In this document: piece by piece, positions 1 to 64,000 of the stretch | Position numbering within the stretch: position 1 is the stretch's first letter | Layout of the letters: each line of letters opens with the position of its first letter | DNA from: Chitinophaga pinensis | GTDB lineage: Bacteria; Bacteroidota; Bacteroidia; UBA4408 | Assembly: GCA_945861665.1 (NCBI GenBank) | Contig: CAMAVS010000007.1 | Coordinates: 88,804 to 152,803 of the forward strand | DNA: 64,000 nt | Direction of reading: 5' to 3' | Notes under the pieces: model-generated | Told to the model about the DNA's origin: nothing | The model's database searches: none | The model's input: the letters and a program-made list of their open reading frames with translations, nothing else | Position numbers and translations under genes: made by a program

Positions 1-141
1 TTAGGCGACTTAAAAGAAACTCCATTCAAACAAATTTGGAAAGGTAAAGGGTATGATAAATTTCGTGCATCGGTATTACGCTCCCGCAAAGAAATTGATA
101 TCTGTTCAAATTGTTCAGAAGGAAGTGCTATATGGGCATAA
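1..141 (+). CDS. C-terminal fragment of a radical SAM/SPASM-domain protein (5' truncated by window)
   Basis: Frame 1 reads LGDLKETPFKQIWKGKGYDKFRASVLRSRKEIDICSNCSEGSAIWA*; CxxC close to the C-terminus and 'IW.g..y..fR' are typical of SPASM tails. Confidence 0.6.
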   Translation, partial: LGDLKETPFKQIWKGKGYDKFRASVLRSRKEIDICSNCSEGSAIWA

Positions 142-173
142 TAAATTCATTGCGCGTAACTGCTGCAAAACTA

Positions 174-181
174 TATCTTTG
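174..181 (+). promoter_or_regulatory. Possible Bacteroidota -7 element (TAnnTTTG) upstream of gldA
   Basis: TATCTTTG at 174-181, with TTG about 21 nt upstream (150-152); start codon GTG at 199. Confidence 0.35.
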
Positions 182-198
182 TAAAATAAATTTTTACT

Positions 199-1110
199 GT
201 GTCGATTAAAGTAACAGATATTAGCAAAGTATACGGTACACAAAAGGCCCTCAATAAAGTTTCTTTTGAAGTATCAAATGGTGAAATTATAGGTTTTTTA
301 GGTCCAAATGGTGCCGGAAAATCAACAATGATGAAAATTATTACGTGTTTTATTCCTCAAACAGAAGGCTCTGTATCTGTTTGTGGCTATGATGTTGTAG
401 AGCAATCCATTGAAGTTAGAAAAAATGTAGGTTATTTACCGGAACACAATCCTTTGTATCTTGACATGTACGTGAAGGAGTATCTCCATTTTATTGGAGG
501 CTTGCACAAAATGTCGAACAATAAACTTTCAAAAAGAATTCCTGAAATGATTTCAAGTGTGGGCTTACAAATGGAACAAAACAAAAAAATTGGTGCATTA
601 TCAAAAGGATATAAGCAACGCGTTGGCTTAGCGCAAGCGTTAATACACAATCCGAATGTGTTGATTTTAGATGAGCCAACAACAGGCTTAGACCCCAATC
701 AGTTGACTGAAATTCGCGAATTAATTCGTAGTGTAGGAAAGGAAAAAACTGTGATGCTTTCAACTCATATTATGCAAGAAGTAAAAGCAATTTGCGATCG
801 TGTAATTATCATTAACAAGGGGGAGATAGTTGCCAATGAAACAACCGCAGTATTGCAACAGCAAGGCCGCTCCGAAACAATTGTTATTGTTGAATTTGAT
901 AAAGCAGTGCGAGTTGATGATTTAAAAAACATAGAAGGACTTCTTTCAGCTCAAAACACTTCCGAAAATACTTGGAAGATTGCATCAGCTGATGGGAAGG
1001 ATATCCGAAGCACACTTTTCAACTGGGCTGTGGCAAATAACCTTTCAGTACTTACTATGCAGCGTGAAGAGCAAAGTTTAGAGGATGTATTTCAAAAACT
1101 TACGAAGTAA
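199..1110 (+). CDS. gldA: Gliding motility-associated ABC transporter ATP-binding subunit GldA-like
   Basis: Walker A GPNGAGKST, signature LSKGYKQRVGLAQAL, Walker B VLILDEPTTGLDP; GldA-like N-terminus and length; GTG start. Confidence 0.8.
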   Translation: MSIKVTDISKVYGTQKALNKVSFEVSNGEIIGFLGPNGAGKSTMMKIITCFIPQTEGSVSVCGYDVVEQSIEVRKNVGYLPEHNPLYLDMYVKEYLHFIGGLHKMSNNKLSKRIPEMISSVGLQMEQNKKIGALSKGYKQRVGLAQALIHNPNVLILDEPTTGLDPNQLTEIRELIRSVGKEKTVMLSTHIMQEVKAICDRVIIINKGEIVANETTAVLQQQGRSETIVIVEFDKAVRVDDLKNIEGLLSAQNTSENTWKIASADGKDIRSTLFNWAVANNLSVLTMQREEQSLEDVFQKLTK

Positions 1111-1205
1111 GGAATATTGAAGTAGTAGACACATATTTTCCTTCTGTTTATCAATAATCTGCAAACATTTTTCTTATTTTTATTTTTTAATAAACAACAC
1201 ACTAT

Positions 1206-3251
1206 ATGAAACTTCAAAATTATTCTCTTGGCCAATGGATTTCAGGAGAAGGTGATGGTCAAAATTTATTTAATGCAATTACAGGAGAAACTATTTATAC
1301 CGCCAGTAGCAAAGGTCTCGATTTTGCAGCTATGCTTAATTATGCTCGCAAAATAGGCGGGCCAAAATTACGAAAATTTACTTTTCATGAAAGAGGCAGA
1401 ATGCTGAAGGCATTGGCATTTCATTTACAATCAAAAAAGGAAGAGTTTTATAAAATAAGTTGGGCAACGGGTGCCACACGATCCGATAGTTGGGTAGACA
1501 TAGAAGGTGGTATTGGAAACTTATTTGCTTATGCCAGTTTGAGAAGACAATTTCCCAATGAAATATTTTGTGTGGAAGGAGATTTAGTAAAACTTTCTAA
1601 AGAAGGGACTTTTATTGGACAGCACATTTGTGTTCCGAAAGAGGGCGTAGCTATTCATATTAATGCATTTAATTTTCCTATTTGGGGAATGTTAGAAAAG
1701 GTTGCTGTTAACTGGCTAGCTGGAGTTCCAGCAATTGTAAAACCGGCAACGGTTACTTCCTTTTTAACGGAAGCTGTTGTAAAGGAAATTATTGCCTCTG
1801 GTATTTTACCTGAAGGCTCTTTGCAATTAATTTGTGGAAGCGCCAACGGCATTCTAGATCAAGTACAATCACAAGATGTTGTTACGTTTACAGGTTCTGC
1901 ATCAACCGGAAAAATGTTAAAAGCCCATCCTCGTTTATTAGAAGAAGCAGTTCGTTTTAATATGGAAGCTGATTCGCTAAACTGTTCTGTATTGGGCTCT
2001 GATGTAAAAGTAGGCTCTGTAGAATTTGATATTTTTATAAAAGAAATTCAACGCGAAATGACTACAAAAGCAGGGCAAAAATGTACCGCAATTCGCAGAA
2101 TTATTGTTCCCGAAAATATGGTAGAAGATGTTCAAATAGCCTTGGGGAAACGGTTGGCTAGTACCATAATTGGTGACCCAAATGTGGAGGGAGTAAGAAT
2201 GGGGGCATTGGCAGGTCCTTCACAATTAAAAGAAGTGATTGAAAAAGTAGAGCTACTTTCAAAAACACAAAAAATTGTATTTGGAAGTTTAACTAATTTT
2301 GAAGTACAGGGTGCCGATAAAACCAAAGGCTCATTTATATCGCCCATTTTGTTCTTAAACGAGAGCCCTTTCAAATATACCGACTGCCATAGTATTGAGG
2401 CATTTGGTCCTGTAAGTACAATTATGCCCTATAAAAATATTGACGAAGCAATAGAGTTAAGCAAGATGGGGAAAGGATCATTGGTAAGTTCAATCATAAC
2501 TGGCAATGATACCATTGCAAAAAAATATGTTTTAGGTGCCGCCTCAATGCACGGACGTATTTTAATTTTAAATGCTGATTGTGCAAAGGAAAGTACCGGT
2601 CATGGATCACCAATGCCAATGCTTGTTCATGGTGGACCCGGAAGGGCCGGTGGTGGTGAAGAAATGGGCGGAAAACGAGGTGTGTTTCATTATCTACAGC
2701 GCACAGCAATTCAAGGTTCTCCTACAACTCTTACAATGGTTACCAATCAGTATCAATACGGAGGAAAATATATTGAAAAAGATACGCATCCCTTTAAACG
2801 GTATTTCGAAGAACTAGAAATTGGAGAAACATTGATTACCAAAACTCATTTAGTTACATTAGAGGATATTGAAAAATTTGCTGAGTTAAGCGGGGATAAA
2901 TTTTACGCGCATATGGATGCAAAATCATTAGAAGGGACAATTTTTACAGGTCGTGTTGCTCATGGGTATTTTATTTTATCACGAGCAGCCGGATTGTTTG
3001 TGGATGCGCCCAAAGGGCCTGTTTTATTGAATTACGGAATTGATGAATGTCGGTTTACAAAACCTGTTTATCCGGGCAGCACTATTGCTGTTCGCTTTAC
3101 TTGTAAAGAAAAAGCAGAGCAAGAAAAAAAGGACGAAAATGATATCGCCAAAGGAATAGTTAAATGGTTGGTAGACGTATTCGATGAGACAGGAGAAACA
3201 GTTGCAGTAGCTACCATATTAACAATGGTAAAAATGAAAAATCAGGGTTAA
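1206..3251 (+). CDS. paaZ: Bifunctional aldehyde dehydrogenase/enoyl-CoA hydratase PaaZ (phenylacetate degradation)
   Basis: 681 aa; N-terminal ALDH (FNFPIWGMLEKVA, KAGQKCTAIRR) and C-terminal MaoC hydratase (GDKFYAHMDA...GRVAHGYFILS). Confidence 0.9.
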   Translation: MKLQNYSLGQWISGEGDGQNLFNAITGETIYTASSKGLDFAAMLNYARKIGGPKLRKFTFHERGRMLKALAFHLQSKKEEFYKISWATGATRSDSWVDIEGGIGNLFAYASLRRQFPNEIFCVEGDLVKLSKEGTFIGQHICVPKEGVAIHINAFNFPIWGMLEKVAVNWLAGVPAIVKPATVTSFLTEAVVKEIIASGILPEGSLQLICGSANGILDQVQSQDVVTFTGSASTGKMLKAHPRLLEEAVRFNMEADSLNCSVLGSDVKVGSVEFDIFIKEIQREMTTKAGQKCTAIRRIIVPENMVEDVQIALGKRLASTIIGDPNVEGVRMGALAGPSQLKEVIEKVELLSKTQKIVFGSLTNFEVQGADKTKGSFISPILFLNESPFKYTDCHSIEAFGPVSTIMPYKNIDEAIELSKMGKGSLVSSIITGNDTIAKKYVLGAASMHGRILILNADCAKESTGHGSPMPMLVHGGPGRAGGGEEMGGKRGVFHYLQRTAIQGSPTTLTMVTNQYQYGGKYIEKDTHPFKRYFEELEIGETLITKTHLVTLEDIEKFAELSGDKFYAHMDAKSLEGTIFTGRVAHGYFILSRAAGLFVDAPKGPVLLNYGIDECRFTKPVYPGSTIAVRFTCKEKAEQEKKDENDIAKGIVKWLVDVFDETGETVAVATILTMVKMKNQG

Positions 3252-3536
3252 ACTGGAACTAAGTATAATGACAATCACAGAATCAAAAAAAACAGAGTAG
3301 GGTTAATGATAAATCTGGATACTCTAAAGCAAATCCTACAACCAAGTTTTTTGTGATTGTGATTGTGTTCCATTATTTATTAGAGGTACGCCTAGGTAGT
3401 ATTAACCCATCTACGCCATATCCAGAATACACTTTACACCAATTGTACAATGAGCACCCTTAAGGTGTTTCCATTTTAGGGAATAAACGGCAGTTTCAAA
3501 TAAGACAGAAAGTTTTTATCTATACTACAAAAAATA

Positions 3537-6431
3537 TTACTCTAGAATAATTTTCTGAACCTTAGAGCCTTCCATTGTTTTAAAACTTATAAGATAAATT
3601 CCTTTTGATAGATGTTCGGTGTTTATTTGCTTTTTAAATGTCCCTAAAATAGTACTTTCTTCGCTCACAAAAATCGTTTGTCCAATTATATCCAGTATTT
3701 CTATACGTACATTTTCGTTTTTGCGTAAACTCGCTTCAATAAAAAATGCATTTTTAGTTGGATTTGGATACACACGCATTAGGTTACTGTTTCCTATTTC
3801 ATTTATACCAGTACAAGTAGCTACCACTACCCAAGATGTATCGGCACCTTCACAACCGTTTGCGCTATAGGTATATATTATTTGATGTGTTCCTACACCT
3901 GCCAAGGATGCATAAAAATGTCCGTTTATTGCACCTAATCCTACATACGTACCGCCTACAGGTAAACCTCCTGCTAATGCCACACCTACTTCATCCAAGC
4001 AAAGTGTATCCACATTTAAACTAAGTGTAACTATCGGCAATGGATTTACAGCAATGGCAAAATTGCTCGCACTTCCCACACCACACAAATTTATAGCATA
4101 TACTGAAATGTTACCGCTTGCCGCTCCAATTGCAAAATCTACTTGAATACTGTTTGTGTTATTTCCCATTGCAATAGTTGCTCCGGCAGGGAGATTCCAG
4201 TTGTAACCGCTTGCATTTGCAATTGCAGAAACAGAAAAAACAATTCCCAGTTCGCCTTCACATACAACTGCTGTACCGCTAATTATTCCAGCAACTCTAG
4301 GCAAATAATTTACAACAACAGCAAATATGGCACTTGCACCTACACCACAAGTATTTATTCCTTCAACCGTTATGTTGCCACTCATTACCCCATTTGTAAA
4401 ATCAACTGTAATACTATCGCCCCCCGCATTTGTAACATAGGATGCTCCAGCAGGAACAGTCCAATTATAACTACTCGCATTGGCAACAGAAGGCACAGAA
4501 TAGACAATAGCCATCTGTCCTTCGCATACGGTATCCGCTCCTATTATAACTCCTGCCGCAATAGGTAAAGGATTTACTGTTAAAGAAAAATTGCTTGAAA
4601 CAATTCCATTACCACAACTGTTAGTTCCCATAACAGTAATATTACCACCCATAGCATTGTTGGCAAAATTTACATTTATGCTGTTTGTGTTGGCGCCCGA
4701 AATGATTGAAGCCCCAAAAGGCAATGTCCACACATATCCTGTTGCGTTGCTAATACTTGAAATATAATAAGCAATCCAGCTTGCGCCTTGACAAACAGTA
4801 TCTGCACCCATCACATTATTCGCAGGAATGGGCAATTGATTTACAACAAGCCCTAAGGTAGATATGCCACCATTGTTACAGGCATTTGTTCCTTGAACAG
4901 TTATGTTTCCACTTATTGAACCAATAGGGAAATTCACTAAAATACTATTCGTATTTGCGCCTGCTACAATTATTGCTCCTGCAGGCAAAACCCAATTGTA
5001 TCCTGTTGCATTTGCAATGGATGGAACGCTGTAACTAAAACCTGACTGTCCTTCACAAACAGAGTTTATGCCGGTAATTGCTCCGGCATTCGCGGCATTA
5101 TTACAATATTTTAGTGTAGCATAATTTTGCTGACCGGTAGCCCCAGCAACATATCCCGTTACATATACATTTCCAATTAAATCTATTGTTATAGATTGTC
5201 CGTAATCTAATGCACTTCCTGTACCATTGTATTCTGCAACCCATTGTTGAACACCACTGTTATTATACTTTACGGTTGCATAATTATTTAACCCGAAAGC
5301 CCCTACGGCAGTTCCTGTAACGTATGTATTTCCAATTGTATCAATTGCAATTGCGTAAGCATAATCATCATTATTTCCTGCTCCGTTATACAAGGAAACC
5401 CATTGTTGGTTTCCGGCATTGTCAATTTTCAATGTTGCGTAGTTATTAAGTCCGTTTGCACCATAAGAGTAGCCGGTAACAAAACTGTTTCCTTGCATAT
5501 CCAAAGCAAGTGCTAATGGATAGTCGTTGCTGTTTCCAGTTCCATTGTACTCCGTTACCCATTGCTGAACACCACTTGTATTTAACATTAGTGTTGTAAT
5601 ATTATTTGCCCCAACAAGCCCAATTGAATAGCCTGTAACAAAAGAGTTTCCATTTGTATCTATTGCAAATGCCATAACAAAATCGTCACTGTTGCCTATT
5701 CCATTGTAGGTAGTTGCCCATTGTTGAATACCGCTGTTATTGTATTTCAACACAGCATAATTATTGCCTCCAGTTGCACCAATTGAATAGCCCGCAACAT
5801 ATACATTTCCGTTTTTTTCAATGGAAACCCCCTGAGGCACATCAGCAGCGTTTCCTGTGCCATTGTATTCTGTCACCCATTGCTGTACACCACTGTTATT
5901 GTATTTTACGGTGCCAAAATTTTGACCGCCAACGGTGCCTTGAACATAGCCTGTTACATAAACATTTCCACTAATATCAAGTGAAATGGACCGAGCTTGG
6001 TCGTTACCATTTCCTGAACCATTGTAGCTTGCAAGCCACTGTTGTACGCCACTGCTATTGTATTTTATGGTAACAAAATTATACCCCCCCAATGCCCCAA
6101 TGGAATAACCTGTTACATATACATTTCCATTCGCGTCCAATGCCATTGCTGCTGCTCTATCGTCATTGTTTCCGGTACCATTATATTCTGAAAACCATTG
6201 CTGCACACCGCTACTATTATATTTTACGGTTGTATAATTATACAATCCGGAAGCGCCATAAGAAGAGCCGGTTACGTAGCTGTTTCCATTTGCATCGACT
6301 AGTATTTTTTTTGCTAAATCGGTATTGTTGCCTGTACCATTGTATTCAACAGCCCACTGTTGGGTAACTTGCGCAGATGCAGTTTGAAAAATAAAAAAAG
6401 ATATTGAGAGTGCAGAGTATAGTTGTTTCAT
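3537..6431 (-). CDS. Secreted SBBP-repeat (beta-propeller) and PKD/Ig-like repeat protein with T9SS type A sorting domain
   Basis: Signal peptide; 8 repeats of 'QQWvteYNGTGN..D.a.aiaiD.nGN.yVTGys.G..G.nNyaTlKYn'; about 4 'GadtVCEGQ..i.YsVpsianAtgYnW.lPaGA' repeats; C-term RVYPNPTKNAFFIEAS...KGIYLISF. Confidence 0.9.
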   Translation of the reverse strand: MKQLYSALSISFFIFQTASAQVTQQWAVEYNGTGNNTDLAKKILVDANGNSYVTGSSYGASGLYNYTTVKYNSSGVQQWFSEYNGTGNNDDRAAAMALDANGNVYVTGYSIGALGGYNFVTIKYNSSGVQQWLASYNGSGNGNDQARSISLDISGNVYVTGYVQGTVGGQNFGTVKYNNSGVQQWVTEYNGTGNAADVPQGVSIEKNGNVYVAGYSIGATGGNNYAVLKYNNSGIQQWATTYNGIGNSDDFVMAFAIDTNGNSFVTGYSIGLVGANNITTLMLNTSGVQQWVTEYNGTGNSNDYPLALALDMQGNSFVTGYSYGANGLNNYATLKIDNAGNQQWVSLYNGAGNNDDYAYAIAIDTIGNTYVTGTAVGAFGLNNYATVKYNNSGVQQWVAEYNGTGSALDYGQSITIDLIGNVYVTGYVAGATGQQNYATLKYCNNAANAGAITGINSVCEGQSGFSYSVPSIANATGYNWVLPAGAIIVAGANTNSILVNFPIGSISGNITVQGTNACNNGGISTLGLVVNQLPIPANNVMGADTVCQGASWIAYYISSISNATGYVWTLPFGASIISGANTNSINVNFANNAMGGNITVMGTNSCGNGIVSSNFSLTVNPLPIAAGVIIGADTVCEGQMAIVYSVPSVANASSYNWTVPAGASYVTNAGGDSITVDFTNGVMSGNITVEGINTCGVGASAIFAVVVNYLPRVAGIISGTAVVCEGELGIVFSVSAIANASGYNWNLPAGATIAMGNNTNSIQVDFAIGAASGNISVYAINLCGVGSASNFAIAVNPLPIVTLSLNVDTLCLDEVGVALAGGLPVGGTYVGLGAINGHFYASLAGVGTHQIIYTYSANGCEGADTSWVVVATCTGINEIGNSNLMRVYPNPTKNAFFIEASLRKNENVRIEILDIIGQTIFVSEESTILGTFKKQINTEHLSKGIYLISFKTMEGSKVQKIILE
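5105..6360 (-). repeat. 8 tandem about 156-bp (52-aa) coding repeats (SBBP units)
   Basis: YNG(T/S/I/A)GN recurs 8 times at about 52-aa spacing within the 3537..6431 CDS. Confidence 0.85.
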
Positions 6432-6688
6432 AATTTTTTATTTGTTATAAAGTTACACAATTTATAAAATGAACAAAATCTTAATCGATGATTTGTTAAT
6501 TATATGGGATGTACGAAACTAGTCAGCGGATGGTTTTACAGAAATTTTAATCGCAACAAAGCAGATTGCCCCTTCGCTGAAAAAACTCATAGCAATTAAT
6601 TCAGGAAAGGTTATTAACGTGAATTCGTGATGAATTTCAATTTAGATAAATCAAGATATTTGGCTGTGCGGCTTTGCCTCACACTCCA

Positions 6689-6718
6689 ATTACTTTTTTC
6701 CTTGACGAAAAAAGTAAT
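6689..6718. repeat. Perfect inverted repeat (11-bp arms) upstream of interspersed repeat copy A
   Basis: ATTACTTTTTT-CCTTGACG-AAAAAAGTAAT. Confidence 0.8.
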
Positions 6719-6755
6719 CAAAAAGGTCAAGAGCAAACGCCATTTTCAGGTCTTC

Positions 6756-6839
6756 GTTTTGTCGCACAAGCTAACGTCATCAATTTCCACGAAACCTGAA
6801 ATTCGGACCGTTTGCTTATTAGCTTCCCGCCTTTCTAAC
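6756..6839. repeat. Interspersed noncoding repeat, copy A
   Basis: GTTTTGTCGCACAAGCTAACGTCATCAATTTCCACGAAACCTGAAATTCG...TTATTAGCTTCCCGCCTTTCTAAC matches copy B at about 31869-31953. Confidence 0.75.
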
Positions 6840-6897
6840 AATATACTTCTTTAGTATGGTGATTAAGCCTGAACGAACTGGCGTTAATATTTTTTTC

Positions 6898-8274
6898 TTA
6901 CAACAAACGAATCACGAAATCAGACATTAAGCCCATCGCAAAAATGAGTACCAAGGTAAGGATGAGCAATAATTTGTGGGTAAAGGAAACTTCAACAAGA
7001 CTGCTGTCGCTGCCACTTTTAAAGTACATAGCGATGATTACTTTGAAATAATAATATACGCCCACTAAGGAGGCAAGTACCGCAACTAAAACAATTGCCG
7101 TTTGTCCGCTTTGTAAAGCTGCATTAAACAAATAATATTTTCCAAAAAAGCCTGCCATAGGTGGTATACCCGCTAATGAAAGCATCGCAACTGTCATTGC
7201 AAATGCAAGGAATGGATTGCGTTTACCCAATCCGTTAAAAGCATCAATGGCTTCGTTGTTTGATTTATTGATGATGATTGACAATACCGTAAAAGCAGTA
7301 ATAGAAGCTACTGAATAGGCCGCAGTATAAAAAAGAATAGAGCCTGCCGAAAATTTATTCATTGCTAAAATAGCCAATAACATATAACCTGCGTGTGCTA
7401 TACTGGAATAAGCAAGCATCCGCTTTACACTTTCTTGATAAGTAGCAGTAATATTTCCCACTGCTAACGTAAGTATTGCCATTACAAAAATAATGTTGCC
7501 CCACACACTTTCGATGGTAGAAAAACAAGTAAAGAACAAACGGAAGAATGCTGCAAAAGCGGCTGTTTTTATAATGGTTGCCATAAAGGCTGTAATCACC
7601 AAGGGTGAACCTTGATACACATCGGGCGCCCAAAAATGAAAAGGTGCTGCCGATATTTTAAATGCCATACCAACCATCATCAACAATACTCCTGTATAAA
7701 ACAAAGCTGGAATATTTCCTGAATTAAGTGTGATGTAGTTCGCAATAGTTTGTAAGTTAAATGAGCCTGTAATACCATATATCAAAGCAATACCGAACAA
7801 TAAAAAACCGGTAGCAAATGCACCCATTAAAAAATATTTAAGTGCAGCTTCGTTGGAATAAAGGTCGTTTTTACGACTTCCTGCCAACACATACAAGGAA
7901 AGCGAAAGTGTTTCGATTCCCAAAAAAAGCATTGACATATTTTGATAGGATACCATTATTACGGCACCCACCAAGGCGAATAATATTAAAGCAAAGTGAT
8001 CGGTAAGATTGGTTTCTTCGTTAAAATAATTTTGCGAAAGCAAGAACCAAGCAAAAGCAATGAATGAAATTAAACAAGTAAATGCAACGGCATAGTTGTC
8101 GAAAAACATCATATCGTTGAAGTAGTGTTTGTTGGTGTTCCAGTACATAGCACTTATGACTATTGTTCCCAATAGGCCCAATAATACAACAGGAAATATT
8201 TTTCTCTTAAAGTTAAACATCTCCGACAACAGCGTTAACACCCCAAGTCCCGATAACAGTATTAATGATTTCAT
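6898..8274 (-). CDS. nuoN: NADH-quinone oxidoreductase subunit N
   Basis: Polytopic Proton_antipo_M protein; NuoN position at end of nuo operon; KRMLAYSSIAHAGYMLLAI. Confidence 0.92.
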   Translation of the reverse strand: MKSLILLSGLGVLTLLSEMFNFKRKIFPVVLLGLLGTIVISAMYWNTNKHYFNDMMFFDNYAVAFTCLISFIAFAWFLLSQNYFNEETNLTDHFALILFALVGAVIMVSYQNMSMLFLGIETLSLSLYVLAGSRKNDLYSNEAALKYFLMGAFATGFLLFGIALIYGITGSFNLQTIANYITLNSGNIPALFYTGVLLMMVGMAFKISAAPFHFWAPDVYQGSPLVITAFMATIIKTAAFAAFFRLFFTCFSTIESVWGNIIFVMAILTLAVGNITATYQESVKRMLAYSSIAHAGYMLLAILAMNKFSAGSILFYTAAYSVASITAFTVLSIIINKSNNEAIDAFNGLGKRNPFLAFAMTVAMLSLAGIPPMAGFFGKYYLFNAALQSGQTAIVLVAVLASLVGVYYYFKVIIAMYFKSGSDSSLVEVSFTHKLLLILTLVLIFAMGLMSDFVIRLL

Positions 8275-8298
8275 ATTCTATTTAAATTCTGTTCTCTT

Positions 8299-9753
8299 TT
8301 ATTTTAATGCAATGATGCGTAACAATTCTTCTACTGCAGGCTCTGAAATATGCAACAATGGTTTTGGAAAAACACCAATTCCAATTATAGCAATCACCAT
8401 AGGATACAGCACTAATTTTTCATTGTATGAAAGTTCCTCGAAGTCTTCGTTAAGCGGACTCAATTCGCCCAACATTGATTTTTGATACATTCTTAACATA
8501 TAAACAGCACCTAAAATTATGGTTAATCCTGCGAATGCTGCTGCTAGCGGACTAAATTGATATAATCCGTTTATCAATAAAAACTCGCCTACAAAACCAT
8601 TGGTGAATGGCAAAGCAACACTCCCCAACACAATAATCATAAATACTGTTGAGAATATTGGTGATATTGAACGTACTCCACCCAGCTTTGATAACTCTCT
8701 TGTTCCTGTCCTTTTTTCAATTAAATCAACTATATAAAACAAGGCAAAAACATTTATACCGTGACACACCATTTGTATCATTGCACCTTGCAAACCTTGA
8801 ACGTTCATTGAAAAAACACCTGCAGCAATTAATCCAACGTGCGCAATAGACGAGTAAGCAATCAGTCGCTTCATATCGTTTTGCATAATAGCAATTACAG
8901 ATGCATACACAATTCCAATAACAGATAAAATGATGGCTGTATTTCCCCACTCTGCAACACCCAAAGGGACAACAGGCAATAACCAACGAATTACACCAAA
9001 TATTCCCATTTTAAGCATAATGCCCGAAAGCAACATTGTACCTTGAGTAGGAGCTTCGGTATAGGTATCGGGTTGCCAAGTATGAAAGGGGAAAACAGGC
9101 ATTTTAATAGCAAATGCAATAAAGAATGCCCAGAATAAAATGCCTTGTGTGCTAGCAGGAAGTGAGTGTCCTGCTTGGTATAAAGATTGAATATCAAAAG
9201 TATGTGCACTGCTGTGTTGGTATAAATAAATTAAACCAACCAACATAAACAAGCTACCGAATAAGGTGTAAACAAAAAACTTAAAGGTAATAACACCTCT
9301 GTTTTTTCCGCCCCACATAAGGCAAATAAAGTAAATAGGGATAAGTGCTAATTCCCAAAAAATATAGAATAAAAAACCATCCATTGATGTAAATACTCCC
9401 ACCAATGCCATTTGCATCATCAATATCAAACCATAAAACACATTCGGTTTCTCGTATTTTTTTTCAAAAGATGAAAGAATGATGAAAGGAACAAGGCTCG
9501 AAGTAAGCAATACCAATAGCATACTGATGCCATCAATACCTACCTTGAAACTAATGCCAAGTGATGGCATCCACCAAAAATCCAAAATAAATTGTGTTGT
9601 TGCGTCTCTGTGAAAATTAAATGCTGCAAACAATGCAACGGCTAATTCCGCAATTGAGAATGCCAATGCAATTTTCTTTGCGCTTCCTCCTTTTGCAAAA
9701 AACAGAAGGAAAGAAGCCAGTAAGGGTAAAAATATTAGTATTGCTGTTAACAT
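8299..9753 (-). CDS. nuoM: NADH-quinone oxidoreductase subunit M
   Basis: GIDGISMLLVLLTS, MKRLIAYSSIAHVGLI, operon position. Confidence 0.93.
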   Translation of the reverse strand: MLTAILIFLPLLASFLLFFAKGGSAKKIALAFSIAELAVALFAAFNFHRDATTQFILDFWWMPSLGISFKVGIDGISMLLVLLTSSLVPFIILSSFEKKYEKPNVFYGLILMMQMALVGVFTSMDGFLFYIFWELALIPIYFICLMWGGKNRGVITFKFFVYTLFGSLFMLVGLIYLYQHSSAHTFDIQSLYQAGHSLPASTQGILFWAFFIAFAIKMPVFPFHTWQPDTYTEAPTQGTMLLSGIMLKMGIFGVIRWLLPVVPLGVAEWGNTAIILSVIGIVYASVIAIMQNDMKRLIAYSSIAHVGLIAAGVFSMNVQGLQGAMIQMVCHGINVFALFYIVDLIEKRTGTRELSKLGGVRSISPIFSTVFMIIVLGSVALPFTNGFVGEFLLINGLYQFSPLAAAFAGLTIILGAVYMLRMYQKSMLGELSPLNEDFEELSYNEKLVLYPMVIAIIGIGVFPKPLLHISEPAVEELLRIIALK

Positions 9754-9757
9754 AAAT

Positions 9758-11668
9758 TTATCTCAAATAATTTACCAATAATATTAATATAACACTTAAC
9801 ACCATTGCAAAAATGTAAAAACCAACATTCCCTGTTTGTGCGTACCGTAAGTTCCTACCGGTCCATACGACCAAGCTTCCCATACCATTTACGATGCCAT
9901 CAATACACTGCAATTCGAAAACAGAATGAAACTTTTGTGATAGCCAATTAATAGGTTTTACAAAAATTGCGTTGTAAAATTCATCTACAAAATATTTGTT
10001 GTAAATTAATTTGTGAGCCGGTTTAAGCATTGTGCTTTCCGGAACAGGAACTTCATTGTTTTTTACGTATTTGCTACGGGCAACCAATACCACTATTATC
10101 ATTGTAATTACTGCCACTCCCATCAATGCCCACTCGGTTAAATGTGTTAAGTGGTTTGGTAACATCCTTACTTCCGAATCTTCAAATACAGGCGATAAGA
10201 ATCCTTCCAACAAATGCTTTGCGTGAAATGTTTCAGGTAATCCTAAAAAACCTCCTAGCACTGAAAGTACTGCCAATACTATCAATGGTATAGTCATCGA
10301 CTTTGGCGATTCGTGAAGGTGATGTGCTTGTTCTTTTGTTCCTCTGAACTTTCCACTAAAGACAAGGAAAAACAAACGGAACATATAAAAGGCAGTCATC
10401 ATAGAAGTAAGTATTCCCAACAGCCACATTATTTTGTTGTGCTCAAAAACGTGTGCCAATATTTCGTCTTTCGAAAAGAAACCCGCGAAAGGCGGCACAC
10501 CTGCAATTGCCATGGTACCAATTAAAAAAGTAAGGAAGGTAATGGGCAAATGTTTTTTTAGTCCACCCATAAAGCGAATATCTTGCTCACCGCTCATTGC
10601 GTGAATTACGCTTCCTGCTCCTAAGAACAAAAGAGCTTTAAAAAACGCATGGGTCATAACGTGAAACACGCCACTGGTGTATGCACCCACACCTAAGGCA
10701 AGGAACATTAATCCTAACTGACTTACCGTAGAATAAGCCAATACTTTTTTAATATCGTTTTGTGCAAGACCAATTGTTGCAGCAAAGAGTGCCGTTGCCA
10801 ATCCTGTTATGGCAACTATTTCCAAGGTTACGGGAGCAAGTGTAAACAATATGTTTGAACGCGCTATCATATAAATACCTGCAGTAACCATTGTTGCTGC
10901 ATGTATCAAAGCCGATACCGGTGTTGGACCTGCCATTGCATCGGGCAACCAAGTAAACAAAGGTATTTGAGCACTTTTCCCCATTGCACCAATAAACAAT
11001 AAAATGGTGATGGTAGTGATTACTGTTTCGCCCGAAGTAAAATGTGTTGCTTGTTCAAAAACTGTTGCGTAATCAACACTTCCGAAGGTGATGAAGATGA
11101 GTACAATGCCTAGCAGAAAACCTAAGTCACCAATACGATTCATTACAAATGCCTTTTTTGCAGCATTGTTGTAATTGGTGTTTTTAAACCAAAAACCTAT
11201 GAGTAGATAAGAACACAAACCAACCCCTTCCCAACCTACAAACATCATTACATAGTTAGAGCCAAGCACCAACAACAACATAAAAAAGATGAAGAGATTT
11301 AAGTAAGAGAAAAACTTATTGTACCCTTCGTCATCGTGCATATAGCCTGCCGAGTACAAATGGATTAAAAATCCAATACCTGTTATAATAAGCATAAACA
11401 AAGAAGAAAGCGGGTCAACTAAAAAGGAAATGGCTACCGAAAACTTTCCGGCATCAATCCATTCGAACAAAGAAAAAGTTGCTGTTTTATGTGCTGCATC
11501 AGCACCCAAAAGTTCAATAAATATTCCTACTGCAACCGTAAAAGAAGCGAATATAGAGCCACTACCAACAATACTCGCCAATGATTTACTCCATTTTTTA
11601 CCAAAGAGTCCCAATAATAGGAAACCAATGATGGGAAAGAGAGGAACTAATGCTAATAATTTTATCAT
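9758..11668 (-). CDS. nuoL: NADH-quinone oxidoreductase subunit L
   Basis: FLVDPLSSLFMLIITGIGFLIHLYSAGYM, GWEGVGLCSYLLIGFW, KVLAYSTVSQLGLMF. Confidence 0.95.
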   Translation of the reverse strand: MIKLLALVPLFPIIGFLLLGLFGKKWSKSLASIVGSGSIFASFTVAVGIFIELLGADAAHKTATFSLFEWIDAGKFSVAISFLVDPLSSLFMLIITGIGFLIHLYSAGYMHDDEGYNKFFSYLNLFIFFMLLLVLGSNYVMMFVGWEGVGLCSYLLIGFWFKNTNYNNAAKKAFVMNRIGDLGFLLGIVLIFITFGSVDYATVFEQATHFTSGETVITTITILLFIGAMGKSAQIPLFTWLPDAMAGPTPVSALIHAATMVTAGIYMIARSNILFTLAPVTLEIVAITGLATALFAATIGLAQNDIKKVLAYSTVSQLGLMFLALGVGAYTSGVFHVMTHAFFKALLFLGAGSVIHAMSGEQDIRFMGGLKKHLPITFLTFLIGTMAIAGVPPFAGFFSKDEILAHVFEHNKIMWLLGILTSMMTAFYMFRLFFLVFSGKFRGTKEQAHHLHESPKSMTIPLIVLAVLSVLGGFLGLPETFHAKHLLEGFLSPVFEDSEVRMLPNHLTHLTEWALMGVAVITMIIVVLVARSKYVKNNEVPVPESTMLKPAHKLIYNKYFVDEFYNAIFVKPINWLSQKFHSVFELQCIDGIVNGMGSLVVWTGRNLRYAQTGNVGFYIFAMVLSVILILLVNYLR

Positions 11669-11693
11669 ATTCTTTTTTAGTATTTAGTAATTG

Positions 11694-11735
11694 GTATTTA
11701 GTCTTTAGTATTTTACATACTCAAAGACTAAATAC
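11694..11735. repeat. Long hairpin-forming inverted repeat between nuoK and nuoL
   Basis: GTATTTAGTCTTT / AAAGACTAAATAC (13-bp perfect arms) with inner AGTAT/ATACT stem. Confidence 0.75.
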
Positions 11736-11749
11736 TCCATACTATTTTG

Positions 11750-12067
11750 TCACCACTTTAATTTATTTAAAAAGTTAATATCCGTTGAACTTGTATTTCT
11801 ATAAATAACAATTAATATAGCCAAACCAACAGCAACTTCCGCGGCTGCAACAGCCATAATAAAAAAAACAAAAACTTGTCCTGCAGAATCACCTCGGTAG
11901 GATGAAAAAGCAGTAAGTAATAAATTTACAGCATTCAACATTAGCTCTACCGACATAAAAATAATGATGGCATTTCTGCGGTATAAAACACCTAGTACAC
12001 CAATTACAAAAAGCACTGCGCTTAGTAATATGTACCAATTAAGAGGTATTGCTTGTATTGTACTCAT
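11750..12067 (-). CDS. nuoK: NADH-quinone oxidoreductase subunit K
   Basis: 105 aa; [24 protein letters not shown]. Confidence 0.95.
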
Positions 12068-12069
12068 AC

Positions 12070-12567
12070 TTATTTAATTTCTTTTTTACCTAACATAACT
12101 GCACCAACCATTGCCACTAAAAATAAAATTGAAGATACTTCAAAAGGCAATAAAAAATCTTTGAATAATGTAATCCCTAAATTCTTTATTAAGCCTGCAT
12201 TGGGATTCCCCAAGGGCATCACCATTGTTTCGCTCCCTTTTAATGTGCCAACTAAAATTACCAATAACAAACCCGAGGTAATTGCTGCAGCAAACTTTAA
12301 CCAAGTTGATTTATGCGGTTCGCTTTGCGTATTTAAATTCAACAACATAATTACAAAGAGGAACAAAACCATAATGGCACCCGCATAAACAATTACGTGT
12401 ACGGCAGCTAAAAATTGAGCATTCAATAATATATAGTGACCTGCAATAGAGAAAAAGCACATAATTAAATATAATACACAATGCACAGGATTTTTTGAAA
12501 CCACAACCATTAATGCGCTGAACACCGACACAAAAGCTAGAAAATAAAAAATGTATTTAATCATCAT
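12070..12567 (-). CDS. nuoJ: NADH-quinone oxidoreductase subunit J
   Basis: [26 protein letters not shown]; operon position. Confidence 0.93.
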
Positions 12568-12588
12568 AACGGCTGCGAATGTATATGT

Positions 12589-13158
12589 TTATTTGTTGTG
12601 TGCGTAATGTTTGTCTTTCTTAAACTCATTTACCTCTTCTGTTTGACGTTTTGTTACGTCCACTCTATTCTCATTCATCCCTTCAACTAATTTATCTTTG
12701 CCATAAATAAATCCATCGCGCTCAAAATTAGAAGGCACTATTCTGTCTGTTAAAAAAATTGCCTCTTTCGGACAAGCCTCTTCACACAATCCGCAGAAAA
12801 TACAACGAAGCATATTTATTTCATATACAGCAGCATATTTTTCTTCTCGGTATAAACTTTCTTCTCCCTTTTTTCTTTCAGCGGCAGTCATTGTTATTGC
12901 TTCGGCCGGACAAGCCACAGCACACAGTCCGCAAGCGGTACACCGTTCAGCACCTTTCTCATCGCGCTTTAAGGTATGTTGCCCGCGAAATACTCCTGCA
13001 ATATCTCTCTTTACTTCGGGATAACTTACGGTAACGGGTTTCTTAAAAAAGTGTTTTAATGTAATTCCCATACCTCCTAAAATAGCCGGAAAATATAACT
13101 TTTCGGCAAAAGTCATTTCTTTTTTTGAAACTACTTTGGATCTGTTGGTTAACTGCAT
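12589..13158 (-). CDS. nuoI: NADH-quinone oxidoreductase subunit I (2x[4Fe-4S])
   Basis: CTACGLCAVACP and CIFCGLCEEACP motifs. Confidence 0.95.
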   Translation of the reverse strand: MQLTNRSKVVSKKEMTFAEKLYFPAILGGMGITLKHFFKKPVTVSYPEVKRDIAGVFRGQHTLKRDEKGAERCTACGLCAVACPAEAITMTAAERKKGEESLYREEKYAAVYEINMLRCIFCGLCEEACPKEAIFLTDRIVPSNFERDGFIYGKDKLVEGMNENRVDVTKRQTEEVNEFKKDKHYAHNK

Positions 13159-13182
13159 TTATGTTTTAATTAGTTTATATTT

Positions 13183-14226
13183 TTAAAAATAATATTTCTG
13201 TCTTAGCAATGTTATTAATCCTGTAAGCATAATGTTTCCAATAGAAAGAGGAATTAATATTTTCCATCCCAAATTCATTAATTGATCATAACGGAAACGA
13301 GGCACTGTCCAGCGAACCCACATATACAGGAAGATAAAGAAGAATATTTTAGCGAACAAGGCAACTACACCGAGTATAGTTATGAGGTTTTCTGAAAGTC
13401 CTAAATCGTGCATGAAAGGAAAATTATACCCACCAAAATAAAGCGTTGCAATTACTGCCGATGAAATAAACATATTGATATATTCGGCAAATAAATAAAA
13501 ACCTAATTTCATAGAACTGTACTCTGTATGGTAACCTCCAACCAATTCTGTTTCACATTCAGGTAAGTCAAAAGGTGTACGGTTGGTTTCGGCAAAGGCA
13601 CATATTAAAAATATTAAAAAACCTACAGGTTGATATACCACATTCCACATATTCCAATTTCCACCTGCTTGTTGCTCTGTAATTTCCTTTAAGCTGATGG
13701 TTCCTGTCATCATTACCAAAGCGATGATGGACAAGCCCATCGCCACTTCGTAACTTATCATTTGTGAAGAGGCGCGTATTGCTCCCAACAACGAAAATTT
13801 ATTGTTGGATGCCCAACCACCAATCATCACACCATATACACCAATTGACAGCACACCAAACATATACAGTACTCCTATATTAATATCGGTAATTTGTAAA
13901 CTGTATTTTTCACCCCCAATGGTAATAGCAGCTCCCCAAGGTATTACTACACCTGTCATACAAGCTGTTAGCATTGCAATACAAGGACCTAAAATAAACA
14001 AGGCTTTGTTTGATACATCAGGAATAATTTCTTCCTTCATAAACATCTTAACACCATCGGCTAAAGGTTGTAATATACCAAATGGACCTGCTCTGTTAGG
14101 ACCAATCCTGTCCTGCATAAAAGCTGCAATTTTACGTTCGCCATAGGTTGAATACATTGCAACAACCAAGGATACCGCAAAAATTACGATTACTAAAATG
14201 GTTTTATATATGAGGAAAGATATCAT
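13183..14226 (-). CDS. nuoH: NADH-quinone oxidoreductase subunit H
   Basis: ERKIAAFMQDRIGPNRAGPFGILQPLADGVKMF, AFAETNRTPFDLPECETELVGGYHTEYSSM. Confidence 0.96.
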   Translation of the reverse strand: MISFLIYKTILVIVIFAVSLVVAMYSTYGERKIAAFMQDRIGPNRAGPFGILQPLADGVKMFMKEEIIPDVSNKALFILGPCIAMLTACMTGVVIPWGAAITIGGEKYSLQITDINIGVLYMFGVLSIGVYGVMIGGWASNNKFSLLGAIRASSQMISYEVAMGLSIIALVMMTGTISLKEITEQQAGGNWNMWNVVYQPVGFLIFLICAFAETNRTPFDLPECETELVGGYHTEYSSMKLGFYLFAEYINMFISSAVIATLYFGGYNFPFMHDLGLSENLITILGVVALFAKIFFFIFLYMWVRWTVPRFRYDQLMNLGWKILIPLSIGNIMLTGLITLLRQKYYF

Positions 14227-14229
14227 ACT

Positions 14230-15249
14230 CTATTTCTTGTTTTCAATTTGTGCTTGCGTATATACTTCCTTTATTTTTTTACCACCTTGGTGTTTTATTT
14301 GGCGATTTATTTCCAATTTTAATTTCTGAAGATCAATGTTTTCGTAATGATTTTGAGAGATTACAGAATCGTGTGCTGTTTTCCTGGCCCCTTCTACATT
14401 CCAATCCTCCATATTTTTATGCTCAAAACGACAATCGTTACAAATCCACTCTTCCACCTCAGCATACTTATCTTTACGAGCCGAAACACGCAATACCTCA
14501 TTCCCTTTTGTCCATAAAACAACTTTTCCCGTGCATTTTGTACAAGCTCTATGTGCATCTAATGGATTTGTAAACCACACACGACTCTTAAAACGAAAGG
14601 TATTATCGGTTAATGCTCCAACGGGACAAACATCAATCATATTTCCTGAAAAATCATTTTCAACGGCATTTTGTATGTATGTACTTATCTCCGATACGTC
14701 TCCTCTGTTCATTACTCCATGCACACGTCCATCTGTAAGTTGGTCTGCTACTTTTACACAACGGTAACAAAGTATACAGCGTGTCATATGTAACTTAATT
14801 TTGTTGCCGATGTCAATTTTTTCGAATGTTCTGCGCTCAAAATCGTAACGTGTCTTTGCCGCACCGTGTTCGTATGCTAAGTTTTGTAAGTCGCACTCCC
14901 CAGCTTGGTCACAAATAGGACAATCCAAAGGATGGTTTATCAATAAAAATTCAACCACACCTTTTCTTGCTTCTAATAATTCGGGCGATGTTGTATTTTG
15001 AACCACCATTCCATCTTGCACAAATGTGCGACATGATGCAACAGGCTTCGGCATTGGACGTGGGTCTTTTGCTGAAGCTTGCGATACCTTTACAATACAA
15101 GTTCTGCAATATCCACCGCTTGTTTTTAAGTTGGAATAATAACACATTGCCGGAGGAACAACATCTCCGCCAATCATTCTTGCCGCCTGCAAAATAGTTG
15201 TTCCTTCAGGAACTTCTATCTCAATATTGTCTATCGTAACTTTAGGCAT
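14230..15249 (-). CDS. nuoG: Short NuoG-like Fe-S subunit (no molybdopterin-type C-terminal domain)
   Basis: 2Fe-2S/4Fe-4S N-terminal region (HPLDCPICDQAGECDLQ, CILCYRCVKVADQLTDGR); only 339 aa, clean stop 3 nt before the nuoH start. Confidence 0.85.
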   Translation of the reverse strand: MPKVTIDNIEIEVPEGTTILQAARMIGGDVVPPAMCYYSNLKTSGGYCRTCIVKVSQASAKDPRPMPKPVASCRTFVQDGMVVQNTTSPELLEARKGVVEFLLINHPLDCPICDQAGECDLQNLAYEHGAAKTRYDFERRTFEKIDIGNKIKLHMTRCILCYRCVKVADQLTDGRVHGVMNRGDVSEISTYIQNAVENDFSGNMIDVCPVGALTDNTFRFKSRVWFTNPLDAHRACTKCTGKVVLWTKGNEVLRVSARKDKYAEVEEWICNDCRFEHKNMEDWNVEGARKTAHDSVISQNHYENIDLQKLKLEINRQIKHQGGKKIKEVYTQAQIENKK

Positions 15250-15307
15250 ATTACTGAATTAGTTGTTTTTGAAATATAATTTCAACCTGTTGTTTTTGAT
15301 CATTAGC

Positions 15308-16666
15308 TTATATTGTTACTGATTGTTTAGATGATAGAAAAGATTGTTTATGAAAATGGTTAGGATCTTTTATTTTTTCAGGATATTTTACGTGGTATTC
15401 AAACTCTTCTCTAAAATGACGAATAGCAGCAGCAACAGGCCAAGCAGCAGCATCGCCCAATGGACAAATGGTATTTCCTTCTATTTTTCGTTGTATATCC
15501 CAAAGTAAATCGATGTCTTCCATTTTACCGTGACCATTTTCCAACCGATGTAATATTTTCTCCATCCATCCTGTTCCTTCACGACAAGGACTGCATTGCC
15601 CACAACTCTCGTGGTGATAAAAACGAGAAAAATTCCACGTATTGCGAACAATACAAGCTGTTTCATTGTAAGCAATAAAACCTCCCGAGCCCATCATGCT
15701 TCCGGTAGCAAAACCGCCATCTGAAAGCGACTCGTAAGTCATCATACGCTTTTCACCATTTGCTGTAGTGAGTAATAAATCAGCAGGAAGAATAGGCACT
15801 GATGAACCACCCGGAACACAAGCCTTTAATTTTTTACCTCCTGAAATCCCTCCACAATATTCATCCGAATAAATAAATTCCTCTACCGAAATACTCATTT
15901 CAATTTCATAAACACCGGGCTTATTTAAATGACCACCTGCAGATATTAATTTTGTTCCTGTACTTTTTCCAATTCCTATTTTAGCATATTCACAACCACC
16001 TTCATTCACAATAGGAACAACTGCAGCAATGGTTTCTACGTTATTTACAACCGTAGGACAGCCATACAATCCTGCTATAGCAGGGAACGGTGGTTTAATA
16101 CGAGGGTTTCCTCTTTTTCCTTCCAAGGATTCTAATAATGCAGTTTCTTCTCCACATATATATGCTCCTGCACCAATGTGTACATATAGGTCGAGGTCGT
16201 AGCCTGAACCTAATATATTTTTTCCTAACCAACCTGCAGCATACGCCTCATCAATAGCTTGTTCTAAAATTCTTGCTACGTAAAAATATTCACCTCGTAT
16301 ATAAATATATGATGTGTGTGCCCCCAATGCATAACTAGAAGTAATCATTCCCTCGATTAACGCATGTGGAATTTTTTCCATTAAATAACGGTCTTTGAAT
16401 GTTCCGGGCTCCGACTCATCGGCATTGCAAACCAAGTAACGAGCAACTCCCGGAGGCTTTGCCAAAAAGCTCCACTTTAATCCTGTAGGAAAACCGGCAC
16501 CACCTCTACCTCTTAAGCCAGATTTCTTAACCTCTTCCACTACTGCTTCGGGCGACATTGTTTTTATAGCTTTTTCAACAGAGGTATATCCACCTTTACT
16601 GCGGTATACTTCCAAGGTTTCAATTCCCGGAACGTGAACGTGCTCTATTAATAATTTTCTTCCCAT
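15308..16666 (-). CDS. nuoF: NADH-quinone oxidoreductase subunit F
   Basis: GLRGRGGAGFPTGLKWSF, ESCGQCSPCREGTGWM. Confidence 0.96.
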   Translation of the reverse strand: MGRKLLIEHVHVPGIETLEVYRSKGGYTSVEKAIKTMSPEAVVEEVKKSGLRGRGGAGFPTGLKWSFLAKPPGVARYLVCNADESEPGTFKDRYLMEKIPHALIEGMITSSYALGAHTSYIYIRGEYFYVARILEQAIDEAYAAGWLGKNILGSGYDLDLYVHIGAGAYICGEETALLESLEGKRGNPRIKPPFPAIAGLYGCPTVVNNVETIAAVVPIVNEGGCEYAKIGIGKSTGTKLISAGGHLNKPGVYEIEMSISVEEFIYSDEYCGGISGGKKLKACVPGGSSVPILPADLLLTTANGEKRMMTYESLSDGGFATGSMMGSGGFIAYNETACIVRNTWNFSRFYHHESCGQCSPCREGTGWMEKILHRLENGHGKMEDIDLLWDIQRKIEGNTICPLGDAAAWPVAAAIRHFREEFEYHVKYPEKIKDPNHFHKQSFLSSKQSVTI

Positions 16667-16667
16667 A

Positions 16668-17192
16668 TTAATAAGCTGTGTACGTTTGTCTTTTATTTTC
16701 TCTTTTCAAATTCTCCAGCAACTCATCCGTTTTTTGGTTGGTAAGATTTTCATAGTACTTTGCTCCGCATTGTAACATTGGCGATGTTCCACAAGAACCC
16801 AAACATTCTACTGTTTTAATCGTAAACATACCATCTTTAGTAGTTTCGCCCACTTTTATTCCTAATTTTTTTTCAAGGTATGCAACCAACTCATCTGCTC
16901 CGTTCAACCAACAAGGGGCTGTGCGACATACTTCCAGCATACATTTCCCAATGGGTTTTAAATTGAACATAGAATAAAAAGACGCTACTTCAAAAACTTC
17001 GATTGACTGAATTTTTAATATAGAAGCAACATAATCCATTGTTTCGGAACTCAACCAACCATCAAATTCTGCTTGTGCAATGTGTAATATAGGAATCAAT
17101 GCCGACTTGTGCTTCCCTTCCGGATAGCGCTTCATAAGCTTATGGCACAAGGCCAAAGTTTCGGAATTAAATTTTGTTTCTTTTATTGACAT
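16668..17192 (-). CDS. nuoE: NADH-quinone oxidoreductase subunit E
   Basis: Thioredoxin-like 2Fe-2S: VCRTAPCWLNGA...VECLGSCGTSPMLQ. Confidence 0.94.
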   Translation of the reverse strand: MSIKETKFNSETLALCHKLMKRYPEGKHKSALIPILHIAQAEFDGWLSSETMDYVASILKIQSIEVFEVASFYSMFNLKPIGKCMLEVCRTAPCWLNGADELVAYLEKKLGIKVGETTKDGMFTIKTVECLGSCGTSPMLQCGAKYYENLTNQKTDELLENLKRENKRQTYTAY

Positions 17193-17203
17193 AATATCCT
17201 CTT

Positions 17204-18415
17204 TTATGCGTCAAGCTCCCCGGCTATAACATTCATACTACTCATTGTTAATATTGCATCCGACAACAAACCACCTTTTATCATTTCGTGATAGGCTTGA
17301 TAATAAATAAAACACGGTCTTCTAAAATGTAATCGATAAGGAGTTCTTCCACCATCGCTTACCATATAAAAACCAAGTTCCCCATTCCCTCCTTCAACAC
17401 TATGATACACTTCTCCTTTTGGAACACCTATTTCGCCCATCACAATTTTAAAATGGTAAATCAATGCCTCCATATTGTTGTAAACATCGGCTTTTTCGGG
17501 CAAATAAAACTCAGGTACATCACCATGAAAAGGACCGGAAGGCATTTTTTGAATAGCTTGTTTAATAATACTTAAGCTCTCCCACATTTCTTGATCACGA
17601 ACCATAAAGCGGTCAAAGGTGTCGCCTCCTGTTCCAACAGGAATGATAAAATCAAAATCTTGATACGATGAATAAGGTGTAGCAACACGCACATCGTAAT
17701 CTACACCAGCTGCACGTAAATTAGGTCCTGTAAAACCATAATTTAATGCCCTTTCTGCTGATATTGGTCCGCAACCAATAACACGATCCATAAAAATACG
17801 GTTACGCATTAATAATTTATCAAACTCTTTCAATGCAGCAGGAAAATCTTCTACAAACTTATTTATTTTAGCCCAAGCTGCGGGTGAAAAATCACGCTCG
17901 AAACCGCCTATCCTTCCAATGTTGGTAGTTAAACGTGCCCCACAAATTTCTTCGAATATTTCGTAAATACGTTCCCGCATTTGAAATATATAAAGGAAGC
18001 CAGTCATTGCTCCTGTATCCACACCAATTACACTGTTACAAACAATATGGTCAGCAATCCGCGACAACTCCATTATAATAACGCGCATATATTCTACACG
18101 TTTTGGAATTTCGGCTTTTATTAATTTTTCAACCGTCATATGCCATCCCATATTATTAATAGGGGATGAGCAGTAATTCAAACGGTCGGTTAATGTTGTT
18201 ATTTGATAGTAAGGTCTTCGTTCAGCGAGTTTTTCGAAAGCACGGTGAATGTATCCTATTGTTGGTTCAGAGTCCACAATAATTTCACCGTCCATTTTTA
18301 ACACGTTTTGAAAAATACCGTGTGTAGCGGGATGTGTTGGGCCAAGATTGAGCGTAGTATATTCCTTCTGCTCGCTTTCTATAATGTCGTTATTACTCTT
18401 TATAACTATTGCCAT
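17204..18415 (-). CDS. nuoD: NADH-quinone oxidoreductase subunit D
   Basis: LNLGPTHPATHGIFQ, IGYIHRAFEKLAERRPYYQ, GCGPISAERALNYGFTGPNLRAAGVDYDVR. Confidence 0.96.
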   Translation of the reverse strand: MAIVIKSNNDIIESEQKEYTTLNLGPTHPATHGIFQNVLKMDGEIIVDSEPTIGYIHRAFEKLAERRPYYQITTLTDRLNYCSSPINNMGWHMTVEKLIKAEIPKRVEYMRVIIMELSRIADHIVCNSVIGVDTGAMTGFLYIFQMRERIYEIFEEICGARLTTNIGRIGGFERDFSPAAWAKINKFVEDFPAALKEFDKLLMRNRIFMDRVIGCGPISAERALNYGFTGPNLRAAGVDYDVRVATPYSSYQDFDFIIPVGTGGDTFDRFMVRDQEMWESLSIIKQAIQKMPSGPFHGDVPEFYLPEKADVYNNMEALIYHFKIVMGEIGVPKGEVYHSVEGGNGELGFYMVSDGGRTPYRLHFRRPCFIYYQAYHEMIKGGLLSDAILTMSSMNVIAGELDA

Positions 18416-18428
18416 TTCCTGATCTTAA

Positions 18429-18932
18429 TTATCTACCAAACATTGTATCATTCTTATCTAATCTCACTTGATCCTCCAATGGAAATTCCTTACGCAATGG
18501 AAATATGATCATATCATCAACGTTTAGTATTCTTTTCAAATTAGGGTGCCCTTTAAAAACCACACCCAAGTTATCAAAGGTCTCACGTTCCATCCAGTTA
18601 GCTCCCGCAAAAACACCTGTAAGCGTTGCTATTTCTGGAGTACCAATCGATAAACGTGCTTTGATGCGCACACGTATATTGTTTACCAAACTGTGTAAAT
18701 GATACACTACTTCCAATTGCTCTTTGTCATCGGGATAATGTGATGCAGTAAGGTCGGTTAAAAATTGGAACTGCAATTTTTCGTGATCATATAGATGACT
18801 AACAATCTCTACGACTTTATCTTTTTTAACGGTAATGGTTATAAAATCGTAAGGGGACTCAACGCTCACAATATCAATGCCGAAAGTGCTTTTCAAAGTA
18901 TCGAGTAAAATTGTTTTTAATTCTTCGTTCAC
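18429..18932 (-). CDS. nuoC: NADH-quinone oxidoreductase subunit C
   Basis: WMERETFDNLGVVFKGHPNLKRILNVDD. Confidence 0.94.
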   Translation of the reverse strand: MNEELKTILLDTLKSTFGIDIVSVESPYDFITITVKKDKVVEIVSHLYDHEKLQFQFLTDLTASHYPDDKEQLEVVYHLHSLVNNIRVRIKARLSIGTPEIATLTGVFAGANWMERETFDNLGVVFKGHPNLKRILNVDDMIIFPLRKEFPLEDQVRLDKNDTMFGR

Positions 18933-18943
18933 TGTTCTGTTTT

Positions 18944-19486
18944 TTATTCCATTCCGTATTCTTGCAACATCGCTTTGTATTCGGTAGAATCTCTTCTGCG
19001 AAGAGACTCATTTTGAACCAACTCTTGTATTTTTAAAATACCATCCAACACTTGCTCAGGTCGTGGCGGACAGCCCGGTATATAAACATCCACTGGTATA
19101 ATCCTGTCGATTCCTTGTAAAACGCTGTATGTATCAAATATCCCTCCCGATGACGCACAAGCACCCATCGACAATACCCATTTTGGCTCCGCCATTTGTT
19201 CGTATACCTGGCGAAGTACTGGTCCCATTTTTTTGGAAATAGTTCCCATCACCATCAACAAGTCCGCTTGACGAGGCGAAAAGCTCAATCGCTCTGCTCC
19301 AAATCTTCCTAAATCGTAAGTAGAGGCCATCGTTGCCATAAACTCAATCCCACAACACGATGTAGCAAAAGGTAAAGGCCATAGGGAGTTTTTGCGAGCC
19401 ATTCCTACCGCAGCATCTAAACTGGTGGCAAAAAAGCCAGGACCTTCTATTCCGTTTGGGGACTCCGCTATTTTTATTGTACTCAT
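18944..19486 (-). CDS. nuoB: NADH-quinone oxidoreductase subunit B
   Basis: PLPFATSCCGIEFMA, RQADLLMVMGTISKKM, MGACASSGGIFDTY, YIPGCPPRPE. Confidence 0.96.
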   Translation of the reverse strand: MSTIKIAESPNGIEGPGFFATSLDAAVGMARKNSLWPLPFATSCCGIEFMATMASTYDLGRFGAERLSFSPRQADLLMVMGTISKKMGPVLRQVYEQMAEPKWVLSMGACASSGGIFDTYSVLQGIDRIIPVDVYIPGCPPRPEQVLDGILKIQELVQNESLRRRDSTEYKAMLQEYGME

Positions 19487-19505
19487 AGTTCTTATAAAAT
19501 ATTGC

Positions 19506-19871
19506 TTATTCCCACTTTAAAGCACCCTTCTTTAAAATATAGAAAAAGCCCAACAATAGAAATCCCATAAAGGTTAGCATTTCAATAAATCCAAACAAGC
19601 CCAACTCTTTAAAATTTACTGCCCAAGGGTACATAAATATTACCTCCACATCAAAAAGCACAAATAATATGGCAACTAAAAAATATTTTATCGAAAAAGG
19701 AATACGTGCATTGCCCTGTGATTCTATACCACATTCAAAGGTGTCGAGCTTTATTTTCGACTTTATTTGTGGACCTAATTTGTGGGTAACAAACATAGTT
19801 ACTCCCACAAAACCTCCTGCTACTATAAACATTAGCAAGATGGGTAAATAATCGTATAAATTACTTTGCAT
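19506..19871 (-). CDS. nuoA: NADH-quinone oxidoreductase subunit A
   Basis: TFECGIESQGNARIPFSIKYFLVAILFVLFDVEVIFMYPWAV. Confidence 0.95.
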   Translation of the reverse strand: MQSNLYDYLPILLMFIVAGGFVGVTMFVTHKLGPQIKSKIKLDTFECGIESQGNARIPFSIKYFLVAILFVLFDVEVIFMYPWAVNFKELGLFGFIEMLTFMGFLLLGFFYILKKGALKWE

Positions 19872-20044
19872 ACATTTTCATTAGTTGAACAAAATAAGCC
19901 TATTTTTTGCGAATGCTAAATTAAGCATATTTTTAAAAAAGAGAGGAAATTTAGTTTTAAATTTGAAATTTTACTGAATATATTTGCTTAATTGCTTAGT
20001 AAGTACGCTGTATATAATCAATTAATTTTACATTTGGATTTTCT

Positions 20045-20950
20045 ATGATAAAACAACCACCCTATCTTGTTACAGGGGATACTATTGGAATAGTTGCTTC
20101 GGCCCGTAAAATAAGTTCAGAAGAAATTGCGCCAGCAATAAAAATATTGGAAAGCTGGGGCTTGAAAGTACAATTGGGAGAAAACTTGTTTAACAATGAA
20201 AATCAATTTTCGGGCAGCGATTTGGAACGCGCAAGTGATTTACAGCAAATGCTGAACAACCCTAACGTTAAAGCCGTTATTATGGCTCGTGGCGGATATG
20301 GTACGGCACGCATTATCGACAGAATAGATTTTTCACATTTTGCTCAACATCCAAAATGGCTTATCGGTTACAGCGATGTTACAGTGTTGCATTCGCACAT
20401 TACAAATCATTTTGAGACAGAATGTTTACACGCACCCTTGCTTTTCAACTTTACAAAAAGTGAAATGGCAACTGCATCACTTAAAAAAGCATTGTTCGGA
20501 GAAAAAATTGAATATAAAATTCCTGCCTCGCCTTTTAACCGCAGCGGACAAGAAATGGCGCAATTAGTTGGAGGAAATCTTTCCATCCTTTATTCTTTGG
20601 CAGGAACACATTCGGATATTGATACAAAAGGAAAAATACTTTTTATTGAAGACTTGGACGAATACCTGTACCACATTGATAGAATGATGATGCAATTAAA
20701 GCGTTCAGGAAAACTAAGTAATTTGAATGGATTAATTATTGGTGGAATGAGCGATATGAGAGACAATACCATTCCATTCGGAAAAACAGCCGAACAAATA
20801 ATTCGTGAAGCAGTGGAGGAATACGATTACCCAGTTTGTTTTGGTTTTCCTGCCGGGCACATTGCCGAAAATTTTGCCTTGATATTGGGAAGAGAAGTAG
20901 AATTAACAGTTTCGGAGAAAGAAGTGAAAATCCATTTTAATAACAGATAA
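20045..20950 (+). CDS. LD-carboxypeptidase (S66 family, LdcA/MccF-like)
   Basis: GDTIGIVASARK, IMARGGYGTARIIDRIDF, LIGYSDVTVLHSHI, LFIEDLDEYLYHIDRMM, FGFPAGHIAENFALILG. Confidence 0.92.
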   Translation: MIKQPPYLVTGDTIGIVASARKISSEEIAPAIKILESWGLKVQLGENLFNNENQFSGSDLERASDLQQMLNNPNVKAVIMARGGYGTARIIDRIDFSHFAQHPKWLIGYSDVTVLHSHITNHFETECLHAPLLFNFTKSEMATASLKKALFGEKIEYKIPASPFNRSGQEMAQLVGGNLSILYSLAGTHSDIDTKGKILFIEDLDEYLYHIDRMMMQLKRSGKLSNLNGLIIGGMSDMRDNTIPFGKTAEQIIREAVEEYDYPVCFGFPAGHIAENFALILGREVELTVSEKEVKIHFNNR

Positions 20951-21415
20951 GTGATAACAGTTTATACAGATGGCTCATCGAGAGGAAATCCGGGTCCGGG
21001 GGGATATGGTATAGTACTAAAATCGGGAGCACACCGCAAGGAAGTTTCGCAAGGATTTAATTACACTACCAATAACCGTATGGAATTGATGAGTGTAATT
21101 GTTGCACTTGAAATGCTAAAAAATGCAAACAGTGAAGTGGTGGTGTATTCCGATTCGAAATACGTAGTGGATTCCATTGAACAAAAATGGGTATTCGGTT
21201 GGCAGAAAAAAGGTTTTAAAGGAAAAAAGAACCCCGACTTGTGGAAACGGTTTTTACAAATTCATCCCAAACACAAAGTAAAATTTAAGTGGATAAAAGG
21301 CCACAATGAAAACCCTGAAAACGAACGCTGCGATGAACTTGCAGTAGCTGCTGCAACAGGCGGAAATTTGTTGATTGATGAGGGATATGAAAACGTTGGT
21401 GGAGGATTACTGTAG
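20951..21415 (+). CDS. rnhA: Ribonuclease HI
   Basis: YTDGSSRGNPGPGGYG, NNRMELMSVIVALE, VYSDSKYVVDSI, WIKGHNENPENERCDELA; GTG start abutting the preceding stop. Confidence 0.94.
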   Translation: MITVYTDGSSRGNPGPGGYGIVLKSGAHRKEVSQGFNYTTNNRMELMSVIVALEMLKNANSEVVVYSDSKYVVDSIEQKWVFGWQKKGFKGKKNPDLWKRFLQIHPKHKVKFKWIKGHNENPENERCDELAVAAATGGNLLIDEGYENVGGGLL

Positions 21416-21429
21416 CCCTCGGGTAGGTC

Positions 21430-21447
21430 ATCCGATAGCTATCGGAT
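21430..21447. repeat. 18-nt perfect palindrome (CCGATAGCTATCGG family), copy 1
   Basis: ATCCGATAGCTATCGGAT. Confidence 0.9.
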
Positions 21448-21462
21448 CTGAGCCTGTCGAAG
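21448..21462 (-). repeat. CTTCGACAGGCTCAG repeat motif
   Basis: + strand CTGAGCCTGTCGAAG, immediately after palindrome copy 1. Confidence 0.7.
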
Positions 21463-21508
21463 AAGTGCGCTGGTTTAAAATGGATAATTGTTCTTATGCT
21501 TTCGCACT

Positions 21509-21526
21509 TCCCGATAGCTATCGGGA
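21509..21526. repeat. 18-nt perfect palindrome (CCGATAGCTATCGG family), copy 2
   Basis: TCCCGATAGCTATCGGGA. Confidence 0.9.
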
Positions 21527-21614
21527 CGAGAGCCTCAATATGACGGCACACAGAATGGATAACGAATAATTGACAATTTATAATGGGGATTGTGCAAGCC
21601 CCAACAACTAACAA

Positions 21615-22181
21615 CTAAACAGTCATAATCTCTTTCTCTTTTACCTCAATGTGTTTATCGGCTTTTATGCTGTAGGCGTCAGTTAGTTTTTGTATTTTCT
21701 CTTCGGCACTTTTACCCATATCTTCGGGCATTCCTTTTTTCACAAATTTCTTAATCTCTTCGTTTGCGTCTTTGCGAGAAGTACGCAAGGTTACTTTGCA
21801 GTGTTCTGCTTCTGCTCTCGCTTTTTTCACCAAGTCTTTTCTTCTTTCCTCTGTTAATGGTGGCACGGCAATGCGAATAATTATTCCATCGTTTTGTGGA
21901 TTGAATCCAAGGTTCGCTGCCTGAACTGCTTTTTCAATTACCGGCAACATTGCTTTTTCCCACGGTTGAATAACAATGGTACGTGCATCGGGCGTATTGA
22001 TGTTTGAAACATTTGCAAGAGGGGTTCTTGCTCCATAGTAATCAACAAATAAACCATCCAACATTTGCGGATTTGCTCTTCCTGCTCTTACTTTTTGCAA
22101 CTCTGCTTCCAAATGGGAAATTGCTTTTTCCATTTGCTCTTCCATTGTATCAAATGTAAATTGAATTTCTTCTTGTGTCAT
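21615..22181 (-). CDS. frr: Ribosome recycling factor
   Basis: VRAGRANPQMLDGLFVDYYGARTPLANVSNI...DARTIVIQPWEK; adjacent to pyrH. Confidence 0.96.
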   Translation of the reverse strand: MTQEEIQFTFDTMEEQMEKAISHLEAELQKVRAGRANPQMLDGLFVDYYGARTPLANVSNINTPDARTIVIQPWEKAMLPVIEKAVQAANLGFNPQNDGIIIRIAVPPLTEERRKDLVKKARAEAEHCKVTLRTSRKDANEEIKKFVKKGMPEDMGKSAEEKIQKLTDAYSIKADKHIEVKEKEIMTV

Positions 22182-22213
22182 AACAACAATTTTTATTTAA
22201 AATTAATGAAATT

Positions 22214-22921
22214 TTAGAATTGTACCAATGTTCCTATTTGTTCGCCCAGTATCAATTTGTTTAAATTTCCTGCCTTGTTCATATCGAATACAATGATGGG
22301 AAGTTTGTTTTCATTGCATAAAGTAAAGGCTGTCATATCCATCACGTTCAAGCCTTTTTCGTATACTTCGGTAAACGAAATGGTATCGTACTTCACTGCA
22401 TTTTTATCTTTTTCAGGATCGGCAGAATAAATACCGTCTACACGTGTTCCTTTTAAAATAACATCTGCTTCAATTTCAATGGCTCGTAAGGATGCTGCTG
22501 TATCGGTTGTAAAATAAGGATTTCCTGTACCTGCACCAAAAATTACTACCCTCCCTTTTTCAAGGTGGCGTACTGCCCTTCTGCGGATAAAAGGTTCGCA
22601 AATTTGCTCCATTGCAATGGCAGAAAGTAGGCGTGTGTTCACATTTAATTTTTCCAATGCGCTTTGCAAAGCCATACTGTTTATTACTGTTGCAAGCATT
22701 CCCATATAATCACCCTGCACCCTGTCCATTCCACCTTCGCTTGCTTGAATTCCCCTAAAAATATTCCCTCCGCCTATTACAATTGCTACCTCTAAACCCT
22801 TGTCCACAACTGCTTTTATTTCGTTTGCATAAATTGCCAGACGATCATGATCGATTCCAAATTGTTTATTTCCCATCAGCGATTCGCCACTTAGTTTCAG
22901 CAGTATTCTTTTGTATTTCAT
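22214..22921 (-). CDS. pyrH: UMP kinase
   Basis: [44 protein letters not shown]. Confidence 0.96.
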
Positions 22922-23092
22922 AATTTAAAAAAATTGAGAGGGTTTATTGTATGCTGACAAAAATACAAATTAAAAAATTTATAGTGAATGTATAAATTGG
23001 AGTAAAAATAAAAATAGTGTGTTGCCGTTTTTGCGAGTGTATAAATGTGCTTGGCTTGTACATACTAACATCCAACATCTAATGTCCAATAT

Positions 23093-23989
23093 CTATTTCA
23101 ATTTCTCCTGAAACCCAATCGTCTTCTCCTTCGCAATATCGTTAAATTTCCGAGAGCGTTCGTAATTCGTTTTTCCTACCAAATATTCCAAACGGTTAAT
23201 TCCGCCTAAATAAAATTTCGAAAAAATACTGTAGCCGCCTACAAAAGCAGCAACATAATAATGCACATAAATACAGTACCCTGTAAGCGACAAGGCTGCC
23301 AGCTGTATAGCTGCACTGGCTGCACCTTCCCAAAAGTATCCCGCATACATTTGTCCGGTACCCGGCAAAATATACGAAAGTGTTTGTGCCTTTTTTAAAC
23401 TCTTCATTTTGGGAATAGCTTTAGTGGCATACATCAATTCAATCTCTTTATATATGCTGTCTTTTGTTGCTTGAGAACTTGGTGAAAGTCGAACATAATC
23501 GATCAATTTTATTTTTGCATCCGCCCATTTTTGTTGTTCGTTTAACACTAAGCAAAACAAAGGCAATGCAGTGTAGGTGATAGTACTATCAGGCACAAAA
23601 AATTGCATTTGCAATAATTGCGATTCAGCATTCCCAAAATCTTTTGCCAAATATGCCGATAGGGCATATTGGTACTTTGCTTTGTAAATAAGGGTATCCG
23701 GTAAATTGTTGTAATTTACACGACCCATACAACGGGCGGCATCTTCGTATTTCTCTAATAAATTAAGGCAGTTTGATTTTTTAATGAGTGCCTCAGTTTT
23801 CTCATTGTTGTTGATGGCAATAAAACCTAGTCTTTCGTATTCAATAGCTGCCGCATAGTACTGTTGTTTTTCAAACAGACTATCTGCCACATTTAAAGCC
23901 GTACCCGCTTGCGCTTTAGTTAAAAACCCTGCGCAAAGGAATATGCATATCCAGCATAATATTCCTATCCATTTCTTTGTAAAATGCAT
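23093..23989 (-). CDS. Secreted TPR-like protein with C-terminal LPGTGQMYAG membrane segment (DUF5683-like)
   Basis: Signal peptide; helical repeats; SYILPGTGQMYAGYFWEGAASAAIQ. Confidence 0.6.
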   Translation of the reverse strand: MHFTKKWIGILCWICIFLCAGFLTKAQAGTALNVADSLFEKQQYYAAAIEYERLGFIAINNNEKTEALIKKSNCLNLLEKYEDAARCMGRVNYNNLPDTLIYKAKYQYALSAYLAKDFGNAESQLLQMQFFVPDSTITYTALPLFCLVLNEQQKWADAKIKLIDYVRLSPSSQATKDSIYKEIELMYATKAIPKMKSLKKAQTLSYILPGTGQMYAGYFWEGAASAAIQLAALSLTGYCIYVHYYVAAFVGGYSIFSKFYLGGINRLEYLVGKTNYERSRKFNDIAKEKTIGFQEKLK

Positions 23990-24803
23990 CTTTTCTTATT
24001 TTAACACTCAACACACTACCCCAAATATTTCCAACATAAAATATGGTGAACACGCTTCCAAAAGCAATAAAAGAGGGGCTTTTGTAACCTCCTCGTATAT
24101 AACTTTCGGCAGTTGCTGCTGCCATGGCACTCAAGGTAAACAATGCCGCCAAAGCTTGTCCTTTATTGCCCGCATACCATTTTCCACTGCCGGGAATCAA
24201 TGCCGACATTACACCGGCCAACAATGGTGATTTATCCTTAAACGATTTCATTTTTTTGTAGCTCTCCACAAAACCTTTTTCTTCAATGGAAATAGGGAAA
24301 TAGGAGTAGGTGAAATTTTTTGATAATGTATCAAAAGCTGCGTAATTTCTTGTGAGTAATGCCATTGCCGATTTTTCATAATTCAACAATTGTTGAAGTG
24401 AATTGCTACTATCATTTGAAACAAGCGAAATGCTTTCTAAAAGAGCACTTGCTTCAGCAAATTTTTTACTGTAAGCAATATCGAAAGCACTGTAAAATTT
24501 TGATTTGTGATAAAACGATGAAGCAATGGATACCTTTTGTAAGTATACTGCCGAAGAGTCGACAGCCTTCATATTGTAATAGCTCCAACCTTTTAAATAA
24601 TTCAATGAATCGAGTTGGTCGGTGGAAATAAGTGACTCCTTTATTTGCCCTAATACATACCGTGCATCCTTGTATTCACTATTGTTAATGAGGTAGGATG
24701 TAAAATTTGCCTGTTCCGTAAAACTAATATCTGACTGTGCTTGCGACTTGCCAAGACAGAAAACAAATGCAATAAAAACAATTAATTTTGCGAAACGATT
24801 CAA
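23916..24803 (-). CDS. Secreted TPR-like protein with C-terminal IPGSGKWYAG membrane segment; paralogue of its neighbour
   Basis: Signal peptide; ALIPGSGKWYAGNKGQALAALFTLSA aligns with the neighbour's LPGTGQMYAG segment. Confidence 0.6.
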   Translation of the reverse strand: MNRFAKLIVFIAFVFCLGKSQAQSDISFTEQANFTSYLINNSEYKDARYVLGQIKESLISTDQLDSLNYLKGWSYYNMKAVDSSAVYLQKVSIASSFYHKSKFYSAFDIAYSKKFAEASALLESISLVSNDSSNSLQQLLNYEKSAMALLTRNYAAFDTLSKNFTYSYFPISIEEKGFVESYKKMKSFKDKSPLLAGVMSALIPGSGKWYAGNKGQALAALFTLSAMAAATAESYIRGGYKSPSFIAFGSVFTIFYVGNIWGSVLSVKIRKDAFYKEMDRNIMLDMHIPLRRVFN

Positions 24804-25261
24804 TGTTTATGACGGCTATATTTTTTCGGATCGTCCATTATTTTATCTCCACCTGCTGCAATATCAGAAGGTTGTAAATCGGCCGAAGCCAAACGCGTAC
24901 AACGTGTAAGTCGGTCGGCACTTAAGGCGACACCTTTTAGCAAACCAAACTCCGAAATACATTGTTTACTAAAGTTAGAACAGCTTATTTCATAAGGACA
25001 TTTTGCTGAAATTTGTGGTGATAAGGCTGCTTGATAGAAGTACATTAAACCCCCGAATACAAGCGAAACAGGGTTGTAACGAATCAGCACATTTTTATTT
25101 TTGCTTAACAAGAATTTTACTTTTCGTTTATCGTAAAGTGCTTCGTGGAAAAATTGATTTTTGATTAATTGTAAATCGGAACTCGATTGTGATATACCCT
25201 TTTTGGGCATACAACAAACAATCACAATGAGCAGGAGTAATTTATTTAAGTACTTTTGCAT
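24800..25261 (-). CDS. YidD-family protein with N-terminal signal-peptide-like extension
   Basis: YFYQAALSPQISAKCPYEISCSNFSKQCISEFGLLKGVALSADRLTRC is YidD-like; preceded by MQKYLNKLLLLIVIVCCMPKKGISQ. Confidence 0.8.
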   Translation of the reverse strand: MQKYLNKLLLLIVIVCCMPKKGISQSSSDLQLIKNQFFHEALYDKRKVKFLLSKNKNVLIRYNPVSLVFGGLMYFYQAALSPQISAKCPYEISCSNFSKQCISEFGLLKGVALSADRLTRCTRLASADLQPSDIAAGGDKIMDDPKKYSRHKH

Positions 25262-25961
25262 TGGCAGGTATTTTATAGTTCAAGTATTTAATATCTACTT
25301 CAGCATCCGTTTTTAAATTTCCATAGGTTCTTTTGGTAATAACAGAATCACCCTTTGCGAGGTATTGAAATTCGGTCACCGTTAATGGAATTGAAATATC
25401 ACCCACATTCTGATAGCCCGAATAAAACACTTTTATTGCAGGCTTACCTTTGGGATTATAGAATGCCATAAAAATGGGCTTGTAATTTTCGTGCACAATC
25501 TCGGCCTTGCTAAATTCCGATTTCAAATACTCCGGAGGAAGCCAAGTAGTAATCACCATCTTATCTTCAAAGCGTGTATATTTTAATTTATAACCCGCTG
25601 CTGCCAGTCCCATATCTTGTGTTTTGTTCGATAAAAAAAAGTAGAAAAAACTATTTTCCGAGCTAAAGTCAGATGCTTGCTTTTGCATTACGGTATTGCT
25701 TTTGGGGTCGTATATCCTTAACTCTCCATTGGCATTGGTTATTGAAATATTTTCAACCGGTGAGGTAAAATGTGTTACCATTAATCCTCCTGAAACTTGG
25801 TAATAAACTTCTCCTTTTGCAGTGATTGATTTACCGCTTTGAAGTGAGCGTGCCGTTATGTTCAAACTCAATTTTTCAATTGGTTTAAATGCAATAAAGG
25901 AATAGCTAATCAGCAAAAAGCCAAGCAATACATAGGGGTATTGTTTTCTAAATTGTTTCAT
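25242..25961 (-). CDS. LolA-like outer-membrane lipoprotein carrier family protein
   Basis: TAKGEVYYQVSGGLMVTHFTSPVENISITNANGELRIYDPKSNTVMQKQ; ORF track starts at 25994 but MKQFRKQYPYVLLGFLL at 25961 is the likelier start. Confidence 0.6.
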   Translation of the reverse strand: MKQFRKQYPYVLLGFLLISYSFIAFKPIEKLSLNITARSLQSGKSITAKGEVYYQVSGGLMVTHFTSPVENISITNANGELRIYDPKSNTVMQKQASDFSSENSFFYFFLSNKTQDMGLAAAGYKLKYTRFEDKMVITTWLPPEYLKSEFSKAEIVHENYKPIFMAFYNPKGKPAIKVFYSGYQNVGDISIPLTVTEFQYLAKGDSVITKRTYGNLKTDAEVDIKYLNYKIPANAKVLK

Positions 25962-25998
25962 AAGCATAAATGCAAAGTTAACAAAAGGCAGCAAACAA

Positions 25999-26036
25999 AA
26001 AGTCCGCCTCTCAATAGTAATCGAGAGGCGGACTTT
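25999..26036 (-). terminator. Rho-independent terminator downstream of the peptide-binding protein gene
   Basis: AAAGTCCGCCTCTC-(10 nt)-GAGAGGCGGACTTT perfect 14-bp stem, followed on - strand by TTGTTTGC. Confidence 0.85.
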
Positions 26037-26047
26037 AAGATTTTATG

Positions 26048-27844
26048 TTATTTTGTTTCTTCCTCTGTTACTGAAGAATCGGGTTTTTGAATTTCAGGAC
26101 CTTTTATTTTATCCTTAGGCAATAAGTATACGCGTGTCATATCGCGGTACTCCATCGCATTTTGGTCGAGACCACGAACACTTAGTTGAACCAAACGCGT
26201 GTTTTCAGTATAATAAATAGGCATCACAGCTGCATCGTCTAAAGCAACTTGGTCTGCCTGACGGTATAAATCAAAACGTTTTTTAAAATCAATTTCTTTT
26301 AATGAAGCCTCAAACAAAGAGTCGAATTTAGCACTTTGGTAACGCATTGGATTCAAGTATGACTTTTCGTTTAAACCTGCAGGAACGTTTTTACCATAAA
26401 ATAAATTCAAGAATGTTTCAGGATCCGGGTAATCTGCAACCCATCCACTTCTCCACATCATTGCTTTACCTGTTTCTAGATTCTCTAAGTGTTGAGCAAA
26501 TGGCATAACGTCCATTTTTATGTGAACATTTAAATTTTCTTCCAACATTTTTAAAATTACTTCGGCAATTTGCGTGTTTATTGAACCTCCACTGTTTAAT
26601 TGCAATTTAATTTCAGGAAAACCTTTACCATTAGGATAACCTGCCTCAGCTAATAATTTTTTTGCTTTTGCAGGATCATAAGTATATCCTTTAATATCTG
26701 TTGAAACATAATCCTTAAATGAAGGCGGCACCACACCATATTTTGCTGCACGACCATCACCTTGCAAAGTAAAGTTTACAATTTGATCGCGATCAATAGC
26801 ATAGTTAAATGCTTGGCGTACCAACTTGTTTTTGAACAAATCGCTTTTGTGTTGGAAACCATAATATTGTACAATCATACCCGGTGTAACCTGCATTTCA
26901 AAAGGGCTATTGCCACCTTTTTTTGCATCCCCAAATTCTGTTAATACATCGCCAATCATTTCAAGTGGCAAACGATACACCATTTCTAAATTTCCTTTTT
27001 TAAACTCCAACAACTCCGATTTCTTTTCTTTTAAAAAGGTGACTTTAATGGCCTCTAAATAAGGTAATTTATTCCCAAACTGGTCTATGTCCCAATAGTT
27101 ATTGTTCCGCACTAAAATAACAGCATCACCCTCCTTTATTTCTTTTGCAATAAAGGGTCCTGTACCTACACAATGTGACCGCATGTCAATACCATATTTA
27201 TCGAAGGCCTCTTTAGGAAACACTTTGGTAAAAGGCATTGTAAGCATATTCAAGAATCCGGCAAAAGAATATTTTAAATCTATTTCAAGTATATAATCGT
27301 TAATTACCTTAACACCAGTAACCCCTGCTGCAAGAGGTGCTTTTTTTAAAGTTGACTCATAGTATTCATCAGCACCCACAACTCTGTTTTTAAACACAAA
27401 AAACCCTTGATTGCTTGCATCAGAGGAGCATAGTTTTTCAAAACAATATTTAAAATCTTTAGCAGTTACTTCACGACCTTTTCCATCAGGGAAACAAGCA
27501 TCGTCATGAAACTTAACTCCTTTTCTCAAATAAAAAGTAAAGGTTGTTGCGTCACTATTAATTTCCCATTTTTCGGCCAATGCGGGTTGAATGGAGAGGT
27601 CTTTCTGATACAGCTTCACCAATCCTTCATATATTTGAGTTGTAATTCTATGAGAAACTTCTTCCGTAACACTTAATGGATATAAATTTCTGAAATCTTC
27701 AATTTCATTCATTCTAAACACACCACCATAAAATACGCCACCTTTAGCAACTTTGTTTTCTTTCTCTTCTTTGTCATTGTTTCCTCCACAAGACCACATA
27801 AGCGTAATTGACGCCAGAGACAAAAGAGTAATAATTTTTTTCAT
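26048..27844 (-). CDS. ABC transporter substrate-binding lipoprotein (SBP_bac_5, peptide/oligopeptide)
   Basis: Lipobox MWSCGG; YEGLVKLYQKDLSIQPALAEKWEINSDATTFTFYLRKGVKFHDD; AFNYAIDRDQIV. Confidence 0.92.
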   Translation of the reverse strand: MKKIITLLSLASITLMWSCGGNNDKEEKENKVAKGGVFYGGVFRMNEIEDFRNLYPLSVTEEVSHRITTQIYEGLVKLYQKDLSIQPALAEKWEINSDATTFTFYLRKGVKFHDDACFPDGKGREVTAKDFKYCFEKLCSSDASNQGFFVFKNRVVGADEYYESTLKKAPLAAGVTGVKVINDYILEIDLKYSFAGFLNMLTMPFTKVFPKEAFDKYGIDMRSHCVGTGPFIAKEIKEGDAVILVRNNNYWDIDQFGNKLPYLEAIKVTFLKEKKSELLEFKKGNLEMVYRLPLEMIGDVLTEFGDAKKGGNSPFEMQVTPGMIVQYYGFQHKSDLFKNKLVRQAFNYAIDRDQIVNFTLQGDGRAAKYGVVPPSFKDYVSTDIKGYTYDPAKAKKLLAEAGYPNGKGFPEIKLQLNSGGSINTQIAEVILKMLEENLNVHIKMDVMPFAQHLENLETGKAMMWRSGWVADYPDPETFLNLFYGKNVPAGLNEKSYLNPMRYQSAKFDSLFEASLKEIDFKKRFDLYRQADQVALDDAAVMPIYYTENTRLVQLSVRGLDQNAMEYRDMTRVYLLPKDKIKGPEIQKPDSSVTEEETK

Positions 27845-27951
27845 AATTTTTATTTTAACACATTACGGAATAGCTACAAATATAGCTAAAAATATAAAAA
27901 ATGTAATTTATTAGACCTAAATCGGCTAAATAACTATGAGTGACGCTATTG

Positions 27952-28719
27952 CTATATGTCTATTTCAATAAGAACTGGGCAGTGGTCGGAATGTTTCGCT
28001 TCAGGTAAAATAGCAGCACGAAGTAACTTTGACAGTAAATTTTCACTTACTAAAAGATAATCTATACGCCATCCCAAATTTTTACCCCGCGATCCAGCAC
28101 GATAGCTCCACCAAGTATAGTTGTGAGGCCCCTTATTGAAATGCCTAAAAGTATCTACAAAACCGCTTTCCAAAAAGCCATCAAACCATGCTCTTTCATC
28201 AGGTAAAAAACCCGATGTGTTTGCGTTCGACCTAGGATTATGTATGTCAATTTCTTTATTACAAATATTGTAATCGCCACAGATAATAAGATTCCTTCGG
28301 TCTTTATTTAAGCTATTAATATACTGTTGAAAATCATTCAACCATTCAATTTTAAAGGCTTGACGATGGTCGCCACTTGACCCAGAAGGCATATAAACAC
28401 TCATAATTGAATTTTCGCCATAGTCAACACGTAACACCCTCCCTTCATCATCGTATTTTCGAATTCCACAACCGTAAACTATATTATCGGGTTTCTCCTT
28501 TGCAAGAATTGCTACTCCGCTATATCCTTTTTTTTGTGCTGAATGCCAGTAATGCTTATATCCAGCTTGTTCAAAAATTGTTAAATCAAGTTGTTCGGGG
28601 CTTGCCTTTGTTTCTTGAAGGCAAATTATATCCGGATTTGTGGCTTTTAACCAATTCATCCAATTTTTACTAAGTGCAGCACGTATGCCATTTACATTAT
28701 AAGTAACTATTCTTTTCAT
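27952..28719 (-). CDS. xth: Exodeoxyribonuclease III
   Basis: YNVNGIRAA, PDIICLQETKA, CGDYNICNKEIDIHNP, WRIDYLLVS, KHSDHCPV. Confidence 0.93.
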   Translation of the reverse strand: MKRIVTYNVNGIRAALSKNWMNWLKATNPDIICLQETKASPEQLDLTIFEQAGYKHYWHSAQKKGYSGVAILAKEKPDNIVYGCGIRKYDDEGRVLRVDYGENSIMSVYMPSGSSGDHRQAFKIEWLNDFQQYINSLNKDRRNLIICGDYNICNKEIDIHNPRSNANTSGFLPDERAWFDGFLESGFVDTFRHFNKGPHNYTWWSYRAGSRGKNLGWRIDYLLVSENLLSKLLRAAILPEAKHSDHCPVLIEIDI

Positions 28720-28724
28720 AGGAA

Positions 28725-29288
28725 TTATTTAATGATATTTTTTAATGTCACAGGATAATATTCGTGTTCCAAAGCTTGAACTTTCAGCCCGATACTTTCA
28801 ATGGTATCTTCGATCGTTATAGCGCATTTTTTCTGCAAAATAATTTCTCCTTTATCGTACTCTTCATTCACGTAATGTATACTGATCCCAGTTTCTTTTT
28901 CGCCCGTCTCCATTACAGCTTTATGAACGTACATACCGTACATTCCTTTTCCGCCAAATTTAGGTAATAAGGCAGGGTGTATATTTATTATCTTTTTAGG
29001 AAATTCCTTAATTAGAGCTTGTGGAATTTGCAATAAAAAGCCTGCTAAAACAATGTAGTCAATGTTGTTTTCAATTAAAAACGTGATTAGACCATCGGAA
29101 TCAACAAAACTGTCTTTGGGAAACACAAAACAAGGAACACTCTCTTGCTTGCATTTATTAATAATACCGGCCTTTTCGTTATTGGTAACAACAAGTCGAA
29201 TTACGACTTTACTATCACCGGCAAAATAACGAATAATTTGATGTGCGTTGCTACCATTTCCGGAAGCAAATACAGCTATATTTTTCAT
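28725..29288 (-). CDS. purN: Phosphoribosylglycinamide formyltransferase
   Basis: FASGNGSNAHQII, DYIVLAGFLLQIP, INIHPALLPKFGGKGMYG, ETGISIHYVNEEYDKGEII. Confidence 0.94.
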   Translation of the reverse strand: MKNIAVFASGNGSNAHQIIRYFAGDSKVVIRLVVTNNEKAGIINKCKQESVPCFVFPKDSFVDSDGLITFLIENNIDYIVLAGFLLQIPQALIKEFPKKIINIHPALLPKFGGKGMYGMYVHKAVMETGEKETGISIHYVNEEYDKGEIILQKKCAITIEDTIESIGLKVQALEHEYYPVTLKNIIK

Positions 29289-29358
29289 GCGAAAATCCTG
29301 TGGTCAAAAGTACAAAAACTTTCAAATTAACATCGTGTAAAAAAATTAAGGGGAAAGA

Positions 29359-31158
29359 TTAAACTAGCACTTTTTTCTTATTCAGCGAGGTTTGTATATC
29401 ATCTAATTCGCCTTTAGGAATCGCTCCAATAAGTTTTTTGGTATACTCTGTTTGAGGGTTTGAATAAATTTGGTCAGAGTCCCCCATTTCTTCTATTTTC
29501 CCTTTGTTCATTACTAACATTCGGTCGCTCATAAATTTAACAACCGATAAATCGTGAGAAATAAATATGTATGTAAAACCAAATTCATCACGTAATTCAT
29601 TTAATAAATTAAGCACTTGTGCTTGAACAGATACGTCAAGCGCTGACACCGACTCATCACAAATAATAAACTGAGGTTGCAAAGCCAATGCTCTTGCAAT
29701 GCAAATACGCTGACGTTGACCACCCGAAAATTCGTGAGGGTACCTGTAATAGTGCGATTCACTCATATTTACTCGTTCCAAAAGTTCAATAACTCTTGCC
29801 TTACGAGCTTTATCATTTTCTAAAATTCCATGTACTTGCATAGGTTCAATAATTGCCTCACCTATGGTAATACGTGGATTAAGAGAAGAATATGGATCTT
29901 GGAAAATAATTTGAACATTTTTGCGAATATTTCGCATTCCCTTACCATTCAGCTTATTTACGTTTATGCCATTGTAAATTATTTCTCCGGAAGTAGGTTC
30001 TACTAAGCGAAGTACGGTTCTTCCCAAGGTCGTTTTTCCGCAACCCGATTCCCCCACCAAACCAAGTGTTTCTCCGGGATATACATCAAAACTAACATCG
30101 TCCACCGCTTTTACAAATTCTGTTACCTTACCAAATATCCCTTTAGTGATTGGAAAATACGTTTTTAAATTTTTTACTTGCAGTAAAGGTGCTTGTGAAT
30201 ATAAATCCAAGTGCCTCTTTTCTCTTTCTTTAGATGTAATTATCAATTTATCAGTAACCTCAGAAACGGACTTACTGCTTTCGGTCATTTTACCCTCGGC
30301 ATCCGTTTGCATAAAATCGGAAACGGTGGGCAACCAATGTAATCTTTTGTTTAAGGGTGGCCTGCAAGCAAGAAGCCCTTTTGTATAGGGATGTTGTGGA
30401 TTTGCAAAAATATCCCACACATTTCCCTGCTCCACTATTTTGCCTTTGTACATCACCACAACGTTATCTGCTAATTCAGCAATTACACCTAAATCGTGTG
30501 TAATGAACAAGATGCCCATTTCCTCTTTTTGTTGCAAATCACGCATTAAATCGAGTATGGTTTTTTGAACGGTTACATCCAGTGCAGTAGTTGGTTCATC
30601 GGCAATTAGTATCGATGGGTTACAACTCATTGCCATCGCAATCATTACGCGTTGCTTTTGTCCTCCCGATATTTGATGAGGGTATGTATCAAAAATACTT
30701 TCCGGTCGCGGCAATTCAACCAATTTAAAAAGGTCAACGGTTTTTTCCTTTGCTACTTTCTTATTCACTTTTTGGTGAAGCATAATGGCTTCCATTACCT
30801 GATCCCCGCATGTAAAAACAGGGTTTAGCGAAGTCATCGGCTCTTGAAATATCATGGCTATTTCATTGCCCCTTAAGGATCGCATATCCCTGTCGTTTAA
30901 TTTCAATAAATCAATTACTCCTTTACTCCTGGAATGAAACATCATTTCCCCAGCGCTAACTCGCCCGGGAGGACTTTGAATAAGTCGCATCACAGAAAGT
31001 GCTGTTACCGACTTTCCCGACCCTGATTCACCAACGATACCTATTGTTTGTCCCTTATGAAGGGTGAAAGAAACATCGTCTACTGCTTTAATAACCTCTT
31101 CCTCTGTCTTAAACTCCGTACACAAATTTCGCACTTCCAATAATGGCTTTTGCTCCAT
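29359..31158 (-). CDS. Tandem (DppD-DppF fused) oligopeptide ABC transporter ATP-binding protein
   Basis: Two complete ABC ATPase modules ([36 protein letters not shown]); ORF track starts at 31200 but [13 protein letters not shown] at 31158 is more likely. Confidence 0.93.
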
Positions 31159-31274
31159 ACAATCGAAAAAAATAATAAATTTACACCAGTAAAAGTACAA
31201 TTTAATACTAAATCTACAAATTGATGGTTAAGACCTTTTGCCTAAAAAGTTGTTTTTTTAGATAAAACCGAGCG

Positions 31275-31817
31275 TTGAACTATTTCGTAAATTATTGCAT
31301 GAAAACTAAACAACAAATCTTTTTAGGTGTTCTATTGTTGTTTTTTGTTGCCTGTGCAGGTCAAAAAAGTGATAAAAGCACACAAACGATTACAATAAAA
31401 AAGCAAAAAAGCATTATGATAGATACCAACAAAGTGACAAAAACAGAAGATGAGTGGCAGAAACAACTTACTCCCGATCAATTTTATGTATTGCGTCAAA
31501 AAGGAACGGAACGCCCCTTTACCGGAAAGTTTTGGAATAGTAACGAAAAGGGCGAGTACCATTGTGCTGCCTGTGGAAATTATTTATTTTCATCACAAAC
31601 AAAATTTGATGCAGGTTGTGGTTGGCCAAGCTTTTCGGAAGCTGCTGCTGAAAAAAACATTATCAGCAAAGCCGATTCAAGTCACGGAATGATGCGCACA
31701 GAAGTGATGTGTGCCAAATGTGGCGGACACCTTGGTCACGTTTTTGACGATGGGCCGAAACCTGCCGGCTTGCGTTATTGTATTAACTCGGAGTCGCTGA
31801 CGTTTGAGAAGAAGTAA
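31275..31817 (+). CDS. msrB: Peptide-methionine (R)-S-oxide reductase, lipoprotein form
   Basis: [26 protein letters not shown]...[29 protein letters not shown]-terminal lipobox FVACAG. Confidence 0.94.
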
Positions 31818-31868
31818 TTTAAGGTGAATGCGGTATACGCATTTAATATAAAAAAATTTAGGTTGTGC

Positions 31869-31953
31869 GGTTTTGCCGCACAAGCCAATGTTATCTATTT
31901 CCACGAAACCTGAAATTCGCACCCTTTTCTCATTAGCTTCCCGCCTTTCTAAC
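31869..31953. repeat. Interspersed noncoding repeat, copy B
   Basis: GGTTTTGCCGCACAAGCCAATGTTATCTATTTCCACGAAACCTGAAATTCG...CATTAGCTTCCCGCCTTTCTAAC; see copy A. Confidence 0.75.
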
Positions 31954-32054
31954 TAACACACATCGACCCTTATTAGTAAGGCGCGTTTGCCCGAAAAAAT
32001 GGCGGGCGTGTGTTTGAAAGTGTGCGAGCAGCTTCCTTTTTTCTTGATTTTTTG

Positions 32055-32080
32055 TTTCTTTTGTATTAAGACAAAAGAAA
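32055..32080. repeat. Perfect inverted repeat (10-bp arms)
   Basis: TTTCTTTTGT-ATTAAG-ACAAAAGAAA. Confidence 0.75.
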
Positions 32081-32175
32081 ATGCCCAGCGGCACAGAGCG
32101 AATAGATTAATTAAAAAATATATCTAAAAGCTAATTTTGGTAACCTTTTTACTTTGTTAAAACAGCAAAGGTGGT

Positions 32176-32895
32176 TTAAGCTATCGTAATATTTTTCTCT
32201 TTAATCAACTCTTCTCCTCTGTATTTGATTAGGAGCTGTGCTACTGTAAGTACATCTTTCTGGCAGTATTTTACAATGCGTTCGAGATTTTTTTCTTCGT
32301 AATACACGCTGTAAACTTGGCTGCCATCGATGTCATCTTTTGGTGTAGGAATATTAAATACAGCTGCTAATAGGTTAAGAGATGTATAGCTTTTATAGTC
32401 TCCAAATTTCCACAACTCCATCGTATCTAAATGATTTATTTCCCAAGGTTTTTTTCCAGTAATGTTGAGTATGCTCGGCAACTTTAATCCGTTTATAAGA
32501 ATACGCCTGGCTATGAAAGGATAGTCGAATTCCTTTCCATTGTGTGCACAAAGCAAACTGGCCTTTTTATTATAATGAGTATCCAGCAAATCAATGAATG
32601 CTTTTAATAGTTTTTTCTCATCGTGTCCGAAAAATGATTTTACACGAAAATTATATGCGTATTTCCCTTTGGTTACAATCCCTACAGATATGCAAACTAT
32701 TTTCCCAAACTCGGCATAAATGCCCGATCTTTTATAAAGAGTTTCGGGAGTTTCCTCTTCCGATTTTTTTAGATTTGCTGTTTTTTTATTCCATAAATCC
32801 TTCATACTTGCAGGAAGCTTGGAATAATTCGCTGCATTCGGAACAGTTTCAATATCTAGAAACAAAATGTTTTCGAGGTTGAGTGTATCTAACAT
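32176..32895 (-). CDS. Predicted 3'-5' exonuclease, RNase H-like (PolB exonuclease-like)
   Basis: LFLDIETVPN, LCAHNGKEFDYPFIARR, GDYKSYTSLNLLAAVF, YCQKDVLTVAQLLIKY. Confidence 0.85.
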   Translation of the reverse strand: MLDTLNLENILFLDIETVPNAANYSKLPASMKDLWNKKTANLKKSEEETPETLYKRSGIYAEFGKIVCISVGIVTKGKYAYNFRVKSFFGHDEKKLLKAFIDLLDTHYNKKASLLCAHNGKEFDYPFIARRILINGLKLPSILNITGKKPWEINHLDTMELWKFGDYKSYTSLNLLAAVFNIPTPKDDIDGSQVYSVYYEEKNLERIVKYCQKDVLTVAQLLIKYRGEELIKEKNITIA

Positions 32896-32897
32896 AA

Positions 32898-34502
32898 TTA
32901 AAAATCTTGGTAAAGGTTATACAACGAGGTTCGTATTCCAAAGAAGATTGTGCTTGTATTTGCGCTACTAACAACATTTTGCAGACTGCGATAAAGCAAA
33001 CCTGCCTCAAACAAAAGGTTGCATTTTGGATTTATTAAATAGGAAAATTTAAATTCTGAGAGCAAAACTTTTGTTTTAAGACCTTGCCCAACAAAATTTC
33101 CAAAATCGCTTGGTCGTGTTGTATAGGATGCATAAATATTTTGTCCGTAATTAACGGCTGCAGTATCTAAACCGACCTTTGCATACATTACTTTTGCATT
33201 GAAAAAGATGCGCTTGTGTTGGTAATTAATTATTCCAATTGCTTCATAAAAATTAGCGCCAAGAGGATGTGCCAGCGATTGATTATAGTGTCCATAATTT
33301 TGAATTGGGTTACCGTGCGAATAGGTATACGGTCGAACATAATTTGCTTCGCCTTGTATGTATAAATTCTTCAGGTGAAGTGCATTAAACATCTTGAATC
33401 CGAATTGATACCCTTGCTTGTTTGCCCACCAACCTTTGCTCTCTTTTAAAAATTTAAGGTAAAATTCATCAATCAATACTTGTGAATAGAGCTGAATGTT
33501 TTTAGCAATTTTTAATTTAAAGCTTACCCCTAAAAGAGCATTGTCGGGTGAGCCAACAGAATATTCAACTGGCCTGTAAAACACCACCGGGCTCAAATAA
33601 TTTACATCGTACCCTAAGCCACCTTTTGCACTGCGCGATTGCCATACAATGGATTCGAAGAAGCTAAAATTAAATCGTTTGCTTACATTCCAACTCAAGT
33701 AATGAGCAGCAGCATACTTTTTTTTCATCAATTGTGTATTTCCAAGAGAGCCTCTTATATCGCGCAACTCAGTATACAAATTGATGTATTGAAACTTCCA
33801 GATAGTGGTAATTATTTTGAAATAAGGATAGTTGTACGAATTGTCTGACAGCAATAAAGAACGGTACCCATCGCCCAAAAATTGTTTGCCATTCCCCAAT
33901 TCAAAACGAAATACTTTATTGGGAGCAAATGCTGCATAGCCCATTTGAACAATGCTTTTGTATCCTGGTAACAGCATACTACTATCCGCATATCCTTGTT
34001 GTGGAATTACTTCCGTTTTTTGAATTACACTATCGATGTAAAAAGGGTATTTAGCATTAATACAAAAAGCAGAATAATGCACCGATAATTTTGTTCCAAT
34101 ATCAGAAACTAAACTAATTCCTATCGCAGTTTCTAGCGCTTTTGATTTAAAAGACAAATCGCAACCTCCCACGAACGTAAGGACTGGATCGAGTGAAACA
34201 GCAAAGTTGTTGTAATTATACCATAGTAAATGGTCATTTAAAACATGATGCATTGCAACCGATTTTGTTTTGCGCACCATAGTGCCTTGCAAAGAGTCGC
34301 ATCCTACCAGACTGCTTATTTGCTGTTGGTTATAAGGCTTGCAATTTGAATGGAAATATTTATTCTTATTACCCAAGTTCTCATATCGATAAAGCTGCTC
34401 GTTTGTTAAAAACAGATTTTGTTGCTGTGCAAATAAGTTCGCACTTATAAATAACATAAATGCAATCGATAAAAAATATTTTATATTACTAGAATGGTAC
34501 AA
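32898..34502 (-). CDS. Outer-membrane beta-barrel protein, RemB/Wzi-like (gliding/capsule assembly)
   Basis: Signal peptide; [43 protein letters not shown]; paralogue at 35667. Confidence 0.6.
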   Translation of the reverse strand: MYHSSNIKYFLSIAFMLFISANLFAQQQNLFLTNEQLYRYENLGNKNKYFHSNCKPYNQQQISSLVGCDSLQGTMVRKTKSVAMHHVLNDHLLWYNYNNFAVSLDPVLTFVGGCDLSFKSKALETAIGISLVSDIGTKLSVHYSAFCINAKYPFYIDSVIQKTEVIPQQGYADSSMLLPGYKSIVQMGYAAFAPNKVFRFELGNGKQFLGDGYRSLLLSDNSYNYPYFKIITTIWKFQYINLYTELRDIRGSLGNTQLMKKKYAAAHYLSWNVSKRFNFSFFESIVWQSRSAKGGLGYDVNYLSPVVFYRPVEYSVGSPDNALLGVSFKLKIAKNIQLYSQVLIDEFYLKFLKESKGWWANKQGYQFGFKMFNALHLKNLYIQGEANYVRPYTYSHGNPIQNYGHYNQSLAHPLGANFYEAIGIINYQHKRIFFNAKVMYAKVGLDTAAVNYGQNIYASYTTRPSDFGNFVGQGLKTKVLLSEFKFSYLINPKCNLLFEAGLLYRSLQNVVSSANTSTIFFGIRTSLYNLYQDF

Positions 34503-34513
34503 CAGTGCTGATA

Positions 34514-35602
34514 TTATTTATCTTTTTCTTTGATTTTAATAAGAAAGGGGATCTGAAAAACAACACCCGCGACAAGTCCAACTATTAAAAATGCAATACT
34601 TGGGTTTACCTTATTCAATAAAATAGAAATGGCTATAAGGCTGATGTTTATCGAATACAACAAGATCACCGTTTTTCGTTGATTAAGACCTAAAGCCAAT
34701 AAGCGATGATGAATGTGGTTACGATCGGCAACGAATGGTGAAACGCCTTTTACTGTTCTAAAAATAAAAATACGCAATGTATCATACAGTGGAAAAACAA
34801 GAACAGCTATTACAAAAACCGGTTTTGAAACATGTACAAGTATCGTTTCTATGCTGTTTTTATCGTACTCAATTAGTTTAATTGCTAAAATAGATATAAT
34901 TAGTCCAATGGTTAAAGAGCCCGAATCGCCCATAAAAATTCGTGCTGGTGAAAAATTATAAAACAAGAAAGCTATTAATGATCCTGCCAAAGAAAATGCG
35001 AGCGCTGCCATCGTTAAGTTTCCAGCAAAAAAGAACCATAAACCAAATGCCGTGGAGCAAATAAGACCAATCCCTGCAGCCAATCCATCAACACCATCAA
35101 TTAAGTTAAAGGCGTTCACAATAACAATAATGGTAAAAACAGAAATAAAAATACTTGCCCATTCTGGTATTTCATATACTCCAAATATTCCGTGTAACCC
35201 TTTTAATCGGACATTTGCCATAAGCACCAATACCATTGCTACACCAATATGAGCCAATAGTTTTTTAATGGGAGCCGTTCCAACAATATCGTCTTTTACA
35301 CCCACAAAAAACAAAACTATAACAGTTGCAATAACATATTTAAAATCGGAAACTGCAGTGCTCATACTTTCAACATCAAGCAGCTTATTTGCTGGCAGCC
35401 ACAGAGCGAAAGCAAATATTGTTCCGGCAAAAATATTAATCCCACCAATGGTTGGAATTTTTCGTTTATGCAATTTGCGATCGCCTCCAGGATCGTCATT
35501 AAGGTTTTTGAGTTTGGCAATCTTAATTAATGAGGGTGTAAATAGAAATACTACTACAAAAGAGGTAAGAAAGGATAGTATGAGCAGTATTAGCATTTCC
35601 AT
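34514..35602 (-). CDS. WecA/MraY-family undecaprenyl-phosphate glycosyl-1-phosphate transferase
   Basis: NAFNLIDGVDGLAAGIGLI, FNFSPARIFMGDSGSLTIGL, DRNHIHHRLLALGL. Confidence 0.92.
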   Translation of the reverse strand: MEMLILLILSFLTSFVVVFLFTPSLIKIAKLKNLNDDPGGDRKLHKRKIPTIGGINIFAGTIFAFALWLPANKLLDVESMSTAVSDFKYVIATVIVLFFVGVKDDIVGTAPIKKLLAHIGVAMVLVLMANVRLKGLHGIFGVYEIPEWASIFISVFTIIVIVNAFNLIDGVDGLAAGIGLICSTAFGLWFFFAGNLTMAALAFSLAGSLIAFLFYNFSPARIFMGDSGSLTIGLIISILAIKLIEYDKNSIETILVHVSKPVFVIAVLVFPLYDTLRIFIFRTVKGVSPFVADRNHIHHRLLALGLNQRKTVILLYSINISLIAISILLNKVNPSIAFLIVGLVAGVVFQIPFLIKIKEKDK

Positions 35603-35666
35603 AATTCTACAATCAAAATCTATAATGCGTGTTTATACAAACTTAAAAAAAATCTACTAATATGTG

Positions 35667-37262
35667 TTAAAAATCGAAGTAAGTGTTGGATAAAGAAGTT
35701 CTAAAGCCTATAAAAAAATAATTTGTTACGTTGTACTGAAAACTGTTATTTAGAGTACGCATATATACCCCTGTTATAACATTCATATTTGTTGCCCTAT
35801 TAACCTTATAACCGATAGAAAAAGCAGAGGTTGAGAGTGTAGTTAAAAATCCTTGTATTTTATTATTTGTGAGTACTCCGGCATTGTCATCAGGTAATAA
35901 CACATTGTTCCCATAATGCATAGAAGCACTATCTGCTCCGTAGGTAGCGTAATTTATTTTTGCTTCCACAAAAAAATCAAATAATGTATAACGAACAATT
36001 CCAACAGCTTCATTAAAGTTAGCGCCAAGCGGGTGTGCCAAACTCTGGTTGTAGTGTGTGTAGTTTTGCTCCAGTTTTCTAAACGAATATGTGAAAGCTG
36101 TTACACTGTTGTATTCAGCTTGCAGATATAGGTTTTTTAATTTAAAAGCATCGTAATATTTCAGTCCAAATTGATATCCCTTCTTATTATGTGTCGACAT
36201 TTTTTTCCTGTCAACATCGTCTACCACATATTGACAATACAACACCGCAAAACGAGTGAGGTTAAACTTGGCTGTTGCCCCAAGCATAACATTATCATTG
36301 CCGCTGATACCAAATTGCATAGCCGCTGACAAAATAATAGGATTTAAATAATTTGCATTAAAGGTAGGACTTAAACCTCTGCGAACATTGTACATTGTAG
36401 ACTGGAACAAGCCCAATTGCAATTTGGAAACAGGCATATAACTTACATAATGAAAACTGGCAGTCTTTTTTTGAAACAAGGGTTCATTCAATGCGGTTAT
36501 GAATATTCTACCGTTGTCAATAAGTTGCAAGGATGCGAGTATATTGGTAAATTGAAATTTTCCAATGCTCGTAGTTGCCCTCATATAAGGATAATTAAAG
36601 GCGTTATCTGAAAGCATCAAGGATCGATAACCATCTCCAATGAAATGTTTTCCGTGCCCTCCCTGTAAATTAAATTTTTTGCAGGGCGAATAAGAAACAT
36701 AACCCACGGCCATTGCGTAGTCGAAACCATTTGATTTAAATGCTTTTACCCTCCCCTGTCCCGGAACTACTTCATTTACTCTAATAAAACTATCAATATA
36801 GTTTACGAAAAAAGCTTGGTTTTCATAAAAGGAACTTTCGAATGAAAATTTTGTTCCTATATCTCCACGCACCAATATACCTCTCGTATTTTGGTAGTAT
36901 TTTTCTGTATCAAGAGTATTAACTTTATCATATTCCAAATTAAAAACAGGGTCGATAGCTATGTACATTCCTGTGGAAGAATCTTTAAACACAGCCAGGC
37001 TTTCGTGTTTGACTTTTCGCGCCAACCACGATCTTTTCAACGAATCATAATAGGTAAAAACACCGCAGGCCCCCTGTAAATTATAGGTGCCAACATTACT
37101 TTCTATTGTTGGCTTAACGGCAGAGTGATGGTTAATTTTCCCTTTGCGGCTTAGCATCATTTCAGTTAGTTGTGTCGACTGGTAATTCATCGGCAAATTT
37201 TTTTGCTGTGCCATTGTCAGCAAAGGAAAAAAAATGGCAAGTATGTAATAATGTTTTCTCAA
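35667..37262 (-). CDS. Outer-membrane beta-barrel protein, RemB/Wzi-like, second paralogue
   Basis: [43 protein letters not shown]; similar length to 32898..34502. Confidence 0.6.
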
Positions 37263-38185
37263 AAATTATGTTTTACTTCTTCATAAACTAATTTTATTCC
37301 TTCAGATAATTCTATTTTATGTTTCCATCCTAAATTGTGTAATTTACTCACATCTAAAAGTTTTCTTGGAGTGCCGTCCGGCTTTGTAACATCCCATGTC
37401 AATTCCCCTTCATAGCCTACTATTTTCTTTACCATCAAAGCAAGTTCTTTTATAGACAAATCTACACCTGTTCCGATGTTCACCAAACTGGGCTCGTTGT
37501 AATGTAACATTAAATAAAAACAAGCATCCGCCAAATCGTCTATGTGTAAAAACTCGCGTAATGGAGTGCCACTTCCCCATACCTCAACAGTAGGGCTATT
37601 TTTCTTCTTTGCTATGTGAAACTTCCGAATTAATGCGGGCAATACATGTGAATTAGCAAGATCGTAGTTGTCGTTTGGTCCGTATAAATTGGTAGGCATT
37701 ACAGATATATAATTACACCCAAACTGACTCCTATAAGCATCGCATAACTTGATACCTGCAATTTTAGCTATTGCGTAGGGTTCGTTTGTTGACTCCAATA
37801 ACCCCGTAAGCACACAGTCTTCCTTCAACGGCTGTGACGCCATTTTAGGATATATACAAGATGAGCCCAAGAACATTAATTTTGTTACTTTGTTCTTGTA
37901 TGAAGCATCAATAATATTATTTTGTATCATTAAATTATCGTACAAAAACTCTGCTCTATAAGTGTTATTGGCGTATATGCCCCCTACTTTTGCCGCTGCC
38001 AAAAAAACATAATTCGGCTGTTCGCGTGCAAAAAAATCCTGAACCGCCTGTTGAGTTCTTAAATCTACCTCTTTCGATGATGCAAAAACAATGTTGTTAT
38101 ATCCCGATGCATTTAACTTTCGTATAATGGCGGAACCTGCCATTCCTTTGTGCCCGGCAACATATATTTTGGCGCTTTTCTCCAT
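37259..38185 (-). CDS. fcl: GDP-L-fucose synthase
   Basis: [77 protein letters not shown]. Confidence 0.95.
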
Positions 38186-38202
38186 TCTTTTACTAACATC
38201 AT

Positions 38203-39291
38203 TTATTCTTGAAAATCAACCACATCGTGACCACCTTCCAATAGATATTTATCCTTCGCAAACAATTTTAAGTCGAATGCCACCATTTCTTTTACAAGTT
38301 GCTGCACACTATGTTTTGGTTTCCAGCCCAATTCTCTTTCCGCTTTAGAAGCATCTCCTACTAACAAATCTACCTCGGTAGGTCGGAAATATTTAGGGTC
38401 AATTTCAATAATTACTTTTTTAGTTTTTGAATCCAAGCCTTTTTCAGACACGCCTTTTCCTTGCCAATTAATATTTATACCTACCTCGTTAAAAGCCATT
38501 TCTATAAAACTCCTTACCGATACCTTTTTTCCCGTTGCCAGTACAAAATCGTCCGGTTTGTCTTGCTGTAACATTAACCACATTCCTTCTACATAATCCT
38601 TTGCGTGCCCCCAATCTCTCTCGGCATCAATGTTACCAAGAAAAAGATTTTCTTGTAAGCCCAATTTTATTTTTGCTGCTGCACGCGTTATTTTACGTGT
38701 AACAAAAGTTTCTCCTCTAACAGGACTCTCATGATTAAAAAGTATACCGTTACAAGCAAATATATTATAGGCATCTCTGTAATTCCTAACTATCCAATAG
38801 GAATATAATTTAGCAACACCGTAAGGACTGCGAGGATAAAAAGGCGTTGTTTCTTTTTGTGGTATTTCTTGTACCAGCCCATATAGTTCGGAGGTAGACG
38901 CCTGATAAAACTTAGTTTTCTTTTCAAGTTTTAAAATACGAATAGCTTCTAATATTCTAAGTGTCCCCAATGCATCTGTATTTGCTGTATATTCAGGTGT
39001 TTCAAAAGAAACCTTTACATGTGACTGTGCCGCTAAATTGTATATTTCATCGGGCTGAACTTCCTGTATTATGCGAATAAGATTGGTTGAGTCGGTTAAG
39101 TCGCCATAGTGCAAGAAAAACTGCACTTTCTTTTCGTGTTTATCCTTGTACAAATGGTCTATTCTGTTTGTGTTAAACAAGGAACTTCTTCGTTTTACAC
39201 CGTGTACAATGTACCCTTTGTTTAACAATAATTCTGCCAAATAGGCGCCATCCTGTCCGGTTATGCCTGTAATAAGAGCTACTTTAGCCAT
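38203..39291 (-). CDS. gmd: GDP-mannose 4,6-dehydratase
   Basis: [69 protein letters not shown]. Confidence 0.96.
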
Positions 39292-39340
39292 ACAACTAGT
39301 AAATTATATAATAGGCGAATGTAAGAAAAAAAAGTGAGGC

Positions 39341-39757
39341 TTATTTTGTATTTGCTGTATCTACCCCCAAACCACCGAGTTCCTTTTTATCTACTGTAGG
39401 TGGCATAATGTTGTTGCGTATTTTATTTGCCACAAATTCGGCTACCTTTTTTGCCAACTCTGCTGTTTTAAATCCATCGTTTCCTGGTACACCTGGAACA
39501 CTGGGTTGAATAATTGATTTTTTTCCGTCAATATATATATCATAGCCCCACCCTGTAAACCTGCTTGCAGATGGCCCATTCGAATTGTTATACACCTTGA
39601 CTTCAATAATAGAAGCCATTGCCATTTCTATTAATTTAAAACTGTCAGTAACTGCTGTTACCGTTGAGGAATCAGCGGCAATTATTGTTGTTTCTCTCGT
39701 ATTATTGCTACACGAAAAAATTAAGAAAGCGCAAAGCGCTCCAAAAATATTCTTCAT
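39341..39757 (-). CDS. Hypothetical lipoprotein
   Basis: Lipobox-like FLIFSCSNN; 138 aa; no recognised domain. Confidence 0.6.
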   Translation of the reverse strand: MKNIFGALCAFLIFSCSNNTRETTIIAADSSTVTAVTDSFKLIEMAMASIIEVKVYNNSNGPSASRFTGWGYDIYIDGKKSIIQPSVPGVPGNDGFKTAELAKKVAEFVANKIRNNIMPPTVDKKELGGLGVDTANTK

Positions 39758-39761
39758 AGAA

Positions 39762-40949
39762 TTATTCTGAAATGATTAATTTACCTGTTAATAATTTGTT
39801 GCTTTTTTGTGATAGAGTGTATACATAAACCCCTGCTGAAAGACCACTTTTATTGAATATGTTTTTTCCGCCATTCACAATAAGTTGCAGTACTTCTTTG
39901 CCTTGCAAGGTATATAAAGTAAATAAACTTTCGCTTGTGTCTGATATGTAAATAGTTGCAATATCTTTCACAGGGTTCGGATAAATGTTTATGGTAGCCT
40001 TTTCCGAAGTTGTTTCTGTTATGGAAGTTACATTTTTAAGTTCCCATAAATCAACGTGAAAATATGCAATTGCGTCAACCCCTGTACCAACATAACCATT
40101 GCTGTCTGTCGCGAATGCTATAGCGCCCTTTCTGCCTACACCCGTAAGGTCGGCTATTTGTGTCCAGCTGTTTGCTATGGTATCGTATGCCCAAAAATCC
40201 TTTTTATACAAGCCTAGCGAATCAACTCCGGTACCAACATACCCTTTTCCAAGGAAAGCAAAAGCTGTTGCGTCTTCTCTTTTTGCACCCAGGAAATTTG
40301 CCTTTTTCGACCATGTATTAGATGCGGGTTCGTAAGCCCAACAATCATTCTTCATTCCGCCATCGTTTCCAGTTACAACAAAAGCCCTATCACCAACAAC
40401 AAAAGATGTCGCTTTTGAACGGGCACTTCCACCAAAATTTGCCATTTGTGTCCAAGTATTATTTAAGGTATCGTATGCCCAAAAATCCTGTTTAAAACCA
40501 TTGGCATCATTACCTAACCCGGTATAGCCTAAACCCTTTATTGCAAAAGATACAGTTCCTTCTCTAGTGCCACCACCAAAATTTGCTTTTTGTGTCCACA
40601 CATTAGTAAGTGTATCATATTCGTATAATCTTGAATTAGGACTGCCAGAGTTCCCGCTACAAATAAACCCTTTTCTCCCAAGAGCAAAGGCTGATGCGCT
40701 TCTTCGTGCAGTTCCCAAATAATCTGATTTCTGAGTCCAAGTATTTTTGACTGTATTATACATCCAAAATTGTTTTGTATTTGTTCCGTCAGCATTTCCC
40801 GTCCCTACATAGGCATTTTTACCAATATAAAAGTAAGACGCGTCCGACACCTTTGGTCCGCTATAATCTGCCTTTTGAACCCAAAGCCATTGGGCTTGGG
40901 CAGCAGAAAAAGAGATTGCGAAAAAAAAGAATGCGATTTTATTTTTCAT
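39762..40949 (-). CDS. Secreted kelch-type beta-propeller protein with T9SS sorting domain
   Basis: Repeats 'FWAYDTLNNTWTQMANFGG.aR..A.sFv.g...fv.tGNd'; C-term INIYPNPVKDIATIYIS...LSAGVYVYTLSQ. Confidence 0.9.
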   Translation of the reverse strand: MKNKIAFFFFAISFSAAQAQWLWVQKADYSGPKVSDASYFYIGKNAYVGTGNADGTNTKQFWMYNTVKNTWTQKSDYLGTARRSASAFALGRKGFICSGNSGSPNSRLYEYDTLTNVWTQKANFGGGTREGTVSFAIKGLGYTGLGNDANGFKQDFWAYDTLNNTWTQMANFGGSARSKATSFVVGDRAFVVTGNDGGMKNDCWAYEPASNTWSKKANFLGAKREDATAFAFLGKGYVGTGVDSLGLYKKDFWAYDTIANSWTQIADLTGVGRKGAIAFATDSNGYVGTGVDAIAYFHVDLWELKNVTSITETTSEKATINIYPNPVKDIATIYISDTSESLFTLYTLQGKEVLQLIVNGGKNIFNKSGLSAGVYVYTLSQKSNKLLTGKLIISE

Positions 40950-41150
40950 TGTGTTAATTTATTCTTACTAATTTATTAATAAATTGCTTTTTCGATGCTA
41001 ATTTATGCAAATTATTAGTTAATATCGAATTTTACGAATTGCCTAACTTCCATTTTAGTATTTAACAAAAATATTTGTTGTCAAAAATAATACATCTAAA
41101 GTGGTTTAATTATTACATTCGTAATCTTAATTATTCTTAATTATACCCGT

Positions 41151-42542
41151 ATGTTTAAAATCCGTTTTCTATTTTATTTTTTACTATTTACTTTGTTTTC
41201 TTGCTCTGATTCTCCAAATGAAAGAGGGGAAGTAATAACCCGCACTGAAACAGAATACACAACGAAAAACTTACCAATTGGAAAGGCAGATACAGTATTT
41301 TGCAGAACAGACCCGTCTCAAAGTTACACCCTTTACCTACCTTCTACCTATTCAAAAAACAAACGATACCCTCTATTGTTTTTATTCGATCCTCACGCTG
41401 ACGGAAACCTGCCTATAGAAAAATACCAAGCAATCGCTGAACGTTACGGATTTGTTTTTGCAGCGTCAAACAATTCTAAAAATGGGTTGGATAAAGAACA
41501 GCTAAAAAATATTATTGTACCTTTTTTTAAGGATGTTATTGCAACCATTGCGGTTGACTCTACCCATTTTTTTACAGCGGGATTTTCAGGGGGTGCTAAA
41601 GCAGCACAGTTAGCGGCATACAATACTCCATTTATTTCGGGTGTCATTTCTTGCTCTGTCGCATTGGTGAAAAACATAAAGTTAAAAATTCCATTTATAG
41701 GAATAGCAGGAAAAAGGGATATGAATTTATTGGAAATGATTTTAAAAGATAATCAATCTAGCGATTCAGCCAAAGAACATACCCTACTTACTTTTGATGG
41801 AATACACGAATGGCCACCCGAACAAACTTTTGAGGAAGCCTTATTGTTTTTGGAGCTTACCAGAATGAAAAAGCAATCTTCAAAAATAGATACCTTTATT
41901 GTAAATCACTATATTACTTTGTCGGATGCTAATTTAAAAGGAGCGAAACAAGAAGGCAATATTCTAAAAGAGGTTGATTGTTTAGATAAGAAAGTGCAAT
42001 TTTTGAACGGAATTACAAACACCTCTGCTGAGCAAAAGCAATTAAAACAACTTATCGGAAGTGCTTCATTTAAAAATGCTGTAGCTCAACAGACTGAACT
42101 TTTTAATCGCGAAAAGGAAATTCAAAAAACATTTAAAAGCTACTTTAGTAGCTTCGAATTAGATAAAATTTCTTCTGAACTTACAAAATTAGAATCTCCA
42201 AAAAATACCGGAGAGAAAGAAATGTTTGAGCGCATCAAAGGCTTTCTTAGCAATGGCACCTACTCTTATGCTTCTCAATTAATAGATCAAAAAGGGAAAG
42301 AAGATGTTACAGAAAAAGTACTTGCCATTTATAAAATTGTTGACCCTATAAATTCTGAACACGCCTATTTATCTGCTTGTTTATTTGTAAAAAAAGGCAA
42401 TACTGAAAACTGTATTACATCCTTAAAAGAAGCAATCAACCTTGGCTTCTCTGATGTTTCAAGACTGGAAAATGATGGGCGGTTTTTAACACTCCGAAAG
42501 AACCCCGATTTTAACAACATATTGAATGGGCTCAGGAAATAA
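41151..42542 (+). CDS. Lipoprotein with N-terminal alpha/beta-hydrolase-like domain and C-terminal TPR-like region
   Basis: Lipobox [37 protein letters not shown]-term [34 protein letters not shown]. Confidence 0.7.
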
Positions 42543-44565
42543 AAAATCGCATTCATTTACAAATAACTTAATAGAAGAAAGTAGTCCTTATCTATTACAG
42601 CACTCACACAATCCTGTTGAATGGTATGCCTGGAATGAAAAATCGTTACAACTTGCGAAGGATGAAAATAAATTAATATTAGTAAGTATCGGTTATTCTG
42701 CCTGCCATTGGTGTCACGTAATGGAACACGAGTGTTTTGAAAACGAGGACGTGGCAAAAATAATGAACGAACATTTTATTAATATTAAAGTTGACAGAGA
42801 GGAACGTCCGGACATTGATCAAGTATATATGAATGCTGTTCAGTTAATGACAGGAAGAGGTGGTTGGCCACTGAATTGTTTTACCTTACCTGATGGGAGA
42901 CCTGTTTATGGCGGGACCTATTTTCCAAAAGAAAGTTGGAAAAACATTCTGTTGAATCTTGCAGATGTGTATAAACATGAACCCTCAAAAGCGTTGGAAT
43001 ATGCAAAAAAACTAACCGAGGGGATAAGGCTAGGTGAAGTAATTGAAAACAAACAAACGGAACAAACTTTTTCGAATACCGATTTACAAGACTGTTTAAG
43101 TGATTGGCAACAGCGACTTGATGATACTGATGGTGGTCCGAACAAAGCGCCCAAATTCCCACTTCCAAACAACTACCTTTTTTTATTGCGTTATGCACAT
43201 AACAAAAAGAATGTGATACTAATGGAACACGTAGAACTTACACTTCGCAGTATGGCTTATGGAGGTATTTACGACCAATTAGGCGGAGGCTTTGCACGTT
43301 ATTCAACCGATATGAAATGGAAGGTTCCCCATTTCGAAAAAATGCTCTATGACAATGCTCAATTAATTTCTCTTTATTCAGAAGCATACCGAATAAACAA
43401 AAATCCACTTTATAAAAAAATTGTAGAAGAAACAATTATCTTTTTAGAAGAAGAACTAACATCGCCTGAAGGTGTTTTCTATTCTGCCTTGGATGCAGAT
43501 TCAGAAGAAGTAGAAGGGAAATACTATGTTTGGACAAAGGCGGAATTAGAGCAAGTTTTAGAACAAGATTTTTTGCTTTTTTCTGCCTATTACAATGTAA
43601 ATGAAATTGGATATTGGGAACACAACAACTATATTTTATTGCGTAAAAAAAGCGATGAAGCTGTTGCGAAAACTATGGGAGTTGAAGTAGCTAAACTACA
43701 AAAATGCATTGAGCGTTGTCGAAAAAAACTAATAATAGAACGCAACAAAAGAATTAAGCCTGGCTTGGATGATAAGTCGCTTACCTCTTGGAACGCAATG
43801 ATGATAAAGGCATACATCGATGCTTTTGAGGCATTCGAAAATCCAGCCTATTTAGAAAAAGCAAAAAAAGTGCTTCGCTTTATCATTACAAAAATGAGAA
43901 CTCCCGATGGTGGAATTTACCACAATTATAAAAATGGCAAATCTTCTATCAATGGATTTTTAGAGGATTATGCTTTTGTAATAGAGGCCAGTATATGTTG
44001 CTATAATACAACTTTTGAATCCAATTGGCTTACGTTTGCTGATGAGTTAATGCAGTATACTAAAACACATTTTGAAGACACTGAAACAAAAATGTTTTTT
44101 TTCACAAGCATTAAAGACACTCCACTTATTGCCCGAAAAATGGAATTGTCAGACAATGTAATTCCGGCCTCTTGTTCATCCATTGCAAACTCACTATTTT
44201 ATTTAGGCAAATATTTAAGCAAACCTGAATTCGTGAAGCAAGCGCAACAAATGCTGAGTGCAATTAAAAACAATTTAGTATCCTACGGACCAGGCTATTC
44301 AAATTGGGCTATTTTAATGCTGAACAGTACAAAACCTTTTTACGAAATTGCTATTGTTGGCGAAGAGGCAATAAAGAAAGCACAACAACTAAAAAAATAT
44401 TATTTCAATAATTATATTTTATTGGCAAGTGAAAAAGAGGATTCTTTTGAATTATTAAAAAACAGGTATGAGCCAAACAAAACACTCATATATGTTTGTG
44501 AAAACAATACTTGTCAATTGCCGTTAGAAAAAGTGGAAGACGCTATAAAATTACTCACAAGCTAA
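42526..44565 (+). CDS. Thioredoxin-domain (DUF255/YyaL/SSP411 family) protein
   Basis: [65 protein letters not shown]; six-hairpin-like C-terminal part. Confidence 0.92.
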
Positions 44566-45836
44566 ATCCTTTCCAACCCGTTTATCTTCTTCGAAAACAA
44601 AAACAGCAAGCTAAACGAACACATTAAATAAATACCGAATATGGCATAGCACCATCTTACATTTGTTCCTTCAGAGAAAAATGCAATTGAAAATATTGCA
44701 ATAAACAAGGATCGGGTAACAATGTTTATTACTTGAAACACACTTCCCGTTCTTCCAATAATATTGTTGGGAATGTGTTGAAAAAGCCAAGTAACCCTCA
44801 ACACCCTTGTTCCGGCATTGGTAATGCCAATAAGCATTGAAAAAATGAAAAAGTAGATTACACTTTGTGTTATGGAACAAATAAATAACAACACTGAGGT
44901 TATTGCAATCAACATCAAAATTGCCGATACTGTTTTAACCGATGCAAATACTTTTCTGATAAAAAAACCGGCAAACAAAGCACCAATTGCATAATATATT
45001 TCAGCAGATGCATACACATCGGCACCGCTATTTAAATAGTTTTTTACGTATAAAGGCAGCAGTAAATGCACCTCCACCAACAAGACTGCAAAAATAGAGT
45101 AAGATGCATTTCCAAAAACGAACAAAGATTTGTTTTGTTTCAAAAATAAGACTCCCCCTTTCACTCGCTCTAAAATACTTCCTACATCAATTTTGTTTAT
45201 TACAGTTGGTGTATAACGTATCCCTATTATGAGCAATATGGCAATAAAGTATGTTGCGGCATCCAACATAAAAATGTCTGACAAGCTCCACTTCGTAATA
45301 CTAAACGGCAGATTAAGGGTTATGCCCAATAAATTAAATTTCCCATTCTCTCCACCCGACAACAATACAGCAGCAAAGGCTCCCGACAAAACACTGGTTG
45401 CTTGTCCTTGAATTTCAATAAGTGAATTTAAACGACCATAGTTTCCTTTTTCAGTTATCTCCTGGCTTAATGCATATAAAGTAGGATAATGCACGTTGTA
45501 ATTAAAGACCGTAGTTGCAAACACCAATACAATTAGTGGTATTGGAACATAGCCCAATGCATAACCTATTAATGCAACCGAAAAAACAACTACACCACAT
45601 ATTAAACATAATAGCAAAAATATTTTTTTTCGGGAATGCCTATCCACCAAGGCTCCGGCATATAAACTCCAAACAATTACTCCCAAGGTAATCACTGCAT
45701 ATATTTGTCCAAATAGCGATGCGTTGTGCAACACATCAATAAAATGCCAAGGAATAGCCAACATGCTGATTCCCTGAGCAAAACCCGAAACGGCATTTGC
45801 TGTTAGCAATAATAATATGGGGGTACGATTTTGCAT
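44562..45836 (-). CDS. MFS transporter
   Basis: About 12 hydrophobic segments; [20 protein letters not shown] motif. Confidence 0.85.
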
Positions 45837-45865
45837 TTATATTTGTACAAAGCTAATTGTAAAAG

Positions 45866-46351
45866 ATGGATAGCAAAAAGAAGCCCGTCAAAAAGATAAC
45901 AAGTGAAAAAGTTGCCTTGGAAAAGGCTCAATTCTACTGTGCCTATCAGGAGAGATACCAACAAGAAGTGCGAGACAAATTGTACGAATGGGGATTGTGG
46001 CCCGAAGCTGTTGAAAACACGATAAGCAATTTGATTACCGATAATTTTTTAAACGAAGAGCGTTTTGCAAAAGCATTTGCGGGAGGAAAATTTAGAATCA
46101 AAAAATGGGGTAGGGTTAAAATCAAGATAGAACTCAAAAAAAGGAAAATTAGCGACTATTGTATAAAAAAAGGAATGCAAGAAATTAATTCACAGGATTA
46201 TATGAAAACATTAAAGCAAGTATTAGACAAAAAATTAAGCAGTATTAAAGCGGGTACAATTCGGTTAAAAAACCAAAAAGTAGCCTACTACGCTATTTCC
46301 AGGGGATTTGAATCCGATTTGGTATGGGATACCATTTTAAACAAGGAATAA
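45866..46351 (+). CDS. recX: Regulatory protein RecX
   Basis: AQFYCAYQERYQQEVRDKLYEWG...ITDNFLNEERFAKAFAGGKFRIKKWGRVKIKIELKKRKIS. Confidence 0.9.
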   Translation: MDSKKKPVKKITSEKVALEKAQFYCAYQERYQQEVRDKLYEWGLWPEAVENTISNLITDNFLNEERFAKAFAGGKFRIKKWGRVKIKIELKKRKISDYCIKKGMQEINSQDYMKTLKQVLDKKLSSIKAGTIRLKNQKVAYYAISRGFESDLVWDTILNKE

Positions 46352-46511
46352 GGCTATTTTGTATTCAAAAAACGGAAATTTAACACCTCAAAATAGGGGT
46401 TCATCAGTTTTGTTTCCACAGTTACAGGTCCCTGAATATCAATAGTCTAAATTAGTTATTAACAATCAATTCTTTTGTTGTACCTTTACACCGTAATAAT
46501 CCACATTCCCT

Positions 46512-46958
46512 ATGTTAGACATATTAAAGAATTTTGAAACCAAATTTGCTCCTTTAAAGAAAAAAGGCTTAAAAATAAATGGTATGCAAATGATTGATCC
46601 GAAGAAGAAGACACATATCATTAATATTTCAAAACCTTTTTTGTTCGATAACCGACAACTTCCTAAGAAGTACGAGGGCATTACCATTAAAAGTAAAATT
46701 GAAGGTAATTTACCCCAAGAGTTTGCTGTTGACAGAACCTTAACAGACTGGACTAAATACAATTACATTTGGGCTCCGGAACGTTTTGAGAAATACGTTG
46801 ACCGTTGTCAGGATGAGATTAAAAAAGCATTTGGTAATCCAAAAATGGAACGTAGTGAAATGTTAGACGCACTTTGTTTTGGGAACTACGAGGAGCATAA
46901 AATAAAAAGTATGCAACTTATAAAAGAAGGTAAACTTCCTGCTTATACAGAAAACTAG
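46512..46958 (+). CDS. Hypothetical protein, 148 aa
   Basis: Intact ORF with good codon pattern, followed by a strong terminator; no recognised motif. Confidence 0.7.
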   Translation: MLDILKNFETKFAPLKKKGLKINGMQMIDPKKKTHIINISKPFLFDNRQLPKKYEGITIKSKIEGNLPQEFAVDRTLTDWTKYNYIWAPERFEKYVDRCQDEIKKAFGNPKMERSEMLDALCFGNYEEHKIKSMQLIKEGKLPAYTEN

Positions 46959-46980
46959 ATTTAAAATAAAACTATAATCA

Positions 46981-47010
46981 AAGCACGAACCGATGGTTCG
47001 TGCTTTTTTA
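46981..47010 (+). terminator. Rho-independent terminator
   Basis: AAGCACGAACC-GAT-GGTTCGTGCTT TTTTA, 11-bp perfect stem. Confidence 0.93.
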
Positions 47011-47038
47011 TTTATTTTAGTACCGTAAAAATAAATCT

Positions 47039-47806
47039 ATGTCAAATCAAGGAGAAGTAGCTTCAAGTATAAAAAACGGAATCGGGAATATTACATTCTC
47101 ACATCCTCAAAGTAACTCCTTACCAGAAGCAATATTGAGGAAACTTGCTGAAGAAATAACAAGTGCAGGAAATAATTCTGAAGCAAAAGTAATTGTGCTG
47201 CAAAGTGCAGGAGAAAAAGCATTCTGCGCAGGTGCAAGCTTTGATGAACTTATTGCCATTGAAAATCTGGAGCAAGGAAAAAAATTCTTTTCGGGATTTG
47301 CAATGGTAATTAATGCAATGCGTACTGCACCTAAATTTGTTATTGCCCGCGTACAGGGAAAAGCCGTGGGTGGTGGTGTAGGAATTGCTTGTGCTGCCGA
47401 TTATACCTTTGCTGTTGAAAGTGCATCCGTTAAATTAAGTGAATTGGCAGTAGGAATTGGGCCTTTTGTGGTGGGTCCGGCTGTAGAAAGAAAAGTAGGA
47501 ACTGCTGCATTTTCACAACTAACCATTAACGCTACAGAATGGCAAACAGCTGAGTGGGCAAAAGAAAAAAACATGTATGCGGATATATATAAATCGGTTT
47601 CAGAAATGGATGAAGCCATCGATATACTTGCAAACAAATTGGCACAAAGCAATCCTGAAGCAATGTTATTGCTAAAAAAAGTAATGTGGCAAGGGACAGA
47701 ACATTGGGATAGCTTACTGTTGGAGCGTGCTGAAATGAGTGGCAAACTTGTACTTTCGGACTTTACCAAAAATGCAATCCAAAAATTTAAAACGGGAGCC
47801 CGATAA
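47039..47806 (+). CDS. Enoyl-CoA hydratase/isomerase family protein
   Basis: VIVLQSAGEKAFCAGASFDEL, GKAVGGGVGIACAADYTFAVESA; crotonase fold. Confidence 0.9.
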   Translation: MSNQGEVASSIKNGIGNITFSHPQSNSLPEAILRKLAEEITSAGNNSEAKVIVLQSAGEKAFCAGASFDELIAIENLEQGKKFFSGFAMVINAMRTAPKFVIARVQGKAVGGGVGIACAADYTFAVESASVKLSELAVGIGPFVVGPAVERKVGTAAFSQLTINATEWQTAEWAKEKNMYADIYKSVSEMDEAIDILANKLAQSNPEAMLLLKKVMWQGTEHWDSLLLERAEMSGKLVLSDFTKNAIQKFKTGAR

Positions 47807-47838
47807 TTGTTGAATTAATGCCTTACCTTTCGTAAAAT

Positions 47839-49089
47839 ATGTACCAGAATAATATTGCTTTTGCTAAACAATTAGACCAAGAAGATGCGCTGAAAAAATT
47901 CAGACTACAGTTTCATATTCCCTTACACAACAACAAAGAAGTTATTTATTTTACCGGAAACTCTTTGGGCCTACAACCAAAAACTACTACAGGTTATATT
48001 CAAGAAGAATTAAACGACTGGGCTAAATATGGCGTGGAAGCTCATTTTCAGGCTAAAAAACCTTGGTTCTCCTATCACGAATTACTAAGCGAAAAAGCGG
48101 CAAAAATAGTAGGGGCTTTACCCTCCGAAGTTGTATTAATGAATCAGTTAAGCGTCAACATTCACCTGATGATGGTTTCCTTTTACCGACCAACAGCGAA
48201 ACGTTACAAAATACTCTGTGAGGCAAAAGCATTTCCTTCCGACCAATATGTGTTGGAAACACAAGTAAAATTTCACGGATTTAATCCCGAAACAAGTATT
48301 GTGGAAGTGTCGCCTAGAGAAGAAGAGCATTGCATTCGTACAGAAGATATTCTTTCGGCAATTGAAAAAAATAAAAATGAATTAGCATTGGTGATGATAG
48401 GTGGAGTAAACTATTACAGCGGTCAGGTGTTTGATATGAAAACCATTACTGAAGCAGGTCATAAAGCAGGAGCTTATGTTGGTTTCGACCTCGCTCACGC
48501 TGCCGGAAACATTAAATTGGAATTACACAACTGGAACGTAGACTTTGCAGCTTGGTGCAGTTATAAATACCTCAATAGCGGGCCCGGAAGTGTGTCAGGA
48601 ATATTTGTTCATCAGCAACACGCTCACAATGATTTTCCTCGTTTTGCAGGTTGGTGGGGACACGAAAAGGAAACACGCTTTTTAATGCAAAAAGGATTTA
48701 AACCAATGGACGGTGCCGAGGGGTGGCAATTGAGTAACGCTCCAATTTTTTCGATGGCAGCACATTTGGCAGCACTTGATGTTATTGACGAAGCAGGAAT
48801 GGATGCCTTGATAGCAAAAAGTAAAAAACTAAGCGATTACTTGGAATATGTAATTGATGAAATTGGCGAACCCTTGGAAATAATTACTCCGCGAAACAAA
48901 AATGAAAGAGGTTGCCAAATTTCTATTATTGCACATGGCAAAGGAAAAGATCTTTTCAACAAACTTACAGAAAATGGGATCATTGCCGATTGGCGTGAAC
49001 CCAATGTAATACGCATGGCTCCTGTACCTTTATACAATTCCTTTGAAGATGTTTTTCGTTTTGGTGAAATACTTAAAAATTCCCTGTAA
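47839..49089 (+). CDS. kynU: Kynureninase
   Basis: IYFTGNSLGLQPKTT, VGFDLAHAAGNIKLELHNWNVDFAAWCSYKYLNSGPGSVSGIFVH. Confidence 0.95.
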   Translation: MYQNNIAFAKQLDQEDALKKFRLQFHIPLHNNKEVIYFTGNSLGLQPKTTTGYIQEELNDWAKYGVEAHFQAKKPWFSYHELLSEKAAKIVGALPSEVVLMNQLSVNIHLMMVSFYRPTAKRYKILCEAKAFPSDQYVLETQVKFHGFNPETSIVEVSPREEEHCIRTEDILSAIEKNKNELALVMIGGVNYYSGQVFDMKTITEAGHKAGAYVGFDLAHAAGNIKLELHNWNVDFAAWCSYKYLNSGPGSVSGIFVHQQHAHNDFPRFAGWWGHEKETRFLMQKGFKPMDGAEGWQLSNAPIFSMAAHLAALDVIDEAGMDALIAKSKKLSDYLEYVIDEIGEPLEIITPRNKNERGCQISIIAHGKGKDLFNKLTENGIIADWREPNVIRMAPVPLYNSFEDVFRFGEILKNSL

Positions 49090-49611
49090 ATGAAAAAAGT
49101 ATTCCGCTATATTGCTATTGGAATTTTCGCTCTTGCCATTATCTTTTTTTCATTGGGATTATTCATTCCTGCTTTTTCATTCGACAATGTAGTAGAAGTG
49201 AACAGACCTGTTGAAAAGGCATTTGCAGAATTCAATGATGTATCCAATATGTATAAATGGATTCCCGGATTTCAATTTATTGAACCTATTAGTGGTTGGC
49301 CAAATGAAGTAGGTAGCAAATGGAAATTGGTTGTGAAAGAAGAAGAGGAAAGAATTGAGTTGATAGAAACTATAACAGCCTACAAAAAAAACGAAGTGTT
49401 TGCGTTTAATTTAAGTAACGAAATGATGTCGGAAGATGTTGAAATCGTGTTTACATCAAAAGGCAAAAACACCATCATTACCGCACACAATAAGGTAAAC
49501 GGGAAAAATATATTTTGGAAATCATTATTTGTCGTATCAAAATCATATTTCAAAAATGCACAACAAGAAAGTTACGAAAAATTAAAAATTGTAATAGAGG
49601 AGAAAAAATAA
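49090..49611 (+). CDS. SRPBCC-family (polyketide cyclase/START-like) membrane-anchored protein
   Basis: N-terminal TM; VVEVNRPVEKAFAEFNDVSNMYKWIPGFQFIEPISGWPNEVGSKWKL. Confidence 0.75.
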   Translation: MKKVFRYIAIGIFALAIIFFSLGLFIPAFSFDNVVEVNRPVEKAFAEFNDVSNMYKWIPGFQFIEPISGWPNEVGSKWKLVVKEEEERIELIETITAYKKNEVFAFNLSNEMMSEDVEIVFTSKGKNTIITAHNKVNGKNIFWKSLFVVSKSYFKNAQQESYEKLKIVIEEKK

Positions 49612-50559
49612 ATGGGGTCAATCATCATAAACGGACAAGAAATACTGCCTGGCGAAAACCGCCAAGTGGTTCTAAACGAATATCCCCTGCCTACCAAAAC
49701 AGCAGTTCAAATTCCTGTTTCTGTTTTTCGTTCAAAGGAAGAAGGGCCAGTGTTGTTTTTACAAGCAGGTATGCACGGTGATGAAATAAATGGAATTGAG
49801 ATTATTAGAAAATTAATTACCCGTAGCGATGTAACCAACCCCATAAAGGGCACTATCATTGCCATCCCAATAATTAACATTGTGTCTTTTTTATTCGGCT
49901 CACGCGAACTACCTGATGGAAGAGATCTGAATCGCTGTTTTCCCGGGAGCAAAAATGGTTCGCTGGGAAGTAGAATAGCTTACGATTTAATGAAGGAAAT
50001 AATTCCGCAAATTGATTACGGAATCGACTTTCACACAGGTGGATCAAAAATAAGCAACTATCCTCAAATACGCTGCGTGTTTGATGTTCATAAAAATTTA
50101 GAATTGTCCGAAGCCTTCTCCGCACCCCTCATCATCAATTCCCCTTTCCGAGACAATACACTCAGAAAAGAAGCTTCCAAAAAAGGAAAGTCTATCTTGG
50201 TTTTTGAAGGAGGTGAATCATCACGCTTCGACTACGAAGCCATCAACGAAGGAATAAATGGCTGTCTTCGATTAATGAAATATTTAGGAATAATTGACGC
50301 TAAACTGCCCGAAAGCGTGTCGGTTAAAATAGATAAAACTACTTGGGTGAGAGCAAAGCACTCGGGGCTTTTTCATTGTTCCAAATCAAACGGAACATTT
50401 GTTTCGAAAGGTGAATTGGTTGGAATGTTATGCAACCCTTATGGTGCAATAGAACAAAAATTAATGTCGCCTGTTGATGGATACATTTTGGGAATAAACA
50501 ATATGCCTGTAATACGCCAAGGCGATGCGCTCATTCATATTGGGATTGAGTTGGAATAG
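49612..50559 (+). CDS. Succinylglutamate desuccinylase/aspartoacylase-family (M14-like) protein
   Basis: LQAGMHGDEINGIEIIRKL, DGRDLNRCFPGSKNGSLGSRIAYDLM, YGIDFHTGG. Confidence 0.9.
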   Translation: MGSIIINGQEILPGENRQVVLNEYPLPTKTAVQIPVSVFRSKEEGPVLFLQAGMHGDEINGIEIIRKLITRSDVTNPIKGTIIAIPIINIVSFLFGSRELPDGRDLNRCFPGSKNGSLGSRIAYDLMKEIIPQIDYGIDFHTGGSKISNYPQIRCVFDVHKNLELSEAFSAPLIINSPFRDNTLRKEASKKGKSILVFEGGESSRFDYEAINEGINGCLRLMKYLGIIDAKLPESVSVKIDKTTWVRAKHSGLFHCSKSNGTFVSKGELVGMLCNPYGAIEQKLMSPVDGYILGINNMPVIRQGDALIHIGIELE

Positions 50560-50572
50560 TGTGAAAAACTAG

Positions 50573-52720
50573 CTACAAATTCGCAATAAAATAATCTGTA
50601 ATTTTTGTCATCAAATGTAGGCGATCTTTACCCAACACATTGTGAAGGTGTCCGGGGTAGGCAAAATAATCTATCGGCACATTTTTGTCGACACATTTTT
50701 TTATAAACACCAAACTATGTTGCCACACAACCACATCATCATTCGTGCCATGTATCATTAATAATTTACCCTTTAACTTTTCGGCATAGTTTAGTAAATT
50801 CGATTCATCGTAACCTTTTTTATTTGTTTGCGGTGTATCCATAAAGCGTTCGGTATACATTATTTCGTAATAGCTCCAATCAATCACAGGACCACCCGCT
50901 ACACCAACTTTAAATACTCCCGGGTGTCTTGTCATCAACGATGTTGTCATAAAGCCACCATAGCTCCAGCCGTGAACGCCCATCCTGTTAGCGTCAACAT
51001 AAGGCAAGGATTTTAAATACTCCACACCTTTTAGCTGATCCACCATTTCAATATTTCCCAATTGTTTAAAAGTTGCTTGTTCAAATGCCACACCCCTGTC
51101 TTCCGAACCACGCCCATCTACCGTAAATACAATAAAGCCTTTTTGCGCCATATACTGATACCAAAGGTCGCCACCGGCTTGCCAAGTATTGTAAATAAGG
51201 CGCACGCCCGGACCATTATACAAATAAACAATTACGGGATACTTTTTTGTAGAATCGAAATCAACCGGCTTAACCATTCGGCAAAACAAATCGATGTTGT
51301 TTTCGGTTTTTATAGTGAATACATTTAGTTTGCCTGTTTTGTATTCCTTTAGCGGGTTTTCAGCCTTAAATATTATTTTCTTTGCTGGCTTTACAGTATT
51401 CACAATAGCAATTTCGCGTGGTACAGTGGTACTGCTGAAATAGTCTATGAGGTACTCTTTGTTGTAATTAAACACAACATTGTGCGTTCCTTCTCCGCTT
51501 GTTATGCGTGCTACTTTCCCACTTTTTAGATCTACTTTATATACATCTTTATTTATAGGATTTTCCGTTGAAGCTGAAAAATAAATTTGCTGCCCTTTAG
51601 CATCAAAACCATTTACAGCCAACACTTCCCAGTTTCCTTTTGTGAGTTGTTTTATTAATTTTCCACTGATGTCATACAAGTAAATGTGGTTGTGTCCATC
51701 CCGTTCGCTTTGCCAAATAAAATTATTGTCGTTAATAAATTCCAAGGGGTGTAATGGCTGAACATATTTTTCACCTTTCTCTTCAAAAAGTGTCTGAATA
51801 AACTTTCCTGTAGTAGCATTGTAGCTGTTCAGCATCATATGATTCTGGTCGCGATTCAAAATAGCTATGTATACTTTTGTCTCATCATTACTCCAAGCAA
51901 CATTTGTTAGATATTGATCCTTTGGACTGCCTGTTTCTAAAAATGTCGTTTTGTCTTTCTTCACATCGTACACACCAAATGTTACTTCGTGACTTATTCC
52001 ACCCGCCATAGGATACTTGATATTCTTGTTTTCTGCGGGATTGGCACTAAAATCTAAAATGGGATAATCCTTCACCATTGTTTGGTCCATTCGGTAAAAA
52101 GCAAGGAAATTCCCTTTGGGCGACCAAAAAGTTCCTTTGTAAATCCCAAACTCTTCACGGTGAACCGATTTTCCATTTACAATATTCTCATTTTCATCTT
52201 TGGTTACCTGCGTTATTTTTGAATTTGCCTGAACAAAGAGATTGTTTTTTACTGTATAAGCTCTAGATTTTTGGATTGGTTCTTCGTCAGTATTTTCAGT
52301 CACATCCGTAAATAAGTTACTGCGTTGTTCTATTATTTTATTGAGGGTTAAATCGTAATAAAATTGTTGATTATTTGTTTTCACAATGAGTATATTTGAA
52401 TTGTCCCAATCAATTCCAAAAAAATTGGTGAGTGTGTCAACCGATTTTAATTTCGCCAATTCCTTGTTTATATCCACTAGTGCTACTTTCCCTATTACTT
52501 TTTCGGTAGCGGCATTGGTAATGATTAAAACTCCATTCTCAACATACACATAATTGGTACTATTGGGAATCCATGAAAGCTGCGTTAAGGATTTAGGGGC
52601 AAGAGCGCGCTGTTTAAGAACAACCTCTTCTAAGGTAAATAATTTGTTTTGAGCGGTTGAAAATTCACAGCATACAAAAAATAATAGTGCAGTAATCAGT
52701 GCTTTTTTCATATTGGGCAT
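50573..52720 (-). CDS. S9 family dipeptidyl-peptidase IV-like peptidase
   Basis: DGRGSEDRGVAFEQATFKQLGNIEMVDQLKGVEYL, GVHGWSYGGFMTTSLMTRHPGVFKVGVAGGPVIDWSYYE, MIHGTNDDVV. Confidence 0.95.
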   Translation of the reverse strand: MPNMKKALITALLFFVCCEFSTAQNKLFTLEEVVLKQRALAPKSLTQLSWIPNSTNYVYVENGVLIITNAATEKVIGKVALVDINKELAKLKSVDTLTNFFGIDWDNSNILIVKTNNQQFYYDLTLNKIIEQRSNLFTDVTENTDEEPIQKSRAYTVKNNLFVQANSKITQVTKDENENIVNGKSVHREEFGIYKGTFWSPKGNFLAFYRMDQTMVKDYPILDFSANPAENKNIKYPMAGGISHEVTFGVYDVKKDKTTFLETGSPKDQYLTNVAWSNDETKVYIAILNRDQNHMMLNSYNATTGKFIQTLFEEKGEKYVQPLHPLEFINDNNFIWQSERDGHNHIYLYDISGKLIKQLTKGNWEVLAVNGFDAKGQQIYFSASTENPINKDVYKVDLKSGKVARITSGEGTHNVVFNYNKEYLIDYFSSTTVPREIAIVNTVKPAKKIIFKAENPLKEYKTGKLNVFTIKTENNIDLFCRMVKPVDFDSTKKYPVIVYLYNGPGVRLIYNTWQAGGDLWYQYMAQKGFIVFTVDGRGSEDRGVAFEQATFKQLGNIEMVDQLKGVEYLKSLPYVDANRMGVHGWSYGGFMTTSLMTRHPGVFKVGVAGGPVIDWSYYEIMYTERFMDTPQTNKKGYDESNLLNYAEKLKGKLLMIHGTNDDVVVWQHSLVFIKKCVDKNVPIDYFAYPGHLHNVLGKDRLHLMTKITDYFIANL

Positions 52721-52846
52721 AATTTTTGAAAACTAAATGTAATTAAAAATAGTATTTGATGATGGAAACTGCCTATTTACTTTGAAACCTAAACCTTGGT
52801 GAGTGGCGAAATGTAACGGAAGAAGAAAAGCCTGCTTATAAAATAA

Positions 52847-54406
52847 TTACTTTAACACCTTCACTAATTCAATATCAAAATAAAGTGTAGCATCGGATGG
52901 TATAAGCGGTGGGATACCTTTTTCTGCGTATCCTAAGTTCCCAGGAATAATCAATCTTCTTTTTTCTCCCATATGCATACCTAAAACACCCTCTTCCATC
53001 CCCTTAATTACTTTACCTGCTCCTAGTTTAAATTCAAGCGGGTTACCTCTTTCAATTGATGTATCAAAAACAATGGGCTTACGTAAAGAGTCTAAAATAA
53101 ATCCCACATAATTTACAACCACAACTTTTCCCGTAAAAGCTTTTATTGGATTTGGTAGCACTCCATCTCCATAGGCTGCAACGATATATTTTAAGCCTGA
53201 GCTCAATGTAACCGTATCTTTATTGGTTACATTAAAAAATGGTTCGCTTACATTCGTTATTTCAATATCAAAAAAAACCGTTGAGTTTTTTGGAACCCTT
53301 GATAACTCTATGTCTCCGTAAGCTAATTGAGGAGGGATTATTAAAATGGCTTTTGCCCCTTTGCGAAGCAATAAAGAGGCTTCTGTCCATCCTTTTAATA
53401 AGTTGGGGGAATTTGGCCTGAACACAACCGGTTGTTTCCTCTCAATGGTATTATCAAATATTATTTTATTTCCTTCTCCATTTTTTAAAAAACCTGTATA
53501 ATGCATCGTAATATAATTTCCTCTATTTATTAACGGTCCTGCCCCCGGATCAATAACTATAATAGCTAAGCCACTTTTTGTTTTAATAGTATCCTTTCCG
53601 CTTGCATCAAAAAATGGATTGTTTACTGCCAATAATTCTATATCAAAATAGACTATTGCTCCAAGAGGCACCTCTCCTGCAGGTTTAGTTCCATACGACA
53701 TTTCAGGACTAAGAATAAAAATGGATTTTTCCCCAATCTTCATTCCTGCTATACCAATATCCAGCCCTTTCAAAAAGCGCTCTGTTCCCAATTGAAAAGA
53801 TGCGGGCAAGCCAGTAACATAAGAAGATTCGAATATTCTTTTTTGTTTTTTGTCATTAATGTAATATCCTGTGTAATTTAATGTTACACCCATGAATGAC
53901 CTAGCAGGTTTACCGGTGCTACTTTTTATCAAAATCTTTTTTAACCCAAGGGCAAGCTGTACAGTGTCTTTTTGTTTTCCATCGTAAAATGCTTCTTCTA
54001 CTTTTAAAATCTTTACTTCAAGCAAAAAAGTAGTATTAGAAGGTATCTTAGCAATTTTCTTTTCACCAAATGCCAATTGTGGAGGAATGCGAAAAACAGC
54101 ACTATCCCCTTCACTCAACAATGCAATACCTTCGTCCCAACCTTTTAAAACATCACCTTGTCCTAATATAAAACTGTATGGATATTTATTGTTGTTACTA
54201 TCAAAAATGCTATCGAGTTTTATTCTAGAAAAATAATTCAAAAAAATCCTATTCCCGATTTTCGCTTTTTTGCCTTGCCCTTTTTTAATGATAGCATACT
54301 CCAAACCGGAAGTGGTCTTTTTAAACTTAATAGGCTTTTGAGGTTGCGCAACTAGTACTTTAGTAAAAAGCAATAAGAGGAGGAACCATACGTGTGTGTT
54401 TTTCAT
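52847..54406 (-). CDS. Secreted peptidyl-prolyl isomerase with four tandem FKBP-type domains
   Basis: Four copies of '..nY.G...d...FD.s......f.lG...lkG...gi.gm..Ge...iipp.laYG......ip.....fdIel..v'; signal peptide. Confidence 0.9.
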   Translation of the reverse strand: MKNTHVWFLLLLLFTKVLVAQPQKPIKFKKTTSGLEYAIIKKGQGKKAKIGNRIFLNYFSRIKLDSIFDSNNNKYPYSFILGQGDVLKGWDEGIALLSEGDSAVFRIPPQLAFGEKKIAKIPSNTTFLLEVKILKVEEAFYDGKQKDTVQLALGLKKILIKSSTGKPARSFMGVTLNYTGYYINDKKQKRIFESSYVTGLPASFQLGTERFLKGLDIGIAGMKIGEKSIFILSPEMSYGTKPAGEVPLGAIVYFDIELLAVNNPFFDASGKDTIKTKSGLAIIVIDPGAGPLINRGNYITMHYTGFLKNGEGNKIIFDNTIERKQPVVFRPNSPNLLKGWTEASLLLRKGAKAILIIPPQLAYGDIELSRVPKNSTVFFDIEITNVSEPFFNVTNKDTVTLSSGLKYIVAAYGDGVLPNPIKAFTGKVVVVNYVGFILDSLRKPIVFDTSIERGNPLEFKLGAGKVIKGMEEGVLGMHMGEKRRLIIPGNLGYAEKGIPPLIPSDATLYFDIELVKVLK

Positions 54407-54431
54407 ATAAATTTAAACCACATTATTTAGT

Positions 54432-57400
54432 TCATTTTTTTTCAATGGTCGCTTTTGTAAGCCCCGCTTTCATATATTTCAAACATTCTTTTTCAGCCTC
54501 GGCTATCGTTTTAAAGTCCCCGGCAGTATAGGTAATTGAACCATCCATATTTAACGATCCTTTCAAGTTGTTTTTCTTCAACAAATCAGACAAAGCAGCT
54601 TCGGGAGCAACGCCTTTTGGCACTTCGGCAAGCTTTATATAAAAAACATAACTTAATTCTGTTGCCAATTTTTGTGTTTTAATTATTACTATTAAACGTA
54701 GATCTGCACGGTTAGGTGATTTATTATTTAACATATTCAATTGGGTAATTAATGAATCCAATTGTTTTTGTTTTTGATCAAAATTTAAAATCTTATTGTT
54801 TGGATTTCTGTTGTTATTGGCTGGGTACGCTTTATTATTTTCAGGATCCACCTCTACCAATTCATATTTCCCATCAGCTCCGAATATTTTTTTCTTGACC
54901 TTTCTGTGTTTTTCAATCACATAGAATGAGTTAAAATAACTATCCATACCTTCCTCCAACTCTAATTTAATATTATTTTGGGCCAATGTAAACTTTTCGC
55001 CCAATACATTTTGATCCATACTTAATACATACGTTCCATATTGCACATAAAAATAAAATTCCCCTTTTGTATTTGTTAATGTGGTTTGTGTTTTGCCAGC
55101 AGTGTCTATAACAGACAGCTTTATGCGAGAAATATCTAAATCTTTTACAACATCGCTCGAATATTTTTCTCGGTCAATAACCACATTACCAAAAACTTTA
55201 ACTCCGCGAGTATAGGGGATATAATATATTTTTCTGCCGTCAATATCTAAACTATCCAAATGTTGATAAAACCATCCGCCAAGGTCAACCAACGAAAATA
55301 CATTGTAAGAATATCTTCCGGCAGGCATATTTGTCAAAAAGGCCGAACCTTTTTCATTGGTCAATATTTCATAATTATCAACCCTAATCACAATGTTTTC
55401 TAAAAGAGCCTCTTCCTTATCCATTACCCTATTGCCATTAAAGTCAAGGAACGCTAAAAATGTCGGACTGCCGTATGCTATTTTCGACCATTTTTTAGGT
55501 ATAGGAATGCCAAAATCTTTTTTTATTCCTACACCAATAGTAAAGACATTGCCCACCGTTGGCTTATCTAAATCATCCTCAAATGTTGATTGTGAAGTGT
55601 ATTGAAATTGTTTTTGCCGATTATTTCTTAAGTACGAATAATTCAAATCCAATCTTAGGCGCCAATCGTTATAAGTAAACAAATATACTTGTGGGTTAAT
55701 ATTTATATTATGAGAAAAAGCAGTATTGTTATAGGCGTAACTAAGGGGAAGCCTTAATACAAAACGTCTATTTTTAAATAAGTATTCGTATGAAAGAGAT
55801 GTTCTAAATATTTGAGGATAACTATTGGTGCTATACAATACTCTTTTGGCACCATAAATTCCGGCCGGACCATAATAATAATTTGCATTCATCGTGAATG
55901 TTTGCCATTGAACCATTCCATAAAATTGTAAACTAAACAACTCTTTTGTAATAGCGCTATCTATGTAACGATTATATCCTACAATTGATGAAACAGAAGC
56001 TCTCGTGTTCTTTTCTTGATTACCATAAAACGAATTGAACCCTATGCCTCTAAAATGCATTTTAGCAAGCGCTTGTTGAGAATAATTATAAAAAAAATTT
56101 GGAACTAAAGATCCTTTCTTTTGGCTTGATTTACTATAAGAAAAAGAGTTGCTGAATGCTAAGCGATCGTATTTCGAAAACCCCTTAAGTGAATCTTGCG
56201 ACTGAAAATAACTGTTACGCATACGAAGCAAGTAGGCTCTTGACTTAGGAGAAAACTTATTAGATAAAACAATAGAAAATTTTGATCTGAGCCTTACATT
56301 CGCATAATACGTATCACCAAAATTGGCAGACATTGATTGGTTCAGCCTTTGTTTAAGGAATAATGCACTATAGCCGCCATTAAAAAAATTGCCTTCTGTA
56401 GTAATCTGACCAGGGGCGTTTATGTTAGCTCTTGATACACGATAATTATAACCAACAAATAAACTCAAAAACTTATTTGCTCTGTAATTGGCTCGTGCAA
56501 AAACAAAACTGGCATCCGATGGAAGAATCAAAGATCGACTTTGACTTGAGCCTGCTGATAAGGTAAGTCTATTAAAAAAATTGCCACTTACCCCTGCTCC
56601 ATAACTATGGTTTATAGGTGACCCTAAGATAGGGCCTCTACTATAAAAAGCCGATGCTCTGAACCTTTTTGTATGATAACTTGCTGCAGATCCATTGCCG
56701 CTATTCATAGCTGTGGAGCCTCCAATACCCATCAAACCTGCATTTGTTCCTACACTAAAATCCCAATGCTTAGAATAGTAACCTAAATAAAATGAGCTGT
56801 TTCCCCTGGCAAGAAATTTTTCAGGAGAATAATAGGAAAAATTATTTTGTAATAAAAAGTTAAAACTCGAAGTGGGGCTAAGTAATTTATTTGAACGAAT
56901 AATTGTATTGCCAATGGGCTGAAAACCAAAAATATTATGAAAATTAGCTTCTACTGAAACTGGGATAATTGAGCTACGATAATTGTTTACAATTACATTA
57001 TCTGAGAGGCGAATAAAGTCAAGTGTTTTGCTGTACCTTACAGCATGAGTTTTATTAATTTTTTTAGTTACGGAGACGACTTTAGTTGCAACGGCAACTG
57101 ATTTTTTAGTGTCGCTTTTTTTTATTTTTCGTGTTTTGGGTTCCGTTGCTCTAAAAAAGATTGTATACTTTCTAGTTTCAAAAGCTTCTTTCGGGTTATG
57201 GTTATCCAGATCAACTCGTTTAAAGTTTCGAGGCACATCCTTTATATCTGCCAAAAATTTTAACGTTGTGTCATTTGAAGGGTTCAGCGTAATGTCAAAA
57301 AAACGTTTTTTAACTTCTTGGCCTGCTGTATCTGCAATATTGAGCGACTGTCCAACATGATTTATAAAAAGACTAATATCCTCTTTATCTTCGCCATTAT

Positions 57401-57962
57401 TAGCAACAGAAACACTAAATGGTGCTTTTTTGTGATCATTTAAAAAATAAATGCGGGATTCGGGTAATACATCCAATGCCCAACTCCTCTTGCTTGGTTT
57501 AGAAATTTTAAACATAGTATTATCCAATTGCTTTCCATCAATAGTTGCAATTAAAAAAACATTTATCATATACAGCGAACCGCCTTTAAATGTTAAAAGA
57601 GACGGAATGACGCGTACGGGAATGTATATGGAGTCACCCGCATTAACAGTATATATCTGTTTTGTGGAATTAAGAACCTTCCAATCGTTCGGACAATTAA
57701 CGTCTATGTAAAAATCTTTTGGAGTACCGTTAATGTTTTTTACTTTCAAAACATTTGATATCAATTCTGATTTTGTTTTTAACTCTATTACTTGCGAGCT
57801 GAAAGTAGCAGTAACCTTTTTATTGTTTTGATTTTGTGTTTGAGATCTCATCTCAAAAGGAAGAATAAATAATGAAAAAAGAAGGATAAATATGTATTTA
57901 TACAATAGCAAATTTCCTAAAGTGTGTGTTTTGATATTTGAATTTAGCAGCTTCTCCATCAA
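54432..57962 (-). CDS. Usher-like outer-membrane protein: Ig-like N-terminus, beta-barrel core, SdrD-B-like/CarboxypepD-reg domains, SPOR-like C-terminus
   Basis: 1176 aa; signal peptide; Tyr/Phe-rich alternating barrel-like region; FLDFNGNRVMDKEEALLENIVIRVDNYEILTNEKGSAFLTNMPAGRYSYNV; C-terminal YTAGDFKTIAEAEKECLKYMKAGL. Confidence 0.6.
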   Translation of the reverse strand: MMEKLLNSNIKTHTLGNLLLYKYIFILLFSLFILPFEMRSQTQNQNNKKVTATFSSQVIELKTKSELISNVLKVKNINGTPKDFYIDVNCPNDWKVLNSTKQIYTVNAGDSIYIPVRVIPSLLTFKGGSLYMINVFLIATIDGKQLDNTMFKISKPSKRSWALDVLPESRIYFLNDHKKAPFSVSVANNGEDKEDISLFINHVGQSLNIADTAGQEVKKRFFDITLNPSNDTTLKFLADIKDVPRNFKRVDLDNHNPKEAFETRKYTIFFRATEPKTRKIKKSDTKKSVAVATKVVSVTKKINKTHAVRYSKTLDFIRLSDNVIVNNYRSSIIPVSVEANFHNIFGFQPIGNTIIRSNKLLSPTSSFNFLLQNNFSYYSPEKFLARGNSSFYLGYYSKHWDFSVGTNAGLMGIGGSTAMNSGNGSAASYHTKRFRASAFYSRGPILGSPINHSYGAGVSGNFFNRLTLSAGSSQSRSLILPSDASFVFARANYRANKFLSLFVGYNYRVSRANINAPGQITTEGNFFNGGYSALFLKQRLNQSMSANFGDTYYANVRLRSKFSIVLSNKFSPKSRAYLLRMRNSYFQSQDSLKGFSKYDRLAFSNSFSYSKSSQKKGSLVPNFFYNYSQQALAKMHFRGIGFNSFYGNQEKNTRASVSSIVGYNRYIDSAITKELFSLQFYGMVQWQTFTMNANYYYGPAGIYGAKRVLYSTNSYPQIFRTSLSYEYLFKNRRFVLRLPLSYAYNNTAFSHNININPQVYLFTYNDWRLRLDLNYSYLRNNRQKQFQYTSQSTFEDDLDKPTVGNVFTIGVGIKKDFGIPIPKKWSKIAYGSPTFLAFLDFNGNRVMDKEEALLENIVIRVDNYEILTNEKGSAFLTNMPAGRYSYNVFSLVDLGGWFYQHLDSLDIDGRKIYYIPYTRGVKVFGNVVIDREKYSSDVVKDLDISRIKLSVIDTAGKTQTTLTNTKGEFYFYVQYGTYVLSMDQNVLGEKFTLAQNNIKLELEEGMDSYFNSFYVIEKHRKVKKKIFGADGKYELVEVDPENNKAYPANNNRNPNNKILNFDQKQKQLDSLITQLNMLNNKSPNRADLRLIVIIKTQKLATELSYVFYIKLAEVPKGVAPEAALSDLLKKNNLKGSLNMDGSITYTAGDFKTIAEAEKECLKYMKAGLTKATIEKK

Positions 57963-57963
57963 C

Positions 57964-58587
57964 TCAATTTTCTACTAAACAAAAATGGACTTTTACTGAA
58001 TATTGACCAGGTGTTATATTTAAAGATGGGGAAGGAATAATTCGATAATCAACCGTAAAAGAGAATTCATTATAATTTGTTATATAATTGCCAGGCCCAT
58101 TCACATTAGTGACACAAGAACCCGCTACATTAATGGCCCCTAGATCTTCTATTATAGGTATCATTTGCGCATTGGTAACAAACGCTTGATAAACACGATT
58201 ATTAATGGGTGTGTTACAGCCATTATATACTTCTACTTTTAATAAATCCAACCCGGGGGGGTTACCACTTGTCCCGTATATAACATTGCTACTCCAATCA
58301 GTTGCACCTACTGCGCCAATATTATCAATGGTCATATACAAGCCCCACTTACAAAGAGCTGTATTTGCTTGTACTTGCACTCGCAATTGTGTTTTTCCAC
58401 TCATGCCGATACCGCCAATTATTTTTGAAAAACTATCAAATGTAAAATCTATATTTTCTAATTGGCTGGCACTTACAATAATGCCACTCATAGGAACTCC
58501 TGCACATTCTGCAGTAACCACAAGGGGGCATTGAGAAAAAACAGGTTTGGTCACTATTAAAAAGAGAATTGCTATTAACAGCCTCAT
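57964..58587 (-). CDS. Secreted putative fibre subunit (paralogue of 58648..59445)
   Basis: Signal peptide; IDFTFDSFSKIIGGI, FSFTVDYRIIPSP, C-term PGQYSVKVHFCLVEN shared with neighbour. Confidence 0.55.
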   Translation of the reverse strand: MRLLIAILFLIVTKPVFSQCPLVVTAECAGVPMSGIIVSASQLENIDFTFDSFSKIIGGIGMSGKTQLRVQVQANTALCKWGLYMTIDNIGAVGATDWSSNVIYGTSGNPPGLDLLKVEVYNGCNTPINNRVYQAFVTNAQMIPIIEDLGAINVAGSCVTNVNGPGNYITNYNEFSFTVDYRIIPSPSLNITPGQYSVKVHFCLVEN

Positions 58588-58602
58588 AAACTATAATTTA
58601 AT

Positions 58603-58636
58603 AACCCCCCCGAAACAAAAACGATTCGAGGGGTTT
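58603..58636 (-). promoter_or_regulatory. Hairpin between the two putative subunit genes (attenuator/processing candidate)
   Basis: - strand AAACCCCTCGAA-(10 nt)-TTCGGGGGGGTT; 11 of 12 positions pair if G-U is allowed; no strong U-tract. Confidence 0.55.
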
Positions 58637-58647
58637 ATATAAAGGGA

Positions 58648-59445
58648 CTATTGATTTTCAATTAAAACATATTTCACATCCATAGTGTAAACACCAGGTT
58701 GTGCATAATCACCTACAGCACCTGAAGTTACTAAGTCATTTACAGCACCTGTATTATCAGAAGCAAGTGGAAAAATAGCAGGTAAGCCCGGAAGGACACG
58801 GTAGTCAATTACAAAATAGTAATCACTTGTTCCAACTGGAAAAAGTGTTGTCAAATAAGACCCCCCTGGTACCAAAGCTGTTGCTATTGCAGCTTCACCG
58901 CCATTAATGTATTTCTCACCATCAGGAGGGGAAACATAAGGTGTACCAGCTGCGCTTACATACACGTTATTTTGTCCATCGTTAGTACCTAAACCGGATA
59001 CCGGGCGGAATGCTCCGCTATAGTCGGCAAAGTTTGTGGCTGTACCAGGAAAATTGTTTGGTCCAAATTGATGCATTTCCAGCAAGTTTAGGGGTAAGTC
59101 ACTTCTCGCACCAGCAGAAGTACCTGCACCATAAATAACTTGTTGATCCCAAATATCTCCTACACCGCCCAAATGAGCATTGGAACTAGCTGCTGCATAA
59201 AGATCCCAAGATACAGAAGAGCTTACTTTAAGAACAGTTCCTGCGTATTTAGTGATACCTCCAATGTATTCAGGAATTTCATCAAATACGAAATCAATTT
59301 GATCAGGAGTAGTCATGTTCAATTGCAAAATTGGTTGCAAATCCATTGTAATAGTTACGTTTTTTTCATCTATTAACTGCGCATAAGAATTAGATGCTAG
59401 AATTGACCCTGCTGCTACTACAACTATAAAAATTATTTTTTTCAT
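58648..59445 (-). CDS. Secreted putative fibre subunit (candidate major subunit)
   Basis: Signal peptide MKKIIFIVVVAAGSILASNSYAQ; IDFVFDEIPEYIGGI, YYFVIDYRVLPGLP, C-term PGVYTMDVKYVLIENQ. Confidence 0.55.
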   Translation of the reverse strand: MKKIIFIVVVAAGSILASNSYAQLIDEKNVTITMDLQPILQLNMTTPDQIDFVFDEIPEYIGGITKYAGTVLKVSSSVSWDLYAAASSNAHLGGVGDIWDQQVIYGAGTSAGARSDLPLNLLEMHQFGPNNFPGTATNFADYSGAFRPVSGLGTNDGQNNVYVSAAGTPYVSPPDGEKYINGGEAAIATALVPGGSYLTTLFPVGTSDYYFVIDYRVLPGLPAIFPLASDNTGAVNDLVTSGAVGDYAQPGVYTMDVKYVLIENQ

Positions 59446-59597
59446 AATATAAAGAGTTTAAGTTTATTTTATTGATTTAAAAAGACTAACTACGCGAGCT
59501 TAAGCGCCTTTTCAAATATCGCCCTAGGCGACTATGAAAACATGGTGTCCTTTATCTTTCTTTTTGTATCATATTTTAGGTTAAAATATTAAGTTTT

Positions 59598-60587
59598 TTA
59601 TTGTATTAAAAATTCTAGCTCAGCAGTTTGTACATACTCTTTGCTTCCAAAATCAAGGACCCCCGCAGCCGAGTATTTGCCAGGCTTTAAAGTAGAAGAC
59701 AACTCAAAATAAAACTTTCTTACAAATCCTGGTAGTATTGTTACCTGCTTTATTGGCAACTTTGTTTGTTCACCTGTCGTTAAATTAATTAGCTCCAAAT
59801 AATTACTGCAAAAACCTATTCCGTTTCCTATATTTTTACATTCCATTTCAACAATTCTTTTATTCCCCGTTTCGTTATACTTAAAGCTTGTAATTTCAAC
59901 ATTATGGTTATTTACTTCGGGAGGATTTTGAAATACATACACTCCAAATCCTATGGAAGGAACAATTCCAAGCGCAAGGGTGTTTTTATTCGTTGATGAC
60001 TGGTCTAAAGGGGCTCTATCGCGTACTTCATCAATGGCTATAATTACCCAACCTGCTATTGCCGCACTATCAACATCGGGTATATCCAACTGCACATTAA
60101 TGTTTTTTTTCTCACCTGCTCTTAATTCAATATAGGAGGGAGAAATGTTTAACCATTTTGCAAGACCAAATTTACTTTCCCCGATTTTTGAATAAACGGG
60201 TTTCCCTAATTCACTTGCTCTAAATTCCTGTACGGTAACATTAAATTTCTTCGCTACTTTAGTATCATTAGTAACCTTAATGGTTTTTGTTTGGGCATTA
60301 CCCGGTTTCAAATTAAAGCGCAAAGTGCTTGGCGAAACAGCAACCCCTATTCCAGCATCAATAGTTGAACCCCTTTTTACGGTAGTGTCAGGTACATTAG
60401 TTTTACTTGAACCGGGAACAATAGATTTTTTTAAAGTATCGGCAGGTTGGGGTGCTCCTTTTTTTATAGAATCCTGTGCTACAACACCGGCAGATTGGGG
60501 AGCTGCCTTTTTTATAGAATCCTGCGCCACAACAGTTGTGATAGAAAGGAAATAAATTGATAACAATAAAAGATAAACTTTTGTCAT
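59598..60587 (-). CDS. Periplasmic chaperone-like protein (PapD/DUF916-like Ig fold)
   Basis: GIGVAVSPSTLRFNLKPGNAQTKTIKVTNDTKVAKKFNVTVQEFRAS...LNISPSYIELRAGEKKNINVQLDIPD; ORF track starts at 60725 but MTKVYLLLLSIYFLSITTVVAQ at 60587 is the likely signal-peptide start. Confidence 0.6.
   Translation of the reverse strand: MTKVYLLLLSIYFLSITTVVAQDSIKKAAPQSAGVVAQDSIKKGAPQPADTLKKSIVPGSSKTNVPDTTVKRGSTIDAGIGVAVSPSTLRFNLKPGNAQTKTIKVTNDTKVAKKFNVTVQEFRASELGKPVYSKIGESKFGLAKWLNISPSYIELRAGEKKNINVQLDIPDVDSAAIAGWVIIAIDEVRDRAPLDQSSTNKNTLALGIVPSIGFGVYVFQNPPEVNNHNVEITSFKYNETGNKRIVEMECKNIGNGIGFCSNYLELINLTTGEQTKLPIKQVTILPGFVRKFYFELSSTLKPGKYSAAGVLDFGSKEYVQTAELEFLIQ
60438..60533 (-). repeat. Tandem 2 x 48-bp in-frame duplication in the chaperone-like gene
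   Basis: VVAQDSIKKAAPQSAG / VVAQDSIKKGAPQPAD. Confidence 0.85.
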
Positions 60588-60850
60588 ATACCCTACCGTT
60601 TTATTATTTATGCAAACTGAAAATGCTTTGCCTTTTAAAAAATAAAAACTAAATATAATAAAAAATCTCATACAGATTGGCTTAAAGTATTCTTTTTTAT
60701 AGATTTGAACAAGAATTGCAGGCACCGTTAAACGATTTTTTGTAATCTGTTTTTCAACAATACAATGTTTTTTCTTTCATCGTCATAATTTCCCTATCTA
60801 TTTACCTGCCTAACTATCTCTCTACCCGACAAGGTATTGCGCTTAAAGTC

Positions 60851-61190
60851 TTATTTAGTTTGTTCATACCTAAATAAATTGCAGGTTAAATTGATAAGCC
60901 CTGTTATTCCAGTTGCTCGTAATATTCCTACTGAGTGTATAAATAACCAATTCGTAATTTGTTCCATAAATCCCAATACGTGTTCTACTCTTGCTCGAGT
61001 GTTTGATTTTAGGCAACCACAATTTCCGACATTATGTGCAAAAGCGATTATTGGTTTTTACTGTATTGGGGGAGTCGTTGCCCTTTCCGATGAACTGTTA
61101 TGGAATGTGGAATTCGAGTGTTTTTATAGACAGAACGTTGTACAGGAAACCAAATATACAAGCACTTACGTTTATTTCGAAATCTCGTTA
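60851..61190 (-). pseudogene. Degraded IS5-type transposase C-terminus
   Basis: - strand frame reads ...VGNCGCLKSNTRARVEHVLGFMEQITNWLFIHSVGILRATGITGLINLTCNLFRYEQTK*; upstream portion has stops/frameshift (VHRKGQRLPQYSKNQ*). Confidence 0.8.
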
Positions 61191-61292
61191 AATTCCAATA
61201 TTTTATATACTTTTGGGCAAATTAAGTGCAATATCATTAGGGCTCTTTATAATAACTATAAACCACCTATGCTAAAGCTTCGGTGATTGTAA

Positions 61293-61366
61293 GGGGAATT
61301 AGCTCATTTGGCTAGAGCGCTTCGCTGGCAGTGAAGAGGTGATCGGTTCGAATCCGATATTCTCCA
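61293..61366 (+). tRNA. tRNA-Ala (anticodon GGC)
   Basis: Cloverleaf: GGGGAAT acceptor/ATTCTCC, D-arm AGCTCATTTGGCTAGAGC, anticodon loop CTGGCAG, T-loop GGTTCGAATCC. Confidence 0.95.
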
Positions 61367-61377
61367 CAAATAAAAAT

Positions 61378-61406
61378 AGTAAGTAGTTGTTTAATAACTG
61401 CTTACT
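61378..61406 (+). terminator. Hairpin downstream of tRNA-Ala
   Basis: AGTAAGTAGTT-GTTTAAT-AACTGCTTACT, 11-bp stem with one G-T. Confidence 0.6.
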
Positions 61407-61662
61407 AAATTACATATTGTCTCTTTCCCCACCCTTTCCCCACAATAAATTTTTAAGGTTGTAATTCTATTTCTTCAGTGCTTTGACTGTTTGTTATTTG
61501 TAATGATTATAAACTGTTAGGAGAATAGCCCTGAACAGAGCTTTAGAATAAGTTAGTTGCTACTAAAGAAATACGATTGTCGAATCGATAGATTCTAATT
61601 GTATGTTTACATAATAAAACTTCAATTCGTATAAAATCTAATTTTTTTAACTAGCCTAAAAA

Positions 61663-62961
61663 ATGAAAAAAACACTTTTCACATTAATATTTTTAATGTC
61701 ACTTTGTAATCTAAAAGCCCAAATCGGGTTAATCGGTAAGTTCCCATTCAGTGGCAATGCAAATGACGTTTCTGGTCAAGGGCATAATGGAATAGTTAAT
61801 GGTGCAACTTTAACTGCAGACCGTTTTGGCAATGCAAATTCCGCTTACTTGTTTGATGGTGTTAATGACTATATAGATATTGGACAAGGTTTTTCATACT
61901 CATCCCATTCGTTTTCTTGTTGGGCACGAAAAGATGACATCAATGGAAATAATCAAATTGTTTCCAAAATAAATAATGGACCTTTTGATACAAAAAATAG
62001 TGAGCTATCAGTAGATGGATTCGTTGTGGGGACTGGAAATGCTTGGGTAGGAATAAATAGTCAAAACCCTAATGTTAATTTTTCTAATTGGAGTCATATT
62101 GTTGGCTCGTATGATGTAATATCAAACAAAGTAAAGATTTATACAGATGGTGTGGCTGATTCAATATTAGCTCCAACTTACTTTGATGTTACAAATACAA
62201 ATATTTTTATTGGAGCACGACCTTTTTGGGGAGGTGCGAATGCAACAGCATTTTATTTTAAGGGAGCAATTGATGATTTATATATGTTTGATTATTCTTT
62301 ATCTAAAAATCAAGTTGATTCACTTTTTAATTTACCTAATCCTTGTGCCCCAACTAATTTTTCTCAAACTCTAACATTATGCGCAGGACAAACAGTTACA
62401 GTGGGTTTGAATACTTATAATAGTACTGGAATTTACACTGATATATTATCAAAAGTGAATGGCTGTGACAGTATTATAACAACAAATTTAACAGTTAATG
62501 CAGCTATTAATGTAGGCACTACTTTAAATGGTCTTACTCTTTCTGCAAATCTTGCCGGAGCAACTTATCAGTGGCTTAATAATTGCCCAAATTACACAGT
62601 AATAGCAGGAGCGACTAATCAATCTTACACCGTTTTAGCCAATGGAAATTATGCTGTGATTGTTACTGTTGGCAATTGCTCTGATACTAGTTTGTGTACA
62701 AATATTAATACAGTTGGTATTGAAAGTACAGATAATGATATTCGCATTGCTGCTTATCCAAACCCTGCTAACTCTGTTTTTACTATTTCAGGGATAGATG
62801 CAAGCGCATTCAAATCTGTCGAAATAATTGATTTGTCTGGAGCCGTTGTATTAAGAAAAAATACATATTCCGATATTGATATTAGCAGTTTAAGTAATGG
62901 CTTTTACTTTTATAAAGTAATTGGCTCAACAACTTTTACAGGGAAGATAATTAAGCAGTAA
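61663..62961 (+). CDS. Secreted LamG/concanavalin-like protein with T9SS sorting domain
   Basis: FPFSGNANDVSGQGHNGIVNGATLTADRFGNANSAYLFDGVNDYIDIG; C-term AAYPNPANSVFTISG...LSNGFYFYKVIG. Confidence 0.92.
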   Translation: MKKTLFTLIFLMSLCNLKAQIGLIGKFPFSGNANDVSGQGHNGIVNGATLTADRFGNANSAYLFDGVNDYIDIGQGFSYSSHSFSCWARKDDINGNNQIVSKINNGPFDTKNSELSVDGFVVGTGNAWVGINSQNPNVNFSNWSHIVGSYDVISNKVKIYTDGVADSILAPTYFDVTNTNIFIGARPFWGGANATAFYFKGAIDDLYMFDYSLSKNQVDSLFNLPNPCAPTNFSQTLTLCAGQTVTVGLNTYNSTGIYTDILSKVNGCDSIITTNLTVNAAINVGTTLNGLTLSANLAGATYQWLNNCPNYTVIAGATNQSYTVLANGNYAVIVTVGNCSDTSLCTNINTVGIESTDNDIRIAAYPNPANSVFTISGIDASAFKSVEIIDLSGAVVLRKNTYSDIDISSLSNGFYFYKVIGSTTFTGKIIKQ

Positions 62962-62963
62962 TC

Positions 62964-63218
62964 TTATTGTGGAGGTAAAACAACTACCCCAGTAAAGTTA
63001 TTCATCCCTACCTCTGCTTTTACTTCCATAGCTGTTGGAATTTGCCTTGCTATTAGTTTGTAAAATTCAGAAGGATTAGCCAATGCCCACGTTTTGAGAT
63101 TCGCTACCTTGTCAGTTTGAAGGTCATCGAAAACCGCTTGAAATACATCTTTTACTGAAGAGGTAAACTTGTTTGGTGTTCCTGAGTATCTGCCACCTGT
63201 TTTTTTTCCTTTTGCCAT
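62964..63218 (-). CDS. Phage/mobile-element-type small protein (GGR.kGTPNK N-terminus)
   Basis: MAKGKKTGGRYSGTPNKFTSSVKDVFQAVFDDL...LANPSEFYKLIARQIP resembles small proteins common in Bacteroidota phages. Confidence 0.6.
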   Translation of the reverse strand: MAKGKKTGGRYSGTPNKFTSSVKDVFQAVFDDLQTDKVANLKTWALANPSEFYKLIARQIPTAMEVKAEVGMNNFTGVVVLPPQ

Positions 63219-63269
63219 AGTTTAGGTTTTAAATGGTTATCTATATTAGCCTACTTTAGATTAATAGAA

Positions 63270-63290
63270 ATTGATAAAATTTTTATCAAT
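63270..63290. repeat. Perfect 21-nt palindrome
   Basis: ATTGATAAAA-T-TTTTATCAAT. Confidence 0.85.
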
Positions 63291-63298
63291 ACTCTCTT

Positions 63299-63350
63299 TA
63301 AATATCTTTATTAAGTATCTTATTTAAGTATCTTATTATAATATCTTTTT
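63299..63350. repeat. 4 x 13-bp tandem (iteron-like) repeat, consensus TAAGTATCTTATT
   Basis: TAAATATCTTTAT|TAAGTATCTTATT|TAAGTATCTTATT|ATAATATCTTTTT, no spacer. Confidence 0.85.
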
Positions 63351-63423
63351 ATAGGTCGTGTTGTTTTAAAAAATTGTTGTGTGGTAAAAAACAAATGTCA
63401 TAAACCCTTTTTTATAGGTCGTG
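63346..63423. repeat. Direct repeat TTTTTATAGGTCGTG (63346-63360 and 63409-63423)
   Basis: Exact 15-nt match at two sites, period 63 bp. Confidence 0.85.
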
Positions 63424-63432
63424 CTATGGTCG

Positions 63433-63918
63433 TCATTGCCCTAATTTCAACAATGCTTTTTTAACTGCTTCATTTTCTAACTTTTTATGCTGTTTTTCTT
63501 TAGTTGATTTCCTTCGTTTTTCCGCTTCAAAAACAAGGCTATCTAAGTTCATACTAAAACTTACATAGAAGCCTCGAGTGTAACGACCGTATGTACACAA
63601 GCCCCACGAATTGCGCAAAGCACTTTTAATCTTTTTGGTTTGATATTCATTCGCATACTTGCCAATACATTTACTTAATGCAGGAAAATCGACCGATTTT
63701 GCTTTTCCATCCATTCTCGCTAACAAAAAACGGTTATCTATCTTACAGTATGCTTTATTCTGAATGATGCTCTTTATCCCTAAAAATGCCAACAAACAAA
63801 CTTTGTCAAATTCCGTTTTTTCATTATTGCGATAATCCCAATAAATAGATAAGTGGATATTCCGAGCAAACAGACCCCTCTTTTCCGCTGTAAAGAGACC
63901 CCTCATTTTGAACTGCAT
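63433..63918 (-). CDS. Hypothetical protein, 161 aa
   Basis: Intact ORF near the putative accessory boundary; no recognised domain; basic C-terminus. Confidence 0.55.
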   Translation of the reverse strand: MQFKMRGLFTAEKRGLFARNIHLSIYWDYRNNEKTEFDKVCLLAFLGIKSIIQNKAYCKIDNRFLLARMDGKAKSVDFPALSKCIGKYANEYQTKKIKSALRNSWGLCTYGRYTRGFYVSFSMNLDSLVFEAEKRRKSTKEKQHKKLENEAVKKALLKLGQ

Positions 63919-64000
63919 TTTTTAATATAATCACTCGTTGTTTTTTGCATTATTCTGCTAAGTTAATTTTTTAATTTATCAAAGTTTACTTCATCATACT

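Follow-up and report, generated by a model that had tools for sequence, protein, structure and literature searches.

The window, that is the whole stretch of 64,000 nucleotides that was analysed, contains five co-directional genes on the minus strand, named P1–P5 here in order of transcription, and all of the open reading frames proposed for them in the earlier note were confirmed, together with their coordinates and spacing. P1 (59598–60587) encodes a secreted, chaperone-like protein of 329 residues with two Ig-like domains (residues about 82–190 and 230–328), P2 (58648–59445) a putative major filament subunit of 265 residues, P3 (57964–58587) a subunit of 207 residues related to P2 and the probable tip, P4 (54432–57962) a predicted, usher-like outer-membrane barrel of 1176 residues, and P5 (52847–54406) a secreted protein of 519 residues with four FKBP domains, regarded as an optional accessory. 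The frame previously described as a 330-residue chaperone exists, but its 330 codons comprise 329 amino acids and a stop. Similarly, the 1176-residue frame is present 1 nucleotide after the P3 stop codon, but begins with TTG, and the codon directly following is an ATG (57959); the ATG is the likelier start and would give a protein of 1175 residues and a gap of 4 nucleotides to the P3 stop. No Pfam or NCBIfam family name could be assigned to P1–P4 at the cut-offs. Homologues in the same order in dozens of genomes indicate that P1–P5 are real genes and not chance frames. A DPP-IV/S9 peptidase gene (50573–52720) lies on the same strand, 126 nucleotides downstream of P5, and is probably outside the system. 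Elsewhere in the window, C-terminal sorting domains of the type IX secretion system are present in two proteins (61663–62961, plus strand, and 3537–6431, minus strand), of which one also has a Laminin_G_3 lectin-like domain and the other PKD_6 and β-propeller repeats; the organism thus also uses type IX secretion for surface proteins.

Of 395 class-level genomes, 46 encoded a relative of P4, and of 296 phylum-level genomes, 22 encoded a relative of P1. Since P4 sequences diverge too strongly for their alignment to serve in a search of the genome collection, this was run with the P2 family and returned 80 loci, mostly from metagenome-assembled Bacteroidota, largely uncultured and aquatic, with one record labelled Chlorobiota. 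The cassette is also found in isolates, namely the cultured marine flavobacteria Flavicella and Wenyingzhuangia. In the 54 loci with enough flanking sequence, selected through P2 alone, a P3-like and a P4-like gene were present in every case and a P1-like gene in 53, with the order P2-P3-P4 kept in all 54 and the full order P1-P2-P3-P4 in 46. Because the loci were picked on P2 only, the observed co-occurrence is not a selection effect; the related genomes within these counts are not independent. Loci anchored on P4 contained subunit-type genes in 35/35 cases and P1 in 27/35, and in several of those without P1 the locus is cut off by the contig edge or the P1 frame is interrupted. Distant versions (L084–L088) combine P1-type chaperones with barrels of ∼930 residues and with as many as five subunit genes of ∼180 residues in tandem, and distant P1-type loci also encode proteins of 342–478 residues with a C-terminal subunit domain, a build that resembles two-domain tip adhesins.

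The AlphaFold model of P1 (pLDDT 84.6) consists of two β-sandwich domains and is PapD-like. The top hit in a Foldseek search of the PDB was WxLIP from E. faecium (3.8e-12), followed by CfaA, CsuC, Caf1M, FimC, and PapD, in agreement with the PapD/DUF916 type of fold that had been suggested for this protein. At the level of sequence profiles, the P1 family matched EfmWxLIP1 across both domains (4e-7) and the E. coli fimbrial chaperones with 82% probability (E 1.1e-5), whereas the match of P1 to PF06030 (WxLIP_PGBD, DUF916) was borderline, with 26.4 bits against a cut-off of 27.3 (27.7 in the genome search), and PapD_N gave weak matches in 10 of 46 family members. The Arg/Lys anchors of PapD (R8/K112) have no conserved counterpart among P1 relatives; the corresponding residues in the E. 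coli chaperones, R44 and K148, are invariant there. On the basis of the model, a PapD-like two-Ig chaperone fold is predicted for P1. Behind the signal peptide of P1, a tandem duplication of 47 nucleotides (60440–60534, 87%) lies in a low-complexity linker, and three further loci (L089, L090, and L098) encode P1-type two-Ig proteins without a nearby barrel or subunit gene.

P2 matched the PDB entries 9IKK and 9IKJ ('TLP-2' and 'TLP-1', 16 chains in each entry) with an E-value of 8.6e-45 (phmmer). The alignment begins at the predicted mature N terminus and pairs residues 24–263 of P2 with chain residues 2–236 at 43% identity, making P2 a clear homologue of the TLP fibril subunit as judged by sequence. 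Both entries presumably represent the pond-water fibrils solved by cryo-EM in the CryoSeek work (Wang et al. 2024), although the tie to that study is itself an inference. According to a review, pond-water filaments of this kind have not been conclusively identified (PMC12967142). The source genome of TLP-2 was not found, the best identities being 55% in the collected loci and 50% in the 395 class genomes.

Two features of P2 are those of a filament shaft subunit. Residues 24–44 (LIDEKNVTITMDLQPILQLNM; 59314–59376, minus strand), at the mature N terminus, form an alternating strand that is near-invariant in the P2 family alignment and is proposed as the donor strand; an amphipathic strand of this type, with an alternating run of at least four, was found in 97% of the P2 family as compared with 5% of shuffles. 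The C-terminal strand (PGVYTMDVKYVLIENQ; 58651–58701, minus strand) has a Gly 14 residues from the C terminus, and a G-x-[YF] motif is located 13–15 residues from the end in 81 of 82 P2-type and 12–15 residues from the end in 76 of 77 P3-type proteins. Chaperone-usher pilins carry a G-x-[YF]-like strand motif ∼14 residues from the C terminus. Profile comparison of the subunits with E. coli pilins gave a match limited to 14 C-terminal columns. No WxL domain was detected in 59 subunits, no fimbrillin family was matched in the profile searches, and the P2 family has no conserved Cys; the P2 cleavage site ends in A-Q-L, with no lipobox cysteine.

The relationship of P2 and P3, proposed earlier as two related secreted proteins, was borne out by BLASTP (4e-8) and by comparison of the family profiles (99.6% probability, E 1e-24). 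An alternating N-terminal strand was not enriched in P3 relatives (2.6% compared with 1.1% of shuffles, 39 scoreable); the assignment of a donor strand and C-terminal β motif to P2, and the lack of a donor strand in P3, is a reading of sequence patterns alone. The P3 family contains four invariant cysteines, along with two others (C20 and C203) that each occur in 35 of 78 sequences, a pattern suggestive of disulfides. In four loci (L068, L070, L100, and L101) a P3-like domain is fused ahead of a P2-like domain, with the P2 strand motif as the linker between them, which places P3 before P2 in the chain. P3 is probably the tip of the filament, although its identity as such is inferred.

The gap between the P2 and P3 genes contains a hairpin (58606–58633, minus strand), proposed as a transcription attenuator. 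The junction (58590–58650) folds into a strong hairpin with −18.1 kcal/mol (z −2.3), its T-run is imperfect, and a simple terminator scan of the window itself revealed nothing special. The case for an attenuator consequently rests on comparison across loci, where a terminator-like hairpin with a T-run was observed at 58 of 73 P2-P3 junctions, but at only 3 of 64 P1-P2 junctions, where the gaps are comparable in length, and at 1 of 73 P3-P4 junctions. The conserved hairpin fits with a shaft subunit made in excess over the downstream genes. Neither TAnnTTTG motifs (the Bacteroidota −7 element) nor sigma-70-type sites were commoner than chance, and no promoter is therefore claimed.

The AlphaFold model of P4 (pLDDT 81.4, pTM 0.65, built on an alignment of 53 sequences) contains a large predicted barrel, as the earlier note had supposed. 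N-terminal Ig-like domains (residues 50–275; 57138–57815), assigned from predicted strands and a weak NPCBM_assoc match, precede a barrel of about 26 strands (residues 309–820; 55503–57038), counted by DSSP on the model. These are followed by two C-terminal sandwich domains (residues 831–1040; 54843–55472), supported by the model and a CarboxypepD_reg match (3.8e-5), and by a SPOR-like domain (residues 1107–1176; 54435–54644; all minus strand), for which a profile match to PDB 1X60 (E 0.0013) is accompanied by the SPOR order of strands and helices in the model. It is possible that the SPOR-like end is a peptidoglycan anchor, although anchoring is only inferred. This end is not universal: relatives of P4 are mostly about 1000 residues long and exceed 1100 residues in 16 of 71 cases, and in two loci (L181 and L164) a weak SPOR match is found on a separate gene.

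The SPOR-like domain, together with WxLIP as the closest relative of P1 in both sequence and fold, would be compatible with a Gram-negative counterpart of the WxL/WxLIP loci, in which P1 stays surface-bound to P2 and P3, P4 is an anchoring porin, and no long polymer is exported. WxLIP binds WxL proteins and has not been described as a chaperone (PMC10599100). Such an arrangement is considered unlikely, as the subunits lack a WxL domain, P2 is homologous to the 16-chain entry, and both the hairpin following P2 and the strand confined to P2 fit a shaft subunit.

A fold search of the PDB with the P4 model placed FimD and PapC at all of ranks 1–8 (8.7e-13 to 2.6e-10), ahead of FepA, LptD, and BtuB (about 1e-6). 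Superposition on ushers was nevertheless weak, with TM-scores of 0.2–0.4 and r.m.s. deviations of 14–20, and BtuB and Cir superposed equally well or better. No insertion between the barrel strands of the model is long enough for an usher plug, Pfam Usher (PF00577) matched neither P4 nor ten relatives, and hhalign against E. coli ushers gave only 1.5% and 0.7%, so that no sequence homology is detectable. As this profile comparison was empty, usher homology is not claimed for P4. Canonical ushers were likewise not found over the curated cut-off in any of 198 Bacteroidota genomes, with a positive E. coli control. A single sub-threshold Usher match was obtained, to a 994-residue protein in L196:4711-12778 that lies beside a P1-family chaperone (9e-24); neighbouring genes encode several small secreted proteins, two with weak DUF4402 matches, and a protein with FliG-like domains. 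This locus is a possible bridge between the Bacteroidota P1–P4 system and true ushers.

The missing usher signal and the comparable TM-scores of BtuB and Cir leave room for P2 and P3 to form a filament with the help of P1 but be exported by another route, P4 being some other barrel such as a receptor, an anchor, or a generic porin. There is little to recommend this, since P4 adjoins P3 in 54 of 54 loci, ushers outrank every other type of barrel among the fold matches, and the one protein with a sub-threshold Usher match adjoins the same chaperone family.

The presence of four FKBP domains in P5 was confirmed (FKBP_C 3e-87, four stretches). The suggestion that the operon has its own prolyl isomerase foldase may hold for this locus, but P5-like proteins occur beside P4 relatives in only 9 of 54 loci, identifying P5 as an optional accessory and not a core component. 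The genes 3′ of P4 vary from locus to locus (rRNA methyltransferase, M1 peptidase, TPR protein) and, as a result, no additional core member is proposed.

Taken together, these data make it likely that the operon specifies a pathway of the chaperone-usher-like type for assembling a surface filament, with P1 as chaperone, P2 as shaft, P3 as tip, and P4 as platform. In the periplasm, every secreted subunit would be taken up and stabilized by P1, and P3, having no donor strand, would start the chain as the tip. P2 would then polymerize, with the N-terminal strand of each copy filling the groove of the preceding subunit, an exchange inferred from the strand and not itself demonstrated. P4 would serve both as the pore in the outer membrane and as the platform for assembly, and its SPOR-like end may tether it to the peptidoglycan; export through P4 is also inferred. 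The hairpin after the P2 gene would keep the major subunit in excess, and P5, where present, may aid proline folding, a role likewise inferred. This interpretation is drawn from the fixed gene set and order, the matches of P1, the homology of P2 to TLP, the strand found only in P2, the C-terminal Gly motif, the P3-P2 fusions, the P2-P3 hairpin, the FimD/PapC fold matches of P4, and the barrel with a sub-threshold Usher match next to the P1-family chaperone in L196. Counted against it are the absence of usher homology and of a plug in P4, its low TM-scores with BtuB and Cir fitting equally well or better, the restriction of the pilin match to 14 C-terminal columns, and the lack of conserved PapD anchors in P1.

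The chaperone-usher-like interpretation of the earlier note is thus supported with its foldase and usher parts toned down, and none of the three outcomes it gave as refutation (a chaperone without PapD/DUF916 fold, a 1176-residue protein without a barrel, and homologues that do not co-occur) was encountered, the genes being found together in fixed order. 'Usher-like' is a fair description of P4, but that it is an usher has not been shown, there being neither detectable sequence homology nor a plug-sized insertion; formal membership of the chaperone-usher family is not claimed, as P4 did not match the usher sequence family. It is a more tentative proposal, for which the balance of evidence falls somewhat short, that these loci form a separate Bacteroidota-wide chaperone-usher class with a WxLIP-type chaperone, a plugless barrel, and TLP-type aquatic filaments, and that WxLIP and the pilus chaperones constitute one fibre-assembly superfamily.

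Among known systems, the archaic and alternative chaperone-usher pili (Csu, CFA/I) share with the Bacteroidota operon a two-Ig chaperone fold, CfaA and CsuC being among the top fold matches, subunits with an alternating N-terminal strand and a C-terminal Gly motif, and a barrel gene in the operon. They differ in that the Bacteroidota barrel and subunits lack sequence homology to theirs, as well as Pfam Usher and a plug-sized insertion, and in that P4 has a SPOR-like end. The WxLIP (DUF916/DUF3324) proteins of Gram-positive WxL loci have the same fold as P1 and are its closest sequence relatives over both domains, but no WxL domain is present here, and P1 is instead partnered by filament subunits and a barrel in the outer membrane. 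The type V (FimA/Mfa1) fimbriae, made from lipoprotein precursors, are not known to have a dedicated chaperone or barrel; they too are Bacteroidota surface fibres and would share strand exchange if the inference made here is right. That the operon is a variant of these, the characterized Bacteroidota fimbriae, can be set aside as very improbable given that no fimbrillin was matched, that the cleavage site of P2 lacks a lipobox cysteine, and that a dedicated two-Ig chaperone and barrel are present. TLP-1 and TLP-2 (9IKJ/9IKK) belong to the same subunit family as P2, which here comes with an operon that includes a chaperone, a second subunit, and a barrel.

Chaperone-usher pili are textbook systems. 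Those of the archaic class have been described in Proteobacteria, Cyanobacteria, and Deinococcus-Thermus (PMC4654587), and a working counterpart across Bacteroidota would, if true, extend the range and evolutionary depth of chaperone-usher assembly. As the cassette is carried by cultured Flavicella and Wenyingzhuangia, the proposal is directly testable. If correct, it would further link filaments of the 9IKJ/9IKK type to a set of genes, to probable hosts, and to a route of assembly, the cluster suggesting which bacteria produce TLP-like fibres, and how.
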